Shown here one piece after another: positions 1-64,000 of a stretch of 64,000 nucleotides of DNA (position 1 is the stretch's first letter; the number at the start of each line of letters is the position of its first letter). Both the position numbers and the translations under genes were made by a program. The notes under the pieces are model-generated. The model worked only from the letters and a program-made list of their open reading frames with translations. It was not told the origin of the DNA and ran no database searches. Origin of the DNA: Achromobacter dolens (GTDB lineage Bacteria > Pseudomonadota > Gammaproteobacteria > Burkholderiales > Burkholderiaceae_B); NCBI RefSeq assembly GCF_902859745.1, contig NZ_CADIJW010000009.1, positions 1 through 64,000 of the forward strand, read 5' to 3'.

Positions 1-1710
1 CGCGCCGCCAGCGCGGGCCCGCGCGCGGCGCAGGCCGCGGCCGCGCCCGCCGAACTGCGCGGCACCGAATTCCACCTGGAGATCGGCGAAACCCCGGTCA
101 ACTACACCGGCGCCGCCCGCATCGCCACCACCGTCAATGGCCAGGTGCCAGCCCCGCTGCTGCGCTGGCGCGAGGGCGACACGGTCACGCTGCACGTGAC
201 CAACCGCCTGCGCGAACAGACCTCGATCCACTGGCACGGCATCCTGCTGCCCACGGAAATGGATGGCGTGCCGGGCCTGAGTTTCCCGGGCATCGATCCC
301 GGCCAGACCTTCACCTACCGCTTCGACGTGCGTCAGAGCGGCACCTACTGGTATCACAGCCACTCGGGGTTCCAGGAGCAGACCGGCCTGTACGGCGCCA
401 TCGTCATCGACCCGAAGCGGCCCGATCCCGTCGCCGCGGACCGTGACTACACCGTGCTGCTGTCGGACTGGACGGACGAAGACCCGATGCGGGTGTTCGA
501 CAAGCTCAAGGCCATGCCCGACTACTACAGCCGCAACCAGCCCTGCGTCGAGAGCCTGATCCGCGAGGCCGGCGAGAAGGGGTGGCGGGCGGCGCTGTCC
601 GAGCGCCTGATGTGGGAACAGATGCGCATGAACCCGTCCGACCTGGCGGACGTCTCCGGCGCCACGTACACCTTCCTGACCAACGGCGCGACGCCCGCCG
701 GCAACTGGACCGGCCTGTTCAAGCCGGGTGAACGCGTGCGCCTGCGCTTCATCAACGGCTCGGCCATGACGTACTTCGACGTGCGCATCCCCGGCCTGAA
801 GATGACGGTGGTGGCGGCCGACGGCCAGGACGTGCGGCCGGTCGACGTGGAGGAATTCCGCATCGCCGTGGCCGAGACCTACGACGTGATCGTCGAGCCC
901 GCCGAGGACCGCGCATACACCATCTTCTCGCAGGCCATGGACCGTTCCGGCTACGCCCGCGCCACCCTGGCGCCGCGCCCCGGCATGCAGGCCGAGGTGC
1001 CCGCGGTCGATCGCGCGCGGTTGCTCGGCATGATGGACATGGGCATGAAGCACGACATGGGCGGCATGGATCATGGCGCCATGCCGAAGGCGACCGCCGG
1101 CGCGATGGCCGGCATGAACCATGGCGCCATGCCCGGCATGGACCACGGCAGCTCCCACGGCGGCGGCGCGGACCAGGGCGGCATCGTCGAGGTCAGGCAC
1201 CCCTATCCCGAGGAACGCGGCCCCGGCAATTCGATGCTGCCCGAAGTGGTCTCCACCCGCCTGGACGACCCCGGCATCGGCCTGCGCGACAACGGCCGCC
1301 GCGTGCTGACCTACGCCGACCTGCGCTCGATCCGCGAACCCGACGACAACCGCGCGCCGACCCGCGAGATCGAGCTGCACCTGACCGGCAACATGGAACG
1401 CTACATGTGGTCGTTCAACGGCGTGACGTTCTCCGACGCCAAGCCCATCGTGCTGCGCCTTGGCGAGCGCGTGCGCTTCGTGCTGGTCAACGACACCATG
1501 ATGACCCACCCCATCCACCTGCACGGCCTGTGGAGCGACCTGGAATCGCCCGACGGCGCCTTCCAGGTGCGCAAGCACACCCTGTCGCTCAACCCCGCGC
1601 AGCGGCTGAGCTACCGCGTCAGCGCCGATGCGCGCGGCAACTGGGCCTACCACTGCCACCTGCTGTACCACATGGAGGCCGGCATGTTCAGGGCGGTCGT
1701 GGTGGAGTAG
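1..1710 (+). CDS. copA: Multicopper oxidase, copper resistance protein CopA (5' end outside window)
   Basis: The reading frame is open from base 1, so the N-terminus and signal peptide lie outside the window; 569 residues are visible. The cupredoxin copper ligands are present in order: HWHG near nt 229, WYHSHSG near nt 349, HPIHLHG near nt 1507 and HCHLLYHM near nt 1651. Between domains 2 and 3 (about nt 1030-1160) lies a Met/His-rich stretch of MDHGAM-like units, typical of CopA and thought to bind Cu(I). Known CopA proteins are periplasmic oxidases that detoxify copper. The copB gene follows three bases after the stop, so the two form an operon. Whether it is exported by Tat cannot be seen here. 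Confidence 0.95.
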   Translation, partial: RAASAGPRAAQAAAAPAELRGTEFHLEIGETPVNYTGAARIATTVNGQVPAPLLRWREGDTVTLHVTNRLREQTSIHWHGILLPTEMDGVPGLSFPGIDPGQTFTYRFDVRQSGTYWYHSHSGFQEQTGLYGAIVIDPKRPDPVAADRDYTVLLSDWTDEDPMRVFDKLKAMPDYYSRNQPCVESLIREAGEKGWRAALSERLMWEQMRMNPSDLADVSGATYTFLTNGATPAGNWTGLFKPGERVRLRFINGSAMTYFDVRIPGLKMTVVAADGQDVRPVDVEEFRIAVAETYDVIVEPAEDRAYTIFSQAMDRSGYARATLAPRPGMQAEVPAVDRARLLGMMDMGMKHDMGGMDHGAMPKATAGAMAGMNHGAMPGMDHGSSHGGGADQGGIVEVRHPYPEERGPGNSMLPEVVSTRLDDPGIGLRDNGRRVLTYADLRSIREPDDNRAPTREIELHLTGNMERYMWSFNGVTFSDAKPIVLRLGERVRFVLVNDTMMTHPIHLHGLWSDLESPDGAFQVRKHTLSLNPAQRLSYRVSADARGNWAYHCHLLYHMEAGMFRAVVVE

Positions 1711-1713
1711 GCG

Positions 1714-2742
1714 ATGAGAAACCGGACTATGCGCACTTCCCTTCCCCCGTTCCGCCATGTCGTGCTGGCCATCGCCCTGCTGGCGGCCCTGGCCAGCCAG
1801 CCGGCCCTCGGCCAGGCCACGGGCGACCACGCCGGCATGGATCATGGCTCGATGCCGGACATGAACCACGGCGGCGCCACGCCCCAGCCCGCGATGCCAC
1901 CCGGCATGGACCATTCCTCCATGCCAGGCATGAATCACGACGGCGCCAAGCCACAGCCCGCGATGCCGCCCGCCATGGATCATTCCGCCATGCCCGGCAT
2001 GGACCACGGCGCGCCCGCCGCCGCCCCGCCGGTCGGCAGCCTGCCGTCCAGCGACGGCGCCGGTCCGCGCGGCTACGACAGCTACGGCATCCATCCGCAC
2101 ATGATGGACAAGGACGCTTCATCGCGGCTGCTGTTCGACAAGTTCGGCTGGTCGCGCAACCGCGACGGCCAGAACGCGCTGGAATGGGATGGCCGCTTCT
2201 GGTGGGGCGGCGCCACCGACCGCCTGGTGCTCAAGAGCGAAGGCGCGCGCGAAAGCGGCGGCGGCTCCGAAGCCAAGGTCGAAGCCTTGTGGAGCCACGC
2301 CATCTCGCCGTTCTGGGACCTGCAACTGGGCGCGCGGCGCGACTTCGGCACCGGCCCCAAGCGCAACTGGGCCGCGCTCGGCATCGAGGGCGTGCTGCCC
2401 TACAACATCGAGGTCGAGACCACCGCCTACGCCGGCCCGTCCGGCCGCACCGCGCTGGCCATGAAGGCCGAGTATGACCTGCTGCTTACCCAACGTCTGA
2501 TTTTCACGCCCGAAATCGAGGCCAGCGCCTACGGCCGCAACGACCCCGAGCGCGGCATCGGCTCGGGCCTGTCCAGCGGTTCGCTGTCGCTGCGGCTGCG
2601 CTACGAGGTCACGCGCCAGTTCGCGCCCTACGTCGGGGTATCCTTTGAACGTAAGTTCGGCCGCACCGCGGACTATGCCTCCGCCGCCGGCCAAGGTCGC
2701 TCGCAGGCCGCCGTGCTGGCGGGCGTGCGCTTCTGGTTCTGA
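1714..2742 (+). CDS. copB: Copper resistance outer-membrane protein CopB
   Basis: The 342-residue protein has a signal peptide (about residues 1-33, ending ALG) and then a mature N-terminus of repeated MDHxxMPxMxH units (about residues 41-110), a Met/His-rich copper-binding tract shared with CopA. The rest is the CopB domain, rich in alternating strands (for example TALAMKAEYDLLL, SLSLRLRYEVT), and it ends in Phe (GVRFWF), as expected of an outer-membrane beta-barrel. The start is placed at the ATG six bases after GTGGAG inside the end of copA; a second in-frame ATG five codons later is also possible. It sits in the copA-copB-DUF411 unit and probably acts in copper sequestration or efflux at the outer membrane. 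Confidence 0.93.
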   Translation: MRNRTMRTSLPPFRHVVLAIALLAALASQPALGQATGDHAGMDHGSMPDMNHGGATPQPAMPPGMDHSSMPGMNHDGAKPQPAMPPAMDHSAMPGMDHGAPAAAPPVGSLPSSDGAGPRGYDSYGIHPHMMDKDASSRLLFDKFGWSRNRDGQNALEWDGRFWWGGATDRLVLKSEGARESGGGSEAKVEALWSHAISPFWDLQLGARRDFGTGPKRNWAALGIEGVLPYNIEVETTAYAGPSGRTALAMKAEYDLLLTQRLIFTPEIEASAYGRNDPERGIGSGLSSGSLSLRLRYEVTRQFAPYVGVSFERKFGRTADYASAAGQGRSQAAVLAGVRFWF

Positions 2743-2760
2743 TCCTTCTCGCGGAGACCC

Positions 2761-3231
2761 ATGAAAAAAATCCTCACCCCTGCCCGCCTGCTGCTGGCGG
2801 CCGCGCTATCCCTGCCCCTGTACGCGCCGCTCCTCGCGCAGGCCCAGTCCGCGCCCAAGGTGCAGGTCTGGAAGACCCCCACCTGCGGCTGCTGTGAAGA
2901 CTGGGTCAAGCACATGCGCGACAACGGCTTCGAGGTCACCACCCACGACGTGCAGGACACCGGCGCGGTGCGCCGCAACGCCGGCATGGCCGACTATGGC
3001 TCCTGCCACACGGCCGTGGTGGACGGCTATGCCATCGAGGGCCACGTGCCGGCCAGCGACGTGCGCCGCCTGCTGCTCGAAAAGCCCGATGCCGCCGGCC
3101 TGGCCGCCCCCGGCATGCCGCTGGGTTCACCCGGCATGGACGGCCCCGAATACGGCGGCCGCAAGACCCCGCATGATGTCCTGCTGGTGGACAAGCGCGG
3201 CGGCGCCAAGGTGTTCCAGGCGTATCGTTGA
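2761..3231 (+). CDS. DUF411 periplasmic metal-binding protein of the copper operon
   Basis: This 156-residue protein has a signal peptide (about 1-29, ending LAQA) followed by a DUF411 domain with the thioredoxin-like opening VWKTPTCGCCEDW, a CxCC cluster well placed to bind Cu(I), and a conserved SCHTAVVDGY segment. The start follows a GCGGAG ribosome site and lies 18 bases after copB. DUF411 genes are common in copper and cation resistance operons, where they are regarded as metal-binding proteins or chaperones; the exact role is not established. Its position supports a role in copper handling next to CopA and CopB. Confidence 0.85.
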   Translation: MKKILTPARLLLAAALSLPLYAPLLAQAQSAPKVQVWKTPTCGCCEDWVKHMRDNGFEVTTHDVQDTGAVRRNAGMADYGSCHTAVVDGYAIEGHVPASDVRRLLLEKPDAAGLAAPGMPLGSPGMDGPEYGGRKTPHDVLLVDKRGGAKVFQAYR

Positions 3232-3366
3232 AGCACCGGGCCGGGGCAAGCCCCGGCCACCCGCCTGAAACAATTCATCCCCACCCGGGCAATGGGTACC
3301 TCTTGCACCGCAGCAAAAATGCGCCACAATAAATAAAACGCATTCTTCACCCGACCCCTGGCAGTC

Positions 3367-4566
3367 ATGGCACACATCGTCCTGTTCGAGAACATCCACC
3401 CGAGCGCCCGCGCCGTCTTCGAAGCCGCCGGCTACACCGACATCGTCACGCATGCCGCGGCCCTGCCGCCGGCGCAGTTGCAGGACGCCCTGCGCGGCGC
3501 CCACGTCGCGGGCATCCGTTCTCGTACCCACCTGGATGCCGCCCTGCTGTCCGGCAGCCCCGACCTGCGCGTGGTCGGCTGCTTCTGCATCGGCACCAAC
3601 CAGGTCGACCTCGACACCGCCATGCAGCGAGGCATCCCGGTGTTCAACGCGCCGTTCTCCAACACCCGCTCGGTCGCCGAGCTGGTGCTGGGCGAAGCCA
3701 TCCTGCTGTTGCGCCGCATTCCCGAGAAGAACGCCCGCGTCCATCTCGGCCACTGGGACAAGAGCGCCGCCGGCGCCTTCGAGACCCGCGGCAAGACGCT
3801 CGGCATCGTCGGCTACGGCAACATCGGCTCGCAGATCAGCACGCTGGCCGAAAGCCTCGGCATGCGCGTCATCTACCACGACGTCGAAGCCAAGCTGCCG
3901 CTGGGCAACGCGCGTCCGGCCGGCTCGCTCAACGACCTGCTGGAACAGGCCGACGTGGTCACCCTGCACGTGCCCGGCGGCAAGTCGACCGAAAACATCA
4001 TGAATGCGGAGACCATCGCGCGCATGCGCCGCGGCGCCATCCTCATCAACGCCTCGCGCGGCACCGTGGTCGACATCGACGCCTTGCACGCGGCGCTCAA
4101 GTCCGGCCACCTGGCGGGCGCCGCCCTCGATGTGTTCCCCACCGAACCCAAGGGCGCCGACGAACCCCTGGCCAGCCCGCTGATCGGCCTGCCCAACGTC
4201 ATCCTGACTCCGCACATCGGCGGCAGCACGCAGGAATCGCAAGAGAACATCGGCCGCGAAGTGGCCGAGAAGCTGGTGCGCTTCCTGCAGGCCGGCACCA
4301 CCAAGGGCGCGGTCAACTTCCCCGAGCTGCCCTACCTGGAGCCGGCCGGCGCCACCCGCATCCTGCACGTGCACCGCAACGCCCCCGGCGCGCTCGGCAC
4401 GCTGGACAACCTGATGGCGCAGCACGGCCTGAACATCGTCAGCCAGACGCTGCAGACCAAGGGCCAGATCGGCTACGTGATCACCGACGTCGAAGGCCAG
4501 GTCGACGACCTGGTCATGACGACGCTGCGCGATCACCCGATCACGGTACGTTGCGACCGGCTGTAA
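3367..4566 (+). CDS. serA: D-3-phosphoglycerate dehydrogenase (SerA type with ACT domain)
   Basis: SerA catalyses the first step of serine synthesis, oxidising 3-phosphoglycerate with NAD+. The 399-residue length is close to E. coli SerA (410). The substrate domain is followed by the Rossmann motif GIVGYGNIGSQ (about residue 146), the catalytic Arg region NASRGTVVDIDAL, and the acid and His regions ending HIGGSTQESQ. A C-terminal ACT domain (about 330-399, starting ILHVHRNAPGALG) suggests feedback control by serine. Bases 3232-3366 upstream are non-coding and presumably hold the promoter; a strong terminator follows, so it is probably transcribed alone. Confidence 0.93.
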   Translation: MAHIVLFENIHPSARAVFEAAGYTDIVTHAAALPPAQLQDALRGAHVAGIRSRTHLDAALLSGSPDLRVVGCFCIGTNQVDLDTAMQRGIPVFNAPFSNTRSVAELVLGEAILLLRRIPEKNARVHLGHWDKSAAGAFETRGKTLGIVGYGNIGSQISTLAESLGMRVIYHDVEAKLPLGNARPAGSLNDLLEQADVVTLHVPGGKSTENIMNAETIARMRRGAILINASRGTVVDIDALHAALKSGHLAGAALDVFPTEPKGADEPLASPLIGLPNVILTPHIGGSTQESQENIGREVAEKLVRFLQAGTTKGAVNFPELPYLEPAGATRILHVHRNAPGALGTLDNLMAQHGLNIVSQTLQTKGQIGYVITDVEGQVDDLVMTTLRDHPITVRCDRL

Positions 4567-4586
4567 AAGGCGCTCTGGACAAAAAC

Positions 4587-4610
4587 AGGCCCGCTCGCGC
4601 GGGCCTTTTT
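4587..4610 (+). terminator. Rho-independent terminator after serA
   Basis: A perfect 8-bp stem AGGCCCGC / GCGGGCCT with a TCGC loop is followed by TTTTT, and AAAAA precedes it, 20 bases after the serA stop codon. Confidence 0.9.
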
Positions 4611-4679
4611 CATGGGTCGCGGCGGCTGCGTCAGGCGGGCCGGGGTCTGCCGGCATTGCGCGACCTATCGGACTTCAGT

Positions 4680-4703
4680 TATAAACGATAACCATTCCTA
4701 TCC
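4680..4703. promoter_or_regulatory. Fur-box-like site upstream of the ECF sigma gene
   Basis: The segment contains GATAACCATT within an AT-rich patch. It matches the central half of the classical Fur box (GATAATGATAATCATTATC) at nine of ten central positions but diverges at the ends. It lies 40-60 bp before the sigma gene, where iron repression of a FecI-type system is expected. A nearby CCTAT/ATAGG inverted repeat (4697-4716) overlaps it. Matching was by eye only. Confidence 0.5.
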
Positions 4704-4742
4704 ATATTGAAATAGGCGTCCTCCCACGCCTGGGTCTGTCCG

Positions 4743-5267
4743 ATGTCCGCCGCCGATCTCCCCGTGCAGCAAGACCTGTACGCTCTTTACAGCGATCATC
4801 ACGGCTGGCTGCTGGGATGGCTGCGGCGCCGCCTCGGCAATGCGGCGGATGCCGCCGACCTGGCACACGACGCTTTCCTGCGCCTGATCGTCCGGCCCGC
4901 GCCCGATGGCTTCGCCAGCGCCGGCGCCGCCCGCGCCTACCTGCGCACCATGGCGCAGGGCCTGTGTACCGACCTCTGGCGCCGCCGACAGGTGGAACAG
5001 GCCTGGCTGGACAGCCTGGCCGCGCAGCCCGCTGCCTATGCGCCGTCGCCGGAGCACCAGGCGCTGGTCATCGAGACCCTGCTGGAAGTCGGCGAGTGGC
5101 TCGGCCGCCTGCCGGACAAAGCCCGCATGGCCTTTATCCAGGCACAGATACACGGGCTGTCCACCCGCGAGATCGCCGACCACATGAGCGTGTCACCGCG
5201 GATGGTGCAGAAGTACCTGGCCCAGGCCATGCTGCATCTGGCGCTGATCGACGCCGGGTTGAACTAG
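4743..5267 (+). CDS. ECF sigma factor, FecI type
   Basis: This 174-residue protein has the two sigma-70 regions of an ECF factor: region 2 (YSDHHGWLLGWLRRRL, then DAADLAHDAFLRL) in the first third and a region 4 helix-turn-helix (GLSTREIADHMSVSPRMVQ) near residues 138-158. FecI-type factors direct RNA polymerase to siderophore receptor genes when the cognate receptor signals through a FecR protein. Here fecR-like and receptor genes follow directly, so it is probably the dedicated activator of the receptor. The Fur-like site upstream suggests induction under iron limitation. Which siderophore is sensed cannot be read from the sequence. Confidence 0.92.
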   Translation: MSAADLPVQQDLYALYSDHHGWLLGWLRRRLGNAADAADLAHDAFLRLIVRPAPDGFASAGAARAYLRTMAQGLCTDLWRRRQVEQAWLDSLAAQPAAYAPSPEHQALVIETLLEVGEWLGRLPDKARMAFIQAQIHGLSTREIADHMSVSPRMVQKYLAQAMLHLALIDAGLN

Positions 5268-5269
5268 CC

Positions 5270-6274
5270 ATGGCGGCAGCGATCCAGCCCGCACCGCCCC
5301 TTCCGGTCCGGGCGGATTATGAAAGCCTGAAGGTCGCGGCCGAATGGTACGCGCGCCTGCAGAACGCCGATACCAGCGCGCAACAACGCCTCGCCTGGCA
5401 GCATTGGCTCGACGCACGCCCCGAACACCGCAGTGCGTGGGCACACGTCGAGGCCGTGAGCCGCCGCTTCGCCGTGCTACGCCTGGATGGCGAGCGCGAC
5501 GCCGCCGAGCAAGCCGTGCAGATCGCCTCGCGGCGGCCTTCCACCCGCCGCCGGGCGGCAGGCCGCATCCTCGCCCTGGGTGGCGTCGGCGTGCTGGGCT
5601 GGCTGGGTTGGCGCTTCACGCCCCTGCCCGGGGTCGTGACCGCTTGGCGCTCCGACTACGCCACGGGTATCGGCGAGCAACGCCAACTGGTCCTGGCCGA
5701 CGACACCCGCGTCTGGCTCAACACCCGCAGCGCCATCAACGTACGCCTGGACCCGACGCAGCGCCTGGTGGCGCTGGCCGGCGGCGAGATCCTGATCGAC
5801 ACCGCCAAGGACGCGCGGCAACGCCCGTTCTTCGTCGACACCCGCCTCGGCCGGCTGCAGGCCCTCGGCACCCGCTTCACGGTCAGGCAGGCCGACGACG
5901 ACATCCTGCTGGCGGTCTACGGGGGTCAGGTGCGGATCCACACCCTCTCCGGGCAGGAAGCGCTGGTACGCAGCGGCGAACAGGCGCGCTACCGCGCCGA
6001 CGCGATCTCCGAGGCCGTGCCGGCCGATCCGGCCCGCGAGGCCTGGTCCCGCGGCGTGATCCTGGCCGAAAACCTGTCGCTGGCCGATCTGGTGGCGGAA
6101 CTGGGCCGCTATCACCGCGGCTACACGGGCGTGGACCCCCGCATCGCCGGCCTGCGCGTGGTGGGCCGCTATCCCGCCAACGACCTGCCGCGCGCGCTGG
6201 CGATGCTCGAGCGCGAATTGCCGGTCCGCATCCAGCGCACCTTGCCATGGTGGGTGACGCTCGAACCGAAATAA
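5270..6274 (+). CDS. FecR-family anti-sigma / transmembrane signal transducer
   Basis: The frame is open further upstream, but the ATG at 5270 sits two bases after the sigma gene stop and begins a normal FecR protein of 334 residues. It has an N-terminal cytoplasmic domain (KVAAEWYARLQ, then QHWLDARPEHRSAW), one membrane span near residues 100-115, and a periplasmic FecR domain with YATGIGEQRQLVLADDTRVWLNTRS and a GGQVRIHT strand. The C-terminus (from about residue 265) resembles a secretin/TonB short domain that contacts the receptor. It holds the ECF factor and passes on the signal from the receptor's STN domain. The sigma-fecR-receptor order supports this. Confidence 0.9.
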   Translation: MAAAIQPAPPLPVRADYESLKVAAEWYARLQNADTSAQQRLAWQHWLDARPEHRSAWAHVEAVSRRFAVLRLDGERDAAEQAVQIASRRPSTRRRAAGRILALGGVGVLGWLGWRFTPLPGVVTAWRSDYATGIGEQRQLVLADDTRVWLNTRSAINVRLDPTQRLVALAGGEILIDTAKDARQRPFFVDTRLGRLQALGTRFTVRQADDDILLAVYGGQVRIHTLSGQEALVRSGEQARYRADAISEAVPADPAREAWSRGVILAENLSLADLVAELGRYHRGYTGVDPRIAGLRVVGRYPANDLPRALAMLERELPVRIQRTLPWWVTLEPK

Positions 6275-6460
6275 GGTTCTCAAAAAAATTCACGCCAAGG
6301 TTCGCTTTTCCGCTGCTCGTCCGATCAACAGGGAAAGAGGACCGCGCAAACCCGTGCCGCGTCCCGGCCGCCCGGCCCGCCCCGGGCAGCCAGACGGCGC
6401 CCCGCGCGCGCAAGCCGCGGCCCTCTCCTTGCCCATCCCTGCTCCAAGGAAGACCGCTCC

Positions 6461-8911
6461 ATGCGCCGCCCGCAACACCCCGCCCGTCCCGGGCCGTCCA
6501 CTCCCTCATCGCCCCAGCCCGTTGCCCTCCAGCGCGTATTGCGCAAGACCGTGCTCGGCGCGCTCCTGATGACCGCGCTGGCCCCGGCGGCCCATGCCCA
6601 GGACGCGACCCGCGCCGTCAGCGCCACTCATGCCTATGACGTGCCCGCGGGCCCACTGGCGGGCGCCCTGAGCCGCTTTGCCGAACAGGCCAACATCCTG
6701 CTCAGCGTGCCGGCCGACATGACCGCCGGCAAGACCAGCCCCGGCGTGCGCGGCGCCCACAACGTCGACAGCGCGTTCCGCGCCCTGCTCGCCAACACCG
6801 GCCTGGAAGCCGTGCGCCGGGCCGAGGGCGGCTACGCGCTGCGGCCCGCCCCGGCGACATCCGCCACCACCACCCTGCCCGCCGTGGTGGTGAGCGGCGC
6901 CAGTGCCTCGGCGCTGCCCGAGGCGTACGCGGGCGGCGACGTGGCGCGCGGCGCGCGCATCGGCCTGCTGGGCAACCGTGACTTCCTGGACACCCCGTTC
7001 AGCGCGACGTCGTACACGGCCAAGCTGATCGAAGACCAGCAGGCGCAGAACATTGGCGACGTACTGGTCAACGACCCTTCGGTCCGCAACACCTATTCGC
7101 GCGGCGCGGGTCGCGACGAATTCAATGTCCGCGGCTTCACGCTGTTCAACTACGACGTCGCCTACAACGGCCTGTACGGCATCTCGCCGCGCAACGCCAC
7201 GTCATTGATCGGCATCGAACGCGTCGAGGTGCTGCGTGGACCCAATGCGCTGCTCAATGGCATGGCCCCGTTCGGCTCGATCGGCGGCTCCATCAACCTG
7301 GTGCCCAAGCGCGCGGGTGATGAACCGCTTAACCGCATGACGCTGTCGTACATCGAGAACAACCAGTTCGGCGCGCAGGCGGATATCGCCCGCCGCTTCG
7401 GCGAGGACGAGCGCACCGGCGTGCGGCTGAACGTGCTGCGCAGCGGCGGCGACATGAACATCTCCGGCGCCGGCGAAGACCTGGGTGCCGTCTCGCTCGG
7501 CCTAGACTATCGCGGCAACCGCTTGCGCATCGATGGCGACATCAACTACCAGAACCGCGTGACCGATGCCCGCAGCGGCCTGCTGTTCCCACCCGGCGGC
7601 GGCCAGGAAATCGGCCGGGCGCCGGACCCAAAGCGCAACTTCTTCCCCGACTGGACCTACTGGAAGGCCAAGGAATGGAGCGGCGACGTCCGCGCCGAGT
7701 ATGACCTTTCCGATGACTGGACCGTCTATGGCGCGCTGGGCGCCCGCAAGCACGACTTCGAAAGCCTGCAAACCACCTGGCTGATGCTCGACTCGGCCGG
7801 CCGCATCGGATCCGTGCCCGCCCGCCTCAACGAACGGCTGCTAAGCAAGACCGGCGAGGTCGGCATCCGCGGCCGCTTCGATACCGGCCCGGTCAAGCAC
7901 GAGCCGACGCTGTCCGCCAGCTTCCTCGACATCGACTATTCATCGGCGCGGGTGCGCTCGTCCACGGTGTTCTCGGACCTGTACGATCCCGTCGACCTGG
8001 CCAAGCCGAACATCGCCAGGCCCACCGACCTGGGCAAGACGAGCGAAACGCGGCTGTACAGCGTGGCGCTGGCCGATACGCTGTCCGTGATGGACGACGC
8101 GGTGCAATTGACCGCCGGCCTGCGCCAGCAGCGCGTCCAGTCGGTCAACTACAACCCGGCCACCGGCGACCGAACCTCGGACTACGGCAAGTCGGCCGTC
8201 ACGCCAGCCATCGCGCTCGTGGTCAAACCGACCCGGCGCCTGTCGCTGTACGGCAACTACATCGAAGGCCTGAGCCAGGGCGGCACGGCGCCAGCGGAAG
8301 CCGTGAACGCCGGCGAGACCTTCAAGCCCGACGTCTCCAAGCAGTACGAGATCGGCGCCAAGTACGACTTCGGCACGGTCGCGGCGACCTTGAGCGCGTT
8401 CCAGATCGAGCAACCCAGCGCCTACGTCGACCCGGATACCCTGCGCTACCAGGCCGACGGCCGGCAGCGCAACCGCGGCGTCGAATTCCTGCTGCAGGGA
8501 GAACTGATGCCGCGCGTGCGCCTGCTGGGCGGCGTGGCGTACACCAATGGCGTGCTGACCAAGACCGAAGGCGGCCTGAACGATGGCCGCACCGCGCCAG
8601 CGGTGCCGCGCTGGCAGTTCAACGCGGCGGCGGAATGGGACACGCCGTTCGTACAGGGCCTTACCCTGACCGCACGCATGCTGCGCACCAGCACCCAGTA
8701 CGTGGACGCGGCCAACACCCAGCAACTGCCCGGCTGGACCCGTTTCGACGTGGGCGCGCGCTACGCCATGAACATCAACCGCACGCCGGTGACGTTGCGG
8801 GCGACGGTGGAAAACGTGTTCAACAAGCACTACTGGCAATCGGCCGCGCGCGAAGGGCTGACGGTTGCCGCGCCGCGCACCCTGCTGCTGTCCGTGACCG
8901 CGGAATTCTAG
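6461..8911 (+). CDS. TonB-dependent siderophore receptor with STN signalling domain
   Basis: The 816-residue outer-membrane receptor starts with a long signal peptide (about 1-46, ending AHA), then an STN domain (about 55-105, YDVPAGPLAGALSRFAEQ), which in FecA/FpvA-type receptors carries the signal to FecR. The plug follows (about 165-290, including QNIGDVLVNDPSVRNTYS and RVEVLRGPNALLNGM), and then the barrel, ending in the canonical terminal Phe (SVTAEF). Barrel motifs such as GNYIEGLSQG resemble hydroxamate siderophore receptors, but the ligand is not identifiable. A 186-bp non-coding gap separates it from fecR and may carry the ECF-dependent promoter. Confidence 0.93.
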   Translation: MRRPQHPARPGPSTPSSPQPVALQRVLRKTVLGALLMTALAPAAHAQDATRAVSATHAYDVPAGPLAGALSRFAEQANILLSVPADMTAGKTSPGVRGAHNVDSAFRALLANTGLEAVRRAEGGYALRPAPATSATTTLPAVVVSGASASALPEAYAGGDVARGARIGLLGNRDFLDTPFSATSYTAKLIEDQQAQNIGDVLVNDPSVRNTYSRGAGRDEFNVRGFTLFNYDVAYNGLYGISPRNATSLIGIERVEVLRGPNALLNGMAPFGSIGGSINLVPKRAGDEPLNRMTLSYIENNQFGAQADIARRFGEDERTGVRLNVLRSGGDMNISGAGEDLGAVSLGLDYRGNRLRIDGDINYQNRVTDARSGLLFPPGGGQEIGRAPDPKRNFFPDWTYWKAKEWSGDVRAEYDLSDDWTVYGALGARKHDFESLQTTWLMLDSAGRIGSVPARLNERLLSKTGEVGIRGRFDTGPVKHEPTLSASFLDIDYSSARVRSSTVFSDLYDPVDLAKPNIARPTDLGKTSETRLYSVALADTLSVMDDAVQLTAGLRQQRVQSVNYNPATGDRTSDYGKSAVTPAIALVVKPTRRLSLYGNYIEGLSQGGTAPAEAVNAGETFKPDVSKQYEIGAKYDFGTVAATLSAFQIEQPSAYVDPDTLRYQADGRQRNRGVEFLLQGELMPRVRLLGGVAYTNGVLTKTEGGLNDGRTAPAVPRWQFNAAAEWDTPFVQGLTLTARMLRTSTQYVDAANTQQLPGWTRFDVGARYAMNINRTPVTLRATVENVFNKHYWQSAAREGLTVAAPRTLLLSVTAEF

Positions 8912-10086
8912 TGCGGCCGCAAGCCCGCGCCACGCCCGGCGCGCGACCGCCGGCGTCCCCATCGCGGCGCGCGCCGGCGGGGCGCGGCAAAGCCTGGTAT
9001 CGGATCCACAAATGGTCCAGCCTGGCCTGTACGCTGTTCCTGCTGGTGGTCTGCCTCTCGGGCCTGCCATTGATCTTCGATGAAGAGATCGTGACCTGGC
9101 TCGACCCCTCTCCGCCCTGGCCCACGCTCGCGCCGGGCACGCCGGCGCCATCGCTCGACGCCATCATCGATGCGGCGCGGGCGCGCCATCGCGCGCACCG
9201 GGTCGTCGACGTGGAAGTGTTGCGCGATCCGCCCCGCGTCACGCTCGGGCTCGCCCCCGGGCCACAGGCCGCCGCCGGGACGCCGTCGCTGCGCCTGGAG
9301 TTCGATGCGCGCGACGGCACCCCGCGAGCCGCCATCGCCGACTCGGACGAAGGGCTGGGCAGCCGCATCGTGACGCTCATGACGCGCCTGCACATCGATC
9401 TCTATGGCGGTTTGCCCGGTCAGTTGTTCCTGGGCGCCATGGCCCTGCTGTTCTCGCTGGCGGTGATATCGGGCGTGGCGCTGTATCACCCGTACATGAA
9501 AAAACTGCCCTTCGGCACCGTCCGCGCCCACCGCGCGCGCCGCCTGAAATGGCTGGACCTGCACAACCTGCTGGGCATCGTTACCGTGGCCTGGGCGCTG
9601 ATGATGGGCCTGACCGGCGCCCTGCACGAACTGGCGGTTCCCTTCTTCCGCCATTGGCTGTCGAACGAGGTCCAGGTCGCGATTTCGCCCCGGATCGATA
9701 CCCCCCCGGCCAGCGCCACGGCCTGGGCCTCGGTGCAGCAGGCCTATGCCACCGCGCGGGCCGCCGTGCCGGGCAGGCAGGTCGAATCGCTGCGCTTTCC
9801 CGATGCCAGCCTGGGCCTGCCCCGCCACTATCTGCTGTGGGCCAAAGGTGACACCGCTCTCGGCGCGCACCTGTTCGACGCCGTCCTGGTCGATGCCCCC
9901 ACGGGCAAGCTGACTGCAGTCCTGGACATGCCCTGGTATCTGCGCGCCCTGCAGTTCTCGCGGCCGCTGCACTATGGCGACACCGCCGGCCTGCCGCTCA
10001 AACTGATCTGGGCCGCGCTCGACCTGATCATGATCGTGATCCTTGGAAGCGGCCTCTATCTCTGGCGCCGGCGCGCCGGGCAATAG
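8911..10086 (+). CDS. PepSY-domain membrane protein of the iron-uptake cluster
   Basis: A GTG at 8911 overlaps the receptor's TAG stop by one base (TAGTG), giving 391 residues and showing translational coupling. The first membrane span is about residues 38-57 (LACTLFLLVVCLSGLPLIF). Further spans are near LFLGAMALLFSLAVISGVAL, NLLGIVTVAWALMMGLTGAL and the C-terminal LIWAALDLIMIVILGSGLYLW, after which the protein ends in RRRAGQ. PepSY-associated membrane proteins often sit beside siderophore receptors (PiuB-like) and are proposed to help reduce or release iron at the inner membrane. That role is inferred from family and context. Confidence 0.88.
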   Translation: MRPQARATPGARPPASPSRRAPAGRGKAWYRIHKWSSLACTLFLLVVCLSGLPLIFDEEIVTWLDPSPPWPTLAPGTPAPSLDAIIDAARARHRAHRVVDVEVLRDPPRVTLGLAPGPQAAAGTPSLRLEFDARDGTPRAAIADSDEGLGSRIVTLMTRLHIDLYGGLPGQLFLGAMALLFSLAVISGVALYHPYMKKLPFGTVRAHRARRLKWLDLHNLLGIVTVAWALMMGLTGALHELAVPFFRHWLSNEVQVAISPRIDTPPASATAWASVQQAYATARAAVPGRQVESLRFPDASLGLPRHYLLWAKGDTALGAHLFDAVLVDAPTGKLTAVLDMPWYLRALQFSRPLHYGDTAGLPLKLIWAALDLIMIVILGSGLYLWRRRAGQ

Positions 10087-10117
10087 CGACTTCCAGCCGT
10101 GGGCCCCGGCGGCCGGC

Positions 10118-10726
10118 TCAATCCGCCGCGTCGCGCGCCGCCGGCGCACTTCCCGCGAAATGCGCCGCCACCCATCGTTCACAGACGTCCAACAATTTCG
10201 GCGCGCCGCGCTGGATCACCGGACCGTAGCGGGCCAGCACCTGCTCGCGCGACACGCCGTTCTCGGTCCAGGTGCCGCCGCCCGTGAACACGTTGATCAG
10301 CAGCGGCTGGAAGCGGTCCAGCGCCTTGGCGAAGCGCGCGTCCTCGCTCTCGGCCTGCTCGAATTCGCGCCACAGCGCCAGGAACTCTTCGCCCTGCGGC
10401 GGAGGCAGCAAGCCGAACAGCCGTTCGGCCGCCTTGTCCTCCTGCTCGACCTGCCACGCCGCCGACGAACCGCCATGGATCGGATGGTCGCCGACGTCGA
10501 TCTCGACCACGTCATGCAGCAGCAGCATCCGCATGACCCGCTGGGTATCCACCGGACCGCTGGCGTATTCACTCAGCACCAGCGCGTACAGCGCCAGGTG
10601 CCAGGAGTGCTCGGCGGAATTCTCCTTGCGGCTGCGGTCCAGCAGCGGCGATTGCCGGACGACGGTCTTGAGCCGGTCGATTTCGCGGAGGAATTGCAGC
10701 TGTTTTTCCAGTGAGGTCGATGCCAT
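10118..10726 (-). CDS. HD-domain hydrolase (YfbR / HDDC2-like)
   Basis: The 202-residue protein carries the metal-binding HD signature: EHSWHLALYALVLSEYA, then RMLLLHDVVEIDVGD, and a later acidic segment. This pattern fits the HD family of small 5'-deoxynucleotidases such as YfbR and HDDC2, which hydrolyse deoxynucleoside monophosphates. The frame is open 18 codons further upstream, but the ATG at 10726 starts the conserved region (MASTSLEKQLQFLREIDRLK). It converges with the PepSY gene and is followed upstream by a same-strand LysR gene 73 bp away. The substrate is not certain. Confidence 0.82.
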   Translation of the reverse strand: MASTSLEKQLQFLREIDRLKTVVRQSPLLDRSRKENSAEHSWHLALYALVLSEYASGPVDTQRVMRMLLLHDVVEIDVGDHPIHGGSSAAWQVEQEDKAAERLFGLLPPPQGEEFLALWREFEQAESEDARFAKALDRFQPLLINVFTGGGTWTENGVSREQVLARYGPVIQRGAPKLLDVCERWVAAHFAGSAPAARDAAD

Positions 10727-10798
10727 GGTGTCCTGCGTGGGTGGCGGTCCTGGCGCGAATGCCGATCGCGTTCCCGACACTGTACCCCCCTGACAGGC

Positions 10799-11674
10799 TC
10801 AGGGCGCCAACGTGGCCCCCGCCGCCCGCGCCAGGCACTCGGCCATCTTGCCGCGGACGCTGCCGGCGTCGAACGGCAACCGCCCGATGAGGCCGATCTC
10901 GCGATGAAACGCCGCATCGCCCAGCGACACCAGCCGCAGGCCATCCGTATCCAGGCCGCGCAAGCGCGGCAGCAGCGCCACGCCCAGTCCGTGGCGCACC
11001 ATGTTGGCGATGGCCTCGATCTCGTCCAGCTCCACGGCCTCGTGCACCGTGATGCGCTGCTTCTTCAGGAACAGGTCCACCACGCGCCCGCCGAACGACG
11101 CGCGGTCGTAGCGGATGAAGGGCTGCGACGCCAACACCTCGCGCCACTGCGCCAACGCCATCGCGGCCGGCATGGCCAGCACCACTTCCTCGCGCAGCAA
11201 CGGCTGCCAGCCCAGTTCCGGCGGCAGCGCGAACGGCGGCCGGATCAGCAGCGCCATATCGACCTCGCCGGCGTCCACCTGTCCCAGCAGCGACAGCGAC
11301 ACCCCCGGCACGATCCGCACCCGCACGTCGGGGTAGCCGGCGCGGAACTCGCCCAGCGCCCGCACCAGCAGGTCCTGCTGCACCGACGCGATGGCGCCGA
11401 TGCGCAGCGAGCCGCTGACATGGCCGGCCCCGGCCGAAGATGCCATGCGCTCGGCCATGGCCACCAGTTCCTCGGCCTGCGGCAGCATCTCGCGGCCATG
11501 GTCGTTCAGCACGGCGGCGCGCGCGCTGCGGTCGAACAGCGCCACGCCCAGGTAGTCCTCCAGGCGCTTGATCTGGGCGCTGACCGCGGACTGGGTCAGG
11601 CCCAACTGAGCGCCCGCCCCGGTGAAGGTGCCGTCGCGCGCCACGGCAATGAAGGTCTTGAATTCTTTGATCAC
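10799..11674 (-). CDS. LysR-family transcriptional regulator
   Basis: The N-terminal winged helix-turn-helix (IKEFKTFIAVARDGTFTGAG, then LTQSAVSAQIKRLEDYLG) and the periplasmic-binding-like effector domain are typical of LysR. The start is taken at a GTG that places Ile-Lys-Glu-Phe at the usual LysR N-terminus (291 residues); an ATG 15 codons upstream, in an AT-rich stretch, would give 306. It is divergent from the VOC gene across an unusually AT-rich 90-140 bp spacer, so it may control that gene and perhaps the pxp genes behind it. The effector is unknown. Confidence 0.9.
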   Translation of the reverse strand: MIKEFKTFIAVARDGTFTGAGAQLGLTQSAVSAQIKRLEDYLGVALFDRSARAAVLNDHGREMLPQAEELVAMAERMASSAGAGHVSGSLRIGAIASVQQDLLVRALGEFRAGYPDVRVRIVPGVSLSLLGQVDAGEVDMALLIRPPFALPPELGWQPLLREEVVLAMPAAMALAQWREVLASQPFIRYDRASFGGRVVDLFLKKQRITVHEAVELDEIEAIANMVRHGLGVALLPRLRGLDTDGLRLVSLGDAAFHREIGLIGRLPFDAGSVRGKMAECLARAAGATLAP

Positions 11675-11815
11675 GATCAATATTTTCGATGCTAAGAAAC
11701 AAAAAATATCGTTTTTCAATCAAAAAAACAATTCATAAACTATCGATTCCGGACACGCCCCGATGGTGACGGTCCGCATTCTGAATTACCTTTTCCGCCT
11801 TATCCGGAGCTTTTC

Positions 11816-12247
11816 ATGACCGCTCAAACCAACCTGCCGCCGTTCCACCTGGCCTTCCCGGTCCGCGACCTGGCCGAAGCCCGCGCCTTCTACGGCGAAA
11901 AGCTGGGCTGTCCGGAGGGCCGCAGCTCGCCCGACTGGATCGACTTCAACTTCTACGGCCACCAGATCGTCGCCCACCTGGCCCCCAGCGAGTGCGGCCA
12001 CAAGGCCACCAGCGCGGTCGATTCGCACAATGTGCCCGTGCGCCATTTCGGCGCGGTGCTTTCCATGGAACAATGGGAAGCCATGGCCAAGCGCCTGACC
12101 GATGCCGGCACCGAGTTCGTCATCGAGCCCTACATCCGCTTCAAGGGCGAAGTCGGCGAACAGGCCACCATGTTCTTCCTGGACCCGTCGGGCAACGCGC
12201 TGGAATTCAAGGCGTTCAAGAACCTGGATTCGTTGTTCGCCAAGTAA
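11816..12247 (+). CDS. VOC-family (glyoxalase/dioxygenase fold) protein
   Basis: The 143-residue protein shows the paired beta-alpha-beta units of the vicinal oxygen chelate fold: [22 protein letters not shown] at the N-terminus and [17 protein letters not shown] at the C-terminus, with candidate metal ligands His, His and Glu. It lies 18 bp upstream of pxpB and divergent from the LysR gene. Such proteins range from lyases to isomerases, so no reaction is assigned. Its position could mean it belongs to the 5-oxoproline operon, but this is only context. Confidence 0.85.
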
Positions 12248-12265
12248 TCCGTCTCTACAGGTTTC

Positions 12266-13006
12266 GTGCCGTTGAACGCTACATCAGACACTTCTTCTCC
12301 GGCCGAAACCGCCTGGCGCATCCAGCCCCAGGGCGACCGCTGCCTGATCGTCTCTTTCGGTGACCAGATCGACGCCACCATCGGCCGCACCTGCCTGGCG
12401 GCGGCGCGCAAGCTGCGCGACGCCGGCCTGCCGGGCGTGACCGACGTGGTGCCATCGTTCGTGGCGGTGGCGGTGCATTACCGGCCCGACGGCCTGGGCA
12501 ACGGTCCCACCTACGCCGACCTGGCCGCGCGCATCGAGGCGCTGCTGGGCGACGGCATCCAGGCCGACGCCGCCGCCGGCCGCGAGGTCGACGTGCCGGT
12601 CTGCTACGGCGGCGAGCACGGGCCCGACCTCGACGACGTCGCCCGCGCCGCCGGCCTGACCCCCGACGACGTCATCGCGCTGCACAGCGGGCCGCGCAGC
12701 ATGGTGTTCATGCTGGGCTTCGCGCCCGGCCACGCCTACCTGGGCGTGCACGACGAAAAACTGAACCTGCCGCGGCGCGCCTCGCCGCGCACCGCCGTGC
12801 CGCCCGGCGCGGTGGCCATCGCCAACCGCCAGACCGTGATCTACCCCAACCGTCTGCCCGGCGGCTGGCACATCATTGGCGCCACCCCGCTGACCATGTT
12901 CGACCCCGCGCGCGACCCCGCCGCGTATTTGCAACCGGGCGACTCGGTGCGCTTCGTGCCCATCACCCCCGATGAATTCGAACGCCTGCGGGAGGGCCGG
13001 CCGTGA
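12266..13006 (+). CDS. pxpB: 5-oxoprolinase subunit PxpB (KipI type)
   Basis: The 246-residue protein begins with an unusual GTG and carries the KipI/PxpB signatures: GDRCLIVSFGDQID at the start, PVCYGGEHGPDLDDVA in the middle and MVFMLGFAPGHAYLG followed by LPRRASPRTAVPPGAVAIA near the C-terminus. In bacteria PxpA, PxpB and PxpC together perform ATP-dependent cleavage of 5-oxoproline to glutamate, removing a by-product of glutathione and glutamine chemistry. It overlaps pxpC by four bases (GTGA), indicating coupling. All three subunits are present and in order here. Confidence 0.93.
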   Translation: MPLNATSDTSSPAETAWRIQPQGDRCLIVSFGDQIDATIGRTCLAAARKLRDAGLPGVTDVVPSFVAVAVHYRPDGLGNGPTYADLAARIEALLGDGIQADAAAGREVDVPVCYGGEHGPDLDDVARAAGLTPDDVIALHSGPRSMVFMLGFAPGHAYLGVHDEKLNLPRRASPRTAVPPGAVAIANRQTVIYPNRLPGGWHIIGATPLTMFDPARDPAAYLQPGDSVRFVPITPDEFERLREGRP

Positions 13007-14004
13007 GCCTCACCGTCATCAAGCCGGGCATGCTGTCCAGCTTCCAGAACCGCGGCCGCGAGGGCTACCAGCACCAGGGCATCCCGGCCGCCGGCGCCAT
13101 GGACGAACGCGCCCATCGCCTGGCCAACGCGCTCGCCGGCAACACCGGCGATCCCGCCACGCTGGAAATGACCCTGACCGGCCCGACGCTGCGCTTCGAC
13201 GCGCCGGCCTGCTTCGCGCTGGCGGGCGCCGACCTGGGCGCCACGCTCAACGGTCAGGACATCCCCCAGCACCGGCCGCTGGTCGCCCGCGCCGGCGACA
13301 CGCTGGCCTTTGGCGCGCGGCCAGCCAACGGCGTGCGCGCCTATCTGGCGGTGCACGGCGGCTTTGCGCTGGCGCCGGTGATGGGCAGCGAAACCACCTA
13401 TCTGCGCAGCGGCTTCGGCGGCTTCGGAGGCCGCGCGCTGGCCAAGGGCGACCAGGTCGGCCTGCGCCACACGCTTGCCGGCCGCGACCTCGATGCGTTG
13501 CGAAAGGCCCTGTGGGACCTGCGCATCTACCTGCCCGGCGCGCTCGGCAACAAGCAACGCGACACCATCCGCTTCCTGCCCGGCATGCAGTGGCAGGAAT
13601 TCTCCGAAGCCTCCCGCCATGCCTTCGGCGGCGCGGAATTCCGCATCAGCCCGCAGTCCGACCGCATGGGCTACCGCCTGCAGGGCCCGGCGCTGTCCAT
13701 GAGCCAGCCGCGCCAGATGCTGTCGGAGGCCGCCAGTTTCGGCACCGTGCAGGTGCCCTCTGGCGGCGAGGCCATCATTCTCATGGCCGACCGTCAGACC
13801 ACCGGGGGCTACCCCAAGATCGCGCAGATCGCCACCGTCGACCTGCCCTTGCTGGCGCAGTATGCGCCGGGACGCGCGCTGCGGTTTGCCATGATCGAAC
13901 TCGACGAGGCGCAACGCCTGGACGGCGAGCGCGAACGCGCCTTCGCCCAGTTGCTGGACGCGCTGGCGCCGCTGCGCGCGCTGCTGGGACCTGGCCACCC
14001 GTGA
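13003..14004 (+). CDS. pxpC: 5-oxoprolinase subunit PxpC (KipA type)
   Basis: The 333-residue biotin-dependent-carboxyltransferase-like protein has the PxpC/KipA hallmarks: QNRGREGYQHQGIPAAGAMD near the N-terminus, AYLAVHGGF, SYLR-like TTYLRSGFGGFGGRAL, ISPQSDRMGYRLQGP and the C-terminal QTTGGYPKIAQI. With PxpB it forms the kinase-like part of the 5-oxoprolinase complex. The GTG start overlaps the end of pxpB. A 56-bp gap precedes pxpA. Confidence 0.94.
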   Translation: MSLTVIKPGMLSSFQNRGREGYQHQGIPAAGAMDERAHRLANALAGNTGDPATLEMTLTGPTLRFDAPACFALAGADLGATLNGQDIPQHRPLVARAGDTLAFGARPANGVRAYLAVHGGFALAPVMGSETTYLRSGFGGFGGRALAKGDQVGLRHTLAGRDLDALRKALWDLRIYLPGALGNKQRDTIRFLPGMQWQEFSEASRHAFGGAEFRISPQSDRMGYRLQGPALSMSQPRQMLSEAASFGTVQVPSGGEAIILMADRQTTGGYPKIAQIATVDLPLLAQYAPGRALRFAMIELDEAQRLDGERERAFAQLLDALAPLRALLGPGHP

Positions 14005-14060
14005 GGCCAGCTCGCACGCGCCCCCCGAATAACAGCCCGAACCTCCACAGGAACCTCATC

Positions 14061-14828
14061 ATGAGCACAAGCATCGACCTGAACTGCGACATGGGCGAAA
14101 GCTATGGCGCCTGGAGCATGGGCAACGACGCCGCGGTGCTGGCCTTCGTCAGCTCGGCCAACATTGCCTGCGGCTTTCATGGCGGCGATCCCGCCACCAT
14201 GCGCAAGACCGTGGCCGCCGCCCTCAAGCAGGGCGTGGCGCTGGGCGCGCACCCCAGCCTGCACGACCTGGTCGGCTTCGGCCGCCGCGCGATTCCGATC
14301 ACGCCGGACGAGGCCTACGACATCACGGTCTACCAGATCGGCGCGCTGGCCGGCGTGGCCGCCTCGCAAGGCGCGCGGCTGCACCACGTCAAGGCGCATG
14401 GCGCGCTCTACAACATGGCCGCCAAGGACGAGGGCCTGGCGCGCGCCATCTGCCAGGCGGTCAAGGACGTGGATGCCTCGCTGCTGCTGTACGGGCTGGC
14501 CGGCAGCAAGCTGATCGACGCCGCGCGCGCCATCGGGTTGGCGGCGGCCAACGAGGTCTTCGCCGACCGTTCCTACCAGGACGACGGCTCGCTCACGCCG
14601 CGCACCCGCGCCGGCGCCATGATCGAGGACGTCGACCAGGCGGTGACGCAAGTGGTGCGCATGGTTCGGGAAGGCAAGGTGCGTTCGGTCGACGGCAAGG
14701 ACGTGCCCGTGCAGGCCGACACGCTCTGTATCCACGGCGACCAGCCCAATGCGCTGGTGTTCGCCCGCGCCATCCGCGAAGCGCTGGAACGGGCCGGCAT
14801 CGCCGTGCGCACGCCGGCGCGCCGCTAA
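14061..14828 (+). CDS. pxpA: 5-oxoprolinase subunit PxpA (LamB/YcsF family)
   Basis: The 255-residue protein starts with the family signature IDLNCDMGESYGAWSMGND and continues with SANIACGFHGGDP, GAHPSLHDLVGFGRR, HVKAHGALYNM and CIHGDQPNA, all expected of LamB/YcsF proteins. The frame is open upstream, but the ATG at 14061 is preceded by AGGAA at good spacing and starts the conserved domain. PxpA performs the hydrolytic half of 5-oxoproline cleavage. The gene converges with the GntR gene only six bases away. Confidence 0.95.
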   Translation: MSTSIDLNCDMGESYGAWSMGNDAAVLAFVSSANIACGFHGGDPATMRKTVAAALKQGVALGAHPSLHDLVGFGRRAIPITPDEAYDITVYQIGALAGVAASQGARLHHVKAHGALYNMAAKDEGLARAICQAVKDVDASLLLYGLAGSKLIDAARAIGLAAANEVFADRSYQDDGSLTPRTRAGAMIEDVDQAVTQVVRMVREGKVRSVDGKDVPVQADTLCIHGDQPNALVFARAIREALERAGIAVRTPARR

Positions 14829-14834
14829 GCCGCC

Positions 14835-15536
14835 CTAGCCGCGCCCGAAGCGCGGCGCCGACTCTTCCGCATCCTGCTGCGAGGCCTCGTGGTAGGCCCG
14901 CAGGATGCCTGGCAGCACATCGATCACGTAGTTGCGCGTCAGCTCGGCGGCGCGGTCGAAATCGCGCTTGTCCAGCGCCTGCGTGATGCCCTGGGTGTAG
15001 GTCTGCAGGTTGTTCGACGCCATCGTCTGCCGGGCCAGCAGGTAGCGCAGCGGCTCGACCTGCTCGTACAGCTTGGTCAGCACGTCCGCCAGCGGCGCAT
15101 TGCCGGTGAAACGGGCGCCGGCCAGGTAGAACTCGCGCAGCGCGGCGATATAGGCGCGCACGTCGCGCTTGGCCATGGCGGCGGCGATCGCCTCGTCATA
15201 GCTGCGCAGCTCGGCCACCAGGGGCGAGATGTCGTCGATCTCGGCAACCTGGCGGATGCAATAGGCTTCCAGTTCCGCGCGCAACTTGTAGAGGTGGCGG
15301 ATCTGGGTTTCGGAATACAGGGTGACCCGGAAGCCCTTGCGCTGGACATGCGTCACCAGGCCGCTCAGTTCCAGCAGACGCAGCGCTTCCCGGATGGGAC
15401 TGCGGCTGGTGCCGAAACGCTGCTCCAGTTCCTGTTCCCGCAACGGCTGCCCGGGCCTGATAGTGCCATCCACTATCAACTCACGAATCTGTTCCTGTAG
15501 GAAGTACGGAATCGTGGCGGGCGCTTTGACGTCCAA
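14835..15536 (-). CDS. GntR-family regulator (FadR/FCD type), candidate pxp regulator
   Basis: A winged-helix domain (EQIRELIVDGTIRPGQPLRE, then FGTSRSPIREALRLLELSG) precedes an all-helical FCD effector domain with LRAELEAYCIRQVAE. The best start is a TTG at 15536: AAGGGGAG lies four bases before it and the protein then begins MDVKAPATIPYFLQEQ (233 residues); the open frame upstream has no comparable ribosome site and an unlikely Cys/Phe-rich sequence. It ends six bases from pxpA in convergent orientation, so control of the pxp genes is possible but not shown. Confidence 0.88.
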   Translation of the reverse strand: MDVKAPATIPYFLQEQIRELIVDGTIRPGQPLREQELEQRFGTSRSPIREALRLLELSGLVTHVQRKGFRVTLYSETQIRHLYKLRAELEAYCIRQVAEIDDISPLVAELRSYDEAIAAAMAKRDVRAYIAALREFYLAGARFTGNAPLADVLTKLYEQVEPLRYLLARQTMASNNLQTYTQGITQALDKRDFDRAAELTRNYVIDVLPGILRAYHEASQQDAEESAPRFGRG

Positions 15537-15645
15537 TCGGCTCCCCTTGTACTGCGTGATGCAAGTATTGCGACAGCGACAAGATACTAGAAATTTATTG
15601 AAACACAAATAGGAAAATTGTTGCAGGAAATCGCGCGCGGTCCGC

Positions 15646-16284
15646 TCAGTGCCAGTCGTCCCGATAGACAAACTTCGGCATCTGCCAATTGAAGCGCAGG
15701 GCCAGCAGGCGCAGCGCCAGACCGACCGCCAGCGCCACCGGCACTGCCGCGTTGGCCGGCATTCCCAGAGCCTGCGCGCCCAGGTAGAGCCCGCCGGTCA
15801 CCACCGACACGCTGGCGTACAGTTCCTTGCGGAACAGCAGTGGCACCTCGTTGCAGAGCACGTCGCGCAATACCCCGCCGGCGCAGCCGGTGATCATGCC
15901 GCTGATCAGCACGACCGTGATCGGCAGTTGCATCAGTTGCGCCACCTGGCAGCCGATGACCGTGAACGCCACCAGACCCAGCGCGTCCGCCAGCAGGAAC
16001 ACGCTGCGCAAGCGCCGCATCACCGGCGCGATCAGGGCGGTCAGCAAGGCCGCGCCCGCCGTCATCCACAGGTATTCGGGGTGCACCACCCAGGTCAGCG
16101 GATAGTGGCCCAGCAGCACGTCGCGCAGCGAGCCTCCGCCCAGCGCGGTGACGCAGGCGATGATGCAGACGCCCATCCAGTCCATGTCGCGCCGGCCGGC
16201 CGATAGCGCCGCCGTCATCGCTTCGGCCACGATGGCGACCAGGTACAGGGTGTGCAGCAGGGCAGGAGAAAGGTCGTAGAACAT
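15646..16284 (-). CDS. TRIC-family (UPF0126) cation channel-like membrane protein
   Basis: The 212-residue protein has seven predicted membrane spans built from two related halves with the glycine signatures CVTALGGGSLRDVLLG and ISGMITGCAGGVLRDVLC. These duplicate GGG/LRDVLL motifs define the bacterial TRIC homologues (YadS/YicG type), which form trimeric K+ channels. The start is the ATG of MFYDLSPALLHTLYL; 15 more codons are open upstream. It is divergent from the UspA gene with a 232-bp spacer. Physiological role is unknown. Confidence 0.88.
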   Translation of the reverse strand: MFYDLSPALLHTLYLVAIVAEAMTAALSAGRRDMDWMGVCIIACVTALGGGSLRDVLLGHYPLTWVVHPEYLWMTAGAALLTALIAPVMRRLRSVFLLADALGLVAFTVIGCQVAQLMQLPITVVLISGMITGCAGGVLRDVLCNEVPLLFRKELYASVSVVTGGLYLGAQALGMPANAAVPVALAVGLALRLLALRFNWQMPKFVYRDDWH

Positions 16285-16516
16285 GAAACAGGTGGGCGAT
16301 GGACGAAGCCGCGGCGCGGCAGGCCCCATTGTATTGACAGCCCACGGCCCGGGCGATTGCTCCTCGCCGGATCCTCCCTTACCCTGGAAGCGCGTTGATA
16401 TCGGTCAAGCCCCTGTCCATGCCCCGGCGGGACAATGGGGATGTGCCCGCAAGGGCGATTTCGGCCACCGGCGGGCTAGCGGGAGCCACCGGCGGGCCCC
16501 ATATCGGGAGAAACGT

Positions 16517-17386
16517 ATGTCGCAACAACCTGGCCCCATCCTACTGGCCACGGACCTCAGCGCGCGGGGCGATCGCGCCCTCGATCGCGCGCTGCAACTG
16601 GCCAAGGAACTCGATACCAAGCTGGTCGTGCTGCACGTGATGGAAAGTCACGGCGTGTCGCCGCGCCTGACCACGCCGGTCTGGCGCCGCCTGGCCGCCG
16701 ACCACAAGGCGGTGGCCGAACGCGAGCTGGCCGAGGACCTCGCCAACGCCGGCGTCGCCACCGAAGTCGTGGTGGTCTCGGGTGATCCGCTGGTGCGCAT
16801 CATGGAAACCGCCGACAGCTTCGGCTGCTCGCTGATCATCGCCGGCATCGCCCGCGACGAGACCCTCGGCCGTCTGCTGCTGGGCACCACGGTAGAGAAG
16901 CTGGCGCGCCAGGCGCGCCAGCCGGTGCTGGTGGTCAAGAACCGGCCGCGCAAGCCGTACCGCGACGTGCTGGTGGCTACCGACTTCTCGGCCGGCTCGC
17001 GCCGGGCGCTGCGCGCCGCACTGCAACTGGTGCCCAACGCCGACCTGACGCTGTTCCATGCCTACGATGTGCCGTTCCAGGGCAAGAACGTGCCGGACGA
17101 TGCGGTGACCCGCAGCTTTTATCACGCGGCCGAGCAGAGCTCGCGCGAATTCATCGCCGAAACGCCGGAACTGGCCAACGTGGCGCCGCCCAAGGTGGTG
17201 CTGGAATGCGGCCAGCCGGAGACGGTGCTGTCGGAATACTCGTTCAACCACCGTTCCGACCTGGTCGTCACGGGCACCCATGGCCGCACCGGCCTGCTGC
17301 GCACGGCCATCGGCAGCGTTGCCGAGCGCCTGCTGGAAGCCCTGCCGAGCGACGTGCTGATCGTGCGCCTGACCGAAGAGGCGTAA
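16517..17386 (+). CDS. Tandem universal stress protein (UspA) domains
   Basis: The 289-residue protein contains two UspA domains. The first starts GPILLATDLSARGDRALDRA and the second starts RDVLVATDFSAGSRRALRAA, ending with the nucleotide-binding pattern VTGTHGRTGLLRTAIGSVAE. The second domain keeps the G-2x-G-9x-G(S/T) ATP motif, while the first is looser (IAGIARDETLGRLLLGTTVE). The ATG at 16517 follows GGGAG with good spacing. The gene is monocistronic; such proteins support survival in stress or low oxygen. Confidence 0.92.
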   Translation: MSQQPGPILLATDLSARGDRALDRALQLAKELDTKLVVLHVMESHGVSPRLTTPVWRRLAADHKAVAERELAEDLANAGVATEVVVVSGDPLVRIMETADSFGCSLIIAGIARDETLGRLLLGTTVEKLARQARQPVLVVKNRPRKPYRDVLVATDFSAGSRRALRAALQLVPNADLTLFHAYDVPFQGKNVPDDAVTRSFYHAAEQSSREFIAETPELANVAPPKVVLECGQPETVLSEYSFNHRSDLVVTGTHGRTGLLRTAIGSVAERLLEALPSDVLIVRLTEEA

Positions 17387-17422
17387 CCCCCGCCCTGGCG
17401 CCGGGCCCAGGCGGGCCTGGCG

Positions 17423-18703
17423 TCAGGCGTCGCCGTCCTGCATCATGGCCTCGATGCGGCCGCGCAGCAGATACAGCAGCAACAGCCCCGGCAGCGCGAT
17501 GACCACCGTCACCAGGAAGAACCCGGGCCAGCCCAGGTGCTCCACCAGTGGCGGCGTCAATGGCCCGGCCAGATAGGTCCGGCCCACGGCCGACAAGGCC
17601 GACAGCAGCGCGAACTGCGTGGCCGAGAAACGCTGGCGGCACAGGGCCATCAGGAGCCCGACGAACGCCGCCGTGCCCAGGCCGCCGCACAGGTTTTCCA
17701 GCCCGACCGCCGCGCCCATCAGCCAGATGCTCTTGGGGCTGACCGCGATCAGCCAGTAGCCCAGGTTGGACACCGCCTGCAGCAGGCCGAACACCATCAG
17801 CGAGCGGTACAGCGTCCAGCGCGACATGATGAGTCCGCCGGCCAGCGCGCCGACCACGGTCGCGGCCATGCCCATGACCTTGTTGACCGCGCCGACCTCG
17901 GTGGGCGTGTAGCCGGCGCCGCGGATCAGGAAAGTGGTCGAGAGCGCGCCGGCAAAGGCGTCGCCCAGCTTGTACAGCACGATCAGCAGCAGCACCGCCA
18001 GGGCGCCGCGCCGGGTGAAGAATTCCTGCAGGGGCGCCGACACGGCCTCGCCCAGGCTGCGCGGCGGCTTGGCCACGTGCTCCGGCTCGGGCGCCCACAG
18101 CGTCGCCAGCGCGCACAGCAGCATCAGGCCGCCCATCACCACATAGGTATTGCCCCAGCCGATCCACTGGTCGGCCAGGATCAGCGCCAGACCGCCCGAG
18201 ACGATCATCGCCACCCGGTAGCCCATGACCTTGATGGCGGCGCCGGCGCCGCGCTCTTCCTTGCGCAGCACGTCGGTGCAATAGGCGTCGAAGGCGATGT
18301 CCTGGGTGGCCGACAGGAACGCCACCAGCACCGCCAGCAGGGCCAGCGTCTGCAGCGCCGAAGACGGCGACAGCGTGCCCATGACCATGATCGCCAGCGC
18401 CAGCAGCACCTGTGTCACCAGCATCCAGCCGCGGCGCCGGCCCAGCAGCGGCGGCGCATAGCGGTCCACCAGGGGCGCCCACAGGAACTTGAGCGTGTAG
18501 GCGGTGCCCACCAGGGTCAGGAAACCGATCTGCTGCAAGGGCACGCCGGCCACCGTGGCCCAGGCCTGCAGGGTGCCGCTGGTCAGGGCCAGCGGCAATC
18601 CGCTGGCGAACCCCAGGACCAGCAGGGGCGCGACGCGGGGACTGGTGTAGACGTTGGATACAGCGGTAATGACGGTCTCCTGAAACGGCCCGGCCGGGCG
18701 CAC
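17423..18703 (-). CDS. AmpG-like muropeptide permease (MFS)
   Basis: A 426-residue, 12-span major facilitator protein similar to AmpG: LLVLGFASGLPLALTSGTL at the first span, TLKFLWAPLVDRYAPP, and TQDIAFDAYCTDVLRKEERG with the conserved DAY segment. AmpG imports anhydro-muropeptides for cell-wall recycling and can influence beta-lactamase induction. The start is uncertain: a GTG at 18703 is used here, but CAGGAG lies only a few bases before an ATT codon (MITAVSNVYTSPR if initiated there), a rare start. It follows metW by 70 bp on the same strand. Confidence 0.83.
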   Translation of the reverse strand: MRPAGPFQETVITAVSNVYTSPRVAPLLVLGFASGLPLALTSGTLQAWATVAGVPLQQIGFLTLVGTAYTLKFLWAPLVDRYAPPLLGRRRGWMLVTQVLLALAIMVMGTLSPSSALQTLALLAVLVAFLSATQDIAFDAYCTDVLRKEERGAGAAIKVMGYRVAMIVSGGLALILADQWIGWGNTYVVMGGLMLLCALATLWAPEPEHVAKPPRSLGEAVSAPLQEFFTRRGALAVLLLIVLYKLGDAFAGALSTTFLIRGAGYTPTEVGAVNKVMGMAATVVGALAGGLIMSRWTLYRSLMVFGLLQAVSNLGYWLIAVSPKSIWLMGAAVGLENLCGGLGTAAFVGLLMALCRQRFSATQFALLSALSAVGRTYLAGPLTPPLVEHLGWPGFFLVTVVIALPGLLLLYLLRGRIEAMMQDGDA

Positions 18704-18772
18704 GGGCGGGCACGGCGGGCTTGCGGCATTTTAGGCGCTGGCGCCCGGGCCGTCAGCCTGCGTTTCAGAATG

Positions 18773-19387
18773 TCAGGGCGAAGCGAAGCGGTACACCGCC
18801 AGCGTGCTGCGCCAGCTCGGAAAGGCCTTGATCTCGCGCCCCTCGTTGAAGGTGGCGCGTTCCAGGATGCGCAGGCCGAGTTCGCCGGCCAACTGCTCGA
18901 AATCGCGCAGCGTGCACAGGTGGATGTTGGGCGTGTTGTACCACTGGTACGGCATCTGGCCCGTCACCGGCATGCGCCCGCGCAGGATGGCCCAGCCGTG
19001 CGGCCAGTAGCCGAAGTTGGGAAACGACACCACGCCATGGCGCGCCACCCGCGCCATTTCGCGCAGGATGTGCTCGGTGCGATGCATCGACTGCAGCGTC
19101 TGCGACAGCACCACGGTATCGAATTGCTTGTCGTCGAACAGCGCCAGGCCGTCTTCCAGGTTCTGCTGGATCACCTCGACACCGCGCCGCACGCAGGCGA
19201 TGACGCAGGTGTCGTCCAGTTCGACGCCGGCGCCGCGCACCTGGCGATGGTCGCGCAGGTGCGCCAGCAGCGCGCCGTCGCCGCAGCCCAGGTCCAGCAC
19301 CCGGCTGCCGGGTTCGATCCAACTGGCGATGCGCGCCAGGTCGGGACGCAGCGCAACGAGGGCCGGACGGGGAGTCACAGGAGTCAT
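18773..19387 (-). CDS. metW: Methionine biosynthesis protein MetW
   Basis: This 204-residue class I SAM-dependent methyltransferase-fold protein has motif [16 protein letters not shown] and the MetW-specific [27 protein letters not shown] and FLP-like endings. MetW is usually encoded next to metX; its role is not firmly settled but it supports MetX in homoserine acylation. The ATG overlaps the metX stop by four bases (ATGA), so the two are translationally coupled. The leader of metX should therefore control both. Confidence 0.93.
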
Positions 19388-20655
19388 GCGGAGCGTCCTT
19401 CGGTCTGGGTGGCGCCGGTCAACGCCAGCTCGCGGGCGATGCGCTCGTAATAGCCGCGCACCACGGCATGGTAGCGCGCGTCGTCCAGCAGGAAGGCGTC
19501 GTGTCCGTGCGGCGCGTCGATCTCGGCATAGGTGACCGGGCTGCCGTTCTTGAGCAGGGCGCGCACGATCTCGCGCGAGCGCTCCGGCGGGAAACGCCAG
19601 TCGGTGCTGAACGACACCAGCAGGAAATCCGCCTTGGCCGGCGCCAGCGCGCGCGCCAGGTCGCCGCCGGTCTTGCGCGCCGGATCGAAATAATCCAGCG
19701 CGCGGGTGATCAGCAGATAGGTGTTGGCGTCGAAATAGCGGGTGAACTTCTCGCCCTGGTAACGCAGATACGACTCGACCTCGAACTCGACGTCGTAGCC
19801 GTAGCGGTAGGCGCCGTTGGCGGCGGGTTCGCGCTGGGCGCGGCCGAATTTCTCGGCCATGTCGTCGTCGGACAGGTAGGTGATGTGGCCGATCATGCGC
19901 GCCACCGACAGGCCGCGGCGCGGCACGGTTTCCTGCGCGTAATAGTCGCCGCCATGGAAATCCGGATCCGTGATGATGGCGCGCCGCGCCACTTCGTTAA
20001 AGCCGATGTTCTGCGCCGACAGGCGCGGCGTGCTGGCGATGACCACGCAATGGGCCACGCGCTCGGGCAGCGTGATGGCCCAGCTCAGCGCCTGCATGCC
20101 ACCCAGCGACCCGCCCATCACGGCGGCGAAGCGTTCGATGCCGAAGTGGTCCGCGACCCGCGCCTGCGCCTGCACCCAGTCCTCCACCGTCAGCACCGGA
20201 AAGGCGGCGCCCCAGGGCTTGCCGGTCTCCGGATTGATGCTGGCCGGGCCGGTCGAGCCGAAGCACGAGCCCAGGTTGTTGACGCCGATGACGAAGAACA
20301 CGTTGGTGTCGACCGGCTTGCCGGGACCCACCATGTTGTCCCACCAGCCGACGTCGCTGGGGCTGTCGGCGGCCTGGCCGGCCACGTGGTGCGAGGCGTT
20401 CAGGGCGTGGCAGATCAGCACCGCATTGCTGCGCGTGGCATTGAGCGTGCCATAGGTCTCGACCGCCAGCTCGTAGCTGGCCAGCGACTGGCCGCTGAGC
20501 AACGGCAGCGGCTCGTCGAAACGCAGGAAGACGGGAGCGACCAGTCCGACGGAACCGGGATCAGCGGCATCGGACTGCGTGAGAGTGGCGGCGGGCAGGG
20601 TCGCGAGCGCGGCGCTGGCCGAATCACCGGCCAAATGTTGGGCAGGAGTGGTCAT
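19384..20655 (-). CDS. metX: Homoserine O-acyltransferase MetX
   Basis: The 423-residue alpha/beta-hydrolase protein has MetX signatures: [39 protein letters not shown], the nucleophile elbow [12 protein letters not shown] and the C-terminal [12 protein letters not shown] with catalytic Asp/His. It acylates homoserine for methionine synthesis. Whether it uses acetyl-CoA or succinyl-CoA cannot be decided by eye, as many proteobacterial MetX proteins prefer succinyl-CoA. An N-terminal Ala/Ser/Thr-rich tail of about 45 residues precedes the domain. A SAM-II-type leader ends at its ribosome site. Confidence 0.95.
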
Positions 20656-20660
20656 ACGGA

Positions 20661-20719
20661 CCTCTTTAGCTGGATTTATTGGAAGGCGCCCGCAAGCGGA
20701 TCAGGCAAATCGGCGCCGA
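20661..20719 (-). ncRNA. SAM-II (SAM-alpha) riboswitch candidate in the metX leader
   Basis: On the minus strand the leader reads, in order, a GGCGCC arm (20712-20717), GATTTG, GCTTGCG, a second GGCGCC arm that pairs with the first, AATAAAT and finally AGCTAAAGAGG. This series (P1 stem, GAUUU, GCUUGC, a UAAA-containing joiner and terminal GCUAAAGAGG) is the recognised SAM-II pattern, which senses S-adenosylmethionine through a pseudoknot. The 3' element contains the metX Shine-Dalgarno AAGAGG, five bases before the ATG, so SAM binding would block translation. The assignment is by motif recall without a covariance search. Confidence 0.85.
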
Positions 20720-20883
20720 AAATTGGATAGTGCGGCAGGAATTCTAGCACTGCTGGCGGCGGGGACGGCAAGCGGCCGGGAACGGCCGCGGCCGTCAGCG
20801 CCGTGATCGCGGGAAGGCCCGCGTCGGAATGCCAGCCCCCTTCCCCGCCGGCCGCATCCTCCCGCTGCGGGGCGGCAGGCGCC

Positions 20884-21639
20884 TCAGGCCCCCGCCTCCC
20901 AGGGCTCATGGCCCAGGTATTCGTAGCGTTCGGTATTGACGCGCGAGATGCGCCATTCGACCGGCTGGCGGTTGTACGAATAAGCCACGCGCCGGATCTC
21001 CAGCAGCGCCGCGCCCTCGGCCACGCCCAGCCAGCGCGCATGGGCGCGGTCCGCCAGGCAGGTGCGCAGGCGTTCGTCGGTGGCGATGACGTTGACGCCG
21101 AACACATCCTGGTACAGCGCATACAGCGTGCTGGCGCGCTCGCGCAGGTGCGCCTCGGTCATGCCGGGAAAGCGCGATTCCGGCAGGCAGATGTCATCGA
21201 CCATGACCACGTCGCCGTTCAGCGACAGCATGTTGAGGAACTCGAACACGTAGGCGCCGGCCGGCAGCCCCAGCTTGTCGCGCGCCTCGGCCGAGGCCTT
21301 GACGCGACGAAAGCGCAGCAGCTCGGTGGTCGGGTACGACTTGTGGCCGTCCTGGCGCAGGATGCGGAAGAACTTGAAGAAGTGGTGGTTGCGGGTGTGC
21401 ACCGCCACATAGGTGCCGCGGCCCTGGTGGCGCACCAGGATGTTCTCGGCGGCCAGTTCGTCGATCGCCTTGCGCAGCGTGCCGATCGACACGCCGAAAC
21501 GCTCGGCCAGGTTCTTTTCCGGCGGAATCGCCTCGCCCTGCTTCCATTCGCCTTGGGCCAGCGCGGCAAGCACGGCCTGCTTGACCTGCTCGTACAAGGG
21601 ACTGCCCAAAGGCACAGTCGATGACAGGCTGGTGTTCAT
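20884..21639 (-). CDS. GntR-family regulator (HutC/UTRA type), candidate SuyR-like regulator
   Basis: The 251-residue protein has an N-terminal GntR winged helix (LYEQVKQAVLAALAQGEWKQG, then FGVSIGTLRKAIDELAAENI and the wing HQGRGTYVA) and a UTRA ligand-binding domain (LGLPAGAYVFEF, VMVDDICLPE, EWRISRVNTERYEY). It is transcribed away from the sulfolactate gene set across a 182-bp spacer holding a strong promoter and a near-perfect palindrome, so it probably controls those genes. The effector is unknown, with a sulfonate or hydroxyacid a reasonable guess. Confidence 0.88.
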   Translation of the reverse strand: MNTSLSSTVPLGSPLYEQVKQAVLAALAQGEWKQGEAIPPEKNLAERFGVSIGTLRKAIDELAAENILVRHQGRGTYVAVHTRNHHFFKFFRILRQDGHKSYPTTELLRFRRVKASAEARDKLGLPAGAYVFEFLNMLSLNGDVVMVDDICLPESRFPGMTEAHLRERASTLYALYQDVFGVNVIATDERLRTCLADRAHARWLGVAEGAALLEIRRVAYSYNRQPVEWRISRVNTERYEYLGHEPWEAGA

Positions 21640-21704
21640 GGGTGCATCGCAATAAATCCGGGCCTCCAGTGTAGCGGCGCGAGCGGGCCTCGCTCAAGTC
21701 ATAC

Positions 21705-21722
21705 AATTCATATATATGATTT
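21705..21722. promoter_or_regulatory. Palindromic operator candidate for the divergent GntR regulator
   Basis: The 12-bp perfect palindrome TCATATATATGA (21708-21719) is extended to 18 bp with one mismatched pair. It ends three bases before the -35 box of the suyA promoter, in the spacer between the GntR gene and suyA, where a repressor would act. It is strikingly AT-rich against the local GC-rich background. Confidence 0.5.
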
Positions 21723-21724
21723 AG

Positions 21725-21753
21725 TTGACATGCAAAAAAGCCCGCCCTAAGAT
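21725..21753 (+). promoter_or_regulatory. Sigma-70 promoter for the suyA operon
   Basis: A perfect -35 TTGACA (21725-21730) is followed after 17 bases by TAAGAT (21748-21753). It lies about 70 bp before the suyA ATG and next to the palindromic operator candidate. Confidence 0.65.
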
Positions 21754-21821
21754 TTGCCGGACGTTGTGATCCGAAGCGCCCGCGGCACTCCGCCGCGGCG
21801 CTCACCCAGGAGAGGAAGACG

Positions 21822-22103
21822 ATGATTCACGCCGTATTGCACGATGCCAAGGACACGGTGGCGGTCGCCGTGGTGGAAGGACTGACCGCCGGAACGGAGC
21901 TCAATGCCTGGATCATGGACGAGGACAAGATCATCCATGTGCGGGCCTCGCAGGACATCCCCATCGGCCACAAGGTCGCGATGAAGGACATGGCCGTGGG
22001 CGACACGGTCTACAAGTACGGCGTGGACATCGGCCGCGTGGTCGCGCCGATCCAGGCCGGCCAGCACGCCCACGTGCACAACATCAAGACCAAGCGCTGG
22101 TAA
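21822..22103 (+). CDS. suyA: UxaA-family small subunit, probable (2R)-sulfolactate sulfo-lyase SuyA
   Basis: This 93-residue protein is a single SAF domain with the motifs IPIGHKVAMKDMAVGDTV and YKYGVDIGRV seen in the N-terminal half of altronate/galactarate dehydratases. A free SAF subunit followed by a separate large subunit is the arrangement of SuyAB, which splits (R)-3-sulfolactate into pyruvate and sulfite. Flanking SlcC-like and ComC-like dehydrogenases, the pair that interconverts sulfolactate enantiomers through sulfopyruvate, favour SuyA over a split sugar-acid dehydratase. The substrate is inferred from this context. Confidence 0.75.
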   Translation: MIHAVLHDAKDTVAVAVVEGLTAGTELNAWIMDEDKIIHVRASQDIPIGHKVAMKDMAVGDTVYKYGVDIGRVVAPIQAGQHAHVHNIKTKRW

Positions 22104-22133
22104 GCCGATCCTTCGCCCACACAGGAAACCATC

Positions 22134-23309
22134 ATGTCCGTCATCAATGCTCAGACCACCTTCCAGGGCTACCGCCGCGACAACGGCCGGGTCGGCGTGC
22201 GCAACCACGTCATCGTGCTGCCCGTGGACGACATCTCCAACGCCGCGGCCGAGGCCGTCGCCAACAACATCAAGGGCACGCTGGCCCTGCCCCACCCCTA
22301 CGGCCGCCTGCAATTCGGCGAAGACCTGGAACTGCACTTCCGCACCCTCATCGGCACCGGCTGCAACCCCAACGTCGCGGCGGTGGTGGTGATCGGCATC
22401 GAGGAAGGCTGGACCAAGCGCGTGGTCGATGGCATTGCCGCCACCGGCAAGCCGGTCATGGGCTTCAGCATCGAACTGCACGGCGACCACGACACCATCA
22501 TGCGCGCCTCGCGCTGCGCCAAGGAATTCGTGCACTACGCCACCGCCCTGACCCGCAGCACGTGTCCGATTTCGGACCTGTGGGTCTCGACCAAGTGCGG
22601 CGAGTCCGACACCACCTCGGGCTGTGGCGCCAACCCCACCGTGGGCAACGCCTTCGACAAACTCTACGCGCTGGGCTCGACGCTGGTGTTCGGCGAAACC
22701 TCGGAGCTGACCGGCGGCGAGCATATCGTGGCCGAGCGCTGCGCCAACGACGCCGTGCGCGAACGCTTCATGTTCATGTTCGACCGCTACCAGGCCATGA
22801 TCGACCGCTGGAAGACCAGCGACCTGTCCGAATCGCAGCCGACCAAGGGCAACATCGCCGGCGGCCTGACCACCATCGAGGAAAAGGCGCTGGGCAACAT
22901 CCAGAAGATCGGCAAGCAGTGCCGGGTCGACGGCGTGATCGACAAGGCCGAGATTCCCGACGGCCCGGGCCTGTGGTTCATGGACTCGTCCTCGGCCGCG
23001 GCAGAGATGGTGACGCTGTGCGCGGCCTCGGGCTACGCCGTGCACTTCTTCCCCACCGGCCAGGGCAACGTCATCGGCAACCCGATCCTGCCGGTCATCA
23101 AGATCTGCGCCAATCCGCGCACGGTGCGGACCATGTCGGAACACATCGACGTCGACACCAGCGGCCTGCTGCAGCGCGAGATCGACCTGAACCAGGCCGG
23201 CGACAAGCTGCTCGAATGCATGCTGGCCACCGCCAACGGCCGCTGGACCGCGGCCGAGGCCCTGGGACACCGCGAGTTCGTCCTGACCCGTATCTTCGAA
23301 AGCGCCTGA
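22134..23309 (+). CDS. suyB: UxaA-family large subunit, probable (2R)-sulfolactate sulfo-lyase SuyB
   Basis: The 391-residue protein matches the catalytic C-terminal part of UxaA/GarD dehydratases: [19 protein letters not shown] at the start, [39 protein letters not shown] and [15 protein letters not shown], then [20 protein letters not shown] and PVIKICANP. The conserved Cys residues may hold an iron centre as in related dehydratases. It starts 31 bp after suyA. The size pair of about 90 and 390 residues fits known SuyA and SuyB. The alternative is a split sugar-acid dehydratase; no sugar-acid genes lie nearby. Confidence 0.78.
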
Positions 23310-23526
23310 CGGCGCCGGCGCGGCGCGCTCCGCAATGCGCGCCTGCCGCAGCGGTTTCATCGCGGCGCGCGCCGACCGTGCGCGCCGCGGCAGCACACGG
23401 CGCCCGCGCCGTGCCGCAGTTCCCTCGCAGCACACGCACAAAAGCATGCAGACCCGGGCGCAAGCCGCCACGGCAGCACAGGCGTAAGCATTCCTACCCG
23501 GGCGCCACCCCCAAGGAGGAAGACAG

Positions 23527-24540
23527 ATGAATCGCGAGCAACACCCCCCGATCGACGACGCGCAGCGCCGCCGCGCGCTGGCCGCCCTGGGCGCGGCCGG
23601 CCTCTGTGCGCTGGCCCCTTGGCGCCAGGCCCTGGCGCAGAAAGGCGCCTGGCCGGAACGGCCCATCAATTACGTCGTGCCGTTTCCCCCGGGAGGCCTG
23701 ACCGACGTGGCAGCGCGCCAGGTCGGCAAGGCGCTGAACGATGCCGAACGCTGGAACATCGTGGTCGAGAACCGCCCGGGCGGCAGCGCCAACATTGGCG
23801 CTGCCCACGTCTCGCACGCCGCGCCCGACGGCTACACCTGGCTGGCCATCACCCTGTCGCACGCCGCCAACGCCACGCTGTTCGCCGGCAAGGCCGGCTA
23901 CGACCTGACCCGCGACCTGGCGCCGGTGGCCGGCCTGGCTTCGTCACCCATCATGGTGGTGGTCAACGCCAAGAGCCCCATCAAAACCATGGACGACCTG
24001 GCCCGCGCGGCTGCCGCCAAGCCGTTGGCCGCCGGCTCCAGCGGCAATGGCACGCCGCCGCACCTGACGCTGGCGCTGTACCAGAAGCTGACCGGCGCGC
24101 CGCTGATGCACGTGCCCTACAAGGGCGGCGCGCCGTCGCTGACCGACCTCATCGGCGGCCACCTGGACGTGGTGTTTTCCAATTACCCCGAATCGCTCGC
24201 GCATGTGAAGAACGGCTCGCTGCGCGCCCTGGCCATCACCACCCGCGCGCGCAGCGCCGACCTGCCCGACGTGCCCACGGTGGCGCAGGCCGGACTGCCG
24301 GACTTGATCGTGGAGAACTTCACCGGCGTGATGGCGCCGGCCAGCACGCCGCCGGAGCTGGTGCAGCGCATCGGCGAAGCCATCGTCAAGCAGGTGTCGC
24401 AGCCCGCGATGCAGCAGGCGCTGCTGCAGTTGGGATTCGTGCCGCAGCCGCGCGGACCGGCCGAGTTCGGCAGCTACCTGCGGTCGGAGGTCGACCGCTG
24501 GGCCAGGATCATCCGCGACGCCAACATCCAGATCGCCTGA
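23527..24540 (+). CDS. Bug-family (tripartite tricarboxylate transporter) periplasmic binding protein
   Basis: The 337-residue protein has a signal peptide with the twin-arginine-like stretch QRRRALAALGAAG and ends ALAQ near residue 38. The mature part has the Bug hallmarks RPINYVVPFPPGGLTDVAAR, VENRPGGSANIGAA and VPYKGGAPSLTDLIGG. No TctA or TctB membrane subunits lie in the window, so it must pair with subunits encoded elsewhere. Its place inside the suyAB-dehydrogenase set suggests it binds sulfolactate or a related C3 acid. The 217 bp before it are GC-rich with no gene; AGGAGG precedes the ATG. Confidence 0.88.
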   Translation: MNREQHPPIDDAQRRRALAALGAAGLCALAPWRQALAQKGAWPERPINYVVPFPPGGLTDVAARQVGKALNDAERWNIVVENRPGGSANIGAAHVSHAAPDGYTWLAITLSHAANATLFAGKAGYDLTRDLAPVAGLASSPIMVVVNAKSPIKTMDDLARAAAAKPLAAGSSGNGTPPHLTLALYQKLTGAPLMHVPYKGGAPSLTDLIGGHLDVVFSNYPESLAHVKNGSLRALAITTRARSADLPDVPTVAQAGLPDLIVENFTGVMAPASTPPELVQRIGEAIVKQVSQPAMQQALLQLGFVPQPRGPAEFGSYLRSEVDRWARIIRDANIQIA

Positions 24541-24553
24541 CGCCGGAGCCGCC

Positions 24554-25489
24554 ATGCACGTGCTTATCTCGGAATTCATGGACGCGCCCGCGGTCGACGC
24601 GCTGCGCCAGCGCTTCGACGTGCGCTACGCCCCCGACCTGGTGGACCAGCGCGACGCCCTGCTGCGCGCCGCCGGCCAGGCCGACGCCCTCATCGTGCGC
24701 AACCGCAGCCAGGTGGACGCGGCCTTGTTGGCGGCCGCGCCGCGGCTGCGGGCGGTCGGCCGGCTGGGCGTGGGGCTGGACAACATCGACCTGCCCGGCT
24801 GCGCGGCGCGCGGTATCCAGGTGGTGCCGGCCACCGGCGCCAACGCGCGCGCGGTGGCCGAGTACGTCATCGGCACGTTGCTGGCGCTGCTGCGCGGCGC
24901 CTACGGCGCCAGCGCCGCCGTGGCCGACGGCCAATGGCCCCGGGCCGCCCTATCGCAGGGGCTGGAGGCGCACGGGCGCACCCTGGGCGTGGTGGGTTTC
25001 GGCGGCATCGGCCAGTTGACCGCGCGGCTGGCGGCCGGCCTGGGCATACGCATCGTCGCCTGCGACGCCGCCCTGCCGGCGACCCATCCCGCCTGGGCCG
25101 AAACCTGCGCCACGCGGCTGGAACTGGACGACCTGCTGGCGCAGGCCGACGCCGTCACCCTGCACGTGCCCCTGACCGCCGGCACCCGCCATCTGCTGGA
25201 CGCCGCCCGCATCGCTCGAATGCGGCCGGGCGCGGTGCTGATCAACACGTCGCGCGGCGGCATCGTCGACGAGGCCGCGCTGGCGGCGGCCTTGCGCGGC
25301 GGCCGCCTGGGCGGCGCGGCCCTGGACGTGTTCGAACAGGAGCCGCTGCCGGCCGGCGGCCCGCTGGCCGGGGCGCCCAACCTGATCCTGACCCCGCATA
25401 TTGCCGGCTTGACGCAGGAAGCCAACACCCGCGTTTCCGACATGGTGGCCGCCGGTGTGACAATAGCGCTTACCGGCGGCGCCCAATGA
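24554..25489 (+). CDS. slcC: D-isomer 2-hydroxyacid dehydrogenase, probable (S)-sulfolactate dehydrogenase (SlcC-like)
   Basis: The 311-residue NAD-dependent dehydrogenase has LIVRNRSQVD in the substrate domain, the Rossmann motif LGVVGFGGIGQLTARLAAGL, the catalytic Arg region INTSRGGIVDEAAL, FEQEPLP and the final LTPHIAGLTQEAN with catalytic His. The family covers phosphoglycerate and glyoxylate reductases, but in sulfolactate operons this position is held by SlcC, which oxidises (S)-sulfolactate to sulfopyruvate. It starts 14 bp after the Bug gene and 31 bp before the ComC-like gene. The function is a context inference. Confidence 0.75.
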   Translation: MHVLISEFMDAPAVDALRQRFDVRYAPDLVDQRDALLRAAGQADALIVRNRSQVDAALLAAAPRLRAVGRLGVGLDNIDLPGCAARGIQVVPATGANARAVAEYVIGTLLALLRGAYGASAAVADGQWPRAALSQGLEAHGRTLGVVGFGGIGQLTARLAAGLGIRIVACDAALPATHPAWAETCATRLELDDLLAQADAVTLHVPLTAGTRHLLDAARIARMRPGAVLINTSRGGIVDEAALAAALRGGRLGGAALDVFEQEPLPAGGPLAGAPNLILTPHIAGLTQEANTRVSDMVAAGVTIALTGGAQ

Positions 25490-25519
25490 AACGCGGCGCG
25501 CCTCGCTGACAGGAAGGAT

Positions 25520-26527
25520 ATGGCTCACATCTATCTGGACGAACTTCAACACCTGGCCGCGGCCAGCCTGGCCGCCGCGGGCGCCAACCCGGCCATGGCC
25601 GACAGCACCGCCCGCGCGCTGGTCTTCGCCGAAAGCCAGGGGCTCAGTTCCCACGGCCTGTCGCGCGTGCCGTTCTACGCCGGCCACCTGCGCACCGGCC
25701 GCGCCATCGGCAACGCCGTGCCGCGCATCGTGCACGAGCGCGGCGGCGCGGCGCTGATCGACGCCGGCTCGGGCCTGGCGTTCCCGGCATGCGCGCTGGC
25801 GGTGGCCGAAGCCAGCCGCCGCGCGCGCGAACACGGCGTGGCCTTCATCGGCGTGGCCAACAGCCACCATTTCGGCGAGGCCGGCTATCACCTGGAAGCG
25901 CTGGCCGATGCCGGCCTGGTGGCGCTGGCGCTGAGCAACTCGCCCGCCGCCATGCCGGCCTGGGGCGGAAAGCGTCCGCTATTTGGCACCAACCCCATCG
26001 CCGCCGTCTTTCCGCGTCGCGGCGGCGGCCGCATCGTCATCGACCTGTCCTTGTCGCAGGTGGCGCGCGGCAAGCTCATGATCGCGGCGCGCGACAACCA
26101 GCCGATCCCGCTGGGCTGGGCGCTGGACGCCGACGGCCAGCCCACCACCGATCCCAAGGCCGGCCTGGCCGGCAGCATGCTGCCCGCCGGCGGCGTCAAG
26201 GGCGCGATGCTGGCGCTGATCATCGAGCTGCTGGCCTGCGCCCTGACCGGCTCGCACTTCGGTTTCGAGACCGAGTCGTTCTTCGTCGACGCGGGCGGCC
26301 CCGCGCGGCTTGGGCAGGCCTTCATGGCCATCGACCCGGGCGCGCTGGCGGGCAACGAGGCCTACCTCGAACGCGTCGAGACGCTGGTGGCAGCCATGCT
26401 GGAAGACGACGGCGTGCGCCTGCCCGGCGACCGCCGCCGCAAGCTGCGCGACGAGGCGCTCAAGCATGGCGTGGAAATCCCCGAAGCGCTGATGGCACAG
26501 TTGCGCGCCATGTCGGGCGTGGCCTGA
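25520..26527 (+). CDS. comC: Ldh-family malate/lactate-type dehydrogenase, probable (R)-sulfolactate dehydrogenase (ComC-like)
   Basis: This 335-residue protein belongs to the NAD(P)-dependent malate/L-sulfolactate dehydrogenase family, not the classical LDH fold. It shows ESQGLSSHGLSRVPFYAGHL, the catalytic-His region VANSHHFGEAGYHLEAL, FGTNPIAAVFP and GGVKGAMLALIIELLACAL. In sulfolactate degraders ComC reduces sulfopyruvate to (R)-sulfolactate, so with SlcC it turns the S enantiomer into the SuyAB substrate. It is the last gene of the set; no sulfite oxidase or exporter follows. Confidence 0.78.
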   Translation: MAHIYLDELQHLAAASLAAAGANPAMADSTARALVFAESQGLSSHGLSRVPFYAGHLRTGRAIGNAVPRIVHERGGAALIDAGSGLAFPACALAVAEASRRAREHGVAFIGVANSHHFGEAGYHLEALADAGLVALALSNSPAAMPAWGGKRPLFGTNPIAAVFPRRGGGRIVIDLSLSQVARGKLMIAARDNQPIPLGWALDADGQPTTDPKAGLAGSMLPAGGVKGAMLALIIELLACALTGSHFGFETESFFVDAGGPARLGQAFMAIDPGALAGNEAYLERVETLVAAMLEDDGVRLPGDRRRKLRDEALKHGVEIPEALMAQLRAMSGVA

Positions 26528-26613
26528 ATATTCCCCGGCGGTGGCTTGCCCGGCGGCCGGACGGGCCCCGCCCACTGCCGACCCGACGCACTTCGACCTG
26601 CTCGCCCTTCGCT

Positions 26614-27225
26614 ATGACCGATGACGATCTGGCCGGCCTATATGCCGGCGGCGCCACCCACCTGGACGCGGCCACGCTGGCGACAGCGGGCCTCGATCCC
26701 TCCAGCCGCGCCTGGCTCGCCGACCACGGCCTGCCGTTGCGGCCCGAGCCCGCCATCCCCCTGCTGGAGTTCGTGCCGCCCCGCATGCACGCCGGCGGCA
26801 ACGCCGCCATCCTCGTGATCGCGCGCGAACCGTGGGCCGACGCGCTGTGGATAGGAATCGCGGCGGATGGCCGCGTGGTGACGGCAGGCGCGGACGGGCC
26901 ACCGATCCTCATCAACAGCCGCATCACGCATTTCCTGCATTTCCTGGCCGCGTTCCAACGCTTCCAACGCGCGGCCAGCCGTGACGATGCGGGGCCCCGC
27001 GTGTACACCCAGGCCGAGATGCAGGCCCGACTCGACGCGTTGCGCCAGGGCCAGGGCCGGCGCGCGAGCCCGCCCGCCTCACGAGCACCCGCCACGCCGG
27101 CCCTTGACCGCCCTGCCGCGCTGCGCCGGCTCGAGCAGGCCTGGCGCGACTGTGATGCCGCCGCCCTGGCCCGCGGCGGTTGGTGGCTCCGTATCCGGGA
27201 ACAACTGCGCGACGGCCTGCTGTAG
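26614..27225 (+). CDS. SUKH-4-like protein (possible immunity protein)
   Basis: The 203-residue protein starts at the ATG of MTDDDLAGLYAGGATHL. Its middle third resembles SUKH-superfamily immunity proteins: a LADHGLPLRPEP opening, a strand-rich core with ILVIAREPWADALWIGI, and the closing INSRITHFLHFLAAFQRFQ (the vNsS..F...l motif). The last 65 residues are a Pro/Ala/Arg-rich linker and a short helical tail with two Trp residues. SUKH proteins often neutralise polymorphic toxins; no toxin is recognised next to it. It converges with the Ig-repeat gene. The assignment is by motif impression only. Confidence 0.5.
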   Translation: MTDDDLAGLYAGGATHLDAATLATAGLDPSSRAWLADHGLPLRPEPAIPLLEFVPPRMHAGGNAAILVIAREPWADALWIGIAADGRVVTAGADGPPILINSRITHFLHFLAAFQRFQRAASRDDAGPRVYTQAEMQARLDALRQGQGRRASPPASRAPATPALDRPAALRRLEQAWRDCDAAALARGGWWLRIREQLRDGLL

Positions 27226-27291
27226 CCTGCCGCACCCCGCCGCCGGCCGAACTCCCGGGGCGAATGGCCCTACCTCTACGGAGTCAACCGC

Positions 27292-30231
27292 TCAAGGCCA
27301 GGTGACCGTGAAAATCTTGTTCACCGCATGCCCGGCCGCATCGGTCACGGTCACTTTTATCGCCGACGACATGCCCGGCGCAGCGCCGGGTCGGACCCGC
27401 AGGTTCCGCGGAGCGCGGCTGTCCGTTCCGGCTTTCGTGAATTCCAGCAGGTCGGCAACGCCCAATGCTGCCGTCATGGCGACATCGCCGACCCCGCCAG
27501 ATACCGTCACGAAAGAATCGAGCGTCACGTCGGGCTCTCCCACGGCAGGTCCAGCCAGGGCGTCCGAGGTGAGTTGCACGGCCAGCGCCGGCGCGATCTC
27601 CAGGTTGAAGAAGGCCGAGGTGGGCACCGCCTCCACCAAGGGGTCCGAGATCGCGACGGCAAAGGTATTGGAGGGCGACACTTCGAGCGCCGTACCGGTT
27701 ATCTCGCCGGTCGTGGAATCCATCGTCAAGCCGGCCGGCAAGCCGCCATGGAGCATGCGGTACTCAAGCTTCCGTCCGCCCGCGCCCCCTCCTTGCACAG
27801 GGCTGTAGCTGACGGCGTCGCCAATCATGTAAGCCTTGACAGGCACCCGCACGTTCGCGGTGGGCCGCTCGAACGCCAGCAGGCCGAAGCGCTCCTGCAC
27901 CGTGTGCGCCGGCGAGGCGGTATCGCTGATAGTGACGGTGTAGCGCGCAATGTTGGTGTCCAACTGCTCGACCGTCGGGGTGCCCGAAATGACGCCGGTC
28001 GCCCGATCCATCGTCAAGCCATCCGGCAGGGGCGGCGCCACGTCGTACGATAGCGACCCGACGCCGCCCGACGCCGTCACTGGCGCATAGGCCGTCAGCG
28101 GTTCGTTCAAGGCCTGCGTGGTGTACGGCTGGTTGAGCGCGGCCGCCAGGTTGCCATGCACCGCGAGCGTGAAGGTGGCGGTGACGGTCTGCAAGGGATC
28201 GGCGCTGTCGGTCACCGTGACCGTGTATTCCGTGGCAGGCGACACCGCGATCGGCGTTCCGGGGACATTCTTGATCTTGCCGTTCCGCTCCTCCATTTGC
28301 AGCCCGTCCGGCAAAGGGGGCTGCACGCTGAAGTGGAGCAGGCCCAGGCCGCCCACGGCATTGACCGGGGCCTCGTCGACGATTTCGGCGTCGACCATGA
28401 TGGAAACGGCCGGCTTCACCGTGGCCGCCGTCAGCGCCGGTACGACCAGCAGGGAAAAGGTGCCCGTCGCCGAATGCTCCGGCATGGCGCTGTCCGTCAC
28501 GGTGTAGGTATATGTGGCGAGCAAAGACGGCGTGGTCGTGACCCCGGTGATCGCGCCGGTTCCCGCGTTCAGGGCCAGGCCCGCCGGCAGTGCCGGCGTC
28601 ACGCTGTAGCGATACGGAGGCACGCCGCCCCAGGTGAGGGCCGGCGTATAGGAAACCGTGTCATGTACCCGATGTACTTCGCCGGCGTTGGGTACATTGG
28701 TCTGGAGGATCGGAAAAACCCGGAGCGAGAAGGCCGAGCTGGCCCTCTGCCCAACGCTGTCGCTGACAGTGACGGTGTAGACGGTCTCGGCAGACTCGCC
28801 CACGGCGGAACCCGAGATGCCGCCGTCGCTTGCATCCAGGGCCAAGCCTGCCGGCAAGGCAGGTGAAATCTCGAAATGGCGCGCGCCGACACCCCCGGAG
28901 GCCTCGACGGGAGCCGCGACCGTCACGGGGTCCCCCGCCGTCACGGAGATCGCATCGACCCGGCTCGTCACCGAGATCGTCTCACCAACCTCCATCATGA
29001 AAGAGGCCGTGACCGTATGCGCCGGCGAATCGCTATCGGTGACCGTGACCGCGTACGTAGTCAGAGGCGCTACCGCGACGGCGGACCCCGTCAGCATGCC
29101 AGTCGCCTCGTCCAGCGCCAGCCCTGCCGGCAATGCGGGGGAAACGGAATAATGAAGCGCTCCCACGCCGCCCGCGGCGGTCACCGGCTGATAGCTGAGC
29201 TCGCGGCCGACGACGGCGTCCGTCGTCCCCGAGGGAGTGGCGACCGCTGTCAGCAAGCCCCTGATCTCCAGCGTGAAATTGGCGCTGACCTCATGCGAGG
29301 GCGAGGCCCCGTCAGTGACCGTCACGGTGTACTCGGTCCGGGGCGATGCCATCGCGGCGGATCCCGTGATGGCGCCGGTCGACGCATCCATTGTCAATCC
29401 GGCCGGCAGCGCCGGGGCGACCGCATACCCGAGCGTACCGATTCCCCCCACGGCCGACACCGGCGTGTCATTGAGCGGATCACCCGCCTGCGCCACCCAG
29501 GTGGCACGATTGACGGTGGAGAGCAAGGCTGCCCCGATCGCCAGGCTGAACCGGGCCGTGGCGGCCCCCGGCGGCGTGCCGCTGTCGGTCACTGTCACCG
29601 TATAGTCGGTCAGTGGCGACGGGACGAGGGCGCTACCCGTCACGGCGCCGGTTTCCACGGAAAATTCCAACCCCGCGGGCAAGGCGGGAGTGACGGCGTA
29701 GTGCAACTTGCCAATACCTCCGCCGCCGCTCACCGGAACCACATCGGCGCCGACCGCTACGCCGACCAGCCAGCTTCGCGACGTGAAATTGGCGCTGGCC
29801 GACAGCGGCCCGGCCACCGTCACCTGATAGCTGCCGGCGCCTGCCTCGAACCCGGGCAGGTCGGCCGCCTGCGTGGCGGAGATGGTGGCGGAGCCCGCCG
29901 CCACCGCGGTGACCGTGCCATCGGCGGCAACGCGCGCGATGGCGTCGTCGCTCGAACGATAGGTGATGGCGCCTTTGCTGGCCGGCTGGTCGCTGAGTGC
30001 CGGGTTGCCGACGGCATCCCCGACCGTCAGCGTGACGGACGCCTGCGCGAAGCCCAGCCGCGGCGTGACGGAGACCTTTTGCACGACCACGCTGATCACG
30101 CTCAACCGCGACTGCGCGACGGCGAGGTCGACCCAGGCCAGGGCGAGGACCAGGCAGGCCCCCGTCAGGGTGTAGAGCGCCAGGTAGAACGGCGTCTTGA
30201 GAAATTGGACGATCTTCTTGCGGTTTGTCAT
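27292..30231 (-). CDS. Secreted Ig-like repeat protein (Big_2-like domain plus He_PIG repeats)
   Basis: This 979-residue protein starts with a basic N-terminus and one long hydrophobic segment (about residues 14-39, YLALYTLTGACLVLALAW, then VAQS), a signal peptide or anchor. A bacterial Ig-like domain follows (about 45-140, SSDDAIARVAADGTVTAVAAG). The remainder is at least eight repeats of 90-100 residues, each with LPxGLxxdxxTGxitG then YTVTVTDSxxP and a closing F.L.V strand, the putative-Ig (He_PIG) pattern. There is no C-terminal anchor, sorting signal or toxin domain; it ends VNKIFTVTWP. Its ATG overlaps the stop of the barrel gene (ATGA), so both are made together. It is probably a cell-surface fibre or adhesin. 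Confidence 0.85.
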   Translation of the reverse strand: MTNRKKIVQFLKTPFYLALYTLTGACLVLALAWVDLAVAQSRLSVISVVVQKVSVTPRLGFAQASVTLTVGDAVGNPALSDQPASKGAITYRSSDDAIARVAADGTVTAVAAGSATISATQAADLPGFEAGAGSYQVTVAGPLSASANFTSRSWLVGVAVGADVVPVSGGGGIGKLHYAVTPALPAGLEFSVETGAVTGSALVPSPLTDYTVTVTDSGTPPGAATARFSLAIGAALLSTVNRATWVAQAGDPLNDTPVSAVGGIGTLGYAVAPALPAGLTMDASTGAITGSAAMASPRTEYTVTVTDGASPSHEVSANFTLEIRGLLTAVATPSGTTDAVVGRELSYQPVTAAGGVGALHYSVSPALPAGLALDEATGMLTGSAVAVAPLTTYAVTVTDSDSPAHTVTASFMMEVGETISVTSRVDAISVTAGDPVTVAAPVEASGGVGARHFEISPALPAGLALDASDGGISGSAVGESAETVYTVTVSDSVGQRASSAFSLRVFPILQTNVPNAGEVHRVHDTVSYTPALTWGGVPPYRYSVTPALPAGLALNAGTGAITGVTTTPSLLATYTYTVTDSAMPEHSATGTFSLLVVPALTAATVKPAVSIMVDAEIVDEAPVNAVGGLGLLHFSVQPPLPDGLQMEERNGKIKNVPGTPIAVSPATEYTVTVTDSADPLQTVTATFTLAVHGNLAAALNQPYTTQALNEPLTAYAPVTASGGVGSLSYDVAPPLPDGLTMDRATGVISGTPTVEQLDTNIARYTVTISDTASPAHTVQERFGLLAFERPTANVRVPVKAYMIGDAVSYSPVQGGGAGGRKLEYRMLHGGLPAGLTMDSTTGEITGTALEVSPSNTFAVAISDPLVEAVPTSAFFNLEIAPALAVQLTSDALAGPAVGEPDVTLDSFVTVSGGVGDVAMTAALGVADLLEFTKAGTDSRAPRNLRVRPGAAPGMSSAIKVTVTDAAGHAVNKIFTVTWP

Positions 30232-31844
30232 TTCCGGCCCACCGTGATCTTGACGTTGTAGGCGGACGTGGTGGCGTCGGTGACGCGCACCAGGTATTCA
30301 TCCGTTGCCGTGGGAACCGGCAGCCTGGGCAGGTCCACCACGAGCTGCTCGGGCGCCACCGAAAACTGCGGCGAAATGCCGATGTCGGCGCCGTTCTTCT
30401 GCACCGACGCCAGGACCAGCGCGCCGCTGCCGACGGCGATGGTGAGTCGTTGGCCATCGGCGCTGACCTCGGCGCCGGGCGGCAAGCCGGCCTTTTCGAC
30501 GAAGACTTCCCGCACCCCGGTACGGTCGACCTTGGCCAGGAAGGTCTGTGGAATGCGGTCCGGACGCGTGATGGCCTTGTCGAGCAAGCGGGCGCCGGTG
30601 TATTGCTGCATCGACTCGCGCAGCGCCAGCGAGGTATCGTCGGCCGTATGGCGTGACGGCGAAATCAGTTTCATCAGGTCGACGTAAACCATGACCGTCT
30701 TGCTGTTGAGCGCGCCATCGCGGCCGCGCGACATGCCGAACGACAGGCGCGCCTTGTCGCCCGACAAGCTGGCGATCAGATCGCGCGACACGCCGGTGGA
30801 TACGCGCATGTCGAACAGGTAGTCCTTGTAGAGCGCGAACTTCACGCCGCCGGAGAGATAGGGACGATGGCGGCTCTCGACCGAGCCGTCGCCCATCGGG
30901 TAGCGTTCGTGTTCCAGGCCGAGCGACGAGCTGAGCACCAGCGAGGAGGACGGCGCGTATTGCAGGTCCACGCTGGCGCCGTACAGCCGGCCGGTGGAGA
31001 TGCGGCGCGGGTCGTAGAGCACGCGGGCGTAGTTGGCGTAGTCCTCGAGCACCGTGCGGCTCGACAGGTCGTTCCGGCTGTGCGCCCGCGCGCCCCAAGC
31101 GGACGCGCCCAACGCATGCAGGCCAAGGCCAGACTCGGGCGTGAACAGGCGGCGCGCCGACAGCACGCCCGCCAGTTGCGTGACCGGCACGCGCGCGCTG
31201 CCGGAATCGAAATCGAACGACGGCCGGCCTTTCATCAGCGACACCGCGGCGTCGAATTCGTATTGCTTGCTGGCGTCGACGAAAATGCCGCGGCCAATCA
31301 GTTCGCGCTGGTATTCACCGAGCTGCATGCTCGCACCGAGGGCGAAACGATCGGTGATGAGCCGGGCGTATTCGATGCGGCCGATCGGCGCGTTGTCCAT
31401 GGCGCCGCCGCCGACCCGGAACCGCGAATCGGGCGTGGACAGCGCGAAGGAATCCCGCCCCAGCGACACGGTGCCGTCGCCCACGGGCACGGTCAGGTTT
31501 GGATTCGACGCGCCCATGCGCGTGCCGGTCGCCGCGGCCATCATGGGATTGCCCCGGGCATCGCGCCGCGCCTGCTCGGCCCGCGCGGATTCCTGCAGGA
31601 AGGCAGCGAAGGCACGTTCGAGTTCGCGCTTGTCGCCGGCTTGCGGCGCCGGCAGGTCGGGCAACCCGCCCGCCGCGGCAGGCGTGGTCAAGGCGAAGGC
31701 CGCGGCCAACGCCAAGAGGACCCGCGCGCAGTGGCGGGACTGAAGCCCGCCACAGTCGACGGAGATCTTGCGAGGAGACGATTCCGTATTGGGATGGGGC
31801 GCCCGAGGGGCGATGGGCTTCCGCAAGGAAACGGACTGAGGCAT
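30228..31844 (-). CDS. Predicted outer-membrane beta-barrel protein, partner of the Ig-repeat protein
   Basis: The 538-residue protein has an extended signal peptide: about 39 polar residues, then ARVLLALAAAFALTTPAAA. A short helical stretch follows (ELERAFAAFLQESARAEQARR). Roughly residues 140-430 alternate in the way of transmembrane beta-strands (YARLITDRFALGASMQLGEY, SGLGLHALGASAWGARAH, YGASVDLQYAPSSSLVLSSS), and the last 110 residues look like one Ig-like sandwich (TATDEYLVRVTDATTSAYNV). No named family is recognised; inverse autotransporter (intimin) barrels are the nearest analogy. It is translationally coupled to the Ig-repeat gene. The start could lie further downstream. Confidence 0.7.
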   Translation of the reverse strand: MPQSVSLRKPIAPRAPHPNTESSPRKISVDCGGLQSRHCARVLLALAAAFALTTPAAAGGLPDLPAPQAGDKRELERAFAAFLQESARAEQARRDARGNPMMAAATGTRMGASNPNLTVPVGDGTVSLGRDSFALSTPDSRFRVGGGAMDNAPIGRIEYARLITDRFALGASMQLGEYQRELIGRGIFVDASKQYEFDAAVSLMKGRPSFDFDSGSARVPVTQLAGVLSARRLFTPESGLGLHALGASAWGARAHSRNDLSSRTVLEDYANYARVLYDPRRISTGRLYGASVDLQYAPSSSLVLSSSLGLEHERYPMGDGSVESRHRPYLSGGVKFALYKDYLFDMRVSTGVSRDLIASLSGDKARLSFGMSRGRDGALNSKTVMVYVDLMKLISPSRHTADDTSLALRESMQQYTGARLLDKAITRPDRIPQTFLAKVDRTGVREVFVEKAGLPPGAEVSADGQRLTIAVGSGALVLASVQKNGADIGISPQFSVAPEQLVVDLPRLPVPTATDEYLVRVTDATTSAYNVKITVGRK

Positions 31845-32107
31845 CTTGATATTTCCAACATCGGCCGTGGCGATGTCGCCGGAACCTGAATCACGAGGAA
31901 TGCGTTGATTCTAGGTATCTGGAAGGGGCGAAATGACCGCGCGGCCGACACACAAAATTAATTGAGTGAATCGACCATCACGGTCAATTGGACTAGCAAA
32001 ATATCCGAATGCCTGCGGCGAAAGAAGCGCGCGCCCTCTAGAATCGGACGGCCAGAATGCGCAATCGTCAAAGGGCGAAAATCAGCGCCGGAAAATGACA
32101 CCAGGGG
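31845..32107. other. Non-coding spacer, relatively AT-rich
   Basis: About 260 bp separate the barrel gene from the AEC transporter gene, both on the minus strand. The part near 31930-32000 is AT-richer than its surroundings and would hold the promoter of the barrel/Ig unit. No gene, hairpin terminator or repeat was recognised. Confidence 0.6.
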
Positions 32108-33010
32108 TCACATTCCGGCGGCGCGGCTGAACCAGAGCATCAGCGGCGCCAACAGCAGGAACACCACAGTGGACACCAGCACCGCGCCGGCGGCGGTGTC
32201 GCCCATGTCCGTGTAGCGCTTGGCGTACATGTAGCTGACCACCGCGCACGGCATGGCCATCTGCAGCGTCAGCGCGCCGGCCAGCACCGGCTCCAGATCG
32301 AGGATCCACACGATCGCCAGGCCCGCGCCCAACCCGGTCACCAGCCGCATCGCCGCCACCTTGGCGCCGTCGCGCACGCCGTTGGCGGGGATCAGCGCCA
32401 GCGCGTGGCCCAGGCTCAGCAGCATCAGCGGCACCGTCACCGCGCCCAGCATGCGGGCGGTCTCGATCAGCCAGGCCGGCACCGGGATGTGCAGCATGCG
32501 CATGGCGACAGCCACCACCGAGGCCAGCAGGATCGGACTTTTCCAACTGCCCTTGGTGTTGACGCCAGGCAGCAGCCGCACCGCGATGGTGTGCATGACG
32601 AAGGAATTGACGGCGAAGAACGCCACCGCCACCGACAGGCCGGCATCGCCGAACGCCAGTTGCGAGATCGGCAGGCCCAGGTTGCCGGCATTGGGCAGGA
32701 ACGCCGTCGGCAACAGGGTGCGCACCGGCAGGCGGCCCAGCTTGAGGAGCAGGGCGCAAACCAGCGCGCACAGCAGCAGCGCCAGCAGCGTGGCGGCCGC
32801 CACGTCGGCCAGCGCGCGGTCGTCCAGGTGGGTCGTGACGAAGGTGTGGAACACCAGCGCCGGCGTGGTGACGGACGTGACCAGCGTGGTGATGAAGGCG
32901 CCGCCGAACGGCAGGTCGCGCTTGCCCCAGAAGACGCCGATGCCGACGCACGACAGGAGCGGCAACATCAGCACGATGGCCGACAAATAGAACTGCGCGA
33001 TGGCCAGCAT
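32108..33010 (-). CDS. AEC-family (auxin efflux carrier) transporter
   Basis: The 300-residue protein has ten predicted membrane spans in two halves, with LPNAGNLGLPISQLAFGDAG in the first half and LQMAMPCAVVSYMYAKRYTD in the second, typical of AEC permeases (malonate, malate or auxin-type substrates). The first span begins FYLSAIVLMLPLLSCVGIG. It is divergent from the small LuxR-type HTH gene with about 118 bp between them, which may be regulatory. The substrate is unknown. Confidence 0.88.
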   Translation of the reverse strand: MLAIAQFYLSAIVLMLPLLSCVGIGVFWGKRDLPFGGAFITTLVTSVTTPALVFHTFVTTHLDDRALADVAAATLLALLLCALVCALLLKLGRLPVRTLLPTAFLPNAGNLGLPISQLAFGDAGLSVAVAFFAVNSFVMHTIAVRLLPGVNTKGSWKSPILLASVVAVAMRMLHIPVPAWLIETARMLGAVTVPLMLLSLGHALALIPANGVRDGAKVAAMRLVTGLGAGLAIVWILDLEPVLAGALTLQMAMPCAVVSYMYAKRYTDMGDTAAGAVLVSTVVFLLLAPLMLWFSRAAGM

Positions 33011-33127
33011 CCGTTTATTCCGTCAGAGATTCAAAGGGCGATACGCAATGGCATCATCGCTTGTCCACGGCCGATGGCCAGCCGGAACATGGGTTGTCTT
33101 TTGCCAGGAACCCGCGTCCCCGCCGCC

Positions 33128-33364
33128 ATGTCCGCCGACCCCATTCTCGTCGCCCCGCTTGCACCGCTCAGCGTCCGGCTGTCGCCGCGCGAATCGGCTT
33201 CGCTGCTCTGGAGCGCCGCCGGCAAGACCAGTTGGGAAACCGCCCGCATCCTGGACATCAGCGAAAGCACCGTCAATTTCCATTTGCGCAACGCCTGCCG
33301 CAAGCTGCAGGTGCGCGGCCGCCGCGCCGCGGTGGCGGCGGCGATCCGGCGGGGATTGGTGTGA
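33128..33364 (+). CDS. Small LuxR-type helix-turn-helix protein
   Basis: The 78-residue protein is almost entirely a LuxR C-terminal DNA-binding domain: LSPRESASLLWSAAGKTSWE, then ARILDISESTVNFHLRNACRKL. It lacks any signal-binding or receiver domain, so it resembles the orphan DNA-binding half of an autoinducer regulator. A start 18 codons earlier (33074) is possible. It ends four bases before the convergent lipoprotein gene and is divergent from the AEC transporter, a candidate target. It may be a remnant or an independent small regulator. Confidence 0.7.
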   Translation: MSADPILVAPLAPLSVRLSPRESASLLWSAAGKTSWETARILDISESTVNFHLRNACRKLQVRGRRAAVAAAIRRGLV

Positions 33365-33368
33365 GCCG

Positions 33369-33881
33369 TCACGGCTTGACCACGACCGACCTCAGGAATT
33401 CACGCGCCCGCTCCTGCGGCAGGCTGGCCTCGGTGCCCGCCGCCACCGCCTCGATCAGCATGGTGTCGGTCACCCACACCCGCGCCCGCAGCCAGCCGGG
33501 CTTGCCCATGGCCTTGCCCTGCACGTCGATGTCCTGCCCGTAGGGCGGCCACTCGGTGGGCGGCGGCGCCTGCATGTTGACGTACAGCGAACGCATCAGG
33601 GCCATGCCCAGCGCCTGCCTGGCCACGGGATCCGCCGCGATCTCCGGCGGCAGGGGCGCCGATCCGATCGCGAACACCGCCTCGCCAACGGTGGCCGTGG
33701 CCAGCGTGAATGACAGCGTATGGGTGTCCAGCCGCAACTGGCGGGTCTCGGTCTGCACCCGGTTCGGGAACGCCGCCCGCACCCGGCCGTCCGCCACGTC
33801 CACTTCGCGCCAGTTGTAACGGGGCGAGCAGGCGCTGACCAGCAGGGCCAACACAACAATCGGCCCGGCTTTCTTGAACAT
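33369..33881 (-). CDS. Putative lipoprotein
   Basis: The 170-residue protein begins MFKKAGPIVVLALLVSACSP with a lipobox (LVSAC), so the Cys should be lipidated. The mature part has no recognised domain; it contains NRVQTETRQLRLDTHTLSFTLA and RVWVTDTMLIEAVAAGTEAS, probably a small alpha/beta fold. An ATG nine codons upstream (33908) is also possible but would crowd the divergent hydrolase gene. The family is not recognised beyond the export signal. Confidence 0.75.
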   Translation of the reverse strand: MFKKAGPIVVLALLVSACSPRYNWREVDVADGRVRAAFPNRVQTETRQLRLDTHTLSFTLATATVGEAVFAIGSAPLPPEIAADPVARQALGMALMRSLYVNMQAPPPTEWPPYGQDIDVQGKAMGKPGWLRARVWVTDTMLIEAVAAGTEASLPQERAREFLRSVVVKP

Positions 33882-33969
33882 GAAACGAAACAGCGATGAA
33901 ATCGTCATTACCGTAAAGACCCCACGGTCTTTTCATTTCGAGGACAGCCCCAAATTGTCGCCGATTTCG

Positions 33970-34863
33970 ATGACCCCAGCGCCCGACGGCACGCCCCTGG
34001 CCAATTACGTGTGGTCCGCCGCCCCGAATGTGCCCTCGCCCGTGATCGGCGCGGGCACGCCCGGCATCTACCTGCTGCATGGCCTGAGCGAGCATGCCGG
34101 GCGCTATGACCGGCTGGCGCGCTGGCTGGCCGCCCGCGGCTGGACCGTGGGCGCCCATGACCATCGCGGCCATGGCCGCTCCGGCGGCCGGCCCGCCACG
34201 CTGGCGCGCCAGGAGGATCTGGTGACCGACGCCGTCGCACGCCTGGCCGACTGGACCGCCGCCCACGGTCGCCCGCCGATCCTCCTGGGCCACAGCCTGG
34301 GCGCCCTGGTGGCGGTGCGGATCGCGCTGCAGCGGCTGGCGCCGATCGACGCCCTGGTGCTCAGTTCGCCGCCGTTCGTGGTCAACGTGCCGCTGTGGGT
34401 GCGCCGCACCCTGACCTGGATGTCCCTGCACGCGCCCGACCTGCGCGTGCCCCACGGCCTGGCGCCCGCCCGGATTTCGCACGACCGGGCGGTGGTCAAG
34501 GCCTACCGGTCCGATCCGCTGGTGCGGCGCAGCATGACCGGCCGGCTGGCCCGCTTCGTCGATGACGGCGGCCGCGATTCCCTGCGGGAAGCCCACCTGC
34601 TGGCCTGCCGCACCCTGCTGATGGTGGCCGGCGACGACTCCATCGTGGCGGCCGAGGGCAGCCGCCAGTTCGCCCAGCGCGCGCCCGCCGAATTGCTGAC
34701 ATTGCGCTGGTACGACACCGCCTGGCACGAGATTTTCAACGAAACCGCCCCTATTGCCGACCCGGTCTACGCCGACCTGGACGAGTGGCTGGCGCGCACC
34801 GCCGCGCAATTGTCCCTGTCCCCAGTACTGGCTCCCTCGGCAGAGGAGGCCAGCACCCCGTAA
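33970..34863 (+). CDS. Alpha/beta hydrolase, monoacylglycerol lipase-like
   Basis: The 297-residue protein shows YLLHGLSEHAGRYDRLARWL, DHRGHGRSGGRPA, the nucleophile elbow LLGHSLGALVAVRI and LMVAGDDSIVA, then a final WHEIFNE with the catalytic His. This is the monoacylglycerol lipase / lysophospholipase pattern. The start at 33970 avoids overlap with the divergent lipoprotein gene, although the frame is open 32 codons upstream. It ends 32 bp before gshA. The natural substrate is unknown. Confidence 0.86.
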   Translation: MTPAPDGTPLANYVWSAAPNVPSPVIGAGTPGIYLLHGLSEHAGRYDRLARWLAARGWTVGAHDHRGHGRSGGRPATLARQEDLVTDAVARLADWTAAHGRPPILLGHSLGALVAVRIALQRLAPIDALVLSSPPFVVNVPLWVRRTLTWMSLHAPDLRVPHGLAPARISHDRAVVKAYRSDPLVRRSMTGRLARFVDDGGRDSLREAHLLACRTLLMVAGDDSIVAAEGSRQFAQRAPAELLTLRWYDTAWHEIFNETAPIADPVYADLDEWLARTAAQLSLSPVLAPSAEEASTP

Positions 34864-34895
34864 AATCCGGCGACAGACCCCATCGAGAAGATTCC

Positions 34896-36467
34896 GTGAC
34901 TGATACCGCCGCCCAACGCCTCTCCCGCCTGGAGGCCAACCGCTCGCTCCTGACCCAGACCCTGAGGGGCATCGAGAAAGAAGGCCTGCGCGTCGACGAG
35001 CAAGGCATCCTGGCCCGCACGCCGCACCCGGCCGGGCTCGGTTCCGCGCTGACCAACGAACACGTCACCACCGACTATTCGGAATCGCTGCTCGAACTGA
35101 TCACCGGCACCCACGACAACGTCGACGCCCTGCTGGCCGAGCTGACCGCCACGCATCGTCACGTCTACAGCGTGCTCGACCACGAGCTGATCTGGAACCA
35201 GTCGATGCCGGCCACCCTGCCGGCCGAGGCCGACATTCCCATCGCCTGGTATGGCACGTCCAACACCGGCATGCTCAAGCACGTCTACCGCCGCGGCCTG
35301 GCCGAGCGCTACGGCAAGACCATGCAATGCATCGCCGGCGTCCACTACAACTTCTCGCTGCCCGAAGCGCTGTGGTCCGTGCTGGACACGCAGCCCGGCA
35401 CCGACCAGGACCGTCGCTCGCGCGGCTACATCGGCCTGATCCGCAATTTCACGCGCTATTCATGGCTGCTGATGTACCTGTTCGGCGCGGCGCCGGCGCT
35501 GGCGCGTGATTTCCTGCGCGATGGCGAACACGGCCTGCAGCGCCTGGGCGACCACACCCTGTACCTGCCCTACGCCACCAGCCTGCGCATGAGCGACCTG
35601 GGCTACCAGAACAAGGCGCAGTCGCAGCTCAAGCTCTGCTACAACGATCTCGACACCTTCCTCGGCCGCCTGTACGACGCGGTCACCCAGCCCTGGCCCG
35701 ACTACCAGAAGCTCGGCACGCATCGCAACGGCGAATGGATCCAGCTCAACACCAATGTGCTGCAGATCGAAAACGAGTACTACTCCAGCATCCGCCCCAA
35801 GCGCGCCACCGGCCGCTGCGAGCGCCCCATCACCGCGCTGGCCGAACGCGGCGTGCAGTACGTGGAAGTGCGCTGCCTGGACATCAACCCCGAATCGCCG
35901 GTGGGCATCGACGCCGACACCAGCCGCTTCGTGGATGCCTTCCTGCTGTTCTGCGCCGCCTCCGACAGCCCGTTCTTCCCCGCCAACGGCTACTGTCAGC
36001 GCAGCGCCGACAACTTCGCCACCGTGGTCAAGGAAGGCCGCAAGCCCGGCCTGCAACTGGACCGCGACGGCAAGGCCATCGGCCTGGCGCAATGGGGCCA
36101 GGAACTGCTGGACCAGATCGCGCCGTACGCGGCCCTGTACGACTCGGCCCTGGGCGGCAGCGCCTATGCCGACAGCCTGGCCGCGCAGCGCGCCAAGCTG
36201 GGCCAGCCCGACGCCACGCCGTCCGCGCGCCTGCTGGCCGCGCTGACCGACAGCGGCGAATCGTTCCACGACTATTCGCTGCGCCAGAGCCGCGCGCATG
36301 CGCAGGCGCTGCGCGCCCAGCCGCTGCCGGCGGACGTGGCGGCCGAATACCGCCAGGCCGCGCTCGACTCCAGCGCCGAACAGCGGCGCATCGAGCAAGC
36401 CGACGACGTCGATTTCGACACCTACGTGGCGCGCTATCACGCCGCGCTCAAGGCGCCGCGCAAATAA
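34896..36467 (+). CDS. gshA: Glutamate-cysteine ligase (type 1)
   Basis: GshA joins glutamate and cysteine in the first step of glutathione synthesis. The 523-residue length matches the E. coli enzyme (518). Signatures include LLTQTLRGIEKEGLRVDEQG, DYSESLLELITGTHDNVDAL, YRRGLAERYGKTMQCIAGVHYNFS (in parts) and FSPRN-like SIRPKRATGRCERPITAL. The GTG at 34896 begins MTDTAAQRLSRLEANR, close to the expected start. The pxp genes elsewhere in the window handle 5-oxoproline, a glutathione breakdown product, but the two loci are not linked here. Confidence 0.95.
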   Translation: MTDTAAQRLSRLEANRSLLTQTLRGIEKEGLRVDEQGILARTPHPAGLGSALTNEHVTTDYSESLLELITGTHDNVDALLAELTATHRHVYSVLDHELIWNQSMPATLPAEADIPIAWYGTSNTGMLKHVYRRGLAERYGKTMQCIAGVHYNFSLPEALWSVLDTQPGTDQDRRSRGYIGLIRNFTRYSWLLMYLFGAAPALARDFLRDGEHGLQRLGDHTLYLPYATSLRMSDLGYQNKAQSQLKLCYNDLDTFLGRLYDAVTQPWPDYQKLGTHRNGEWIQLNTNVLQIENEYYSSIRPKRATGRCERPITALAERGVQYVEVRCLDINPESPVGIDADTSRFVDAFLLFCAASDSPFFPANGYCQRSADNFATVVKEGRKPGLQLDRDGKAIGLAQWGQELLDQIAPYAALYDSALGGSAYADSLAAQRAKLGQPDATPSARLLAALTDSGESFHDYSLRQSRAHAQALRAQPLPADVAAEYRQAALDSSAEQRRIEQADDVDFDTYVARYHAALKAPRK

Positions 36468-36504
36468 GGCGTATCGTTAGGGTTTTGGATCAGGAGGCTT
36501 TCCC

Positions 36505-37026
36505 ATGCGCCGCATTGCAACATTACTGTTGGCCGTCGCCGCCAGCGCGGCCGGAATCGCCCACGCCGCGCCGCCGCCCATGCAGACCGTGGAGTCGGTC
36601 GACCTGAAGCGCTATGCCGGCATGTGGTACGAGATCGCCAACTTCCCGATGTTCTTCCAGCGCAACTGCGTGGGCGACACCACCGCGGAATACACGCTGC
36701 ATCCGGACGGCACCGTGGGAGTCAACAACCGCTGCCGCACCAAGGACGGCGACATCGACTCGGCCACGGGCACCGCCACGGTGGTCGAAGGCAGCAACAA
36801 CGCCAAGCTCGAAGTCTCGTTCTTCAAGCCGTTCAAGGGCGACTATTGGGTCATCGGGCTGGACCCGGACTACCGCTGGGCAGTGGTCGGCACGCCCGAC
36901 CGCAAATACCTGTGGATCCTGTCGCGCTCGCCGCAACTGCCCAAGGAAGAACTGGATCGCGCACTGGCCGCCGCCACCGCGCAGGGCTACCAGCTCGACG
37001 AATTGCGCTACACGCCGCAGAAGTAA
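36505..37026 (+). CDS. blc: Bacterial lipocalin
   Basis: The 173-residue protein has a signal peptide (about 1-22, ending AHA) and the lipocalin fold with motif 1 MWYEIANFPMFFQRNC, the segment DYWVIGLDPDYRWAVVGTPD and YLWILSRSPQLP near the end. E. coli Blc is an outer-membrane lipoprotein that binds lysophospholipids. Here no lipobox Cys is seen near the cleavage site, so it is probably a soluble periplasmic form. AGGAGG precedes the ATG. Confidence 0.9.
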   Translation: MRRIATLLLAVAASAAGIAHAAPPPMQTVESVDLKRYAGMWYEIANFPMFFQRNCVGDTTAEYTLHPDGTVGVNNRCRTKDGDIDSATGTATVVEGSNNAKLEVSFFKPFKGDYWVIGLDPDYRWAVVGTPDRKYLWILSRSPQLPKEELDRALAAATAQGYQLDELRYTPQK

Positions 37027-37125
37027 TGCGCGGCCGGCCCGGCGGCGATACGGCCAGGGCCCGGCCACGCGGCCCGCGACCGCGCGATACGCGCGGCGTT
37101 CAGGCCGCGCCCACCGCTCGCGTGG

Positions 37126-38067
37126 TCAGCCCGCGTAGTCGCGCGCCAATCGCACCACCGTCACGCCCGGCTTGAGCTGACGCAGCGACGGCATCACCAG
37201 CGTGCAGCGGTCATAAGGCGAAACGATCGCCCGGCCGTCGGCCCAGCCGATCACCGATCCCGCCTTTTCCAGCGTCTCCAGGCCCTGCCAGGGCTGCGCG
37301 AAGCTCACGTCCATCGACGGCGCCACCACCGCGTCGGTCACTTCCAACACCCTCTGCGCGGCGTCGGGCTGCCGCCAGCCGGCCGGGATGTCGGCGGCAT
37401 CCACCACATCCGCCGCGACCAGCATGCGCGCCACCATGTCGCGCGCCACGTCGCGGGCCGCCGGATCGCCGTGAAAGCCGCATTCGATCAACAGCGCGCA
37501 GGCGTCGCCGCGCGCCGGATCCCCGAACTGCGCGAAGTCGCGCATGCGCACGCCGTCCTTGTGGCCGGCGTCCACGATGACGTGCCGCGGCGCCTTCAGG
37601 CGCCGCGCCAGCGCGATATTGCGCGGCAGGACGCCCGTCAACAAGAGCGGCGCGCCCGGCTCGTGCATGGAATGCAGGTCCAGCAGCCAATCGGCGCGCT
37701 CGACCCACGGCCGCAATTGCGCCGCTCGCTGGCGGTCGCGGGTCGTGGGGTTGTCCAGGCGCTCGGCGCTCCAGACCCGGTTCATGTCCTCGTCGACGAA
37801 ACGCGAGGCGTCATGGCGCGCCAGATCGAAACGGTCGAAGGCCGGCAGGTTGCAGAACGCCAGCGTCAGGCGGCCGCGGCGCGGCCGCAGGCCCGCGGCC
37901 AGCAGGTCCTTCAGCGCCCAGGCGCCGCACAGCTCGTTGCCGTGCACCAGCGCGGACAGCATCAGCGCGCGGCCGGGCAGGCCCGAGTCGAAGTGCCAGA
38001 CGCCCGGCGTATCGGTATTGCCCAGCCGCTCGGCGGCGAGATCGGGAACGGGCAGCGTGAAATCCAT
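37126..38067 (-). CDS. Succinylglutamate desuccinylase / aspartoacylase-family zinc hydrolase
   Basis: The 313-residue protein has the AstE/ASPA zinc-peptidase features: ALVHGNELCGAWAL (HxxE zinc ligands), DEDMNRVWSAERLDN, DWLLDLHSMHEPG (third ligand) and ALLIECGFHGDP. Such enzymes deacylate N-acyl amino acids. The gene starts two bases after the stop of a Bug-type binding protein, so the pair probably takes up and hydrolyses an acylated amino acid or related amide. The substrate is unknown; no other arginine succinyltransferase pathway genes are near. Confidence 0.85.
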   Translation of the reverse strand: MDFTLPVPDLAAERLGNTDTPGVWHFDSGLPGRALMLSALVHGNELCGAWALKDLLAAGLRPRRGRLTLAFCNLPAFDRFDLARHDASRFVDEDMNRVWSAERLDNPTTRDRQRAAQLRPWVERADWLLDLHSMHEPGAPLLLTGVLPRNIALARRLKAPRHVIVDAGHKDGVRMRDFAQFGDPARGDACALLIECGFHGDPAARDVARDMVARMLVAADVVDAADIPAGWRQPDAAQRVLEVTDAVVAPSMDVSFAQPWQGLETLEKAGSVIGWADGRAIVSPYDRCTLVMPSLRQLKPGVTVVRLARDYAG

Positions 38068-38069
38068 GA

Positions 38070-39059
38070 TTACTGCGCCTCGATCTTGGCCGCCTTGACC
38101 AGCGCCCCGTACTTGCGCGCCTCGGCGGCCTGCGAGGCCACCGGATCCAGATCCGGCTGCGCCAGCACGCCGCCGGCCTCCAGCATCTTGGCGCGGAATT
38201 GTTCCGACTTGAGCGTATCGGCCAGGGCCTCGCGCAGCTTGGCGGCCACCGGCTCGGGCAGGCCGGCCGGGCCGTACAGCGAGAACGTGATGCTGAGGTC
38301 GACCGCCTCGAAACCCGGGGTCTCGGCCAGCGCCGGAATGTCAGGCGCCACCGCCGAACGCTTGGGCTGCGTCACGCCCAGCGCCACGATCTTGTCGGCG
38401 CGCACTTGCGGCAGGCCCGAGGACAGCACCAGCACGCCGAAATCCAGTTGGCCGCTCATCAGGTCGGTCACCAGCGGCGACACGCCCCGGTAAGGAACAT
38501 GTTCAGCGCGCGTATTGGTTTCCTGGTTGATCATCTCGCCGGCCAGGTGCAGCGTGGTGCCGACGCCGGACGAGCCGTAGTTGAAGCTGCCCGGCGCGGC
38601 GGCGCGCAGCTTCTGCAGGTATTCGGCGGCGGTCTTCACGCCGGAATTCTTGCTGGCCGCCAGCATCATGGGCTGCGTGGCGATCACGCCCAGGGCGGTG
38701 AAGTCCTTGGCGCCGTCGTACTTGACGGCGCTGTTGATCATGCGGGCGACCACCATTTCATTGGTCGAGCCGAGCAACAGCGTGTAGCCGTCCGGCGTGG
38801 CGCGGGCCACGCGCTGCGCGCCGATGGTGCCGCCGGCCCCGCCGGCGTTCTCGACCACCACGCTCTGGCCGATGCGCTTGGCCAGCTCCTCGCCGAACAG
38901 ACGCGCGGTCAGGTCGACGCTGCCGCCTGCCGGATAGCCGACGATCAACGAGACCGGGTGGTCGGGGTAACCGGCGGCGATGGCCGGCGAGGCGATCAAC
39001 GAAACGGCGGCACAGAGCGCGACCGACGCGCCGCGCAAGGCGTGCGGAACGAATTTCAT
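38070..39059 (-). CDS. Bug-family periplasmic binding protein
   Basis: The 329-residue protein has a signal peptide (MKFVPHALRGASVALCAAVS, ending AIAA near residue 28) and Bug motifs YPDHPVSLIVGYPAGGSVD, VVENAGGAGGTIGAQRVA and VPYRGVSPLVTDLMSG. The start at 39059 gives the normal signal peptide; the frame is open upstream. It is encoded directly before the AstE-like hydrolase and downstream of a LysR gene on the same strand. No membrane subunits accompany it. The ligand may be the hydrolase's acyl amino acid. Confidence 0.9.
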   Translation of the reverse strand: MKFVPHALRGASVALCAAVSLIASPAIAAGYPDHPVSLIVGYPAGGSVDLTARLFGEELAKRIGQSVVVENAGGAGGTIGAQRVARATPDGYTLLLGSTNEMVVARMINSAVKYDGAKDFTALGVIATQPMMLAASKNSGVKTAAEYLQKLRAAAPGSFNYGSSGVGTTLHLAGEMINQETNTRAEHVPYRGVSPLVTDLMSGQLDFGVLVLSSGLPQVRADKIVALGVTQPKRSAVAPDIPALAETPGFEAVDLSITFSLYGPAGLPEPVAAKLREALADTLKSEQFRAKMLEAGGVLAQPDLDPVASQAAEARKYGALVKAAKIEAQ

Positions 39060-39220
39060 GAATTTCTCCCTGGGGTGCTGAGGTGGACGGCGGCGCCGTC
39101 TCGTTCGAGTTTCGGGAGACATTCTGCGCGTGGGCCGGCGGCATGATGTGCCAAGTCGGCACATTTCCGTGCTAATTCAGATTGCCGCCGGCCTGCCCCT
39201 GCGAGCAATGACGCGCCGCT

Positions 39221-40135
39221 TCAGGCCTTGCGATTGGCGGTGGCTTCCCAAGCCGCCTCGGCGAGGTCGGCCAGGCGCGCCCGCGAGCGGTACAGCCGCA
39301 CCTCGAAGGCGATCTCGTCGCTGCGGCCGCCCAGCGACACCAGGACGCCGCGGCGACAGTCGGCCGCCACCATCGACCAGGGCAGCCAGGCCACGCCCAA
39401 TCCCTTGAGCGCCGCGCCATGCGCGGCATCGAGCGAATCGATGCGCACGAACGGCGTCAGCGCATAGGGCGTGGATTCGAGCCTGTCGCCCAGGATGCGC
39501 TCCATCGACAGGCCGCCGGCGTAGGTAATCAGCGGCGCCGGCTGGCCGCCCTCGCTCAGCACATAGCGGGCGCGGCCGCGGCCATCGGCCTGGCTGACCG
39601 GCACCAGCTTGTCGGTGCCCAGCGTCATGTAGCGATAGCGCACCGGGTTGAGCTGCATGGACAGGGCCGGATGCTCGTAGCAGCACAGCAGGTCGACCTT
39701 GCCCTGCTCCAGACGCATCGCCATGTCTTCCATCTTGCCGGTGGAAATCTCCAGTTGCGTGCCTTCGGTCAGCACCTTGGGCGCGCGATGGCGCAGCCGC
39801 GCGATCCAGTCGCCCACCACGGTACGCGACAGGCTGCGGCCGGTAGCGATGCGCAGCACCGCCTCGCCGCCCGCGCCGGAACTGCGGATGCGATGGCGCA
39901 CCAGGCCCATCTGCTCGACCACCTGGGTGGCGGTCTTGAGCAGCGCCTCGCCCTCGGCGGTCAGCGTCACCGGCACGCGCTGGCGCTCCACCAGCGGCGC
40001 GCCGGCCCAGGCCTCCAGCGCGCGGATCCGGCGCCCGAAGGCCGGATGCGTGACGTGCCGCGCCTCGGCGGCGCGCACGAAGCTGCCGCTCTGCGCCAGC
40101 GCAATCAGGTCTTCGAGCAGTTTCAGGTCGGCCAT
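39221..40135 (-). CDS. LysR-family transcriptional regulator
   Basis: The 304-residue protein has a LysR winged helix (MADLKLLEDLIALAQSGSFV, HPAFGRRIRALEAWAG) and a substrate-binding-like domain. The recognition helix reads ARHVTHPAFGRRIRALE, where many LysR proteins have TQPALS. It lies upstream of the Bug and AstE-like genes on the same strand with a 161-bp spacer and 31 bp after the alpha/beta hydrolase gene. It probably regulates one of these catabolic units; the target cannot be decided here. Confidence 0.88.
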   Translation of the reverse strand: MADLKLLEDLIALAQSGSFVRAAEARHVTHPAFGRRIRALEAWAGAPLVERQRVPVTLTAEGEALLKTATQVVEQMGLVRHRIRSSGAGGEAVLRIATGRSLSRTVVGDWIARLRHRAPKVLTEGTQLEISTGKMEDMAMRLEQGKVDLLCCYEHPALSMQLNPVRYRYMTLGTDKLVPVSQADGRGRARYVLSEGGQPAPLITYAGGLSMERILGDRLESTPYALTPFVRIDSLDAAHGAALKGLGVAWLPWSMVAADCRRGVLVSLGGRSDEIAFEVRLYRSRARLADLAEAAWEATANRKA

Positions 40136-40166
40136 GGCGCGCCCGTGTCCGTGAACGCGCTCAGGC

Positions 40167-41045
40167 TTACGCCAGGCCCATCATCGCCAGGGTGGCGCGG
40201 GTCAGATCGCTGGCCGGGTCCTCCAGTTCGTTCACCAGGTCGAAGTGGTTGCAATGCGGCGTCGGGATGCGCGTGGCCTGCAGGCCGGCGCCGGTCCAGG
40301 CGCGCTCGAAGGCTTCGGTCTGGTTCTTGAACCCTTGCGTCTCCAGGCCGCCGACGGCCAGCAACATGGGGCCGGCGCGTTCGGGCAGGTTGAAGATCGG
40401 GCTGTGGCGCGCGGCCTGCTCCGGCGTCAACTGCAACCAGGTATTGGGCAGCACGTCGCACAGCGGTCGCAAGTCGAACAGGCCGCTCAGCGCCAGCGTG
40501 CCCTTGACCACGTCATCCGGCACGCCGTAGCGCGCCGGCCAGGCGGGCGCGGCCAGCATCGCCGCCAGATGCCCCCCGGCCGAACTGCCGCCGACGTAGA
40601 TACGCTCGGGATCGACGCCGTACGTCGCCGCGTTGTGGTACAGCCAGGCCAGCGCCGAGCGCATCTCGCGCACGATTTCCGGCAGCGTCGCTTCGGGCGC
40701 CAGGGTGTATTCCGGCACCGCCACCGCCGCGCCGGCCGCGTTGAAGGCCTCTGCCATCACCGGCGCGTCTTCCTTGCGCTGCGCGCGCCAGTAGCCGCCG
40801 TGGATGAACACGAACAGCGGCGCCGGGCCGCGGTTCGCCGCCGGCAGGAACAGGTCCAGCCGCTCGTCCTGACCCATGCCGTAACGCAGGTTCAGCAGGC
40901 CGGGGCGGCGCGATTTCACCGCGGCGGCCGACTCGGCGTAGCGGCGCACGCAGGCGTCGAAGTCCGCCACCGACTCGCGGGCGTTGTATTGCACCTCGCG
41001 CTCGGCGATGGTGGGGAAAAAGAGATCGATGTCCGCGTCACGCAT
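40167..41045 (-). CDS. Alpha/beta hydrolase, kynurenine formamidase-like
   Basis: The 292-residue protein has the oxyanion motif FVFIHGGYWRAQRKED, the nucleophile elbow YVGGSSAGGHLAAMLA and the final THCNHFDLV-like PHCNHFDLVNELED with the catalytic His. This resembles the arylformamidase (eukaryotic-type kynurenine formamidase) and carboxylesterase branch. Its ATG overlaps the end of the GntR gene by eight bases, so they are cotranscribed. Placed near a nitrilase and aromatic-ring genes, it may hydrolyse an amide or ester in the same pathway; the substrate is unknown. Confidence 0.82.
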   Translation of the reverse strand: MRDADIDLFFPTIAEREVQYNARESVADFDACVRRYAESAAAVKSRRPGLLNLRYGMGQDERLDLFLPAANRGPAPLFVFIHGGYWRAQRKEDAPVMAEAFNAAGAAVAVPEYTLAPEATLPEIVREMRSALAWLYHNAATYGVDPERIYVGGSSAGGHLAAMLAAPAWPARYGVPDDVVKGTLALSGLFDLRPLCDVLPNTWLQLTPEQAARHSPIFNLPERAGPMLLAVGGLETQGFKNQTEAFERAWTGAGLQATRIPTPHCNHFDLVNELEDPASDLTRATLAMMGLA

Positions 41046-41799
41046 GAATGGCCTGCCTGTCGTCCTGGGAAATGATGTGTTCGATGAATTGCGCCGTCTT
41101 GCGGTAATGCGCCGCCAGCATCGCCACCGAGCCTTCGACGTCGCGCGAGAGCGCGGCATCGAGCAACTGGCGATGCTCGTCGTCGACATTGCGTTCGGGG
41201 CCGTAGGCGGTGGCGCCGGCGCGCGCCGGGCGCCGGTAGCGTTCGGTCTGCGCATACAGTTGTGTGGACAGGTCCAGCAGCCAGTGCGAGCGGCAGGCGC
41301 CGATCAGCGCGTGGTGGAAGTCCAGGTGGCGCGCCTCGAGCGATTCCTCCAGCTCCTGGCTGGGCGGCACGGCCTCGCCGGCGCGCTGCGCCGCCAGCGT
41401 CAGCGCGTGGTAGGCGCCGACCAGCCGCGCCTCCCAGGCGTCATCGGCGTTGGCCAGCGAGCGCCGCAGAGCGTCGCAATCGATCAGGATGCGGGTCTCG
41501 CAGGCGTCCCACATTTCCTCGACCGACAGCGGCGCGATGCGAAAACCGCGCGAGGTGGTGGTGATCACCATGCGTTCGCTGCGCAGCCGGTTCAGGGCTT
41601 CGCGGATCGGGGAAAAGCTGCTGCCGTAGCGTTGCTTGAGCAATTCCAGGCGCAGCGACTGGCCCGGCGCGAACGCCCCGCTCATGATGTCGCGCCGGAG
41701 CAGGCGGTAGACCTGCTCGGACAGCGTGATTTCCTCTACCTCGGCGTTCCCGTCGGCGCCGGGCTCGTCCTGGCGGGAAGCTTTGATTCTTGGCTTCAA
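41038..41799 (-). CDS. GntR-family regulator (FCD type)
   Basis: The 253-residue protein has an N-terminal winged helix (LSEQVYRLLRRDIMSGAFAP, then YGSSFSPIREALNRLRSERM) and an FCD effector domain with metal-ligand-like His residues (HLDFHHALIGACRSHWLLDL). It precedes and overlaps the formamidase-like gene, and lies 82 bp after the nitrilase gene of the catabolic run. It is the most likely regulator of that run. AT-rich palindromes in front of the dioxygenase gene (49.75 kb) are candidate binding sites. Confidence 0.88.
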   Translation of the reverse strand: MKPRIKASRQDEPGADGNAEVEEITLSEQVYRLLRRDIMSGAFAPGQSLRLELLKQRYGSSFSPIREALNRLRSERMVITTTSRGFRIAPLSVEEMWDACETRILIDCDALRRSLANADDAWEARLVGAYHALTLAAQRAGEAVPPSQELEESLEARHLDFHHALIGACRSHWLLDLSTQLYAQTERYRRPARAGATAYGPERNVDDEHRQLLDAALSRDVEGSVAMLAAHYRKTAQFIEHIISQDDRQAIHA

Positions 41800-41881
41800 C
41801 GTGCTCTCCAGATGTCAGCGGCCTTGAGGCCGGGGCCGGCGGGCGCTCAGGCGGCCCATTCTACCCGCGGCCCGGTCGCCC

Positions 41882-42907
41882 CTAGCCGCGCGCCTCGGGC
41901 AACGGCTCGAAGTCTCCGTCCAGGTCGGCGGCGCCCGATTCGGCCAGGTCGTCATAGCGCGCCGCCTGCAGCGGCCGCCGGTTCACGCGCAGGTCGAACA
42001 CGTCGAAGCGGTTGTAGTGGCCGACGATGTCGTGCATCTGGCGCGGCTGGATGCAGCGCGACAGGTCGATCTCGGCGTAGACAATGCCTTCGTCGTCGAT
42101 CAGCGGTTCGCCGATGACACGCCCGTCCGGCCCCAATATTCCCGAAAACGCGCTGTTGCGGCGCGCCAGCATCTCGCGCGCTTCCGGATGGCTGGCGCTG
42201 ATGGCGTCCTGGATCTCGGTGGAAATGGTCGAGCACGACACCACCGTGAACACCTTGCCCTCGAATGAATGCGCCGCCGCCCGCAGGCGGATGGCCTCGG
42301 CCATGTCGTAGTCGGGCGGCGCCACCGGCAGCGAGATATAGCTGGCGACGTGCACCATCTCGCCCTGCGCCAGCAGCGAGAAGCGCGCCAGCGTGTTGGT
42401 GTTCTCGCCGCAGGCCAGGCCGCCGAGCTTGCCGACGGACGTGTCATACACGCGCAGTGACTCGCCGTCGCCGTGGGCCCAGGTCAGCTTCTCGGCCCAG
42501 GTCGGCACCAGCTTGCGGTGGCGGCCCAGGACGCGGCCCTCTTCGTTGATGAAGACCATGGTGTTGTAGATCGTGCCGACGCCATGCCGGCTACGCTCGT
42601 TCACCCCCACCACCACGTTGACGCGGTGCTGGCGCGCGGCCTGGGCGATGCGGCGGATCTCCGGCCCCGGCAGCTCGATGGCGCTCTTGCAGAGCTTTTC
42701 GAACCACGGGCTGCCCTGCACCGGGTTCATCACCCAGCTCCAGTAGGGATAGGCCGAGACGAACACTTCGGGAAAGGCCACCAGGCTGGCGCCGTTGCCG
42801 GCGGCCTCGGCGATCAGCGCGCAGGTCTTGTCGACGGTGGCGTCGGTGTCCAGGAACACCGGGGCGGCCTGGACGGCGGCGGCCTTGAAAACGGGCAGGT
42901 TCAACAT
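41882..42907 (-). CDS. Nitrilase
   Basis: The 341-residue carbon-nitrogen hydrolase has the nitrilase triad: Glu in VAFPEVFVSAYPYW, Lys in GRHRKLVPTWAEKL and Cys in GKLGGLACGENTNTLARFSL. The length and the CGEN motif indicate a true nitrilase (nitrile to acid and ammonia) instead of an amidase. It lies 19 bp after livF in the same run as a Liv transporter and a ring-cleavage dioxygenase, suggesting the first step of uptake and breakdown of an aromatic or arylaliphatic nitrile. The actual substrate is unknown. Confidence 0.9.
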   Translation of the reverse strand: MLNLPVFKAAAVQAAPVFLDTDATVDKTCALIAEAAGNGASLVAFPEVFVSAYPYWSWVMNPVQGSPWFEKLCKSAIELPGPEIRRIAQAARQHRVNVVVGVNERSRHGVGTIYNTMVFINEEGRVLGRHRKLVPTWAEKLTWAHGDGESLRVYDTSVGKLGGLACGENTNTLARFSLLAQGEMVHVASYISLPVAPPDYDMAEAIRLRAAAHSFEGKVFTVVSCSTISTEIQDAISASHPEAREMLARRNSAFSGILGPDGRVIGEPLIDDEGIVYAEIDLSRCIQPRQMHDIVGHYNRFDVFDLRVNRRPLQAARYDDLAESGAADLDGDFEPLPEARG

Positions 42908-42926
42908 GCGTGTGCTCCTATTGCGG

Positions 42927-43619
42927 TCAGATGCCGAGATAACGTTGCGCCAGGTCGGGCTGCGCGGACAGTTCCGCGGGCGCGCCCGACCAGGCCACGC
43001 GGCCCTTGTCGACGATGTAGTGACGGTCCACCAGCGTCGCCATCTCGGGCAGGTTCTTGTCGATCACCAGGATGGTCTGGCCCTCGGCCTTCAGCGCCCG
43101 CAGGCAACGCCAGATTTCCTGGCGGATCAGCGGGGCCAGGCCTTCGGTGGCCTCGTCCAGGATCAGCAGTTTGGGATTGGTCATGAGCGCGCGGCCGACC
43201 ACCAGCATCTGCTGCTCGCCGCCCGACAGCGTGCGCGACGACTGCGCGCGGCGCTCCTTCAGGCGCGGGAACAGCGCGTAGACCCGCGCCAGGTCCCAGC
43301 CGCCAGGCGCGGCGCGCGAGGTCGCCACCAGGTTCTCTTCCACCGACAGCGAGCCGAACACGCGCCGCCCTTCCGGCACCAGTCCCACGCCCAGCCGCGC
43401 CACCGCGCTCGGCGCGGGCCGCGCCAGCTTCTGGCCGCGGAACTGGACCTGTCCGCCGGTGGCCGGCAGCATGCCCATCAGCGTCTTGATGGTGGTGGTC
43501 TTGCCCATGCCGTTGCGGCCGATCAACGAGATCACCTCGCCCTCGGCGGCCTCGAAGGCCATGCCGAACAGCACCTTGCTCGATCCGTAGCCGCCGGTCA
43601 GGCCCTCAACCTTCAACAT
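42927..43619 (-). CDS. livF: Branched-chain amino-acid-type ABC transporter ATPase (LivF type)
   Basis: The 230-residue ATPase has Walker A LIGRNGMGKTTTIKTL, signature LSGGEQQMLVVGRAL, Walker B PKLLILDEATEGLAP and the LivF-type ending QPDLAQRYLGI. It overlaps livG by 14 bases. LivF and LivG energise the LivHM permease. In catabolic clusters such HAAT systems often import aromatic acids instead of leucine; that is likely here. Confidence 0.92.
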   Translation of the reverse strand: MLKVEGLTGGYGSSKVLFGMAFEAAEGEVISLIGRNGMGKTTTIKTLMGMLPATGGQVQFRGQKLARPAPSAVARLGVGLVPEGRRVFGSLSVEENLVATSRAAPGGWDLARVYALFPRLKERRAQSSRTLSGGEQQMLVVGRALMTNPKLLILDEATEGLAPLIRQEIWRCLRALKAEGQTILVIDKNLPEMATLVDRHYIVDKGRVAWSGAPAELSAQPDLAQRYLGI

Positions 43620-44370
43620 GTTCTTCTCCCAGGTAGGCGGCGCGCACTTCCGGATGGCGCCGCACCTCGTCGGGCGCGCCGCTGAACACCACCTTGCCGT
43701 AGACCAGCACGCTGATGCGGTCGGCCAGCGCGAACACGGCGTCCATGTCGTGCTCCACCAGCAGGATGCCGTAGTCGCCCTTCATGCCCAGCAGCAGGCG
43801 CGTCATGCGCGCGGATTCTTCCGGCCCCATGCCGGCCATGGGCTCGTCCAGCAGCAACAGGCGCGGCGAACGCGCCAGCGCCACCGCCAGTTCGAGCTGG
43901 CGCTTCTCGCCGTGCGCCAGGTCGGCGGTGCGCACGTGGCGCCGGTCCGCCAGGCCGACGTGGGTCAGCCATTGCATCGCCTGCGCCTTCAGGCCGGCAT
44001 CGCGGCGCGGATCCGACCAGGCGCCAAAGGCGCGGCCGCCCTTGAGCATGCTGGACAGGATGACGTTTTCCAGCGCGGTGTATTCCTGGCACAGCTCGGT
44101 GATCTGGAACGAGCGGCCCAGTCCCAGGCGGGCCCGCTCGAAGGCGCGCAGCGCCGTCACGTCGCGTCCGTCCAGCTCGATGGTGCCCGAGTCCGGCCGG
44201 ATCTCGCCGCAGATCTGCGCGATCAGCGTCGACTTGCCGGCGCCGTTCGGGCCGATGATGGCGTGGATCTCGCCGGCGCGCACGTCCAGGTCCACGCCGT
44301 TGGTGGCGACGACCGCGTCGAAGGCCTTGCGTAGCTGCGTCAGGCGCAGCAGGGTTTTCGTCTCGTTCAT
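43606..44370 (-). CDS. livG: Branched-chain amino-acid-type ABC transporter ATPase (LivG type)
   Basis: The 254-residue ATPase has Walker A AIIGPNGAGKSTLIAQI, the LivG-type FQITELCQEYTALENVILS, signature LAHGEKRQLELAVAL, Walker B RLLLLDEPMAGMGPEE and H-loop LLVEHDMDAVFALADRI. The start is the ATG of MNETKTLLRLTQLRKAFDAV. A 100-bp gap with GC-rich repeats separates it from livM, the only sizeable gap within the transporter genes. Confidence 0.92.
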   Translation of the reverse strand: MNETKTLLRLTQLRKAFDAVVATNGVDLDVRAGEIHAIIGPNGAGKSTLIAQICGEIRPDSGTIELDGRDVTALRAFERARLGLGRSFQITELCQEYTALENVILSSMLKGGRAFGAWSDPRRDAGLKAQAMQWLTHVGLADRRHVRTADLAHGEKRQLELAVALARSPRLLLLDEPMAGMGPEESARMTRLLLGMKGDYGILLVEHDMDAVFALADRISVLVYGKVVFSGAPDEVRRHPEVRAAYLGEEHVEG

Positions 44371-44430
44371 TCCTGGTGTCGGCTTACTATCGGGATGCCA
44401 CGGATCCGGCTCCGCCGGTCCGTCGGCATG

Positions 44431-44470
44431 CCCCCTGGAGGGGGAAGCGCGAAGCGCCTCGGGGGTGGGC
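44431..44470. repeat. GC-rich intergenic palindromic element between livM and livG
   Basis: The 100-bp livM-livG spacer contains CCCCCTGGAGGGGG (44431-44444), then AAGCGCGAAGCGCCT and GGGGGTGGGC. The small palindromes next to each other look like the short dispersed intergenic repeats seen in Burkholderiales genomes. Copy number elsewhere in this genome is not known. Confidence 0.55.
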
Positions 44471-45457
44471 TCAATCCGCATGGCGCGTCTCCAGCAAGCG
44501 ACCGAACAGCCCTTTCTGCCCCCACAGCACGACCAGCACCAGCACCGGCCCCATGTACAGCAGCCAATGCTCGGTCAGCGACGACAGCATCTGCTCCAGT
44601 CCCAGGAACACCGCCGCGCCCGCGATCGGACCCAGCAGCGTGCCCACGCCGCCGAGGATGACGATGGCCATCAGCTCGCCCGACTTGGTCCAGGCCGCCA
44701 TGTCGGGCGTCACCAGCCCGGCATAGTTGGCCCACAGCACGCCCGCCAGCCCGGTGCCCACCGCCGACAGCACGAAGGCGCTCAGGCGATACGGCGTGGG
44801 CGCCACGCCCAGGTTGATGGCGCGCCGCTCGCTCTGGCGCAGCGCCTGCAGCACCATGCCAAAGCGCGAGTTGGTGACGCGGATGCACAGCAGCGTCCAG
44901 AGGGTCAGCAGCGCCAGGCAGACGTAGTAGAACGTCAGCGGGTTCTCCAGGTTCAGGCCGGGCAGCACGTTGCGCTGCGAGATCATCAGGCCGTCGTCAC
45001 CGCCGTAGAACTGCAGCGACACCAGGATGAAGTACACCATCTGCCCGAACGCCAGCGTGATCATGATGAACTGCACGCCGCGCGTGCGCAGCGCCAGGTA
45101 GCCGAACAGCCAGCCCGCCAGCGCGCACACCGCCAGCGCGATCGGCCACACCACCAGCGCGGCGTTGCTGCCGGCCCAGCCGAACAATGGGCCGGCTTCG
45201 GTGGTGTGGAAGGCGATGATGCCCACCGCATAGCCGCCCAGCCCGAAGAACATCGCGTGGCCGAAGCTGACCATCGCGCCGTAGCCGATCACCAGGTCCA
45301 GGCTGACCGCGGCCAGGCCGTAGATCAGGAAGCGCGTCACCACGCCGATCAGGAAGGGCGTGTCGGTGGCCGCCGCCGCGCCCGGCAGCGCCAGCAGCAG
45401 GATCAGCCCGGCCAGCCCCCAGCGCGCGCGATTCGAAAGTGTCTTTGCCATCATCAT
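44471..45457 (-). CDS. livM: Branched-chain amino-acid-type ABC permease (LivM type)
   Basis: The 328-residue membrane protein has the LivM features SLDLVIGYGAMVSFGHAMFFGLGGY, seen in two parts, and QSERRAINLGVAPTPYRLSA in the coupling loop, followed by ELMAIVILGGVGTLLGPIAG. The start is the first of three consecutive ATG codons; it overlaps the livH stop (ATGA). With LivH it forms the membrane channel. Confidence 0.92.
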   Translation of the reverse strand: MMMAKTLSNRARWGLAGLILLLALPGAAAATDTPFLIGVVTRFLIYGLAAVSLDLVIGYGAMVSFGHAMFFGLGGYAVGIIAFHTTEAGPLFGWAGSNAALVVWPIALAVCALAGWLFGYLALRTRGVQFIMITLAFGQMVYFILVSLQFYGGDDGLMISQRNVLPGLNLENPLTFYYVCLALLTLWTLLCIRVTNSRFGMVLQALRQSERRAINLGVAPTPYRLSAFVLSAVGTGLAGVLWANYAGLVTPDMAAWTKSGELMAIVILGGVGTLLGPIAGAAVFLGLEQMLSSLTEHWLLYMGPVLVLVVLWGQKGLFGRLLETRHAD

Positions 45458-46368
45458 CCTCGCGCCGGGAACAGCCCGCCCGGCTTGGCGATCAGCACGA
45501 TCGCCATCAACACATAGATACTGGCCGAGGCCAGGCCCGCCGCCAGCGGATCGGCCGTGGCCGGCGAGAACACCGCGCCCAGCAGTTGCGGCAGGAACGC
45601 CCGCCCCATGCTGTCGACCATGCCGACCAGCAGCGCCCCCGCCAGCGCGCCGCGCACCGAGCCCACGCCGCCGATCACGATGACCACGAAGGTGGTGATC
45701 AGGATGCGCTCGCCCATGCCGATCTCGACGGCCAGCAGCGGCGCCGCCATCACGCCCGCCAGTCCGCACAGCAGCGCGCCCAGGCCGAACACCAGGGTGT
45801 AGAGCTTCTTGATATCCACGCCGAGCGCATCGACCATTTCACGGTCGTCGGCGCCGGCGCGGATCAGCATGCCGATGCGGGTGCGGTTCACCAGCCACCA
45901 CAGCCCCACCGCCACCAGCGCGCCGACCGCGATGAACGACAGCCGGATCAGCGGATACTGGAACCCCGGCGCCAGCGTCACCGCGCCTTCAAGGAACGAC
46001 GGGATGCCCACCAGCGGCGGCCGCCGGCCGAAGATCAGGCTGACCGCCTCGTTCGAGAACAACAGCAGGCCGAAGGTGGCCAGCACCTGGTACAGGTGGT
46101 CGCGCTTGTACAGCTTGCGGATCACCAGCACCTCCACCGACAGGCCGTACAGCCCCGCCCCCAGCAGCGCCGCCAGCACGCCCGCCAGGAACGAGCCGGT
46201 GGTGCCGATGGCGTAGGCCGCGCAGTACGCGCCCACCATGTAGAACGAGCCGTGGGTCAGGTTCACCACGCCCATGATCCCGAAGATCAGGGTCAGCCCG
46301 GCGGCGAGCAGGAACAGCATCGCGCCGAACTGCAGCCCGTTGAGCAACTGTTCGAAGAGCAATGTCAT
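45454..46368 (-). CDS. livH: Branched-chain amino-acid-type ABC permease (LivH type)
   Basis: The 304-residue protein has the LivH signature LLNGLQFGAMLFLLAAGLTL then FGIMGVVNLTHGSFYMVGAY, the coupling segment ADDREMVDALGVDIKKLYTL and VIVIGGVGSVRGALAGALL. Its ATG overlaps the end of the binding-protein gene by four bases. The complete set binding protein-H-M-G-F is present in order. Confidence 0.93.
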   Translation of the reverse strand: MTLLFEQLLNGLQFGAMLFLLAAGLTLIFGIMGVVNLTHGSFYMVGAYCAAYAIGTTGSFLAGVLAALLGAGLYGLSVEVLVIRKLYKRDHLYQVLATFGLLLFSNEAVSLIFGRRPPLVGIPSFLEGAVTLAPGFQYPLIRLSFIAVGALVAVGLWWLVNRTRIGMLIRAGADDREMVDALGVDIKKLYTLVFGLGALLCGLAGVMAAPLLAVEIGMGERILITTFVVIVIGGVGSVRGALAGALLVGMVDSMGRAFLPQLLGAVFSPATADPLAAGLASASIYVLMAIVLIAKPGGLFPARG

Positions 46369-47534
46369 GACGGCATCTTGCAGAATTGGGCGTAGGCGTC
46401 CTTGTCATCGGACACCAGCTTGCGCACCAGGCGCGGCGACAGGCCGCCGTCGGCGTCCTTCTCGATGCGCATCAGGTACAGGTCCTGCACCGGATGCTGG
46501 TTGGTGTTCATGCTGAACTTGCCGCGCAGCGAGGCGAACTCGGGCTTGCGCAGCGCGGCGCGGAACTCGGCCTGGCGCGACAGGTCGCCGCCGGTGGCCT
46601 TCAGGCCGACGCCGATCAGTTGGGCCGTGTCGTAGGCCTGCATGGCGTAATCGGTGGGCACGCGGCCGTAGGCCTCCTTGAACGCCTGCACGAAGGCCTT
46701 GGATTGCGGATTGTCGAAGTCCTGCGACCAGATGCCGGTGATGTAGGCGCCCTGCGCCGCGTCGCCGGTGGCCTTGATCATGCGCGCATCCATCGAGAAG
46801 CTCGGCATCAGCATCGGCACGGTCTTGTTCAGGCCGGCCGCGGCGTATTGCTTGACGAAGTTGATGCCGGTGCCGCCCGGATGGAACTGGTAGACGGCGT
46901 CGGGCGCCAGCGACCGCACCCGCGCCAGTTCGACCGAGAAGTCCGACTGGTCCAGCTTGGTGTAGATCTCGGCCACCACCTCGCCCTTGTAGGTGCGCTT
47001 GAAGCCTTCGATGGCATCGCGCCCGGCCTGGTAGTTGGGCGCCAGCAGCGCCACGCGCTTGTAGCCCAGCTCATTGGCGGCCACGCCGCCCGCCGTGTGG
47101 AAGGCATCGTTCTGGTACGAGGCCACGAAATAGTTCGGGTCGCACTTCTCGCCGGCGAAGCTCGACGGGCCGGGGTTCAGGCTGACGTAGAACGCGCCCG
47201 ACTTGACCACGCCCGGCGCCACCGCCGCCAGCACATTCGAAAAGTTCACGCCCGTGAACAGCTTGACGCCCGACTGCAGCATGCGGTCGGCCGCCTGCTT
47301 GGCGTTGGCGGGCTTGAGGCCATCGTCCTCGATCACCAGCTGCACCGGCACCCCGCCCAGCTTGCCGCCGCCCTGCTTGATCGCCAGATTGAAGGCGTCG
47401 CGCTCGTCCTCGCCGATGTAGCCGGCCGGCGTCGACAGCGTGGCGATGAAGCCGATCTTGACTGGCTCCGCGGCGTGCGCGATGCCCCCCAGCGTCCAGG
47501 CCAGGCCCGCCGCCAACATGGTTTGCTTGATCAT
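46365..47534 (-). CDS. ABC transporter periplasmic binding protein (LivK-like)
   Basis: The 389-residue protein has a signal peptide (MIKQTMLAAGLAWTLGGIAH, ending AHA) and a type I periplasmic binding fold: VKIGFIATLSTPAGYIGEDE, KLFTGVNFSNVLAAVAPGV, VALLAPNYQAGRDAIEGFKR and YAMQAYDTAQLIGVGLKATG. The last helices carry RGKFSMNTNQHPVQDLYLM, as in LivK-type proteins of aromatic uptake systems. The start at 47534 gives a normal signal peptide. Ligand identity is not visible; the flanking genes suggest an aromatic acid or nitrile. Confidence 0.9.
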   Translation of the reverse strand: MIKQTMLAAGLAWTLGGIAHAAEPVKIGFIATLSTPAGYIGEDERDAFNLAIKQGGGKLGGVPVQLVIEDDGLKPANAKQAADRMLQSGVKLFTGVNFSNVLAAVAPGVVKSGAFYVSLNPGPSSFAGEKCDPNYFVASYQNDAFHTAGGVAANELGYKRVALLAPNYQAGRDAIEGFKRTYKGEVVAEIYTKLDQSDFSVELARVRSLAPDAVYQFHPGGTGINFVKQYAAAGLNKTVPMLMPSFSMDARMIKATGDAAQGAYITGIWSQDFDNPQSKAFVQAFKEAYGRVPTDYAMQAYDTAQLIGVGLKATGGDLSRQAEFRAALRKPEFASLRGKFSMNTNQHPVQDLYLMRIEKDADGGLSPRLVRKLVSDDKDAYAQFCKMPS

Positions 47535-47592
47535 TGTTTTCCCCTTGGAGACCGCCGCGCCCGCCGTCTCGTGGCGGGCGCTGGAATTTCGC

Positions 47593-48504
47593 CTAGACCG
47601 CCACCACCGGATGCCGCAGCGTGCCGATGCCTTCCACGCACGCCACCACCACGTCGCCCGGCCACAGCCACTCCTGCGGCTTGCGGCCCGCGCCCACGCC
47701 CTCGGGCGTGCCGGTGGCAATGATGTCGCCCGGCTCCAGCGTGATGCCGGCGCTGATGTCCGAGATCAGGAACGGCACCTTGAACAGCATGTGGCGCGTG
47801 TTCGAGCCCTGCTTCTTTTCGCCGTTGACCGTCAGCCACAGGTCCAGCACCTGCGGATCGGGAATCTCGTCGGCCGTGACGATGCAGGGGCCGAACGGCG
47901 CGTAGGTATCCTGGCCCTTGGAATAGATCCACTGGCCGGCGCGGCGGCAGTCGCGCGCGCTCATGTCCAGCATCACGCTGTAGCCGAACACGTACGACAG
48001 CGCGTCGGCCTCGGCCACGCGCGTGGCGCGGCGGCCCATGATCACCGCCAGCTCGACTTCCCAGTCCAGTTGCTGCGTGATCTTGGCGTTGTGCTCGATG
48101 GCGTCGCCCGGGCCGATCACGGTGGTGGGCGGCTTGGAGAAGATCACCGGCTGCTTGGGCAGGTCGGCCGAGGTATCGAGCGTGCGGCTCGATTCGGCCA
48201 CGTGCTCGACGTAGTTCAGGCCGATGCCGAAGATGTTCTTGCGCGGACGCGGAATCGGCGCCAGCAGCTTGACGTTCTCCTGCGGCAGCGCGGTGCCCAC
48301 GGGCCAGGCGCCGCGGTACGACTCCATCAGCTTCGAGGCCTGCGCCACGGCCACCGGGCCCAGGTCGATGAAGGCCAGCATGTCGTCCGGCAGCGCCACG
48401 CCGCCGGCCTGCCCCAGCAGGGCCAGGTCGATCACATAGCCTTCGGCCAGCGCGCCCAGGCGGGCGGCGGCGGTGGGATGGGCGCGAAAAGTTACCAAGC
48501 GCAT
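47593..48504 (-). CDS. Fumarylacetoacetate hydrolase-family protein (possible fumaryl/maleylpyruvate hydrolase)
   Basis: The 303-residue protein has the FAH catalytic core: IFGIGLNYVEHVAESS, DWEVELAVIMGRRATRV with metal-binding Glu residues, SARDCRRAGQWIYSKGQDTY and GDIIATGTPEGVGAGR. Beside a gentisate dioxygenase-like gene it may hydrolyse the ring-cleavage product (maleylpyruvate or fumarylpyruvate) to pyruvate and a C4 acid. Members of the family also act on other oxo-dienoates, so the exact reaction is inferred. It lies 90 bp after the dioxygenase gene. Confidence 0.85.
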   Translation of the reverse strand: MRLVTFRAHPTAAARLGALAEGYVIDLALLGQAGGVALPDDMLAFIDLGPVAVAQASKLMESYRGAWPVGTALPQENVKLLAPIPRPRKNIFGIGLNYVEHVAESSRTLDTSADLPKQPVIFSKPPTTVIGPGDAIEHNAKITQQLDWEVELAVIMGRRATRVAEADALSYVFGYSVMLDMSARDCRRAGQWIYSKGQDTYAPFGPCIVTADEIPDPQVLDLWLTVNGEKKQGSNTRHMLFKVPFLISDISAGITLEPGDIIATGTPEGVGAGRKPQEWLWPGDVVVACVEGIGTLRHPVVAV

Positions 48505-48594
48505 AGGAACTCCAGGAAATTCAAGACGAGTTGAGACAGGCGCCCGGCCTGCGCCGGGCGGCGGATGAAAATTCGATGGGATTGGCGCCGGCCG

Positions 48595-49719
48595 CTAGAT
48601 CAGTTTCTGGTGACCGTCGTTGTCCTTGACCGCTTCCTCGCGGTAGAGCGCCAGCGATCGCATCACCGGCAAGTCGTTGAAGCAGAACAGGCAGGCGTCG
48701 TCGTTGGACGACAGGTTGGCGTGCTCGTGCACGGCCCACGACGGCACACAGAAGATGTCGCGCTCGGTCCAGTCGTAGCGCTTGCCGTCGATGACCGAAA
48801 AGCCGCTGCCCTTGGCCACCTGGTAAAGGAAGCTGCCGGTGTGGCGATGGGCCTTGGTGTGCTCGCCCGGGCGCAGCAACTGCATGCTGGCGCCGATGGT
48901 CGGCATGACCGGGCCGCCGGTGGCCGGGTTGACGTACTCCATCAGGATGCCGTCATAGGGACTGCCGGCCGACACCCGCGCGTGGCGGCGCAGCGCCTCG
49001 TAGGTAGGTTCCCATTCGTACTTGAACAGCGGCGAATACGGCTTGGTCCAGCCCGTGGTCTGCGGCCGCAGCGCCGCGCTGCCCCACAGCGCGCTGGTGT
49101 CGTCCACCGGGTGCGTCACGGTCTGGTTCAGGTCGGGATGCACGGCGTAGAAGCCGGCCTCGAACGCGTTGACCAGCGGAATGTCCAGGCCGTCCTGCCA
49201 GATGCAGGTGGTGCCGTCCTCGGCCACGCCGTGCTCGTGCCAGGTGCCGTTGGGCGTGAGCACGAAGTCATTCGCGCCCAGCGTCATCTTGTGGCCGTCC
49301 ACCACCGTGAACGCGCCCTTGCCTTCCATGATGAAGCGCAGCGCCGAATGCGAATGCTTGTGCGCCGACGCCAGCTCGCCCGGCCGCATCACCTGCAGGC
49401 CCGAATACAGCCAGCCGACCGCGGCGGCGACGTCGCGCCGGCCCGGGTTGTTCAGGTAGATCACGCGGCGGCCCGCTTCCTCGGGCGACACCAGTTCGGC
49501 CGAGCGCAACACGTGGCCGCGCAGGTCCTGGTAGCGCCAGACCACCGGCACCGACGCCGAACGCGGCGCCCAGGGCTCGATCTTGTTGGCCACCGTCCAG
49601 AGCGCGCCCGTCTCGAGCCGGGCCAGATCCTGGTAATAGGCGATGCGCTCCGGTGAATCCGCCACATTGGCGCGACCGGCGGTGTCTTCCCGATAGGCGT
49701 CGTACCTGTTCGCTTCCAT
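48595..49719 (-). CDS. Gentisate 1,2-dioxygenase-like double-cupin dioxygenase
   Basis: The 374-residue protein has two cupin domains. The first has the iron ligands in ASAHKHSHSALRFIMEGKGA and PNGTWHEHG (about residues 118-162); the second has TKAHRHTGSFLYQVAKGSGF and VPSWAVHEHAN. This arrangement is that of gentisate 1,2-dioxygenase and related salicylate or hydroxynaphthoate dioxygenases, which cleave an aromatic ring between adjacent carbons. The start is the ATG of MEANRYDAYREDTAG after an AT-rich leader. It is the first gene of the run gdo-FAH-liv-nitrilase, so the pathway probably ends in ring cleavage to pyruvate. Confidence 0.88.
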   Translation of the reverse strand: MEANRYDAYREDTAGRANVADSPERIAYYQDLARLETGALWTVANKIEPWAPRSASVPVVWRYQDLRGHVLRSAELVSPEEAGRRVIYLNNPGRRDVAAAVGWLYSGLQVMRPGELASAHKHSHSALRFIMEGKGAFTVVDGHKMTLGANDFVLTPNGTWHEHGVAEDGTTCIWQDGLDIPLVNAFEAGFYAVHPDLNQTVTHPVDDTSALWGSAALRPQTTGWTKPYSPLFKYEWEPTYEALRRHARVSAGSPYDGILMEYVNPATGGPVMPTIGASMQLLRPGEHTKAHRHTGSFLYQVAKGSGFSVIDGKRYDWTERDIFCVPSWAVHEHANLSSNDDACLFCFNDLPVMRSLALYREEAVKDNDGHQKLI

Positions 49720-49746
49720 CCCTTGCCTCTTTTTTATAAAAATCAA

Positions 49747-49764
49747 AAGATTTTCGAAAATATT
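49747..49764. promoter_or_regulatory. AT-rich palindrome ahead of the dioxygenase gene
   Basis: A perfect 12-bp palindrome ATTTTCGAAAAT (49750-49761), near-perfect over 18 bp, lies 28-45 bp upstream of the dioxygenase ATG. The ten-base word CGAAAATATT within it recurs at 49831-49840. These may be binding sites of the GntR regulator of the cluster. No binding data are available. Confidence 0.4.
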
Positions 49765-49857
49765 AGAGGCGAGCCGGCATTTGGGCAATCGTTGCGCGCT
49801 AGGGGTTTTCCTGGGGCGGCTGCCCCGTCCCGAAAATATTTTTGGAGCGACGAAAAA

Positions 49858-49877
49858 CACTGTACAAAAACACAGTG
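49858..49877. promoter_or_regulatory. Inverted repeat upstream of a small unknown gene
   Basis: CACTGT and ACAGTG are separated by eight bases (49858-49863 and 49872-49877), about 50 bp before the GTG start at 49927, in the spacer between the divergent dioxygenase and small gene. It may be an operator. Confidence 0.35.
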
Positions 49878-49926
49878 CAACATGCTACATTTCGCTCGCC
49901 CGCACAACGTCGTCCAGGAGACTCCT

Positions 49927-50187
49927 GTGTCCGAAGCCGCTCAAATCGCCCAGACCCACGTCGTCCAATACATCGTCGTCCCTTACCGCGCCGCCGCCAA
50001 TGGTGTCGCCCCCGGGGAAATCCGCCCCGCCAGCAGCGAGTTCGGCGCCATCCGCATCGCCAACTCCATGGCCGGCAAGTTCGCCGGCGTCGCCGCCTAC
50101 GAGGTCATGATCGACAAGGAAACCGGCGACATGGAATCGCCGCGCATCCTGGCGCAGATCGGCACGGTGCCGTCGCTGGACGACTGA
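49927..50187 (+). CDS. Small conserved-looking protein of unknown function
   Basis: The 86-residue protein starts at a GTG preceded by AGGAG at six bases; the frame is open upstream. It reads MSEAAQIAQTHVVQYIVVPY and then GEIRPASSEFGAIRIANSMA and YEVMIDKETGDMESPRILAQ. Composition is balanced and hydrophilic, with no export signal or membrane span. It is not recognised as a named family. It is divergent from the dioxygenase run. A Lys/Asp/Asn-rich frame lies antisense to its end. Confidence 0.65.
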   Translation: MSEAAQIAQTHVVQYIVVPYRAAANGVAPGEIRPASSEFGAIRIANSMAGKFAGVAAYEVMIDKETGDMESPRILAQIGTVPSLDD

Positions 50188-50189
50188 CC

Positions 50190-50350
50190 CTCGACCGCAA
50201 AGCACTTGAAGTCCTTGGCCACGACGTTGGAGTTGTTGAGCGACTGGCCGTTGGACATGCCGACCTTCGATTCCTTGTAGCCGTCGTCCTTGTAGCCGTC
50301 GTTATCCTTGATGCGTTGGAAACCAACGCCAGTACCGATCTGTCGTGCAA
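50190..50350 (-). pseudogene. Possible remnant of a Lys/Asn/Asp-rich protein gene
   Basis: On the minus strand an open frame without start context reads IKDNDGYKDDGYKESKVGMS then NSNVVAKDFKCFAVEG, a composition unlike the Arg/Ala-rich shadow frames of this genome. It contains a short GYKD repeat and lies between two genes, ending inside the antisense of the small unknown gene. It may be a decayed gene fragment. I could not name a family, and the evidence is composition only. Confidence 0.25.
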
Positions 50351-50416
50351 CAACTACACGCGACGTTATCTGCGTCGAGCGTCCCCGCCCGTCACATCCT
50401 TGCGGCAAGACAGCAA

Positions 50417-51574
50417 TTACCTGCCACGGGATGCAAAGCGCCAGCAGGCGGTCTGCGCCTTGCTGCCCGCGGAGATCTGGCTCGAATCGAACGATTCGAT
50501 CAACGGCTGCCCATCGATGCAGGCCACGATGAACGTGGACTGCGTCGCGTAGCGGTACGCCAGCCGATGCGTGGCGCCCGGCTCAAGGCCGAGGCCTTGC
50601 GTGACGTATGTGCGCTTCGTGCGCGAGAACTCGCTGCCGCGCGATTGGCAGACCGTGCCATCGCGCTGCCCATTGGCGGCATAGACGTTGCAATAGCCGA
50701 CCGCCACAGGCACCTTGCAGATATTGGTGTAGGTGATGTAACCATCGGATGTCTGCCCGCGCTTCAGGCAATCACTGCGATTGGGACCGTATGCGAGCGC
50801 CTGGGTGCCTTGACCTGACTTGGCCGCGCTTGCGTCCGCGCCCTGCGTTGGGGTCCTGCGGTCGGCCTGGCGCGCCGACGACCTGCTCAACTGCGCCACC
50901 TTCTGCGCCCAGGCCGTTTTCAGACAGCCCACCATGGGCGCCTCCGCTCCCTGCCGGCCAGCCTGCAGCGCCTCATACTTGCGCAGCGCCTCCTGCGCCT
51001 CGGCCAGCGTCGCGCCATTCAATTGCTTGTTGTGCCGAGTTATCGCGCTCGCAGCGCCCGCGGCATTATTCGGTCCATAGATTTGCCGTATCTCCGCCTC
51101 GCAGACGGGTTTTGCAGGGGAGGCCGGCGGCGGATTGCCGGACGCTGCCCGCGGCGACTTCGGCGCCCACTGGACGATCTGCGGCGGAAAACCGTTTTTC
51201 CTCAGATTGCCAAGGCGATACTCATATTCCGTGCGCAATGCATTGTCGTCCTTGTCCTCGCCCAGGCCCGCGATGGCGCAGTGATAGTAATGGGGGCTGC
51301 CGTAGCGTTCGCCGTTATCCTCGCGGTACTTGCCTATGCCCTTGAGATAATCGATCCATTGGACCCTGAGCGCTTTCCATGTTGCCTCATCGGCCCTTTC
51401 AACCTGGAATATCTCCGTTCGATAGAACTGGTCGGCGCCGATGCCCTCGCCAACGCGTGACAACAGGATCCCTGCCTCGCAATAGGCGGACGCGGCCACG
51501 GCGGCGTGCGCGGCCAGCATTCCGAACAGGAAGAAAAGCGGACGAACCACAATACGGAAGGAAAGCGCGCGCAT
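50417..51574 (-). CDS. Secreted protein of unknown function
   Basis: The 385-residue protein has a signal peptide (MRALSFRIVVRPLFFLFGML, ending AVAA near residue 28). Residues 30-130 have an alpha-rich part with AYCEAGILLSRVGEGIGADQ; a Pro-rich linker follows (PPPASPAKP), then a Gln/Ala-rich helical part (TRHNKQLNGATLAEAQEALRKY) and a C-terminal Cys-rich region with TNICKVPVAVGYCNVYAANG, resembling a domain with conserved disulfides. No family is recognised. It follows a LuxR gene and its start lies 23 bp from a 26-bp palindrome. The frame is open upstream to 52042 but that part overlaps the LuxR gene. Confidence 0.8.
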   Translation of the reverse strand: MRALSFRIVVRPLFFLFGMLAAHAAVAASAYCEAGILLSRVGEGIGADQFYRTEIFQVERADEATWKALRVQWIDYLKGIGKYREDNGERYGSPHYYHCAIAGLGEDKDDNALRTEYEYRLGNLRKNGFPPQIVQWAPKSPRAASGNPPPASPAKPVCEAEIRQIYGPNNAAGAASAITRHNKQLNGATLAEAQEALRKYEALQAGRQGAEAPMVGCLKTAWAQKVAQLSRSSARQADRRTPTQGADASAAKSGQGTQALAYGPNRSDCLKRGQTSDGYITYTNICKVPVAVGYCNVYAANGQRDGTVCQSRGSEFSRTKRTYVTQGLGLEPGATHRLAYRYATQSTFIVACIDGQPLIESFDSSQISAGSKAQTACWRFASRGR

Positions 51575-51596
51575 AAAGCCCTCCAAGCGCAGTAAG

Positions 51597-51622
51597 CGGA
51601 TTGGGACGATATTCCCAATCCG
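51597..51622. promoter_or_regulatory. 26-bp palindromic operator candidate ahead of the secreted unknown gene
   Basis: CGGATTGGGA (51597-51606) and TCCCAATCCG (51613-51622) form a perfect inverted repeat around six bases. A further half site GGATTGGGGA occurs at 51641-51650. The site lies between the end of the LuxR gene and the start of the secreted protein gene, so the LuxR protein is the natural candidate binder. Confidence 0.55.
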
Positions 51623-51669
51623 GCCGCCCCCGCATCTCCAGGATTGGGGATACGGCGGGGCTACCATCC

Positions 51670-52776
51670 CTACGCCTGCAACACCAATGCGCTCAACTGC
51701 GCGGCCCGTCTGATTCCCGTTTTGGCATAGATGGCTTTCAGTTGGAATCGCACGGTTCCCAGCGATACGCCGCGCACCTCGGCACACTCCCGCGGCGACA
51801 AGCCATCGCAGCAAAGCAGCATCGCCAGTTCGGCCTCGGCCCGGGTCAATCCATGGAACAAGCGCAGGCGCTCCGTCTTGGCCTTTGGCGCGGCCAAGGC
51901 CACGCCGCTCATCAGCGTCAGGCGGCCTTGCGCCGCCCGTGCAAGGCGCGACCGCTCGGGAACCGGCGTCAACGCCAGCGGCAACGGCGCACCGGAGCGC
52001 TTGCGCAACTGGATGCCGCCGGCCGCGCAGGCGGCTCGCCACTCGGCCTCGCTGGCGCCATGCGCGCTCACGAAGCGGCCGTCAACGAAACGCAGCGCGG
52101 GTTCGCTCGCCATCAGCGCCTCGGCTGCCCGATTCGCGCGGATCAGCCGACGTTGTTCGTCCAGGATGAAAAGCGGCGTATCGATCCCGTCGAGCATGGA
52201 TTCGGCGATGGCGAGCCGGGCTTCCAGAACCCCGACACGCGCCTGCAAGCGCAGGGCCCGGCTGACGTGCGGATAGAGGATATTGACGGCGTCGCGCTGG
52301 CCGTCGGACAAGCCGCGCGAATCCGCGGCGCCGCTCAGGCTCAGATAGGCGCTATCGAACGCGCCCCGGTGCAGGAATAACCCCGACAGGCTGCCCAGGC
52401 CGTGCGGCCGCAGGAAATCCTGGTAATAAGGATGGGACAGGCGCTCACGTTGTGAAAAGGCCCGCGTGTCCTCGAACCAGCGTCCGGCCTGCCAGGTGGA
52501 CGCCACCGGCACGACCGGGTCGTCCTTGAAGAATGCAGCGTCATAGGCTTGCTGGAAGGTGGCCGTCCAGGCCTCATCGTCTCCGGCCGCGACGTTGACC
52601 GAAGGCCGCAACGAGGAGGAATCCAGCGCCATCAGTACCACCAGACGCCGGTCCACCAGTTGCCGGATCCGCTGCAACGGCACGTCCCAGCCGTGCCCGC
52701 CCAGTCCCGCTGCGTAAATGTCTTCGATCACGGCATCCAATGCCGCGCTGCGGATGCTCTCTGCTCTGGAATCCAT
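51670..52776 (-). CDS. LuxR-family transcriptional regulator with PAS-like sensor
   Basis: The 368-residue protein ends with a LuxR helix-turn-helix (GLTRAEAELAMLLCCDGLSP, then VSLGTVRFQLKAIYAKTGIR). The N-terminal 180 residues are a sensor of unknown ligand (DIYAAGLGGHGWDVPLQRIR), and a PAS-like segment (about 190-260, PLFILDEQRRLIRANRAAEA) follows. This layout is found in orphan LuxR regulators without an autoinducer domain. The start is the ATG of MDSRAESIRSAALDAVIEDI; the frame is open 40 codons more upstream. The secreted unknown gene lies 95 bp downstream on the same strand. Confidence 0.88.
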   Translation of the reverse strand: MDSRAESIRSAALDAVIEDIYAAGLGGHGWDVPLQRIRQLVDRRLVVLMALDSSSLRPSVNVAAGDDEAWTATFQQAYDAAFFKDDPVVPVASTWQAGRWFEDTRAFSQRERLSHPYYQDFLRPHGLGSLSGLFLHRGAFDSAYLSLSGAADSRGLSDGQRDAVNILYPHVSRALRLQARVGVLEARLAIAESMLDGIDTPLFILDEQRRLIRANRAAEALMASEPALRFVDGRFVSAHGASEAEWRAACAAGGIQLRKRSGAPLPLALTPVPERSRLARAAQGRLTLMSGVALAAPKAKTERLRLFHGLTRAEAELAMLLCCDGLSPRECAEVRGVSLGTVRFQLKAIYAKTGIRRAAQLSALVLQA

Positions 52777-53060
52777 GCTTGCGACGTTTCGCCTCGTGTG
52801 GATGAAGCAGGCGACCGCGGACAATGCGGCGGAGCCGGTGGTGCGGGCAGGATAAGGAACGCGCTGGCGCCGCGTCAATCGGGAAAGACCGGGCAACGAG
52901 ACGCCCGCATGGCAGGAAAGCGGGACGCGGCCAGGCGATGGCGTGGATACGAGGAAAGAGGGGAGTTCGGCGCCGGCCAGTCAGCATGATGGCGCTGGCA
53001 TTTTCTGGCGGCCCGCCGACGCGGCATGGGCGTGGGCGCAAAGCGCCGCAACGTTGCTGA
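52777..53060. other. Non-coding spacer between the LuxR gene and tRNA-Arg
   Basis: About 284 bp contain no recognised gene or terminator. The region would hold the promoter of the LuxR gene. No integrase or attachment-site duplication was seen near the tRNA. Confidence 0.6.
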
Positions 53061-53135
53061 TGGCGCGCCCGACAGGAATCGAACCTGTATCAAGAGCTTC
53101 GGAAACTCTCATTCTATCCATTGAACTACGGGCGC
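53061..53135 (-). tRNA. tRNA-Arg (anticodon CCG)
   Basis: The minus strand reads GCGCCCG at the 5' end and pairs with CGGGCGC before the discriminator G and an encoded CCA. The anticodon loop is TTCCGAA between AGAGT and GCTCT, giving anticodon CCG (codon CGG, Arg). The T-loop GGTTCGATTCC is intact. Confidence 0.93.
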
Positions 53136-53365
53136 AGCGCAAGGAGGCGGTATTGTACCTAGTTTTGCGCAATCTGCATGAAGTGGATCGATTCGCCGGG
53201 CAAACTGCGTGAAAACCCCGTCCGTCCGTTGGACGCGCGTCCCTGACACCGTTATATAATCCAGCGTTTGCTTGCAAGGCGGTCTGCTTTTTGCCGCCCT
53301 TTGTGCAGTACTGATTTTCTGTTGCCGCCGCCAGGCGCCCCGGTACCCGTTAGCAGGATTTGGTC

Positions 53366-54274
53366 ATGAGCAACGAGCAGGAACACATAGAAGAGCACTC
53401 CTCCCCCATCAAGACCCCGAAGCAACTGATCGTCACGGTCATACTGGCCTTCGTGGTGCCTATCGCCATCATCATCCTACTGGTGAACATGGTCGCCTCG
53501 GGCGCCAAGGTCGGCGCCGGCTCCGATACCCTGTCCACGGAAGCCGTCACGAAACGCATCGCCCCCGTCGCGGGATTCGAACTGGTCGACGCCAACGCGC
53601 CCAAGGTCTTCAAGACTGGCGAACAGGTCTTCCAGGCCGTCTGTACGGCCTGTCATACCGCCGGCGTGGCGGGCGCGCCCAAGGTCGGTGACAACGCCGC
53701 TTGGGCCCCCTTCATCAAGTCCGGCTTCGACGCGATGATGAACGTCGCCCTGCATGGCAAGGGCGGCATGCCCGCCAAGGGCGGCAACCCGACTCTGTCC
53801 GATTTCGAGGTTGCGCGCGCCGTGGTGTACATGGCCAACAAATCCGGCGGCTCGCTGCCGGAGCCGGCCGCCCCCGCTGAAGAAGGCGCCAAGAAGGAAG
53901 CCGACGCCGCGCCGGCCGCGCCCGCGGCTGCCGCACCGGCTGCCGCGGCTCCTGCTGCTGCCGCGCCCGCTGCCGCTGCGCCGGCTCCCGCCCCCGCCGC
54001 CGCGCCCGCGCCGCAACAGGCCGCCGCGGTCAACCCCGCTGGCGAGAAGCTCTACAAGAGCGTCTGTTTCGCCTGCCACGCCACCGGCGTGGCCAACGCT
54101 CCCAAGTTCGGCGACAAGGCCGCCTGGGAGCCGTACATCAAGACCGGCATGGACGCCATGGTCAAGGTCGCGATGCAGGGCAAGCCGCCGATGCCGCCCA
54201 AGGGCGGCGCGGCCAACGCCTCGGAAGACGACATCCGCGCGGCCGTGCAATACATGGTGGACGCGGCCAAGTAA
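53366..54274 (+). CDS. Membrane-anchored dihaem cytochrome c
   Basis: The 302-residue protein has an N-terminal cytoplasmic tail, one membrane anchor (about residues 21-44, LIVTVILAFVVPIAIIILLV) and two class I cytochrome c domains with haem motifs VCTACHTAGV (first) and VCFACHATGV (second) and methionine-containing GKGGMPAKGG and GKPPMPPKGG. The domains are joined by an Ala/Pro-rich linker of about 55 residues. It likely carries electrons in the periplasm, for example to an oxidase. ATG at 53366 follows AGGATT; a TTG two codons earlier is possible. A strong terminator follows. Confidence 0.93.
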   Translation: MSNEQEHIEEHSSPIKTPKQLIVTVILAFVVPIAIIILLVNMVASGAKVGAGSDTLSTEAVTKRIAPVAGFELVDANAPKVFKTGEQVFQAVCTACHTAGVAGAPKVGDNAAWAPFIKSGFDAMMNVALHGKGGMPAKGGNPTLSDFEVARAVVYMANKSGGSLPEPAAPAEEGAKKEADAAPAAPAAAAPAAAAPAAAAPAAAAPAPAPAAAPAPQQAAAVNPAGEKLYKSVCFACHATGVANAPKFGDKAAWEPYIKTGMDAMVKVAMQGKPPMPPKGGAANASEDDIRAAVQYMVDAAK

Positions 54275-54316
54275 GCCGCACATAACCCGGACGCGACGCC
54301 GCGCCAGTCGAAAAAA

Positions 54317-54345
54317 AGCCCCTCGATGCATTCGAGGGGCTTTTT
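54317..54345 (+). terminator. Bidirectional-looking terminator after the cytochrome gene
   Basis: A perfect 10-bp stem AGCCCCTCGA / TCGAGGGGCT with loop TGCAT is followed by TTTTT and preceded by AAAAAAA, so it could stop transcription from both the cytochrome gene and the convergent hydroxyacyl-CoA dehydrogenase gene. Confidence 0.92.
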
Positions 54346-54361
54346 GTTTCGGGTCGCGCCG

Positions 54362-55888
54362 TCAGTCGGCGGCCGAGGTCTTGAGCAGCGACATGCCCAA
54401 CTGCACGCGGCGTTGCAGCCACAGGCTGGGACGATAGCGCGGATCGCCGGTGACGCGCTGGATGTTCTTCAGGATCTCCAGGATGCGCTCCGCGCCCAGC
54501 GCGTCGCCCAGGGCCAACGGCCCCACCGGATAACCCAGCCCCAGCGTTACGGCGCGGTCGATGTCCTCAGGGGTGGCGATCTGCTGTTGCGCGATATCGG
54601 CGGCGATGTTGACGATCATGGCCACGATGCGCTGCGCGACGAAGCCCGGAGAATCCTCGACCACCGACACCGGCACGCCGTCGCCGGCCAGCACCGCGTG
54701 CGCGGCATCGCGCCATTTGGCGTCGGTTCCCGGCGACACCATCAGGGTGCGGCGCTTGGCCTTGTCGAACGCGTGCAGCGTATCGAGGCCGACGCAGCGC
54801 GCAGGATCCAGCCCTTGCGCCGACACCGTGGTGGATACGTCTTCACCGAACGGCGTGACGATGATGAGCGCATCGGCCGCCGGCGTGGAGCCGGACACCA
54901 GCGGCGCGCCCAGCTTTTCCAGCAGCGCGGTGGCGCGTGCGTAGCCTTCCGGATGGCGCGGACTGACCCAGACCTTCAGGCCCTGCGGCAGCGCTGGCAC
55001 GGGCGGCTCGGCCGGCACCTGCTTCTGTCCATCCACATACTTGTAGAAGCCCTCGCCGGCCTTGCGGCCGATCAGGCCGCCGGCCAGGCGCACGGTGGTG
55101 ATGGGCGACGGACGGAAGCGCGGTTCGTCGAAGAACTGGCGGTAGATGGATTCCATCACCGGATGCGAGACGTCCAGCGCGGTCAGGTCCAGCAGCTCGA
55201 ACGGGCCCATGCGGAAACCGGCCTGCTCGCGCATGATGGCATCCACCTGCGCGAAGCTCGCCACCGATTCCTGCGCCACGCGCAGGCCTTCGGTGTTCAT
55301 GCCGCGACCGGCGTGGTTGACGATGAAGCCGGGCATGTCCTTGGCGCGCACCGGCGTGTGGCCCATGCGGCGCGCCAGTTCGGCCAGCGCGTCGCCGGTC
55401 TCGGGCGCGCTGCGCAGGCCGTCGATGACCTCGACCACCTTCATCAGCGCCACCGGGTTGAAGAAGTGATAGCCCGCGACGCGCCGCGGCAGCTTGCAAG
55501 CCGCGGCGATGGCGGTGATCGACAGCGACGAGGTGTTCGAGGCCAGGATGCAGTCGTCGGCCACCACGCCCTCCAGGGCGGCGAACAGGTCGCGCTTGAC
55601 GTCCAGGCGCTCGACAATGGCTTCGACCACCAACTGGCATTGCGACATGTCGGTCAGCGCCGTGGCGGACTCGACGCGCGCCAGCGCGGCCTGCGCGTCG
55701 GCGGCGGTCAGCTTGCCCTTCTCGGCCAGCTTGTCCCAGGTCTGGCGCAGCGACTCGCGCGCGGCGGCCACGGCGTCGGCGCTGGTGTCGTACAGGCGCA
55801 CGCGCAGGCCGGCCTGCGCCGCGATCTGGGCGATGCCCCGCCCCATGGCCCCGGCGCCCACGACGCCGATGGTTTGAATCTCCGTCAT
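54362..55888 (-). CDS. 3-hydroxyacyl-CoA dehydrogenase (PaaH-like, two C-terminal domains)
   Basis: The 508-residue protein has the Rossmann start IQTIGVVGAGAMGRGIAQIA, the catalytic segment VVEAIVERLDVKRDLFAALE, LASNTSSLSITAIA, the His region GYHFFNPVALMKVVEVIDG and a C-terminal domain repeat (GFVAQRIVAMIVNIAADIAQ) after a linker. This length and double C-terminal domain match PaaH/PaaC-type dehydrogenases. It oxidises 3-hydroxyacyl-CoA with NAD+ in beta-oxidation or aromatic catabolism. It heads toward a shared terminator and follows the CoA-transferase gene at 72 bp. Confidence 0.92.
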   Translation of the reverse strand: MTEIQTIGVVGAGAMGRGIAQIAAQAGLRVRLYDTSADAVAAARESLRQTWDKLAEKGKLTAADAQAALARVESATALTDMSQCQLVVEAIVERLDVKRDLFAALEGVVADDCILASNTSSLSITAIAAACKLPRRVAGYHFFNPVALMKVVEVIDGLRSAPETGDALAELARRMGHTPVRAKDMPGFIVNHAGRGMNTEGLRVAQESVASFAQVDAIMREQAGFRMGPFELLDLTALDVSHPVMESIYRQFFDEPRFRPSPITTVRLAGGLIGRKAGEGFYKYVDGQKQVPAEPPVPALPQGLKVWVSPRHPEGYARATALLEKLGAPLVSGSTPAADALIIVTPFGEDVSTTVSAQGLDPARCVGLDTLHAFDKAKRRTLMVSPGTDAKWRDAAHAVLAGDGVPVSVVEDSPGFVAQRIVAMIVNIAADIAQQQIATPEDIDRAVTLGLGYPVGPLALGDALGAERILEILKNIQRVTGDPRYRPSLWLQRRVQLGMSLLKTSAAD

Positions 55889-55960
55889 CAACTTCTCCTG
55901 CCTGTCATTGGAATGGTGTGTGCGCCGCGCCCAGCGCGGCGACGGGATGGCGCGGGCGGA

Positions 55961-57190
55961 TCAGGACGAGCTTTGCGCCAGCGCCTGGATTTCCGCGGCC
56001 GACAGCCCGAGCTTTTCGGCCAGCACCTGCGCGGTGTGTTCACCCAGCATGGGCGGCGCGCGGCGGTATTCGACCGGGCTGCCCGAGAACTTCAGCGGAC
56101 TGGCGGCCATGGGCACGGTGCCCGCGGTCGGATGCGGCAATTCGCGCTTCATGCCGCGCGCCAGCACCTGCGGGTCTTCGTAGACCTGGTCGAGCGTATT
56201 GATCGGGCCGGCCGGCACGCCCACGGCCTCGAGCGAGGCGAGCCAGTGATCGCGCGCGCCGGTGGCCATGCGTTCGGCCAGCAGCGGCACCAGCGCCTCG
56301 CGGTTCTTGACGCGCTGCGGGTTGGTGGAAAAACGCGGATCGGCCGACAGCTCGGGCAGGCCGATGGCGCCGCAGTAGTTGCGGAACTGGCTGTCGTTGC
56401 CCACGGCGACGATCAGGTGACCGTCGCTGGCGGCGAATACCTGGTACGGCACCAGGTTCTGGTGCGCGTTGCCGGCCCGGCGCGGCGCGTTGCCGGAGGT
56501 CATGAAGTTCAGGTTCTGGTTCGCCAGCATGGCGACCTGGCAATCCAGCAGCGCCATGTCGATGTGCTGGCCCAGGCCGCTGACCGAGCGCTCGTGCAGC
56601 GCGGCCAGGATGCCGACGGTGGAGTACATGCCGGTCATCAGGTCGGCCACGGCCACGCCCGCCTTCTGCGGACCGCCGCCGGGCAGGTCGTCGCGCTCGC
56701 CGGTGATGCTCATCAGGCCGCCCATGCCCTGGATCATGAAGTCATAACCCGGGCGGCTGGCGTACGGACCGGTCTGGCCGAAGCCGGTGATCGAGCAGTA
56801 GATCAGGCGCGGGTTCACTTCCTTGAGGCTGGCGTAGTCCAGGCCGTACTTGGCCAGGCCGCCGACCTTGAAGTTCTCGACCAGGATGTCGCTCTGCAGG
56901 GCCAGTTCGCGCACCAGCTCGGCGCCGCGCGGCGAGGCGATGTCGAGGGCGACGGAGAACTTGTTGCGGTTGGCAGAGAGGTAGTAGGCGGCTTCGGTGG
57001 TGTCGTTGCCGGCCGCGTCCTTCAGGTACGGAGGGCCCCAGGCGCGGGTGTCGTCACCGGCGCCGGGGCGCTCGATCTTGATGACTTCGGCGCCGAGGTC
57101 GGCCAGGTTCTGGGTGCACCAGGGGCCGGCGAGAACGCGGGTCAGGTCCAGGACGCGGATGCCTGTCAGGGGAGCGGGACGTTGCGACAT
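55961..57190 (-). CDS. CoA transferase family III (CaiB/BaiF type)
   Basis: The 409-residue protein has LTGIRVLDLTRVLAGPWCTQ, IKIERPGAGDDTRAWGPPYL with the catalytic-Asp context, LVENFKVGGLAKYGLDYASL and YCSITGFGQTGPYASRPGYD, all class III hallmarks. Such enzymes move CoA between carboxylic acids. Placed between acyl-CoA and hydroxyacyl-CoA dehydrogenase genes, it probably activates the pathway's acid; the acid is unknown. A 376-bp spacer with a long inverted repeat separates it from the acyl-CoA dehydrogenase gene. Confidence 0.92.
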   Translation of the reverse strand: MSQRPAPLTGIRVLDLTRVLAGPWCTQNLADLGAEVIKIERPGAGDDTRAWGPPYLKDAAGNDTTEAAYYLSANRNKFSVALDIASPRGAELVRELALQSDILVENFKVGGLAKYGLDYASLKEVNPRLIYCSITGFGQTGPYASRPGYDFMIQGMGGLMSITGERDDLPGGGPQKAGVAVADLMTGMYSTVGILAALHERSVSGLGQHIDMALLDCQVAMLANQNLNFMTSGNAPRRAGNAHQNLVPYQVFAASDGHLIVAVGNDSQFRNYCGAIGLPELSADPRFSTNPQRVKNREALVPLLAERMATGARDHWLASLEAVGVPAGPINTLDQVYEDPQVLARGMKRELPHPTAGTVPMAASPLKFSGSPVEYRRAPPMLGEHTAQVLAEKLGLSAAEIQALAQSSS

Positions 57191-57566
57191 CTTTTATCTT
57201 TTCGCCAAAGAGTATTAGGTCAGTGGGGATATTAGCCGGTGGGGGCTTGGGTGTGTTGGGGTGGTCGTTTTGGGGGGACGCGGGTGGGTTCTTTAGACGC
57301 CCTTTGCGGTGTGGCGTGGGGAATGGGGGGCTACGATTGCGGTCCGGAGCGTTCGCTCCGGACTGCCCCTTACTCATCCTCGTCCTCGCCTGCGGCGACT
57401 CCTTCGGATTCCGTCGGGCGCATCTACACGCCCCCCATTCCCCACGCCACACCGCAAAGGGCTGCATTTAGGGCTCATGACGGGCGCTGGGACGGACGGT
57501 GTGCTTGGCATTCTGGTGACGACCATCGGGCGTGGCCGGTGGATGCCCGCCACGCCTTCTCCCTGC
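57191..57566. other. Non-coding spacer holding a long inverted repeat
   Basis: This 376-bp stretch between the CoA-transferase start and the acyl-CoA dehydrogenase end has no recognised gene. It is dominated by the 33-bp inverted repeat at 57299-57462, preceded by a G-rich tract (57241-57290). It may be a mobile element remnant or a structured leader. Confidence 0.7.
57299..57462. repeat. Perfect 33-bp inverted repeat with an inner hairpin
   Basis: The arms 57299-57331 and 57430-57462 are perfect reverse complements (CCCTTTGCGGTGTGGCGTGG pairing with CCACGCCACACCGCAAAGGG). The 98-bp centre holds a second hairpin GTCCGGAGCG/CGCTCCGGAC at 57342-57363. No transposase gene or flanking target duplication was recognised. 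It could be a MITE-like repeat or a transcriptional structure. Confidence 0.85.
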
Positions 57567-58715
57567 TTAACTGTTGGCCTTGATGACCTCGCGGGCGATG
57601 ACCAGTTGCTGGATTTGCGAGGTGCCTTCGAAGATGCGGAAGAGGCGCACGTCGCGGTAGAAGCGTTCGACGGCGTATTCGGACATGTAGCCGGCGCCGC
57701 CGTGGATCTGGACGGCGCGGTCGGCGACGCGGCCGACCATTTCGGTGGCGTAGAGTTTGCAGCAGGCGGCCTGCATGGTGGTGTTCTCGCCGCGATCGCG
57801 CAGGCGGGCGGCGTCCAGGACCATGCAGCGGGCGGCGTAGAGTTCGGCCTGGCTGTCGGCGATCATGGCCTGGATCAACTGGAACTCGGCGATGGGCTGG
57901 CCGAACTGCTTGCGTTCGGTGGCGTATTTGACAGCGTCGCGCAGCAGGCGGTCGGCGATGCCGACGCACAGGGCCGAGATGTGCAGGCGGCCCTTGTCCA
58001 GCACGCGCATCGAGGTGCGGAAACCGTTGCCTTCCTCGCCGCCCAGCAGGGCCGAGGCGGGGACGCGGCAGTTGTCGAAGACCACGTCGCTGGTGAGCGC
58101 GCCGGCCTGGCCCATTTTCTTGTCGGGCTTGCCGATGATGAGGCCAGGCGTGCCGGCTTCGACCAGGAAGCACGAAATGGAATTGGCGCGGCGTTCGGGC
58201 GCGGTGCGCGCCATCACCGAGAACAGGCCGGCGATGGGCGCGTTGGTGATGTAGCGCTTGGTGCCGTTGAGCACGTAGTGGTCGCCGTCGCGTTCGGCCG
58301 ACAGCCGCAGCGCCATGGCGTCGGAGCCGGCGTCGGGTTCGGTCAGCGCGAACGAACCGATCAGTTCGCCACTGGCCAGGCGCGGCAGATAGCGGGCGCG
58401 CTGTTCGTCGGTGCCTGCCAGCACGATGGCCTGCGAGCCGATGCCGATGTTGGTGCCGGCCAGCGAACGGAACGCGGGCGAGGTCTGGCCCAGTTCGAAC
58501 ACCACCTTCACTTCTTCTTCCATCGTCAGGCCCAGGCCGCCGTGGTCGGGCGAGATCGACAGGCCGAACAGGCCCAGCTCGCGCATTTCGGCGACGATGT
58601 CCGGCGGCACCTGGCCGCTGGCGGCCAGTTCATCCTCGGCGGGAATCAGGCGTTCGTGCACGAAGCGGCGCACGGCGTCCAGCAACAGGGTCAGGGTTTC
58701 GGTATCCAGGGCCAT
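57567..58715 (-). CDS. Acyl-CoA dehydrogenase
   Basis: The 382-residue flavoprotein has the signatures SFALTEPDAGSDAMALRLSA, YITNAPIAGLFSVMART, GKPDKKMGQAGALTSDVVFD and AARCMVLDAARLRDRGE in the C-terminal helical domain. It also ends with the catalytic-Glu region AVERFYRDVRLFRIFEGTSQ. It introduces the 2,3-double bond in an acyl-CoA. It lies downstream of the TetR gene on the same strand (36 bp), and upstream of the CoA-transferase gene. Substrate is unknown. Confidence 0.93.
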   Translation of the reverse strand: MALDTETLTLLLDAVRRFVHERLIPAEDELAASGQVPPDIVAEMRELGLFGLSISPDHGGLGLTMEEEVKVVFELGQTSPAFRSLAGTNIGIGSQAIVLAGTDEQRARYLPRLASGELIGSFALTEPDAGSDAMALRLSAERDGDHYVLNGTKRYITNAPIAGLFSVMARTAPERRANSISCFLVEAGTPGLIIGKPDKKMGQAGALTSDVVFDNCRVPASALLGGEEGNGFRTSMRVLDKGRLHISALCVGIADRLLRDAVKYATERKQFGQPIAEFQLIQAMIADSQAELYAARCMVLDAARLRDRGENTTMQAACCKLYATEMVGRVADRAVQIHGGAGYMSEYAVERFYRDVRLFRIFEGTSQIQQLVIAREVIKANS

Positions 58716-58751
58716 GATCTGAGTCTCTCGGGAGTGCGGGGCGGCCGGCGC

Positions 58752-59375
58752 TCAGGGGCGCATGCCGCCAACCAGTAAATCGAAATAGCCGGCGGCGATG
58801 GTCTCGGCGCTGTCGCCCTGGCCTGGCTTGTACCAGCGCACCATCCAGTTCAGCATCGACAGCACGGCGCGGCCGGTGGCGGGCACGTCCAGCGGCCGGA
58901 ACGCGCCTTCGGCCACGCCCTGCGCGATCAGGTCGCGCAGGCGCTTCTCGTAGCCGTCGCGCAGCCGGGCGGCGTCCTCGCGCTCGGGCAGCGCCATGCC
59001 GGAATAGCCGATCAGCATGGTGACGAACTCGGCGTGGTGCTGCTCGAAGTAGCGGGCGTGGCCGACCATGAAGGCGCGCAGGCGGGCGGCGCCGCCCTCG
59101 GCGCGCGCCACGTCCTGGCCGACGCTCTGGTTCAGGCCATTGAGCACCGCCAGGATGATGGCGTCGTAGATGTCCTGCTTGGTGGTGAAGTAGTGATAGA
59201 TGGCGGCCTTGGACACGCCAATGGCGGCGGCCAGGTCCGACACCGAACTGCCATCGTAGCCGCTGCGCGCGAACAGCTTGGCGGCTTCGGCCAGGATGCG
59301 TTCGCGCGGCGCCGCCAGCGTTGGCGGGCGGCCGGCGCGGGCGCGTTTGGTGGCGGGGGCTGCGGAAGTCGCCAT
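58752..59375 (-). CDS. TetR-family transcriptional regulator
   Basis: The 207-residue protein has the TetR helix-turn-helix (RERILAEAAKLFARSGYDGS, then DLAAAIGVSKAAIYHYFTTK) and a helical ligand domain with a GYSGMALPERED segment. The start is the ATG of MATSAAPATKRARAGRPPTL; a further upstream ATG would add 21 residues. It is divergent from the nitronate monooxygenase gene and upstream of the acyl-CoA dehydrogenase gene, so it probably controls both; an inverted repeat near 59482 is a candidate operator. The ligand may be an acyl-CoA. Confidence 0.9.
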   Translation of the reverse strand: MATSAAPATKRARAGRPPTLAAPRERILAEAAKLFARSGYDGSSVSDLAAAIGVSKAAIYHYFTTKQDIYDAIILAVLNGLNQSVGQDVARAEGGAARLRAFMVGHARYFEQHHAEFVTMLIGYSGMALPEREDAARLRDGYEKRLRDLIAQGVAEGAFRPLDVPATGRAVLSMLNWMVRWYKPGQGDSAETIAAGYFDLLVGGMRP

Positions 59376-59481
59376 GAGGGAACCTGGTGAGGCGGCGTCG
59401 AGGCAGGCAATGCCGGACCGCGGGCGGTTCCGTTCCATTGACAGCGGTTCGGCGCTTGCCGTTAAATAAAGATTAATTAAT

Positions 59482-59497
59482 TACCGGACGGTCGGTA
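59482..59497. promoter_or_regulatory. TetR operator candidate
   Basis: TTACCGGACGGTCGGTAG lies in the spacer between the TetR and nitronate monooxygenase genes. The inverted arms TACCG and CGGTA are separated by six bases. This resembles TetR-family half sites, in an otherwise AT-rich spacer. Confidence 0.5.
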
Positions 59498-59574
59498 GGT
59501 AATTGTAGACACATCCCTTTCCGCCACGCAAGCGCGGCTTGGGCGCTCAACCCGAAACCACACGTGACGCCGTT

Positions 59575-60546
59575 ATGCCCCACTCCCTCGTGACAGATCT
59601 GTATGGCCAGATGTCCCTGCCGGTCATCAGCGCCCCCATGTTCATCGTGTCCAACCCGAAGCTGGTCGTCGCGCAATGCACGAGCGGCATCGTCGGTTCG
59701 TTTCCGGCGCTGAACGCGCGTCCGCAGAGCCTGCTGACCGACTGGCTGGACGAGATCCAGGCAGGGCTGGCCTCGTACCGCGAGGCCAATCCGGGCGCCG
59801 CGGTCGCGCCCTACGCCGTCAACCAGATCATCCACCAGTCCAACGACCGGCTCGAACAGGACCTGGCGGTGTGCGCCAGCCACCGCGTGCCGCTGATCAT
59901 CACCAGCCTGCGCGCGCCCGGCGACCTGGTCAAAGGCATCCACGACTGGGGTGGCAAGGTGTTCCACGACGTCACCACCATCCGCCACGCCGAAAAGGCG
60001 CTGGAAGCGGGCGTAGACGGGCTGATCCTGGTGTGCGCGGGCGCGGGCGGCCATGCCGGCACGCTCAGCCCGTTCGCGCTGGTGTCCGAAGTGCGCCGCT
60101 TCTATGACGGCCCGCTGATCCTGTCGGGCGCCATCACCTCCGGCGCCCAGGTGCTGGCCGCGCTCGCCATGGGCGTGGACTTCGCCTACATGGGCACGCG
60201 CTTCATCGCCAGCGAGGAAGCCAACGCCAGCGAGGGCTACAAGTCCGCCATCGTCGAGGCCAGCGCGGCCGACATCCTCTACACCCCGTTCTTCACCGGC
60301 ATCCCCGGCAACTACCTGAAGGCCAGCATCAGCGCCGCCGGCCTCGATCCGGCCAACCTGCCGCAGCCGGACAGCGGCGCCTCCAATTTCGGCTCCAGCC
60401 GCGTCAAGCCGTGGAAGGACATCTGGGGCGCGGGCCAGGGCGTGGGCAACATCGGCAGCGTGCAGCCGACCCGCCAGATCGTCGAGACACTACGCCGCGA
60501 GTACGCCGAGGCCAAGACGCAACTGGCCGCCAGGACCTTCGCATGA
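59575..60546 (+). CDS. Nitronate monooxygenase (2-nitropropane dioxygenase family)
   Basis: The 323-residue FMN-dependent TIM-barrel protein has LPVISAPMFIVSNPKLV at the start, GSFPALNARP, LVCAGAGGHAGTLSPFALV with the flavin-binding Gly/His, and VDFAYMGTRFIASEEAN, then KPWKDIWGAGQGVGNI. These are features of the nitronate monooxygenase family. The start at ATG 59575 begins MPHSLVTDLYGQM; the frame is open 12 codons upstream. It is translationally coupled to the crotonase gene (ATGA). In acyl-CoA operons such enzymes may have another role than nitronate oxidation. Confidence 0.9.
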   Translation: MPHSLVTDLYGQMSLPVISAPMFIVSNPKLVVAQCTSGIVGSFPALNARPQSLLTDWLDEIQAGLASYREANPGAAVAPYAVNQIIHQSNDRLEQDLAVCASHRVPLIITSLRAPGDLVKGIHDWGGKVFHDVTTIRHAEKALEAGVDGLILVCAGAGGHAGTLSPFALVSEVRRFYDGPLILSGAITSGAQVLAALAMGVDFAYMGTRFIASEEANASEGYKSAIVEASAADILYTPFFTGIPGNYLKASISAAGLDPANLPQPDSGASNFGSSRVKPWKDIWGAGQGVGNIGSVQPTRQIVETLRREYAEAKTQLAARTFA

Positions 60547-61283
60547 GCGCCGGACTGCGGGTCACGCGCGACGGCGCGGTGCTGACGCTGGTGATCGACC
60601 GCCAGGATCGCCGCAATGCGCTCGACACGGCCACCTACGCCGCGCTGACCGAACAGCTCGCGCTGGCCAGCGCCGACACCGGCGTGTCGGCGGTGATCCT
60701 GGCCGGGGCCGGCGAACACTTCACCGCCGGCAACGACCTGCGTGACTTCCAGGCCGAGCGCGGCGCCGGCGACAGCGCCGGGCTGACCTTCCTGCGCGCT
60801 TTGACGCAGGCCGACGTGCCGGTCATCGCCGCCGTCGAGGGCTACGCCATCGGCATCGGCGTGACGCTGCTGCAGCATTGCGACTTCGTCTACATCGGCG
60901 AGGGCGCCACGCTGCGCATGCCGTTCGTGGCGCTGGGCCTGTGCCCCGAGGGCGCGTCCAGCCTGCTGATGCCGCGCCTGGCCGGCGCCCGCCGGGCCGC
61001 CGAATGGCTGTTGCAGGGCAAGGCATTCTCGGCGCGGGAAGCGTGCGAGGCCGGCCTGGCCACCGCGGTCACCGCCAAGGGCGGCGCCCTGGCGGCCGCG
61101 CAGGCCACCGCCGCCAGCCTGGCGAAACAACCGCCGACCGCGCTGCGGCTGACCAAGGCCATGCTCAAGCGCCCGGACCGGCAGGCGATCCAGGACACGC
61201 TCGATTACGAGGCGCAGCAGTTCCGCGCCCGTTTGCAAACGGAAGAGGCGCAGGCCGCCTTCGCGGCGTTCTTCAAGAAGTGA
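60543..61283 (+). CDS. Enoyl-CoA hydratase/isomerase family protein
   Basis: The 246-residue crotonase-fold protein has [20 protein letters not shown], the CoA/oxyanion segment [20 protein letters not shown] and [20 protein letters not shown]. The second glycine-rich loop is typical; the two catalytic Glu positions of E. coli-type hydratase (about residues 100 and 120) are not both conserved, so isomerase, hydratase or hydrolase activity is possible. Its ATG overlaps the preceding gene by four bases. It ends near GC-rich spacer before a convergent crotonase gene. Confidence 0.9.
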
Positions 61284-61398
61284 ATCCGGCACGGCCGGGC
61301 GCCTTGCGCGCCCGCGCCGCCGTATGCGACGCCTGGGCCGGCTCGCTTGGCCAGATCCCGCCCGGCGCGGGGCCGGACGCGGCCGGCAACCGCCCTTG

Positions 61399-62232
61399 TC
61401 AGAACGGCGAGTCGGGCCTGAAGTTCGGCGCCCGCCGCTCGCGCAGCGACTGCACGCCTTCGCGCACGTCCGGGCCGCCAAACCCCATGAATTCCAGCGC
61501 CAGCGACGTATCGAAGGTCGGGCCGGCCATGCGCAGCCAGTTGTTCAGCGAATACTTGGTCCAGCGGATCGCGGTCTGCGAGCCGGCCGCCAGGCGGTTG
61601 GCGACCTCGAAGGCGCGGCCGATCAACTCGGCCTCGTCCACGCACAGCGACACCAAACCGATGCGCTCGGCCTCTTCGCCGCTCACGGTTTCGCACAGCA
61701 TCAGGTAGTACTTGGCGCGCGCCATGCCGCACAGCAGCGGCCAGACGATGGCGGCATGGTCGCCGGCGGTGACGCCCAGGCGGGTGTGGCCGTCGATGAT
61801 GCGGGCGTCGCGCGCGGCGATCGAGATGTCGGCCAGCAGGCCGGCCACCAGCCCCGCGCCCACGGCGGCGCCGTGCATCGCCGAGACGATCGGCTTGCTG
61901 CAATTGATGATGTTGTAGACCAGGTCGCGCGCCTCGCGCCAGACGCGGGTGCGCACGTCGAAGTCGTCCGCCATCTGCTGCACCAGGTCCAGGTCGCCGC
62001 CGCCCGAGAAACCCTTGCCCTCGCCGCGGATCACCACCACGCGGGTATCGGGGTCGGTGTCGATATCGCGCCAGATGTCGGCCAGCTCGCGGTGCATGCG
62101 GTCGTCGGCGGTGGACAGCTTGCCCGGCTTGCCGTCCTTGGACCCCATGATCAGCTCCAGCACGCCATTGGGATGGCGGCGCAGCTTGAGGGACTCGTAG
62201 GCGGAATAGTGTTCCAGCGTGATATCGGTCAT
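61399..62232 (-). CDS. Enoyl-CoA hydratase/isomerase family protein (second crotonase)
   Basis: The 277-residue protein has [40 protein letters not shown] and [21 protein letters not shown], the crotonase fold. The ATG is preceded by CCGGAGACGACG with a GGAG ribosome site. It differs from the neighbouring crotonase in sequence and orientation, so it is probably a separate enzyme rather than a recent copy. It is divergent from nnrD with 100 bp between. The substrate is unknown. Confidence 0.9.
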
Positions 62233-62332
62233 CGTCGTCTCCGGTGGCGCGGGCGGAAGGCCGCGCGTTTTGGGGCACTATAGTGGATAGCCCCATCCCA
62301 GGCGCCCGCCGCCGATCCCGGAGCCTCAGCCC

Positions 62333-63202
62333 ATGAACACCCCCGCCCCCTCCTTTGCCGGCGAGATCCGCCGCGACGACCTGCCGGCGTTGTTCGCCGT
62401 GCGCGACCCGGACACCCATAAAGGCAGTTTCGGCACCGTCGGCGTGGTGGGCGGCGGGCGTGGCATGGAAGGCGCGGCGCTGCTGGCCGCGCGCGCCGCA
62501 CTCAAGACAGGCGCCGGCAAGGTGCTGGTGGGCTTCGCCCAGGACGCGGCGCCGCTGCCCTGCGATCCGCTGCAACCCGAACTGATGCTGCGCGACGCGC
62601 GCTCGCTGTTCGACACGGACTGGGGCGTGACCGCCTGGGTTGCCGGGTGCGGCATCGGCGCCGGCCCGGGCGCGGCCAACGCCCTGTCCGAGCTGTTCGT
62701 GTTGCGCCATGGCGCGCCGCTGGTGCTGGACGCCGACGGCCTGAACCTGCTGGCCAACGGCGGCATCCAGCCCAACTGGGGCGACGGCCCGGTGGTGCTG
62801 ACCCCGCACCCGGCCGAGGCCGGCCGGCTGCTCGGTCTGGACACCCCCGGCATCCAGGCCGACCGCCCCGCCGCCGCCCAGGCGCTGGCGCGGCGCTTCG
62901 GCGCCTGGGCGGTCCTGAAGGGCGCGGGCACCGTGGTCTGCGCGCCGGACGGCACCTGGTGGCGCAATACCAGCGGCAACCCCGGCCTGGCCACGGCCGG
63001 AACGGGGGACGTATTGGCCGGCATCCTGGGCTCGCTGCTGGCCCAGCGCCTGCCGCTGGCGCAAGCCGTGGCCGGCGCGGTCTGGCTGCACGGCGCGGCG
63101 GCCGACGCCCTGGTGGCCCGGGGCATCGGGCCGATCGGGCTGACCGCGGGCGAACTGGCGGACGCCGCCCGGGGACTGCGCAACGGCGGGCCGACCGCCT
63201 AA
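62333..63202 (+). CDS. nnrD: NAD(P)HX dehydratase (NnrD, standalone)
   Basis: The 289-residue protein has the ADP/ATP-dependent NAD(P)HX dehydratase (carbohydrate kinase-like) motifs: [53 protein letters not shown] and the catalytic [18 protein letters not shown]. The enzyme repairs hydrated NAD(P)H. It lacks the N-terminal epimerase (NnrE) domain of bifunctional forms, so the epimerase must be encoded elsewhere. Bases 63203-63323 downstream hold the promoter of the small gene. Confidence 0.92.
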
Positions 63203-63235
63203 GTCCCCGGCGGCAAAAACATTTTTACAACATAC

Positions 63236-63284
63236 TAGGGTTTTCCCCTAAAAACGCGTTGCTTTTGATTTAGGGTTATCCCTA
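63236..63284. promoter_or_regulatory. Two TAGGG-palindrome sites overlapping the promoter of the small gene
   Basis: TAGGGTTTTCCCCTA (63236-63250) and TAGGGTTATCCCTA (63271-63284) are near-identical short palindromes 35 bp apart. The second overlaps the -10 box. Such paired sites suggest an operator for a dimeric repressor; the regulator is unknown. Confidence 0.55.
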
Positions 63285-63288
63285 TAAT
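63259..63288 (+). promoter_or_regulatory. Sigma-70 promoter for the 77-residue gene
   Basis: TTGCTT (63259-63264) and a perfect TATAAT (63283-63288) are 18 bp apart. The position is 35 bp before the ATG at 63324, which also has a GGAG ribosome site. Confidence 0.7.
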
Positions 63289-63323
63289 GGTTTACCCCAA
63301 GACGAAACGGACTGGAGAAAACC

Positions 63324-63557
63324 ATGAGCGAACTGACCCTGAACCACACTGCCCGCCTGACCGACGCGCTGGAGCGTGACCTGCTCCGCGGCGCCCTCGA
63401 GAACCAACCGAATTCCCACCCGCTGACCAACCTGAAGAAGGCTGGCAAGGCGATCGCCGCCGCCGTTGCTGGCGTGTTCGCCTTCATCGACGAAGTCAAC
63501 GAGTCGATGAACAAGGCCCGCGCCGCCAGCTCGCGCTTCTCCGGTTCGCAGTGGTAA
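63324..63557 (+). CDS. Small unknown protein, strongly expressed-looking
   Basis: The 77-residue protein reads MSELTLNHTARLTDALERDL at the start; its middle is helical with the hydrophobic stretch AGKAIAAAVAGVFAFIDEVN and it ends SSRFSGSQW. A GGAG ribosome site precedes the ATG, and the promoter has a consensus -10. It resembles short DUF-type proteins of Burkholderiales but no family is recognised. A single possible amphipathic or membrane segment is visible. Confidence 0.75.
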   Translation: MSELTLNHTARLTDALERDLLRGALENQPNSHPLTNLKKAGKAIAAAVAGVFAFIDEVNESMNKARAASSRFSGSQW

Positions 63558-63748
63558 GACCAGCCGTGCCGGCCTGAGTCGCGACCGATCTCCCGCGATT
63601 CAGCCTGGCGCGCTGCCGGTGCAACGCCCGCCGCCCACGCGGCGCCCGCTGCATCGGACCCGGTGCCCGGGTCTTCATTACCGGGCGCCATCGCGCCGCG
63701 CCGGCCCCACTTGCGGGGCCCCCGCGACGCCCTCCACGACGCAATACT

Positions 63749-63826
63749 CGATCGCCCCGGTGCGAAGCCGTCCCGAAGCGGGACTGCCTCGAACTGGGGC
63801 GATCGGCATTTTTCGCACGGCTTCGC
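63749..63826. repeat. Interleaved inverted repeats with pseudoknot-like topology
   Basis: CGATCGCCCC (63749-63758) pairs with GGGGCGATCG (63796-63805), and GCGAAGCCGT (63762-63771) pairs with ACGGCTTCGC (63817-63826). The arms alternate A-B-A'-B', so both stems together would form a pseudoknot. A small GTCCC/GGGAC hairpin (63770-63784) lies inside. It could be a structured RNA or a repeat element. Confidence 0.6.
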
Positions 63827-63874
63827 CCGCTATTCCCCCTCTCGGCGTTTACCCTGACGCCGGCCCGGCGCGCA

Positions 63875-63904
63875 TTGACAGCGCGCGAAGCCCCTATCGA
63901 TAAT
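63875..63904 (+). promoter_or_regulatory. Strong sigma-70 promoter reading out of the window
   Basis: A perfect -35 TTGACA (63875-63880) and GATAAT (63899-63904) are 18 bp apart. No gene start is visible before the window ends, so its target lies beyond base 64000. Confidence 0.65.
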
Positions 63905-64000
63905 CGGCCCCTTGCCGTCGTGCCTGGCGCCAAAAACACCGCAAGCCCCCCAGCCGACGTTGCGTTCCCCCGGTTGGCCCCGCCGCTGTTTCCCCCCCGC

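Follow-up and report, generated by a model that had tools for sequence, protein, structure and literature searches.

Two adjacent genes lie on the minus strand of the window, which is the whole 64,000-nucleotide stretch of Achromobacter dolens DNA that was analysed. The first gene (positions 30228..31844, minus strand), taken from the list of open reading frames and its translation, encodes a 538-residue protein predicted to be an outer-membrane beta-barrel. The second gene (27292..30231, minus strand), delimited from the same list and by Pfam, encodes a 979-residue Ig-repeat protein that is predicted to be exported on the basis of an N-terminal signal sequence recognised by eye. The stop codon of the first gene and the start codon of the second one are joined in an ATGA overlap (30228..30231, minus strand), as had been reported in the first-pass annotation, and the same overlap was present in the three other carriers, A. 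insuavis, A. ruhlandii and A. pulmonis. Both reading frames were regarded as genes rather than chance reading frames because both are under purifying selection, as estimated by dN/dS. A single gene broken by a frameshift was considered and ruled out, because the second gene carries its own signal sequence (by eye) and the overlap is common to all four species. The intergenic region upstream of the pair (31845..32107, minus strand) was alignable only among the four carriers, no sigma-70 consensus was found in it by a promoter scan, and the terminator scan gave 2 sites versus 3.2 expected by chance.

The 979-residue protein had been described as one Big_2-like domain plus at least eight He_PIG repeats with no anchor of its own, and this description was confirmed by Pfam: Big_2 was matched once at E 3.7e-8, He_PIG was matched in eight stretches at a whole-protein E of 3.5e-67, and no family typical of an anchor, such as a barrel or a sorting domain, was among the matches. 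The Big_2-containing N-terminal region (about residues 41-140; 29812..30111, minus strand) was delimited by Pfam and by conservation. All 8 of the He_PIG matches at E 0.001 in the window's genome fall in this protein. The lengths of the Ig protein among the four carriers are 979, 900, 887 and 1363 residues; a 273-bp array of 5.2 copies with 88% match was detected in the Ig gene of A. pulmonis (locus L011), and no repeat array was detectable in that of the window.

Beside the pair, a convergent gene at 26536-27225 (plus strand) matched the SUKH-4 immunity protein family at 26.1 bits versus a cut-off of 25.5 bits, and DNA matching this SUKH-4-like gene was found next to the Mem_trans gene in two genomes with an empty site (L023 and L029). 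The region 23527-26527 (plus strand) encodes a Bug/TctC-like binding protein and a hydroxyacid dehydrogenase (both assigned by eye) and an Ldh_2 family dehydrogenase.

Insertion site and distribution

The pair is bounded upstream by a Mem_trans gene (32108-33010), for which a long match was obtained in 42 of the 43 Achromobacter genomes, the 43rd genome being 78% complete, while the stretch beyond Mem_trans (query 885-1151) was matched only in the four carriers. The loci of 30 of the 43 genomes were inspected, comprising 4 carriers and 26 empty sites. At all 26 empty loci, Mem_trans gives way within about 125 bp to sequence whose matches in the window end at 26505-27247, and a blastn search (E 1e-3) detected no part of the insert there; in L029, only about 10 bp lie between the counterparts of positions 27247 and 32121. 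The limits of the insert were set by this comparison with empty loci at 27248..32120. In a Mem_trans tree of the 30 genomes, the four carriers and two empty genomes formed one clade of six (support 99/96), a placement that fits either one gain with loss or local transfer.

The barrel gene was found in 4 of 121 relatives, all within 1 of 79 genera, and the Ig gene in 4 of the 43 Achromobacter genomes, which are the same four. Conservation of the two genes as a pair had been proposed as a check of the first-pass annotation; they were adjacent in all four carriers, and neither was found alone. Since the pair sits at one locus, this joint occurrence probably counts as one evolutionary event and not as independent co-inheritance. 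A scan that picks up close relatives only, covering one genome per species (84,980 species), returned three loci, all from Achromobacter and belonging to A. insuavis, A. ruhlandii and A. pulmonis; no homologue was found outside this genus among the genomes searched, and a search of plasmids for the barrel returned nothing. Weak matches of the barrel profile at the class level (3 of 369 genomes besides the window's; E 0.005-0.009 over 63-75 positions) were dismissed as chance, as were those at the order level (14 of 399 genomes besides the window's; E up to 0.05), where about 20 were expected. Eleven of these 14 fell on positions 376-451 of alignment A3, a segment with a weak resemblance to methionyl-tRNA formyltransferase, and 8 of the eleven were in reading frames of 308-364 residues.

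Within the order, He_PIG is widespread, occurring in 89 of 250 genomes. Twenty He_PIG loci were fetched, of which 11 were readable, the chosen reading frames of the other 9 holding no motif; with a strict cut-off, 4 of the 20 gave matches. The idea that split He_PIG pairs form a wider family was rejected, as none of the 11 readable loci had an upstream partner resembling the barrel. By eye, three of the He_PIG proteins (L126, L127 and L138) end in an autotransporter-like barrel, three (L125, L128 and L129) carry C-terminal sorting-like tails, and in L144 the motif lies in a very large repeat protein. The He_PIG repeat proteins of L134 (Achromobacter G037) and L144 (same family, G046) share an N-terminus containing NSDGSLTELH and look like large secreted adhesins.

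Features of the 538-residue protein

The 538-residue protein was divided, with limits set by eye from the alignment, into a signal sequence to about residue 59, a conserved helical-looking segment (about 61-100), a beta-rich region (about 120-400) and a C-terminal domain of about 138 residues (about 401-538). No Pfam family matched the protein, and residues 61-538 of the four orthologues gave no match even at E 10; two NCBIfam matches were both far under their cut-offs, and a sequence search against solved structures gave matches at chance level only. An extended signal peptide had been proposed for this protein, for which the start codon, conserved and preceded by GGAA in all four carriers, speaks, while the N-terminal sequence is hardly conserved; in L011 the long N-terminus contains frame-shifting indels with the overall frame restored. 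Such an extension is thus possible, yet it is not a conserved element. The C-terminal Ig-like domain that had been assigned to the protein was not recovered, as no Ig family matched the C-terminal residues in Pfam at E 10 and the profile of the partner's repeats matched over 14 columns at E 0.019 with a probability of 2.5%. In the barrel's own chain these about 138 residues are what follows the beta-rich region, and the repeats sit in the separate protein.

About 12 amphipathic strands, with short turns and longer loops, were counted by eye between residues 138 and 395, a loop pattern that is also readable as 1-2 more strands. In residues 120-400, 13 alternating segments were counted versus 8.3 in shuffles (z 2.2), as compared with z 1.8-2.8 for seven inverse autotransporter (IAT) barrels and z -0.3 to 1.0 for six ordinary proteins of the window; the Ig protein itself scored z 2.6. 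The segment count was the only one of four alternation measures on which the 538-residue protein was within the IAT range, its z scores for mean alternation (1.4) and for lag-2 correlation (0.6) being below those of all seven IAT barrels. A first hand-made beta-barrel scale was too weak to use (AUC 0.82-0.86), and on it the protein exceeded only 66-84% of non-barrels and ranked below the Ig protein. A logistic model was trained on 6 porins and 22 TonB receptors versus 273 other proteins of the same genome. With it, residues 120-400 scored above 99% of the 273 non-barrels with composition features and above 98% without them, the corresponding values of the three orthologues being 94-99%; when composition was included, the protein scored under all 28 known barrels. 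The model sets barrels apart from other proteins of the same genome, but its scores for the Ig protein and for intimin-type passengers reach those of barrels, which means that barrels and all-beta proteins that are secreted cannot be distinguished by it. From these sequence features, the 538-residue protein is considered likely to be an outer-membrane barrel, an estimate that rests partly on the look of the hairpins.

PF11924 (IAT_beta) gave no match in the window's genome, and across the phylum it was found in 20 of 398 genomes, none of them from the window's order. In the same phylum and another class, L067 and L070 each have a PF11924 barrel followed by a beta-helix-type passenger, not Ig domains (L067 matching IAT_beta and Right handed beta helix, L070 matching IAT_beta and DUF1565); L068, L069 and L079 look alike by eye, L079 having matched IAT_beta alone. 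Comparison of the 538-residue protein with four IAT profiles by hhalign gave E 0.11-0.38 over 7-54 columns, i.e. no detectable relationship at a sensitivity that is limited because the query profile is shallow (Neff 1.16) and the control is weak with narrow profiles. In that control, diverged alphaproteobacterial IATs reached E 2e-9 to 6e-9 against two broader IAT sets, and 9e-7 to 0.003 with narrower or single-sequence profiles (0.00014-0.003 for the narrow ones). The predicted barrel is apparently unrelated to the IAT family, as a convergent or a very diverged variant.

Selection and variation of the two genes

In the barrel gene dN/dS was 0.24-0.30, in the Ig gene 0.38-0.49, and in three flanking genes from 0.04 to 0.20, with the exception of one pair at 0.30 (a reading frame of another length). 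Over six pairs, mean identity of the barrel was 85%, rising to 99% at residues 176-225, and that of the Ig protein was 57%, with a peak of 85% at residues 76-125, which correspond to the Big_2 domain. Between A. insuavis and A. ruhlandii (the L009/L010 pair), dS was 0.06 for the barrel gene and 0.55 for the Ig gene, as compared with 0.21-0.22 for the flanking Mem_trans and Ldh2 genes and 0.45 for the third flanking gene (a reading frame of another length). Identity of the Ig protein in this comparison was 93-96% at residues 41-120, 44-68% at about residues 160-560, and 95% near residue 800. Because the dS of the barrel gene is low, that of the Ig gene is high and the identity drops in the centre, the unit has probably moved between A. 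insuavis and A. ruhlandii more recently than the flanks diverged, and the central repeats of the Ig gene have probably been replaced between them.

A mosaic and length-varying Ig protein of this kind looks like an exposed, diversifying surface protein, and a constant barrel with a variable Ig protein fits a displayed stalk that a constant partner exports or holds in place. The constant Big_2 region is a candidate docking region for the barrel, and its constancy may alternatively have structural reasons.

Comparison with known systems and proposed mechanism

An undescribed two-component system for surface display or secretion had been suggested in the first-pass annotation. A two-component unit is still the best reading, as the genes are kept together and a constant partner is combined with a variable one, but the split layout has already been published. 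In Salmonella enterica, the outer-membrane barrel gene zirT is followed by zirS, which encodes an exported protein of its own whose secretion requires the ZirT barrel; the zirTSU genes are on a horizontally acquired island, with zirS 26 bp downstream of zirT (PMC2270342). ZirT has IgSF domains after the barrel (PMC6714894). SinH/SinI of Salmonella and IatB/EcSMS35_2660 of E. coli, whose partners have no barrel, were proposed as analogues of zirTSU in the second paper, where transport of the partner was left open for both (PMC6714894). The Achromobacter pair would resemble ZirT/ZirS in having a gene for a predicted barrel beside a separate gene with a predicted exported product. It differs in that ZirT is a clear intimin/invasin homologue whereas the Achromobacter barrel is without detectable relation, and in that the partner in Achromobacter is large and built of He_PIG repeats, its gene overlapping that of the barrel. 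Likewise, the order of a (here predicted) barrel gene and then one encoding a barrel-less protein is shared with SinH/SinI and IatB/EcSMS35_2660 as described there, whereas theirs are genuine PF11924 barrels, that of IatB having been tested.

YchO of E. coli K-12, an inverse autotransporter (type Ve) of comparable length (464 residues), is similar by eye in combining a barrel with a single C-terminal domain, whereas it aligns with the PF11924 set and is followed by narL on the other strand, with no Ig partner gene adjoining. In two-partner secretion (type Vb, TpsA/TpsB), an exported passenger and its outer-membrane partner are separate chains encoded together. The Achromobacter pair also encodes a predicted outer-membrane partner and a separate exported protein together, whereas neither protein gave a match to a TPS domain, a POTRA or an Omp85-type family. 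A classical autotransporter (type Va) would carry a C-terminal barrel on the repeat protein itself, and no barrel family was matched in the Ig protein. No such unit in Achromobacter was found by title in the literature searched, which mostly leaves out subscription papers. What is new is the apparently unrelated barrel in a split layout, the layout itself being known.

We propose that the pair may be a ZirT/ZirS-like two-partner surface unit in which the barrel is apparently unrelated to ZirT, a reading to which about an even chance is given. Each protein would use the Sec pathway and its own signal sequence to cross the inner membrane, and the 538-residue protein would fold as an outer-membrane barrel that exports the Ig-repeat protein, holds it at the surface, or both. 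The barrel would probably recognise the constant N-terminal Big_2 domain, the variable He_PIG repeats would form an exposed, diversifying stalk or adhesin, as the pattern of variation supports, and the translational overlap would keep the two products in step. In a bolder form, which we consider unlikely, the 538-residue protein would found a new translocator family, unrelated to intimin-type, Omp85-type and classical autotransporter barrels, and would export a mosaic Ig protein, made as a separate chain, by reading the constant Big_2 domain, as a case of convergent two-partner secretion.

The part taken by the barrel may be smaller than proposed. It could only anchor or scaffold the Ig protein, which would be exported otherwise (by type II secretion or BAM/TAM) or would stay in the periplasm bound to the barrel. 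The barrel's own 138-residue C-terminal domain could make contact with a partner at the outer or the periplasmic face of the membrane, and the literature searched holds few cases in which a separate chain is transported as by ZirT; however, the mosaic, length-varying Ig protein looks surface-exposed rather than periplasmic, and the partner may be specific, given that it was missing from all 11 readable He_PIG loci of the order (20 fetched). We consider this account rather unlikely.

The identity of the 538-residue protein bears on two further readings. It might be a second secreted or periplasmic all-beta protein and not a barrel, as the discriminators cannot separate barrels from secreted Ig proteins and no protein family supports a barrel; residues 120-400, however, match no Ig family and their segment count is within the IAT range, though the Ig protein scores higher, and an all-beta protein of this kind is judged improbable. 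Alternatively, it might be a genuine but extremely diverged inverse autotransporter, with the pair being of the ZirTS/SinH-SinI kind, and by eye its parts come in the same order as in YchO, the signal sequence being followed by an LPDL segment, then about 12 beta segments and one C-terminal domain. Against such an origin are the lack of PF11924 in the genome, the lack of Pfam matches at E 10 and the hhalign values far from those of the control, read at their limited sensitivity, and we regard it as quite improbable.

For type V secretion, it is still debated how a passenger gets across by way of a small barrel or alongside it. If the proposed ZirT/ZirS-like mechanism is true, the pairing of barrels with Ig stalks made as separate chains would have arisen more than once, and a separate-chain partner of roughly 90-140 kDa (estimated from 887-1363 residues) could be moved or held by a barrel of small size. 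Some Achromobacter species of the carrier group are known from human infection, and under the same mechanism a few species of this genus would gain a swappable surface protein on a constant anchor.
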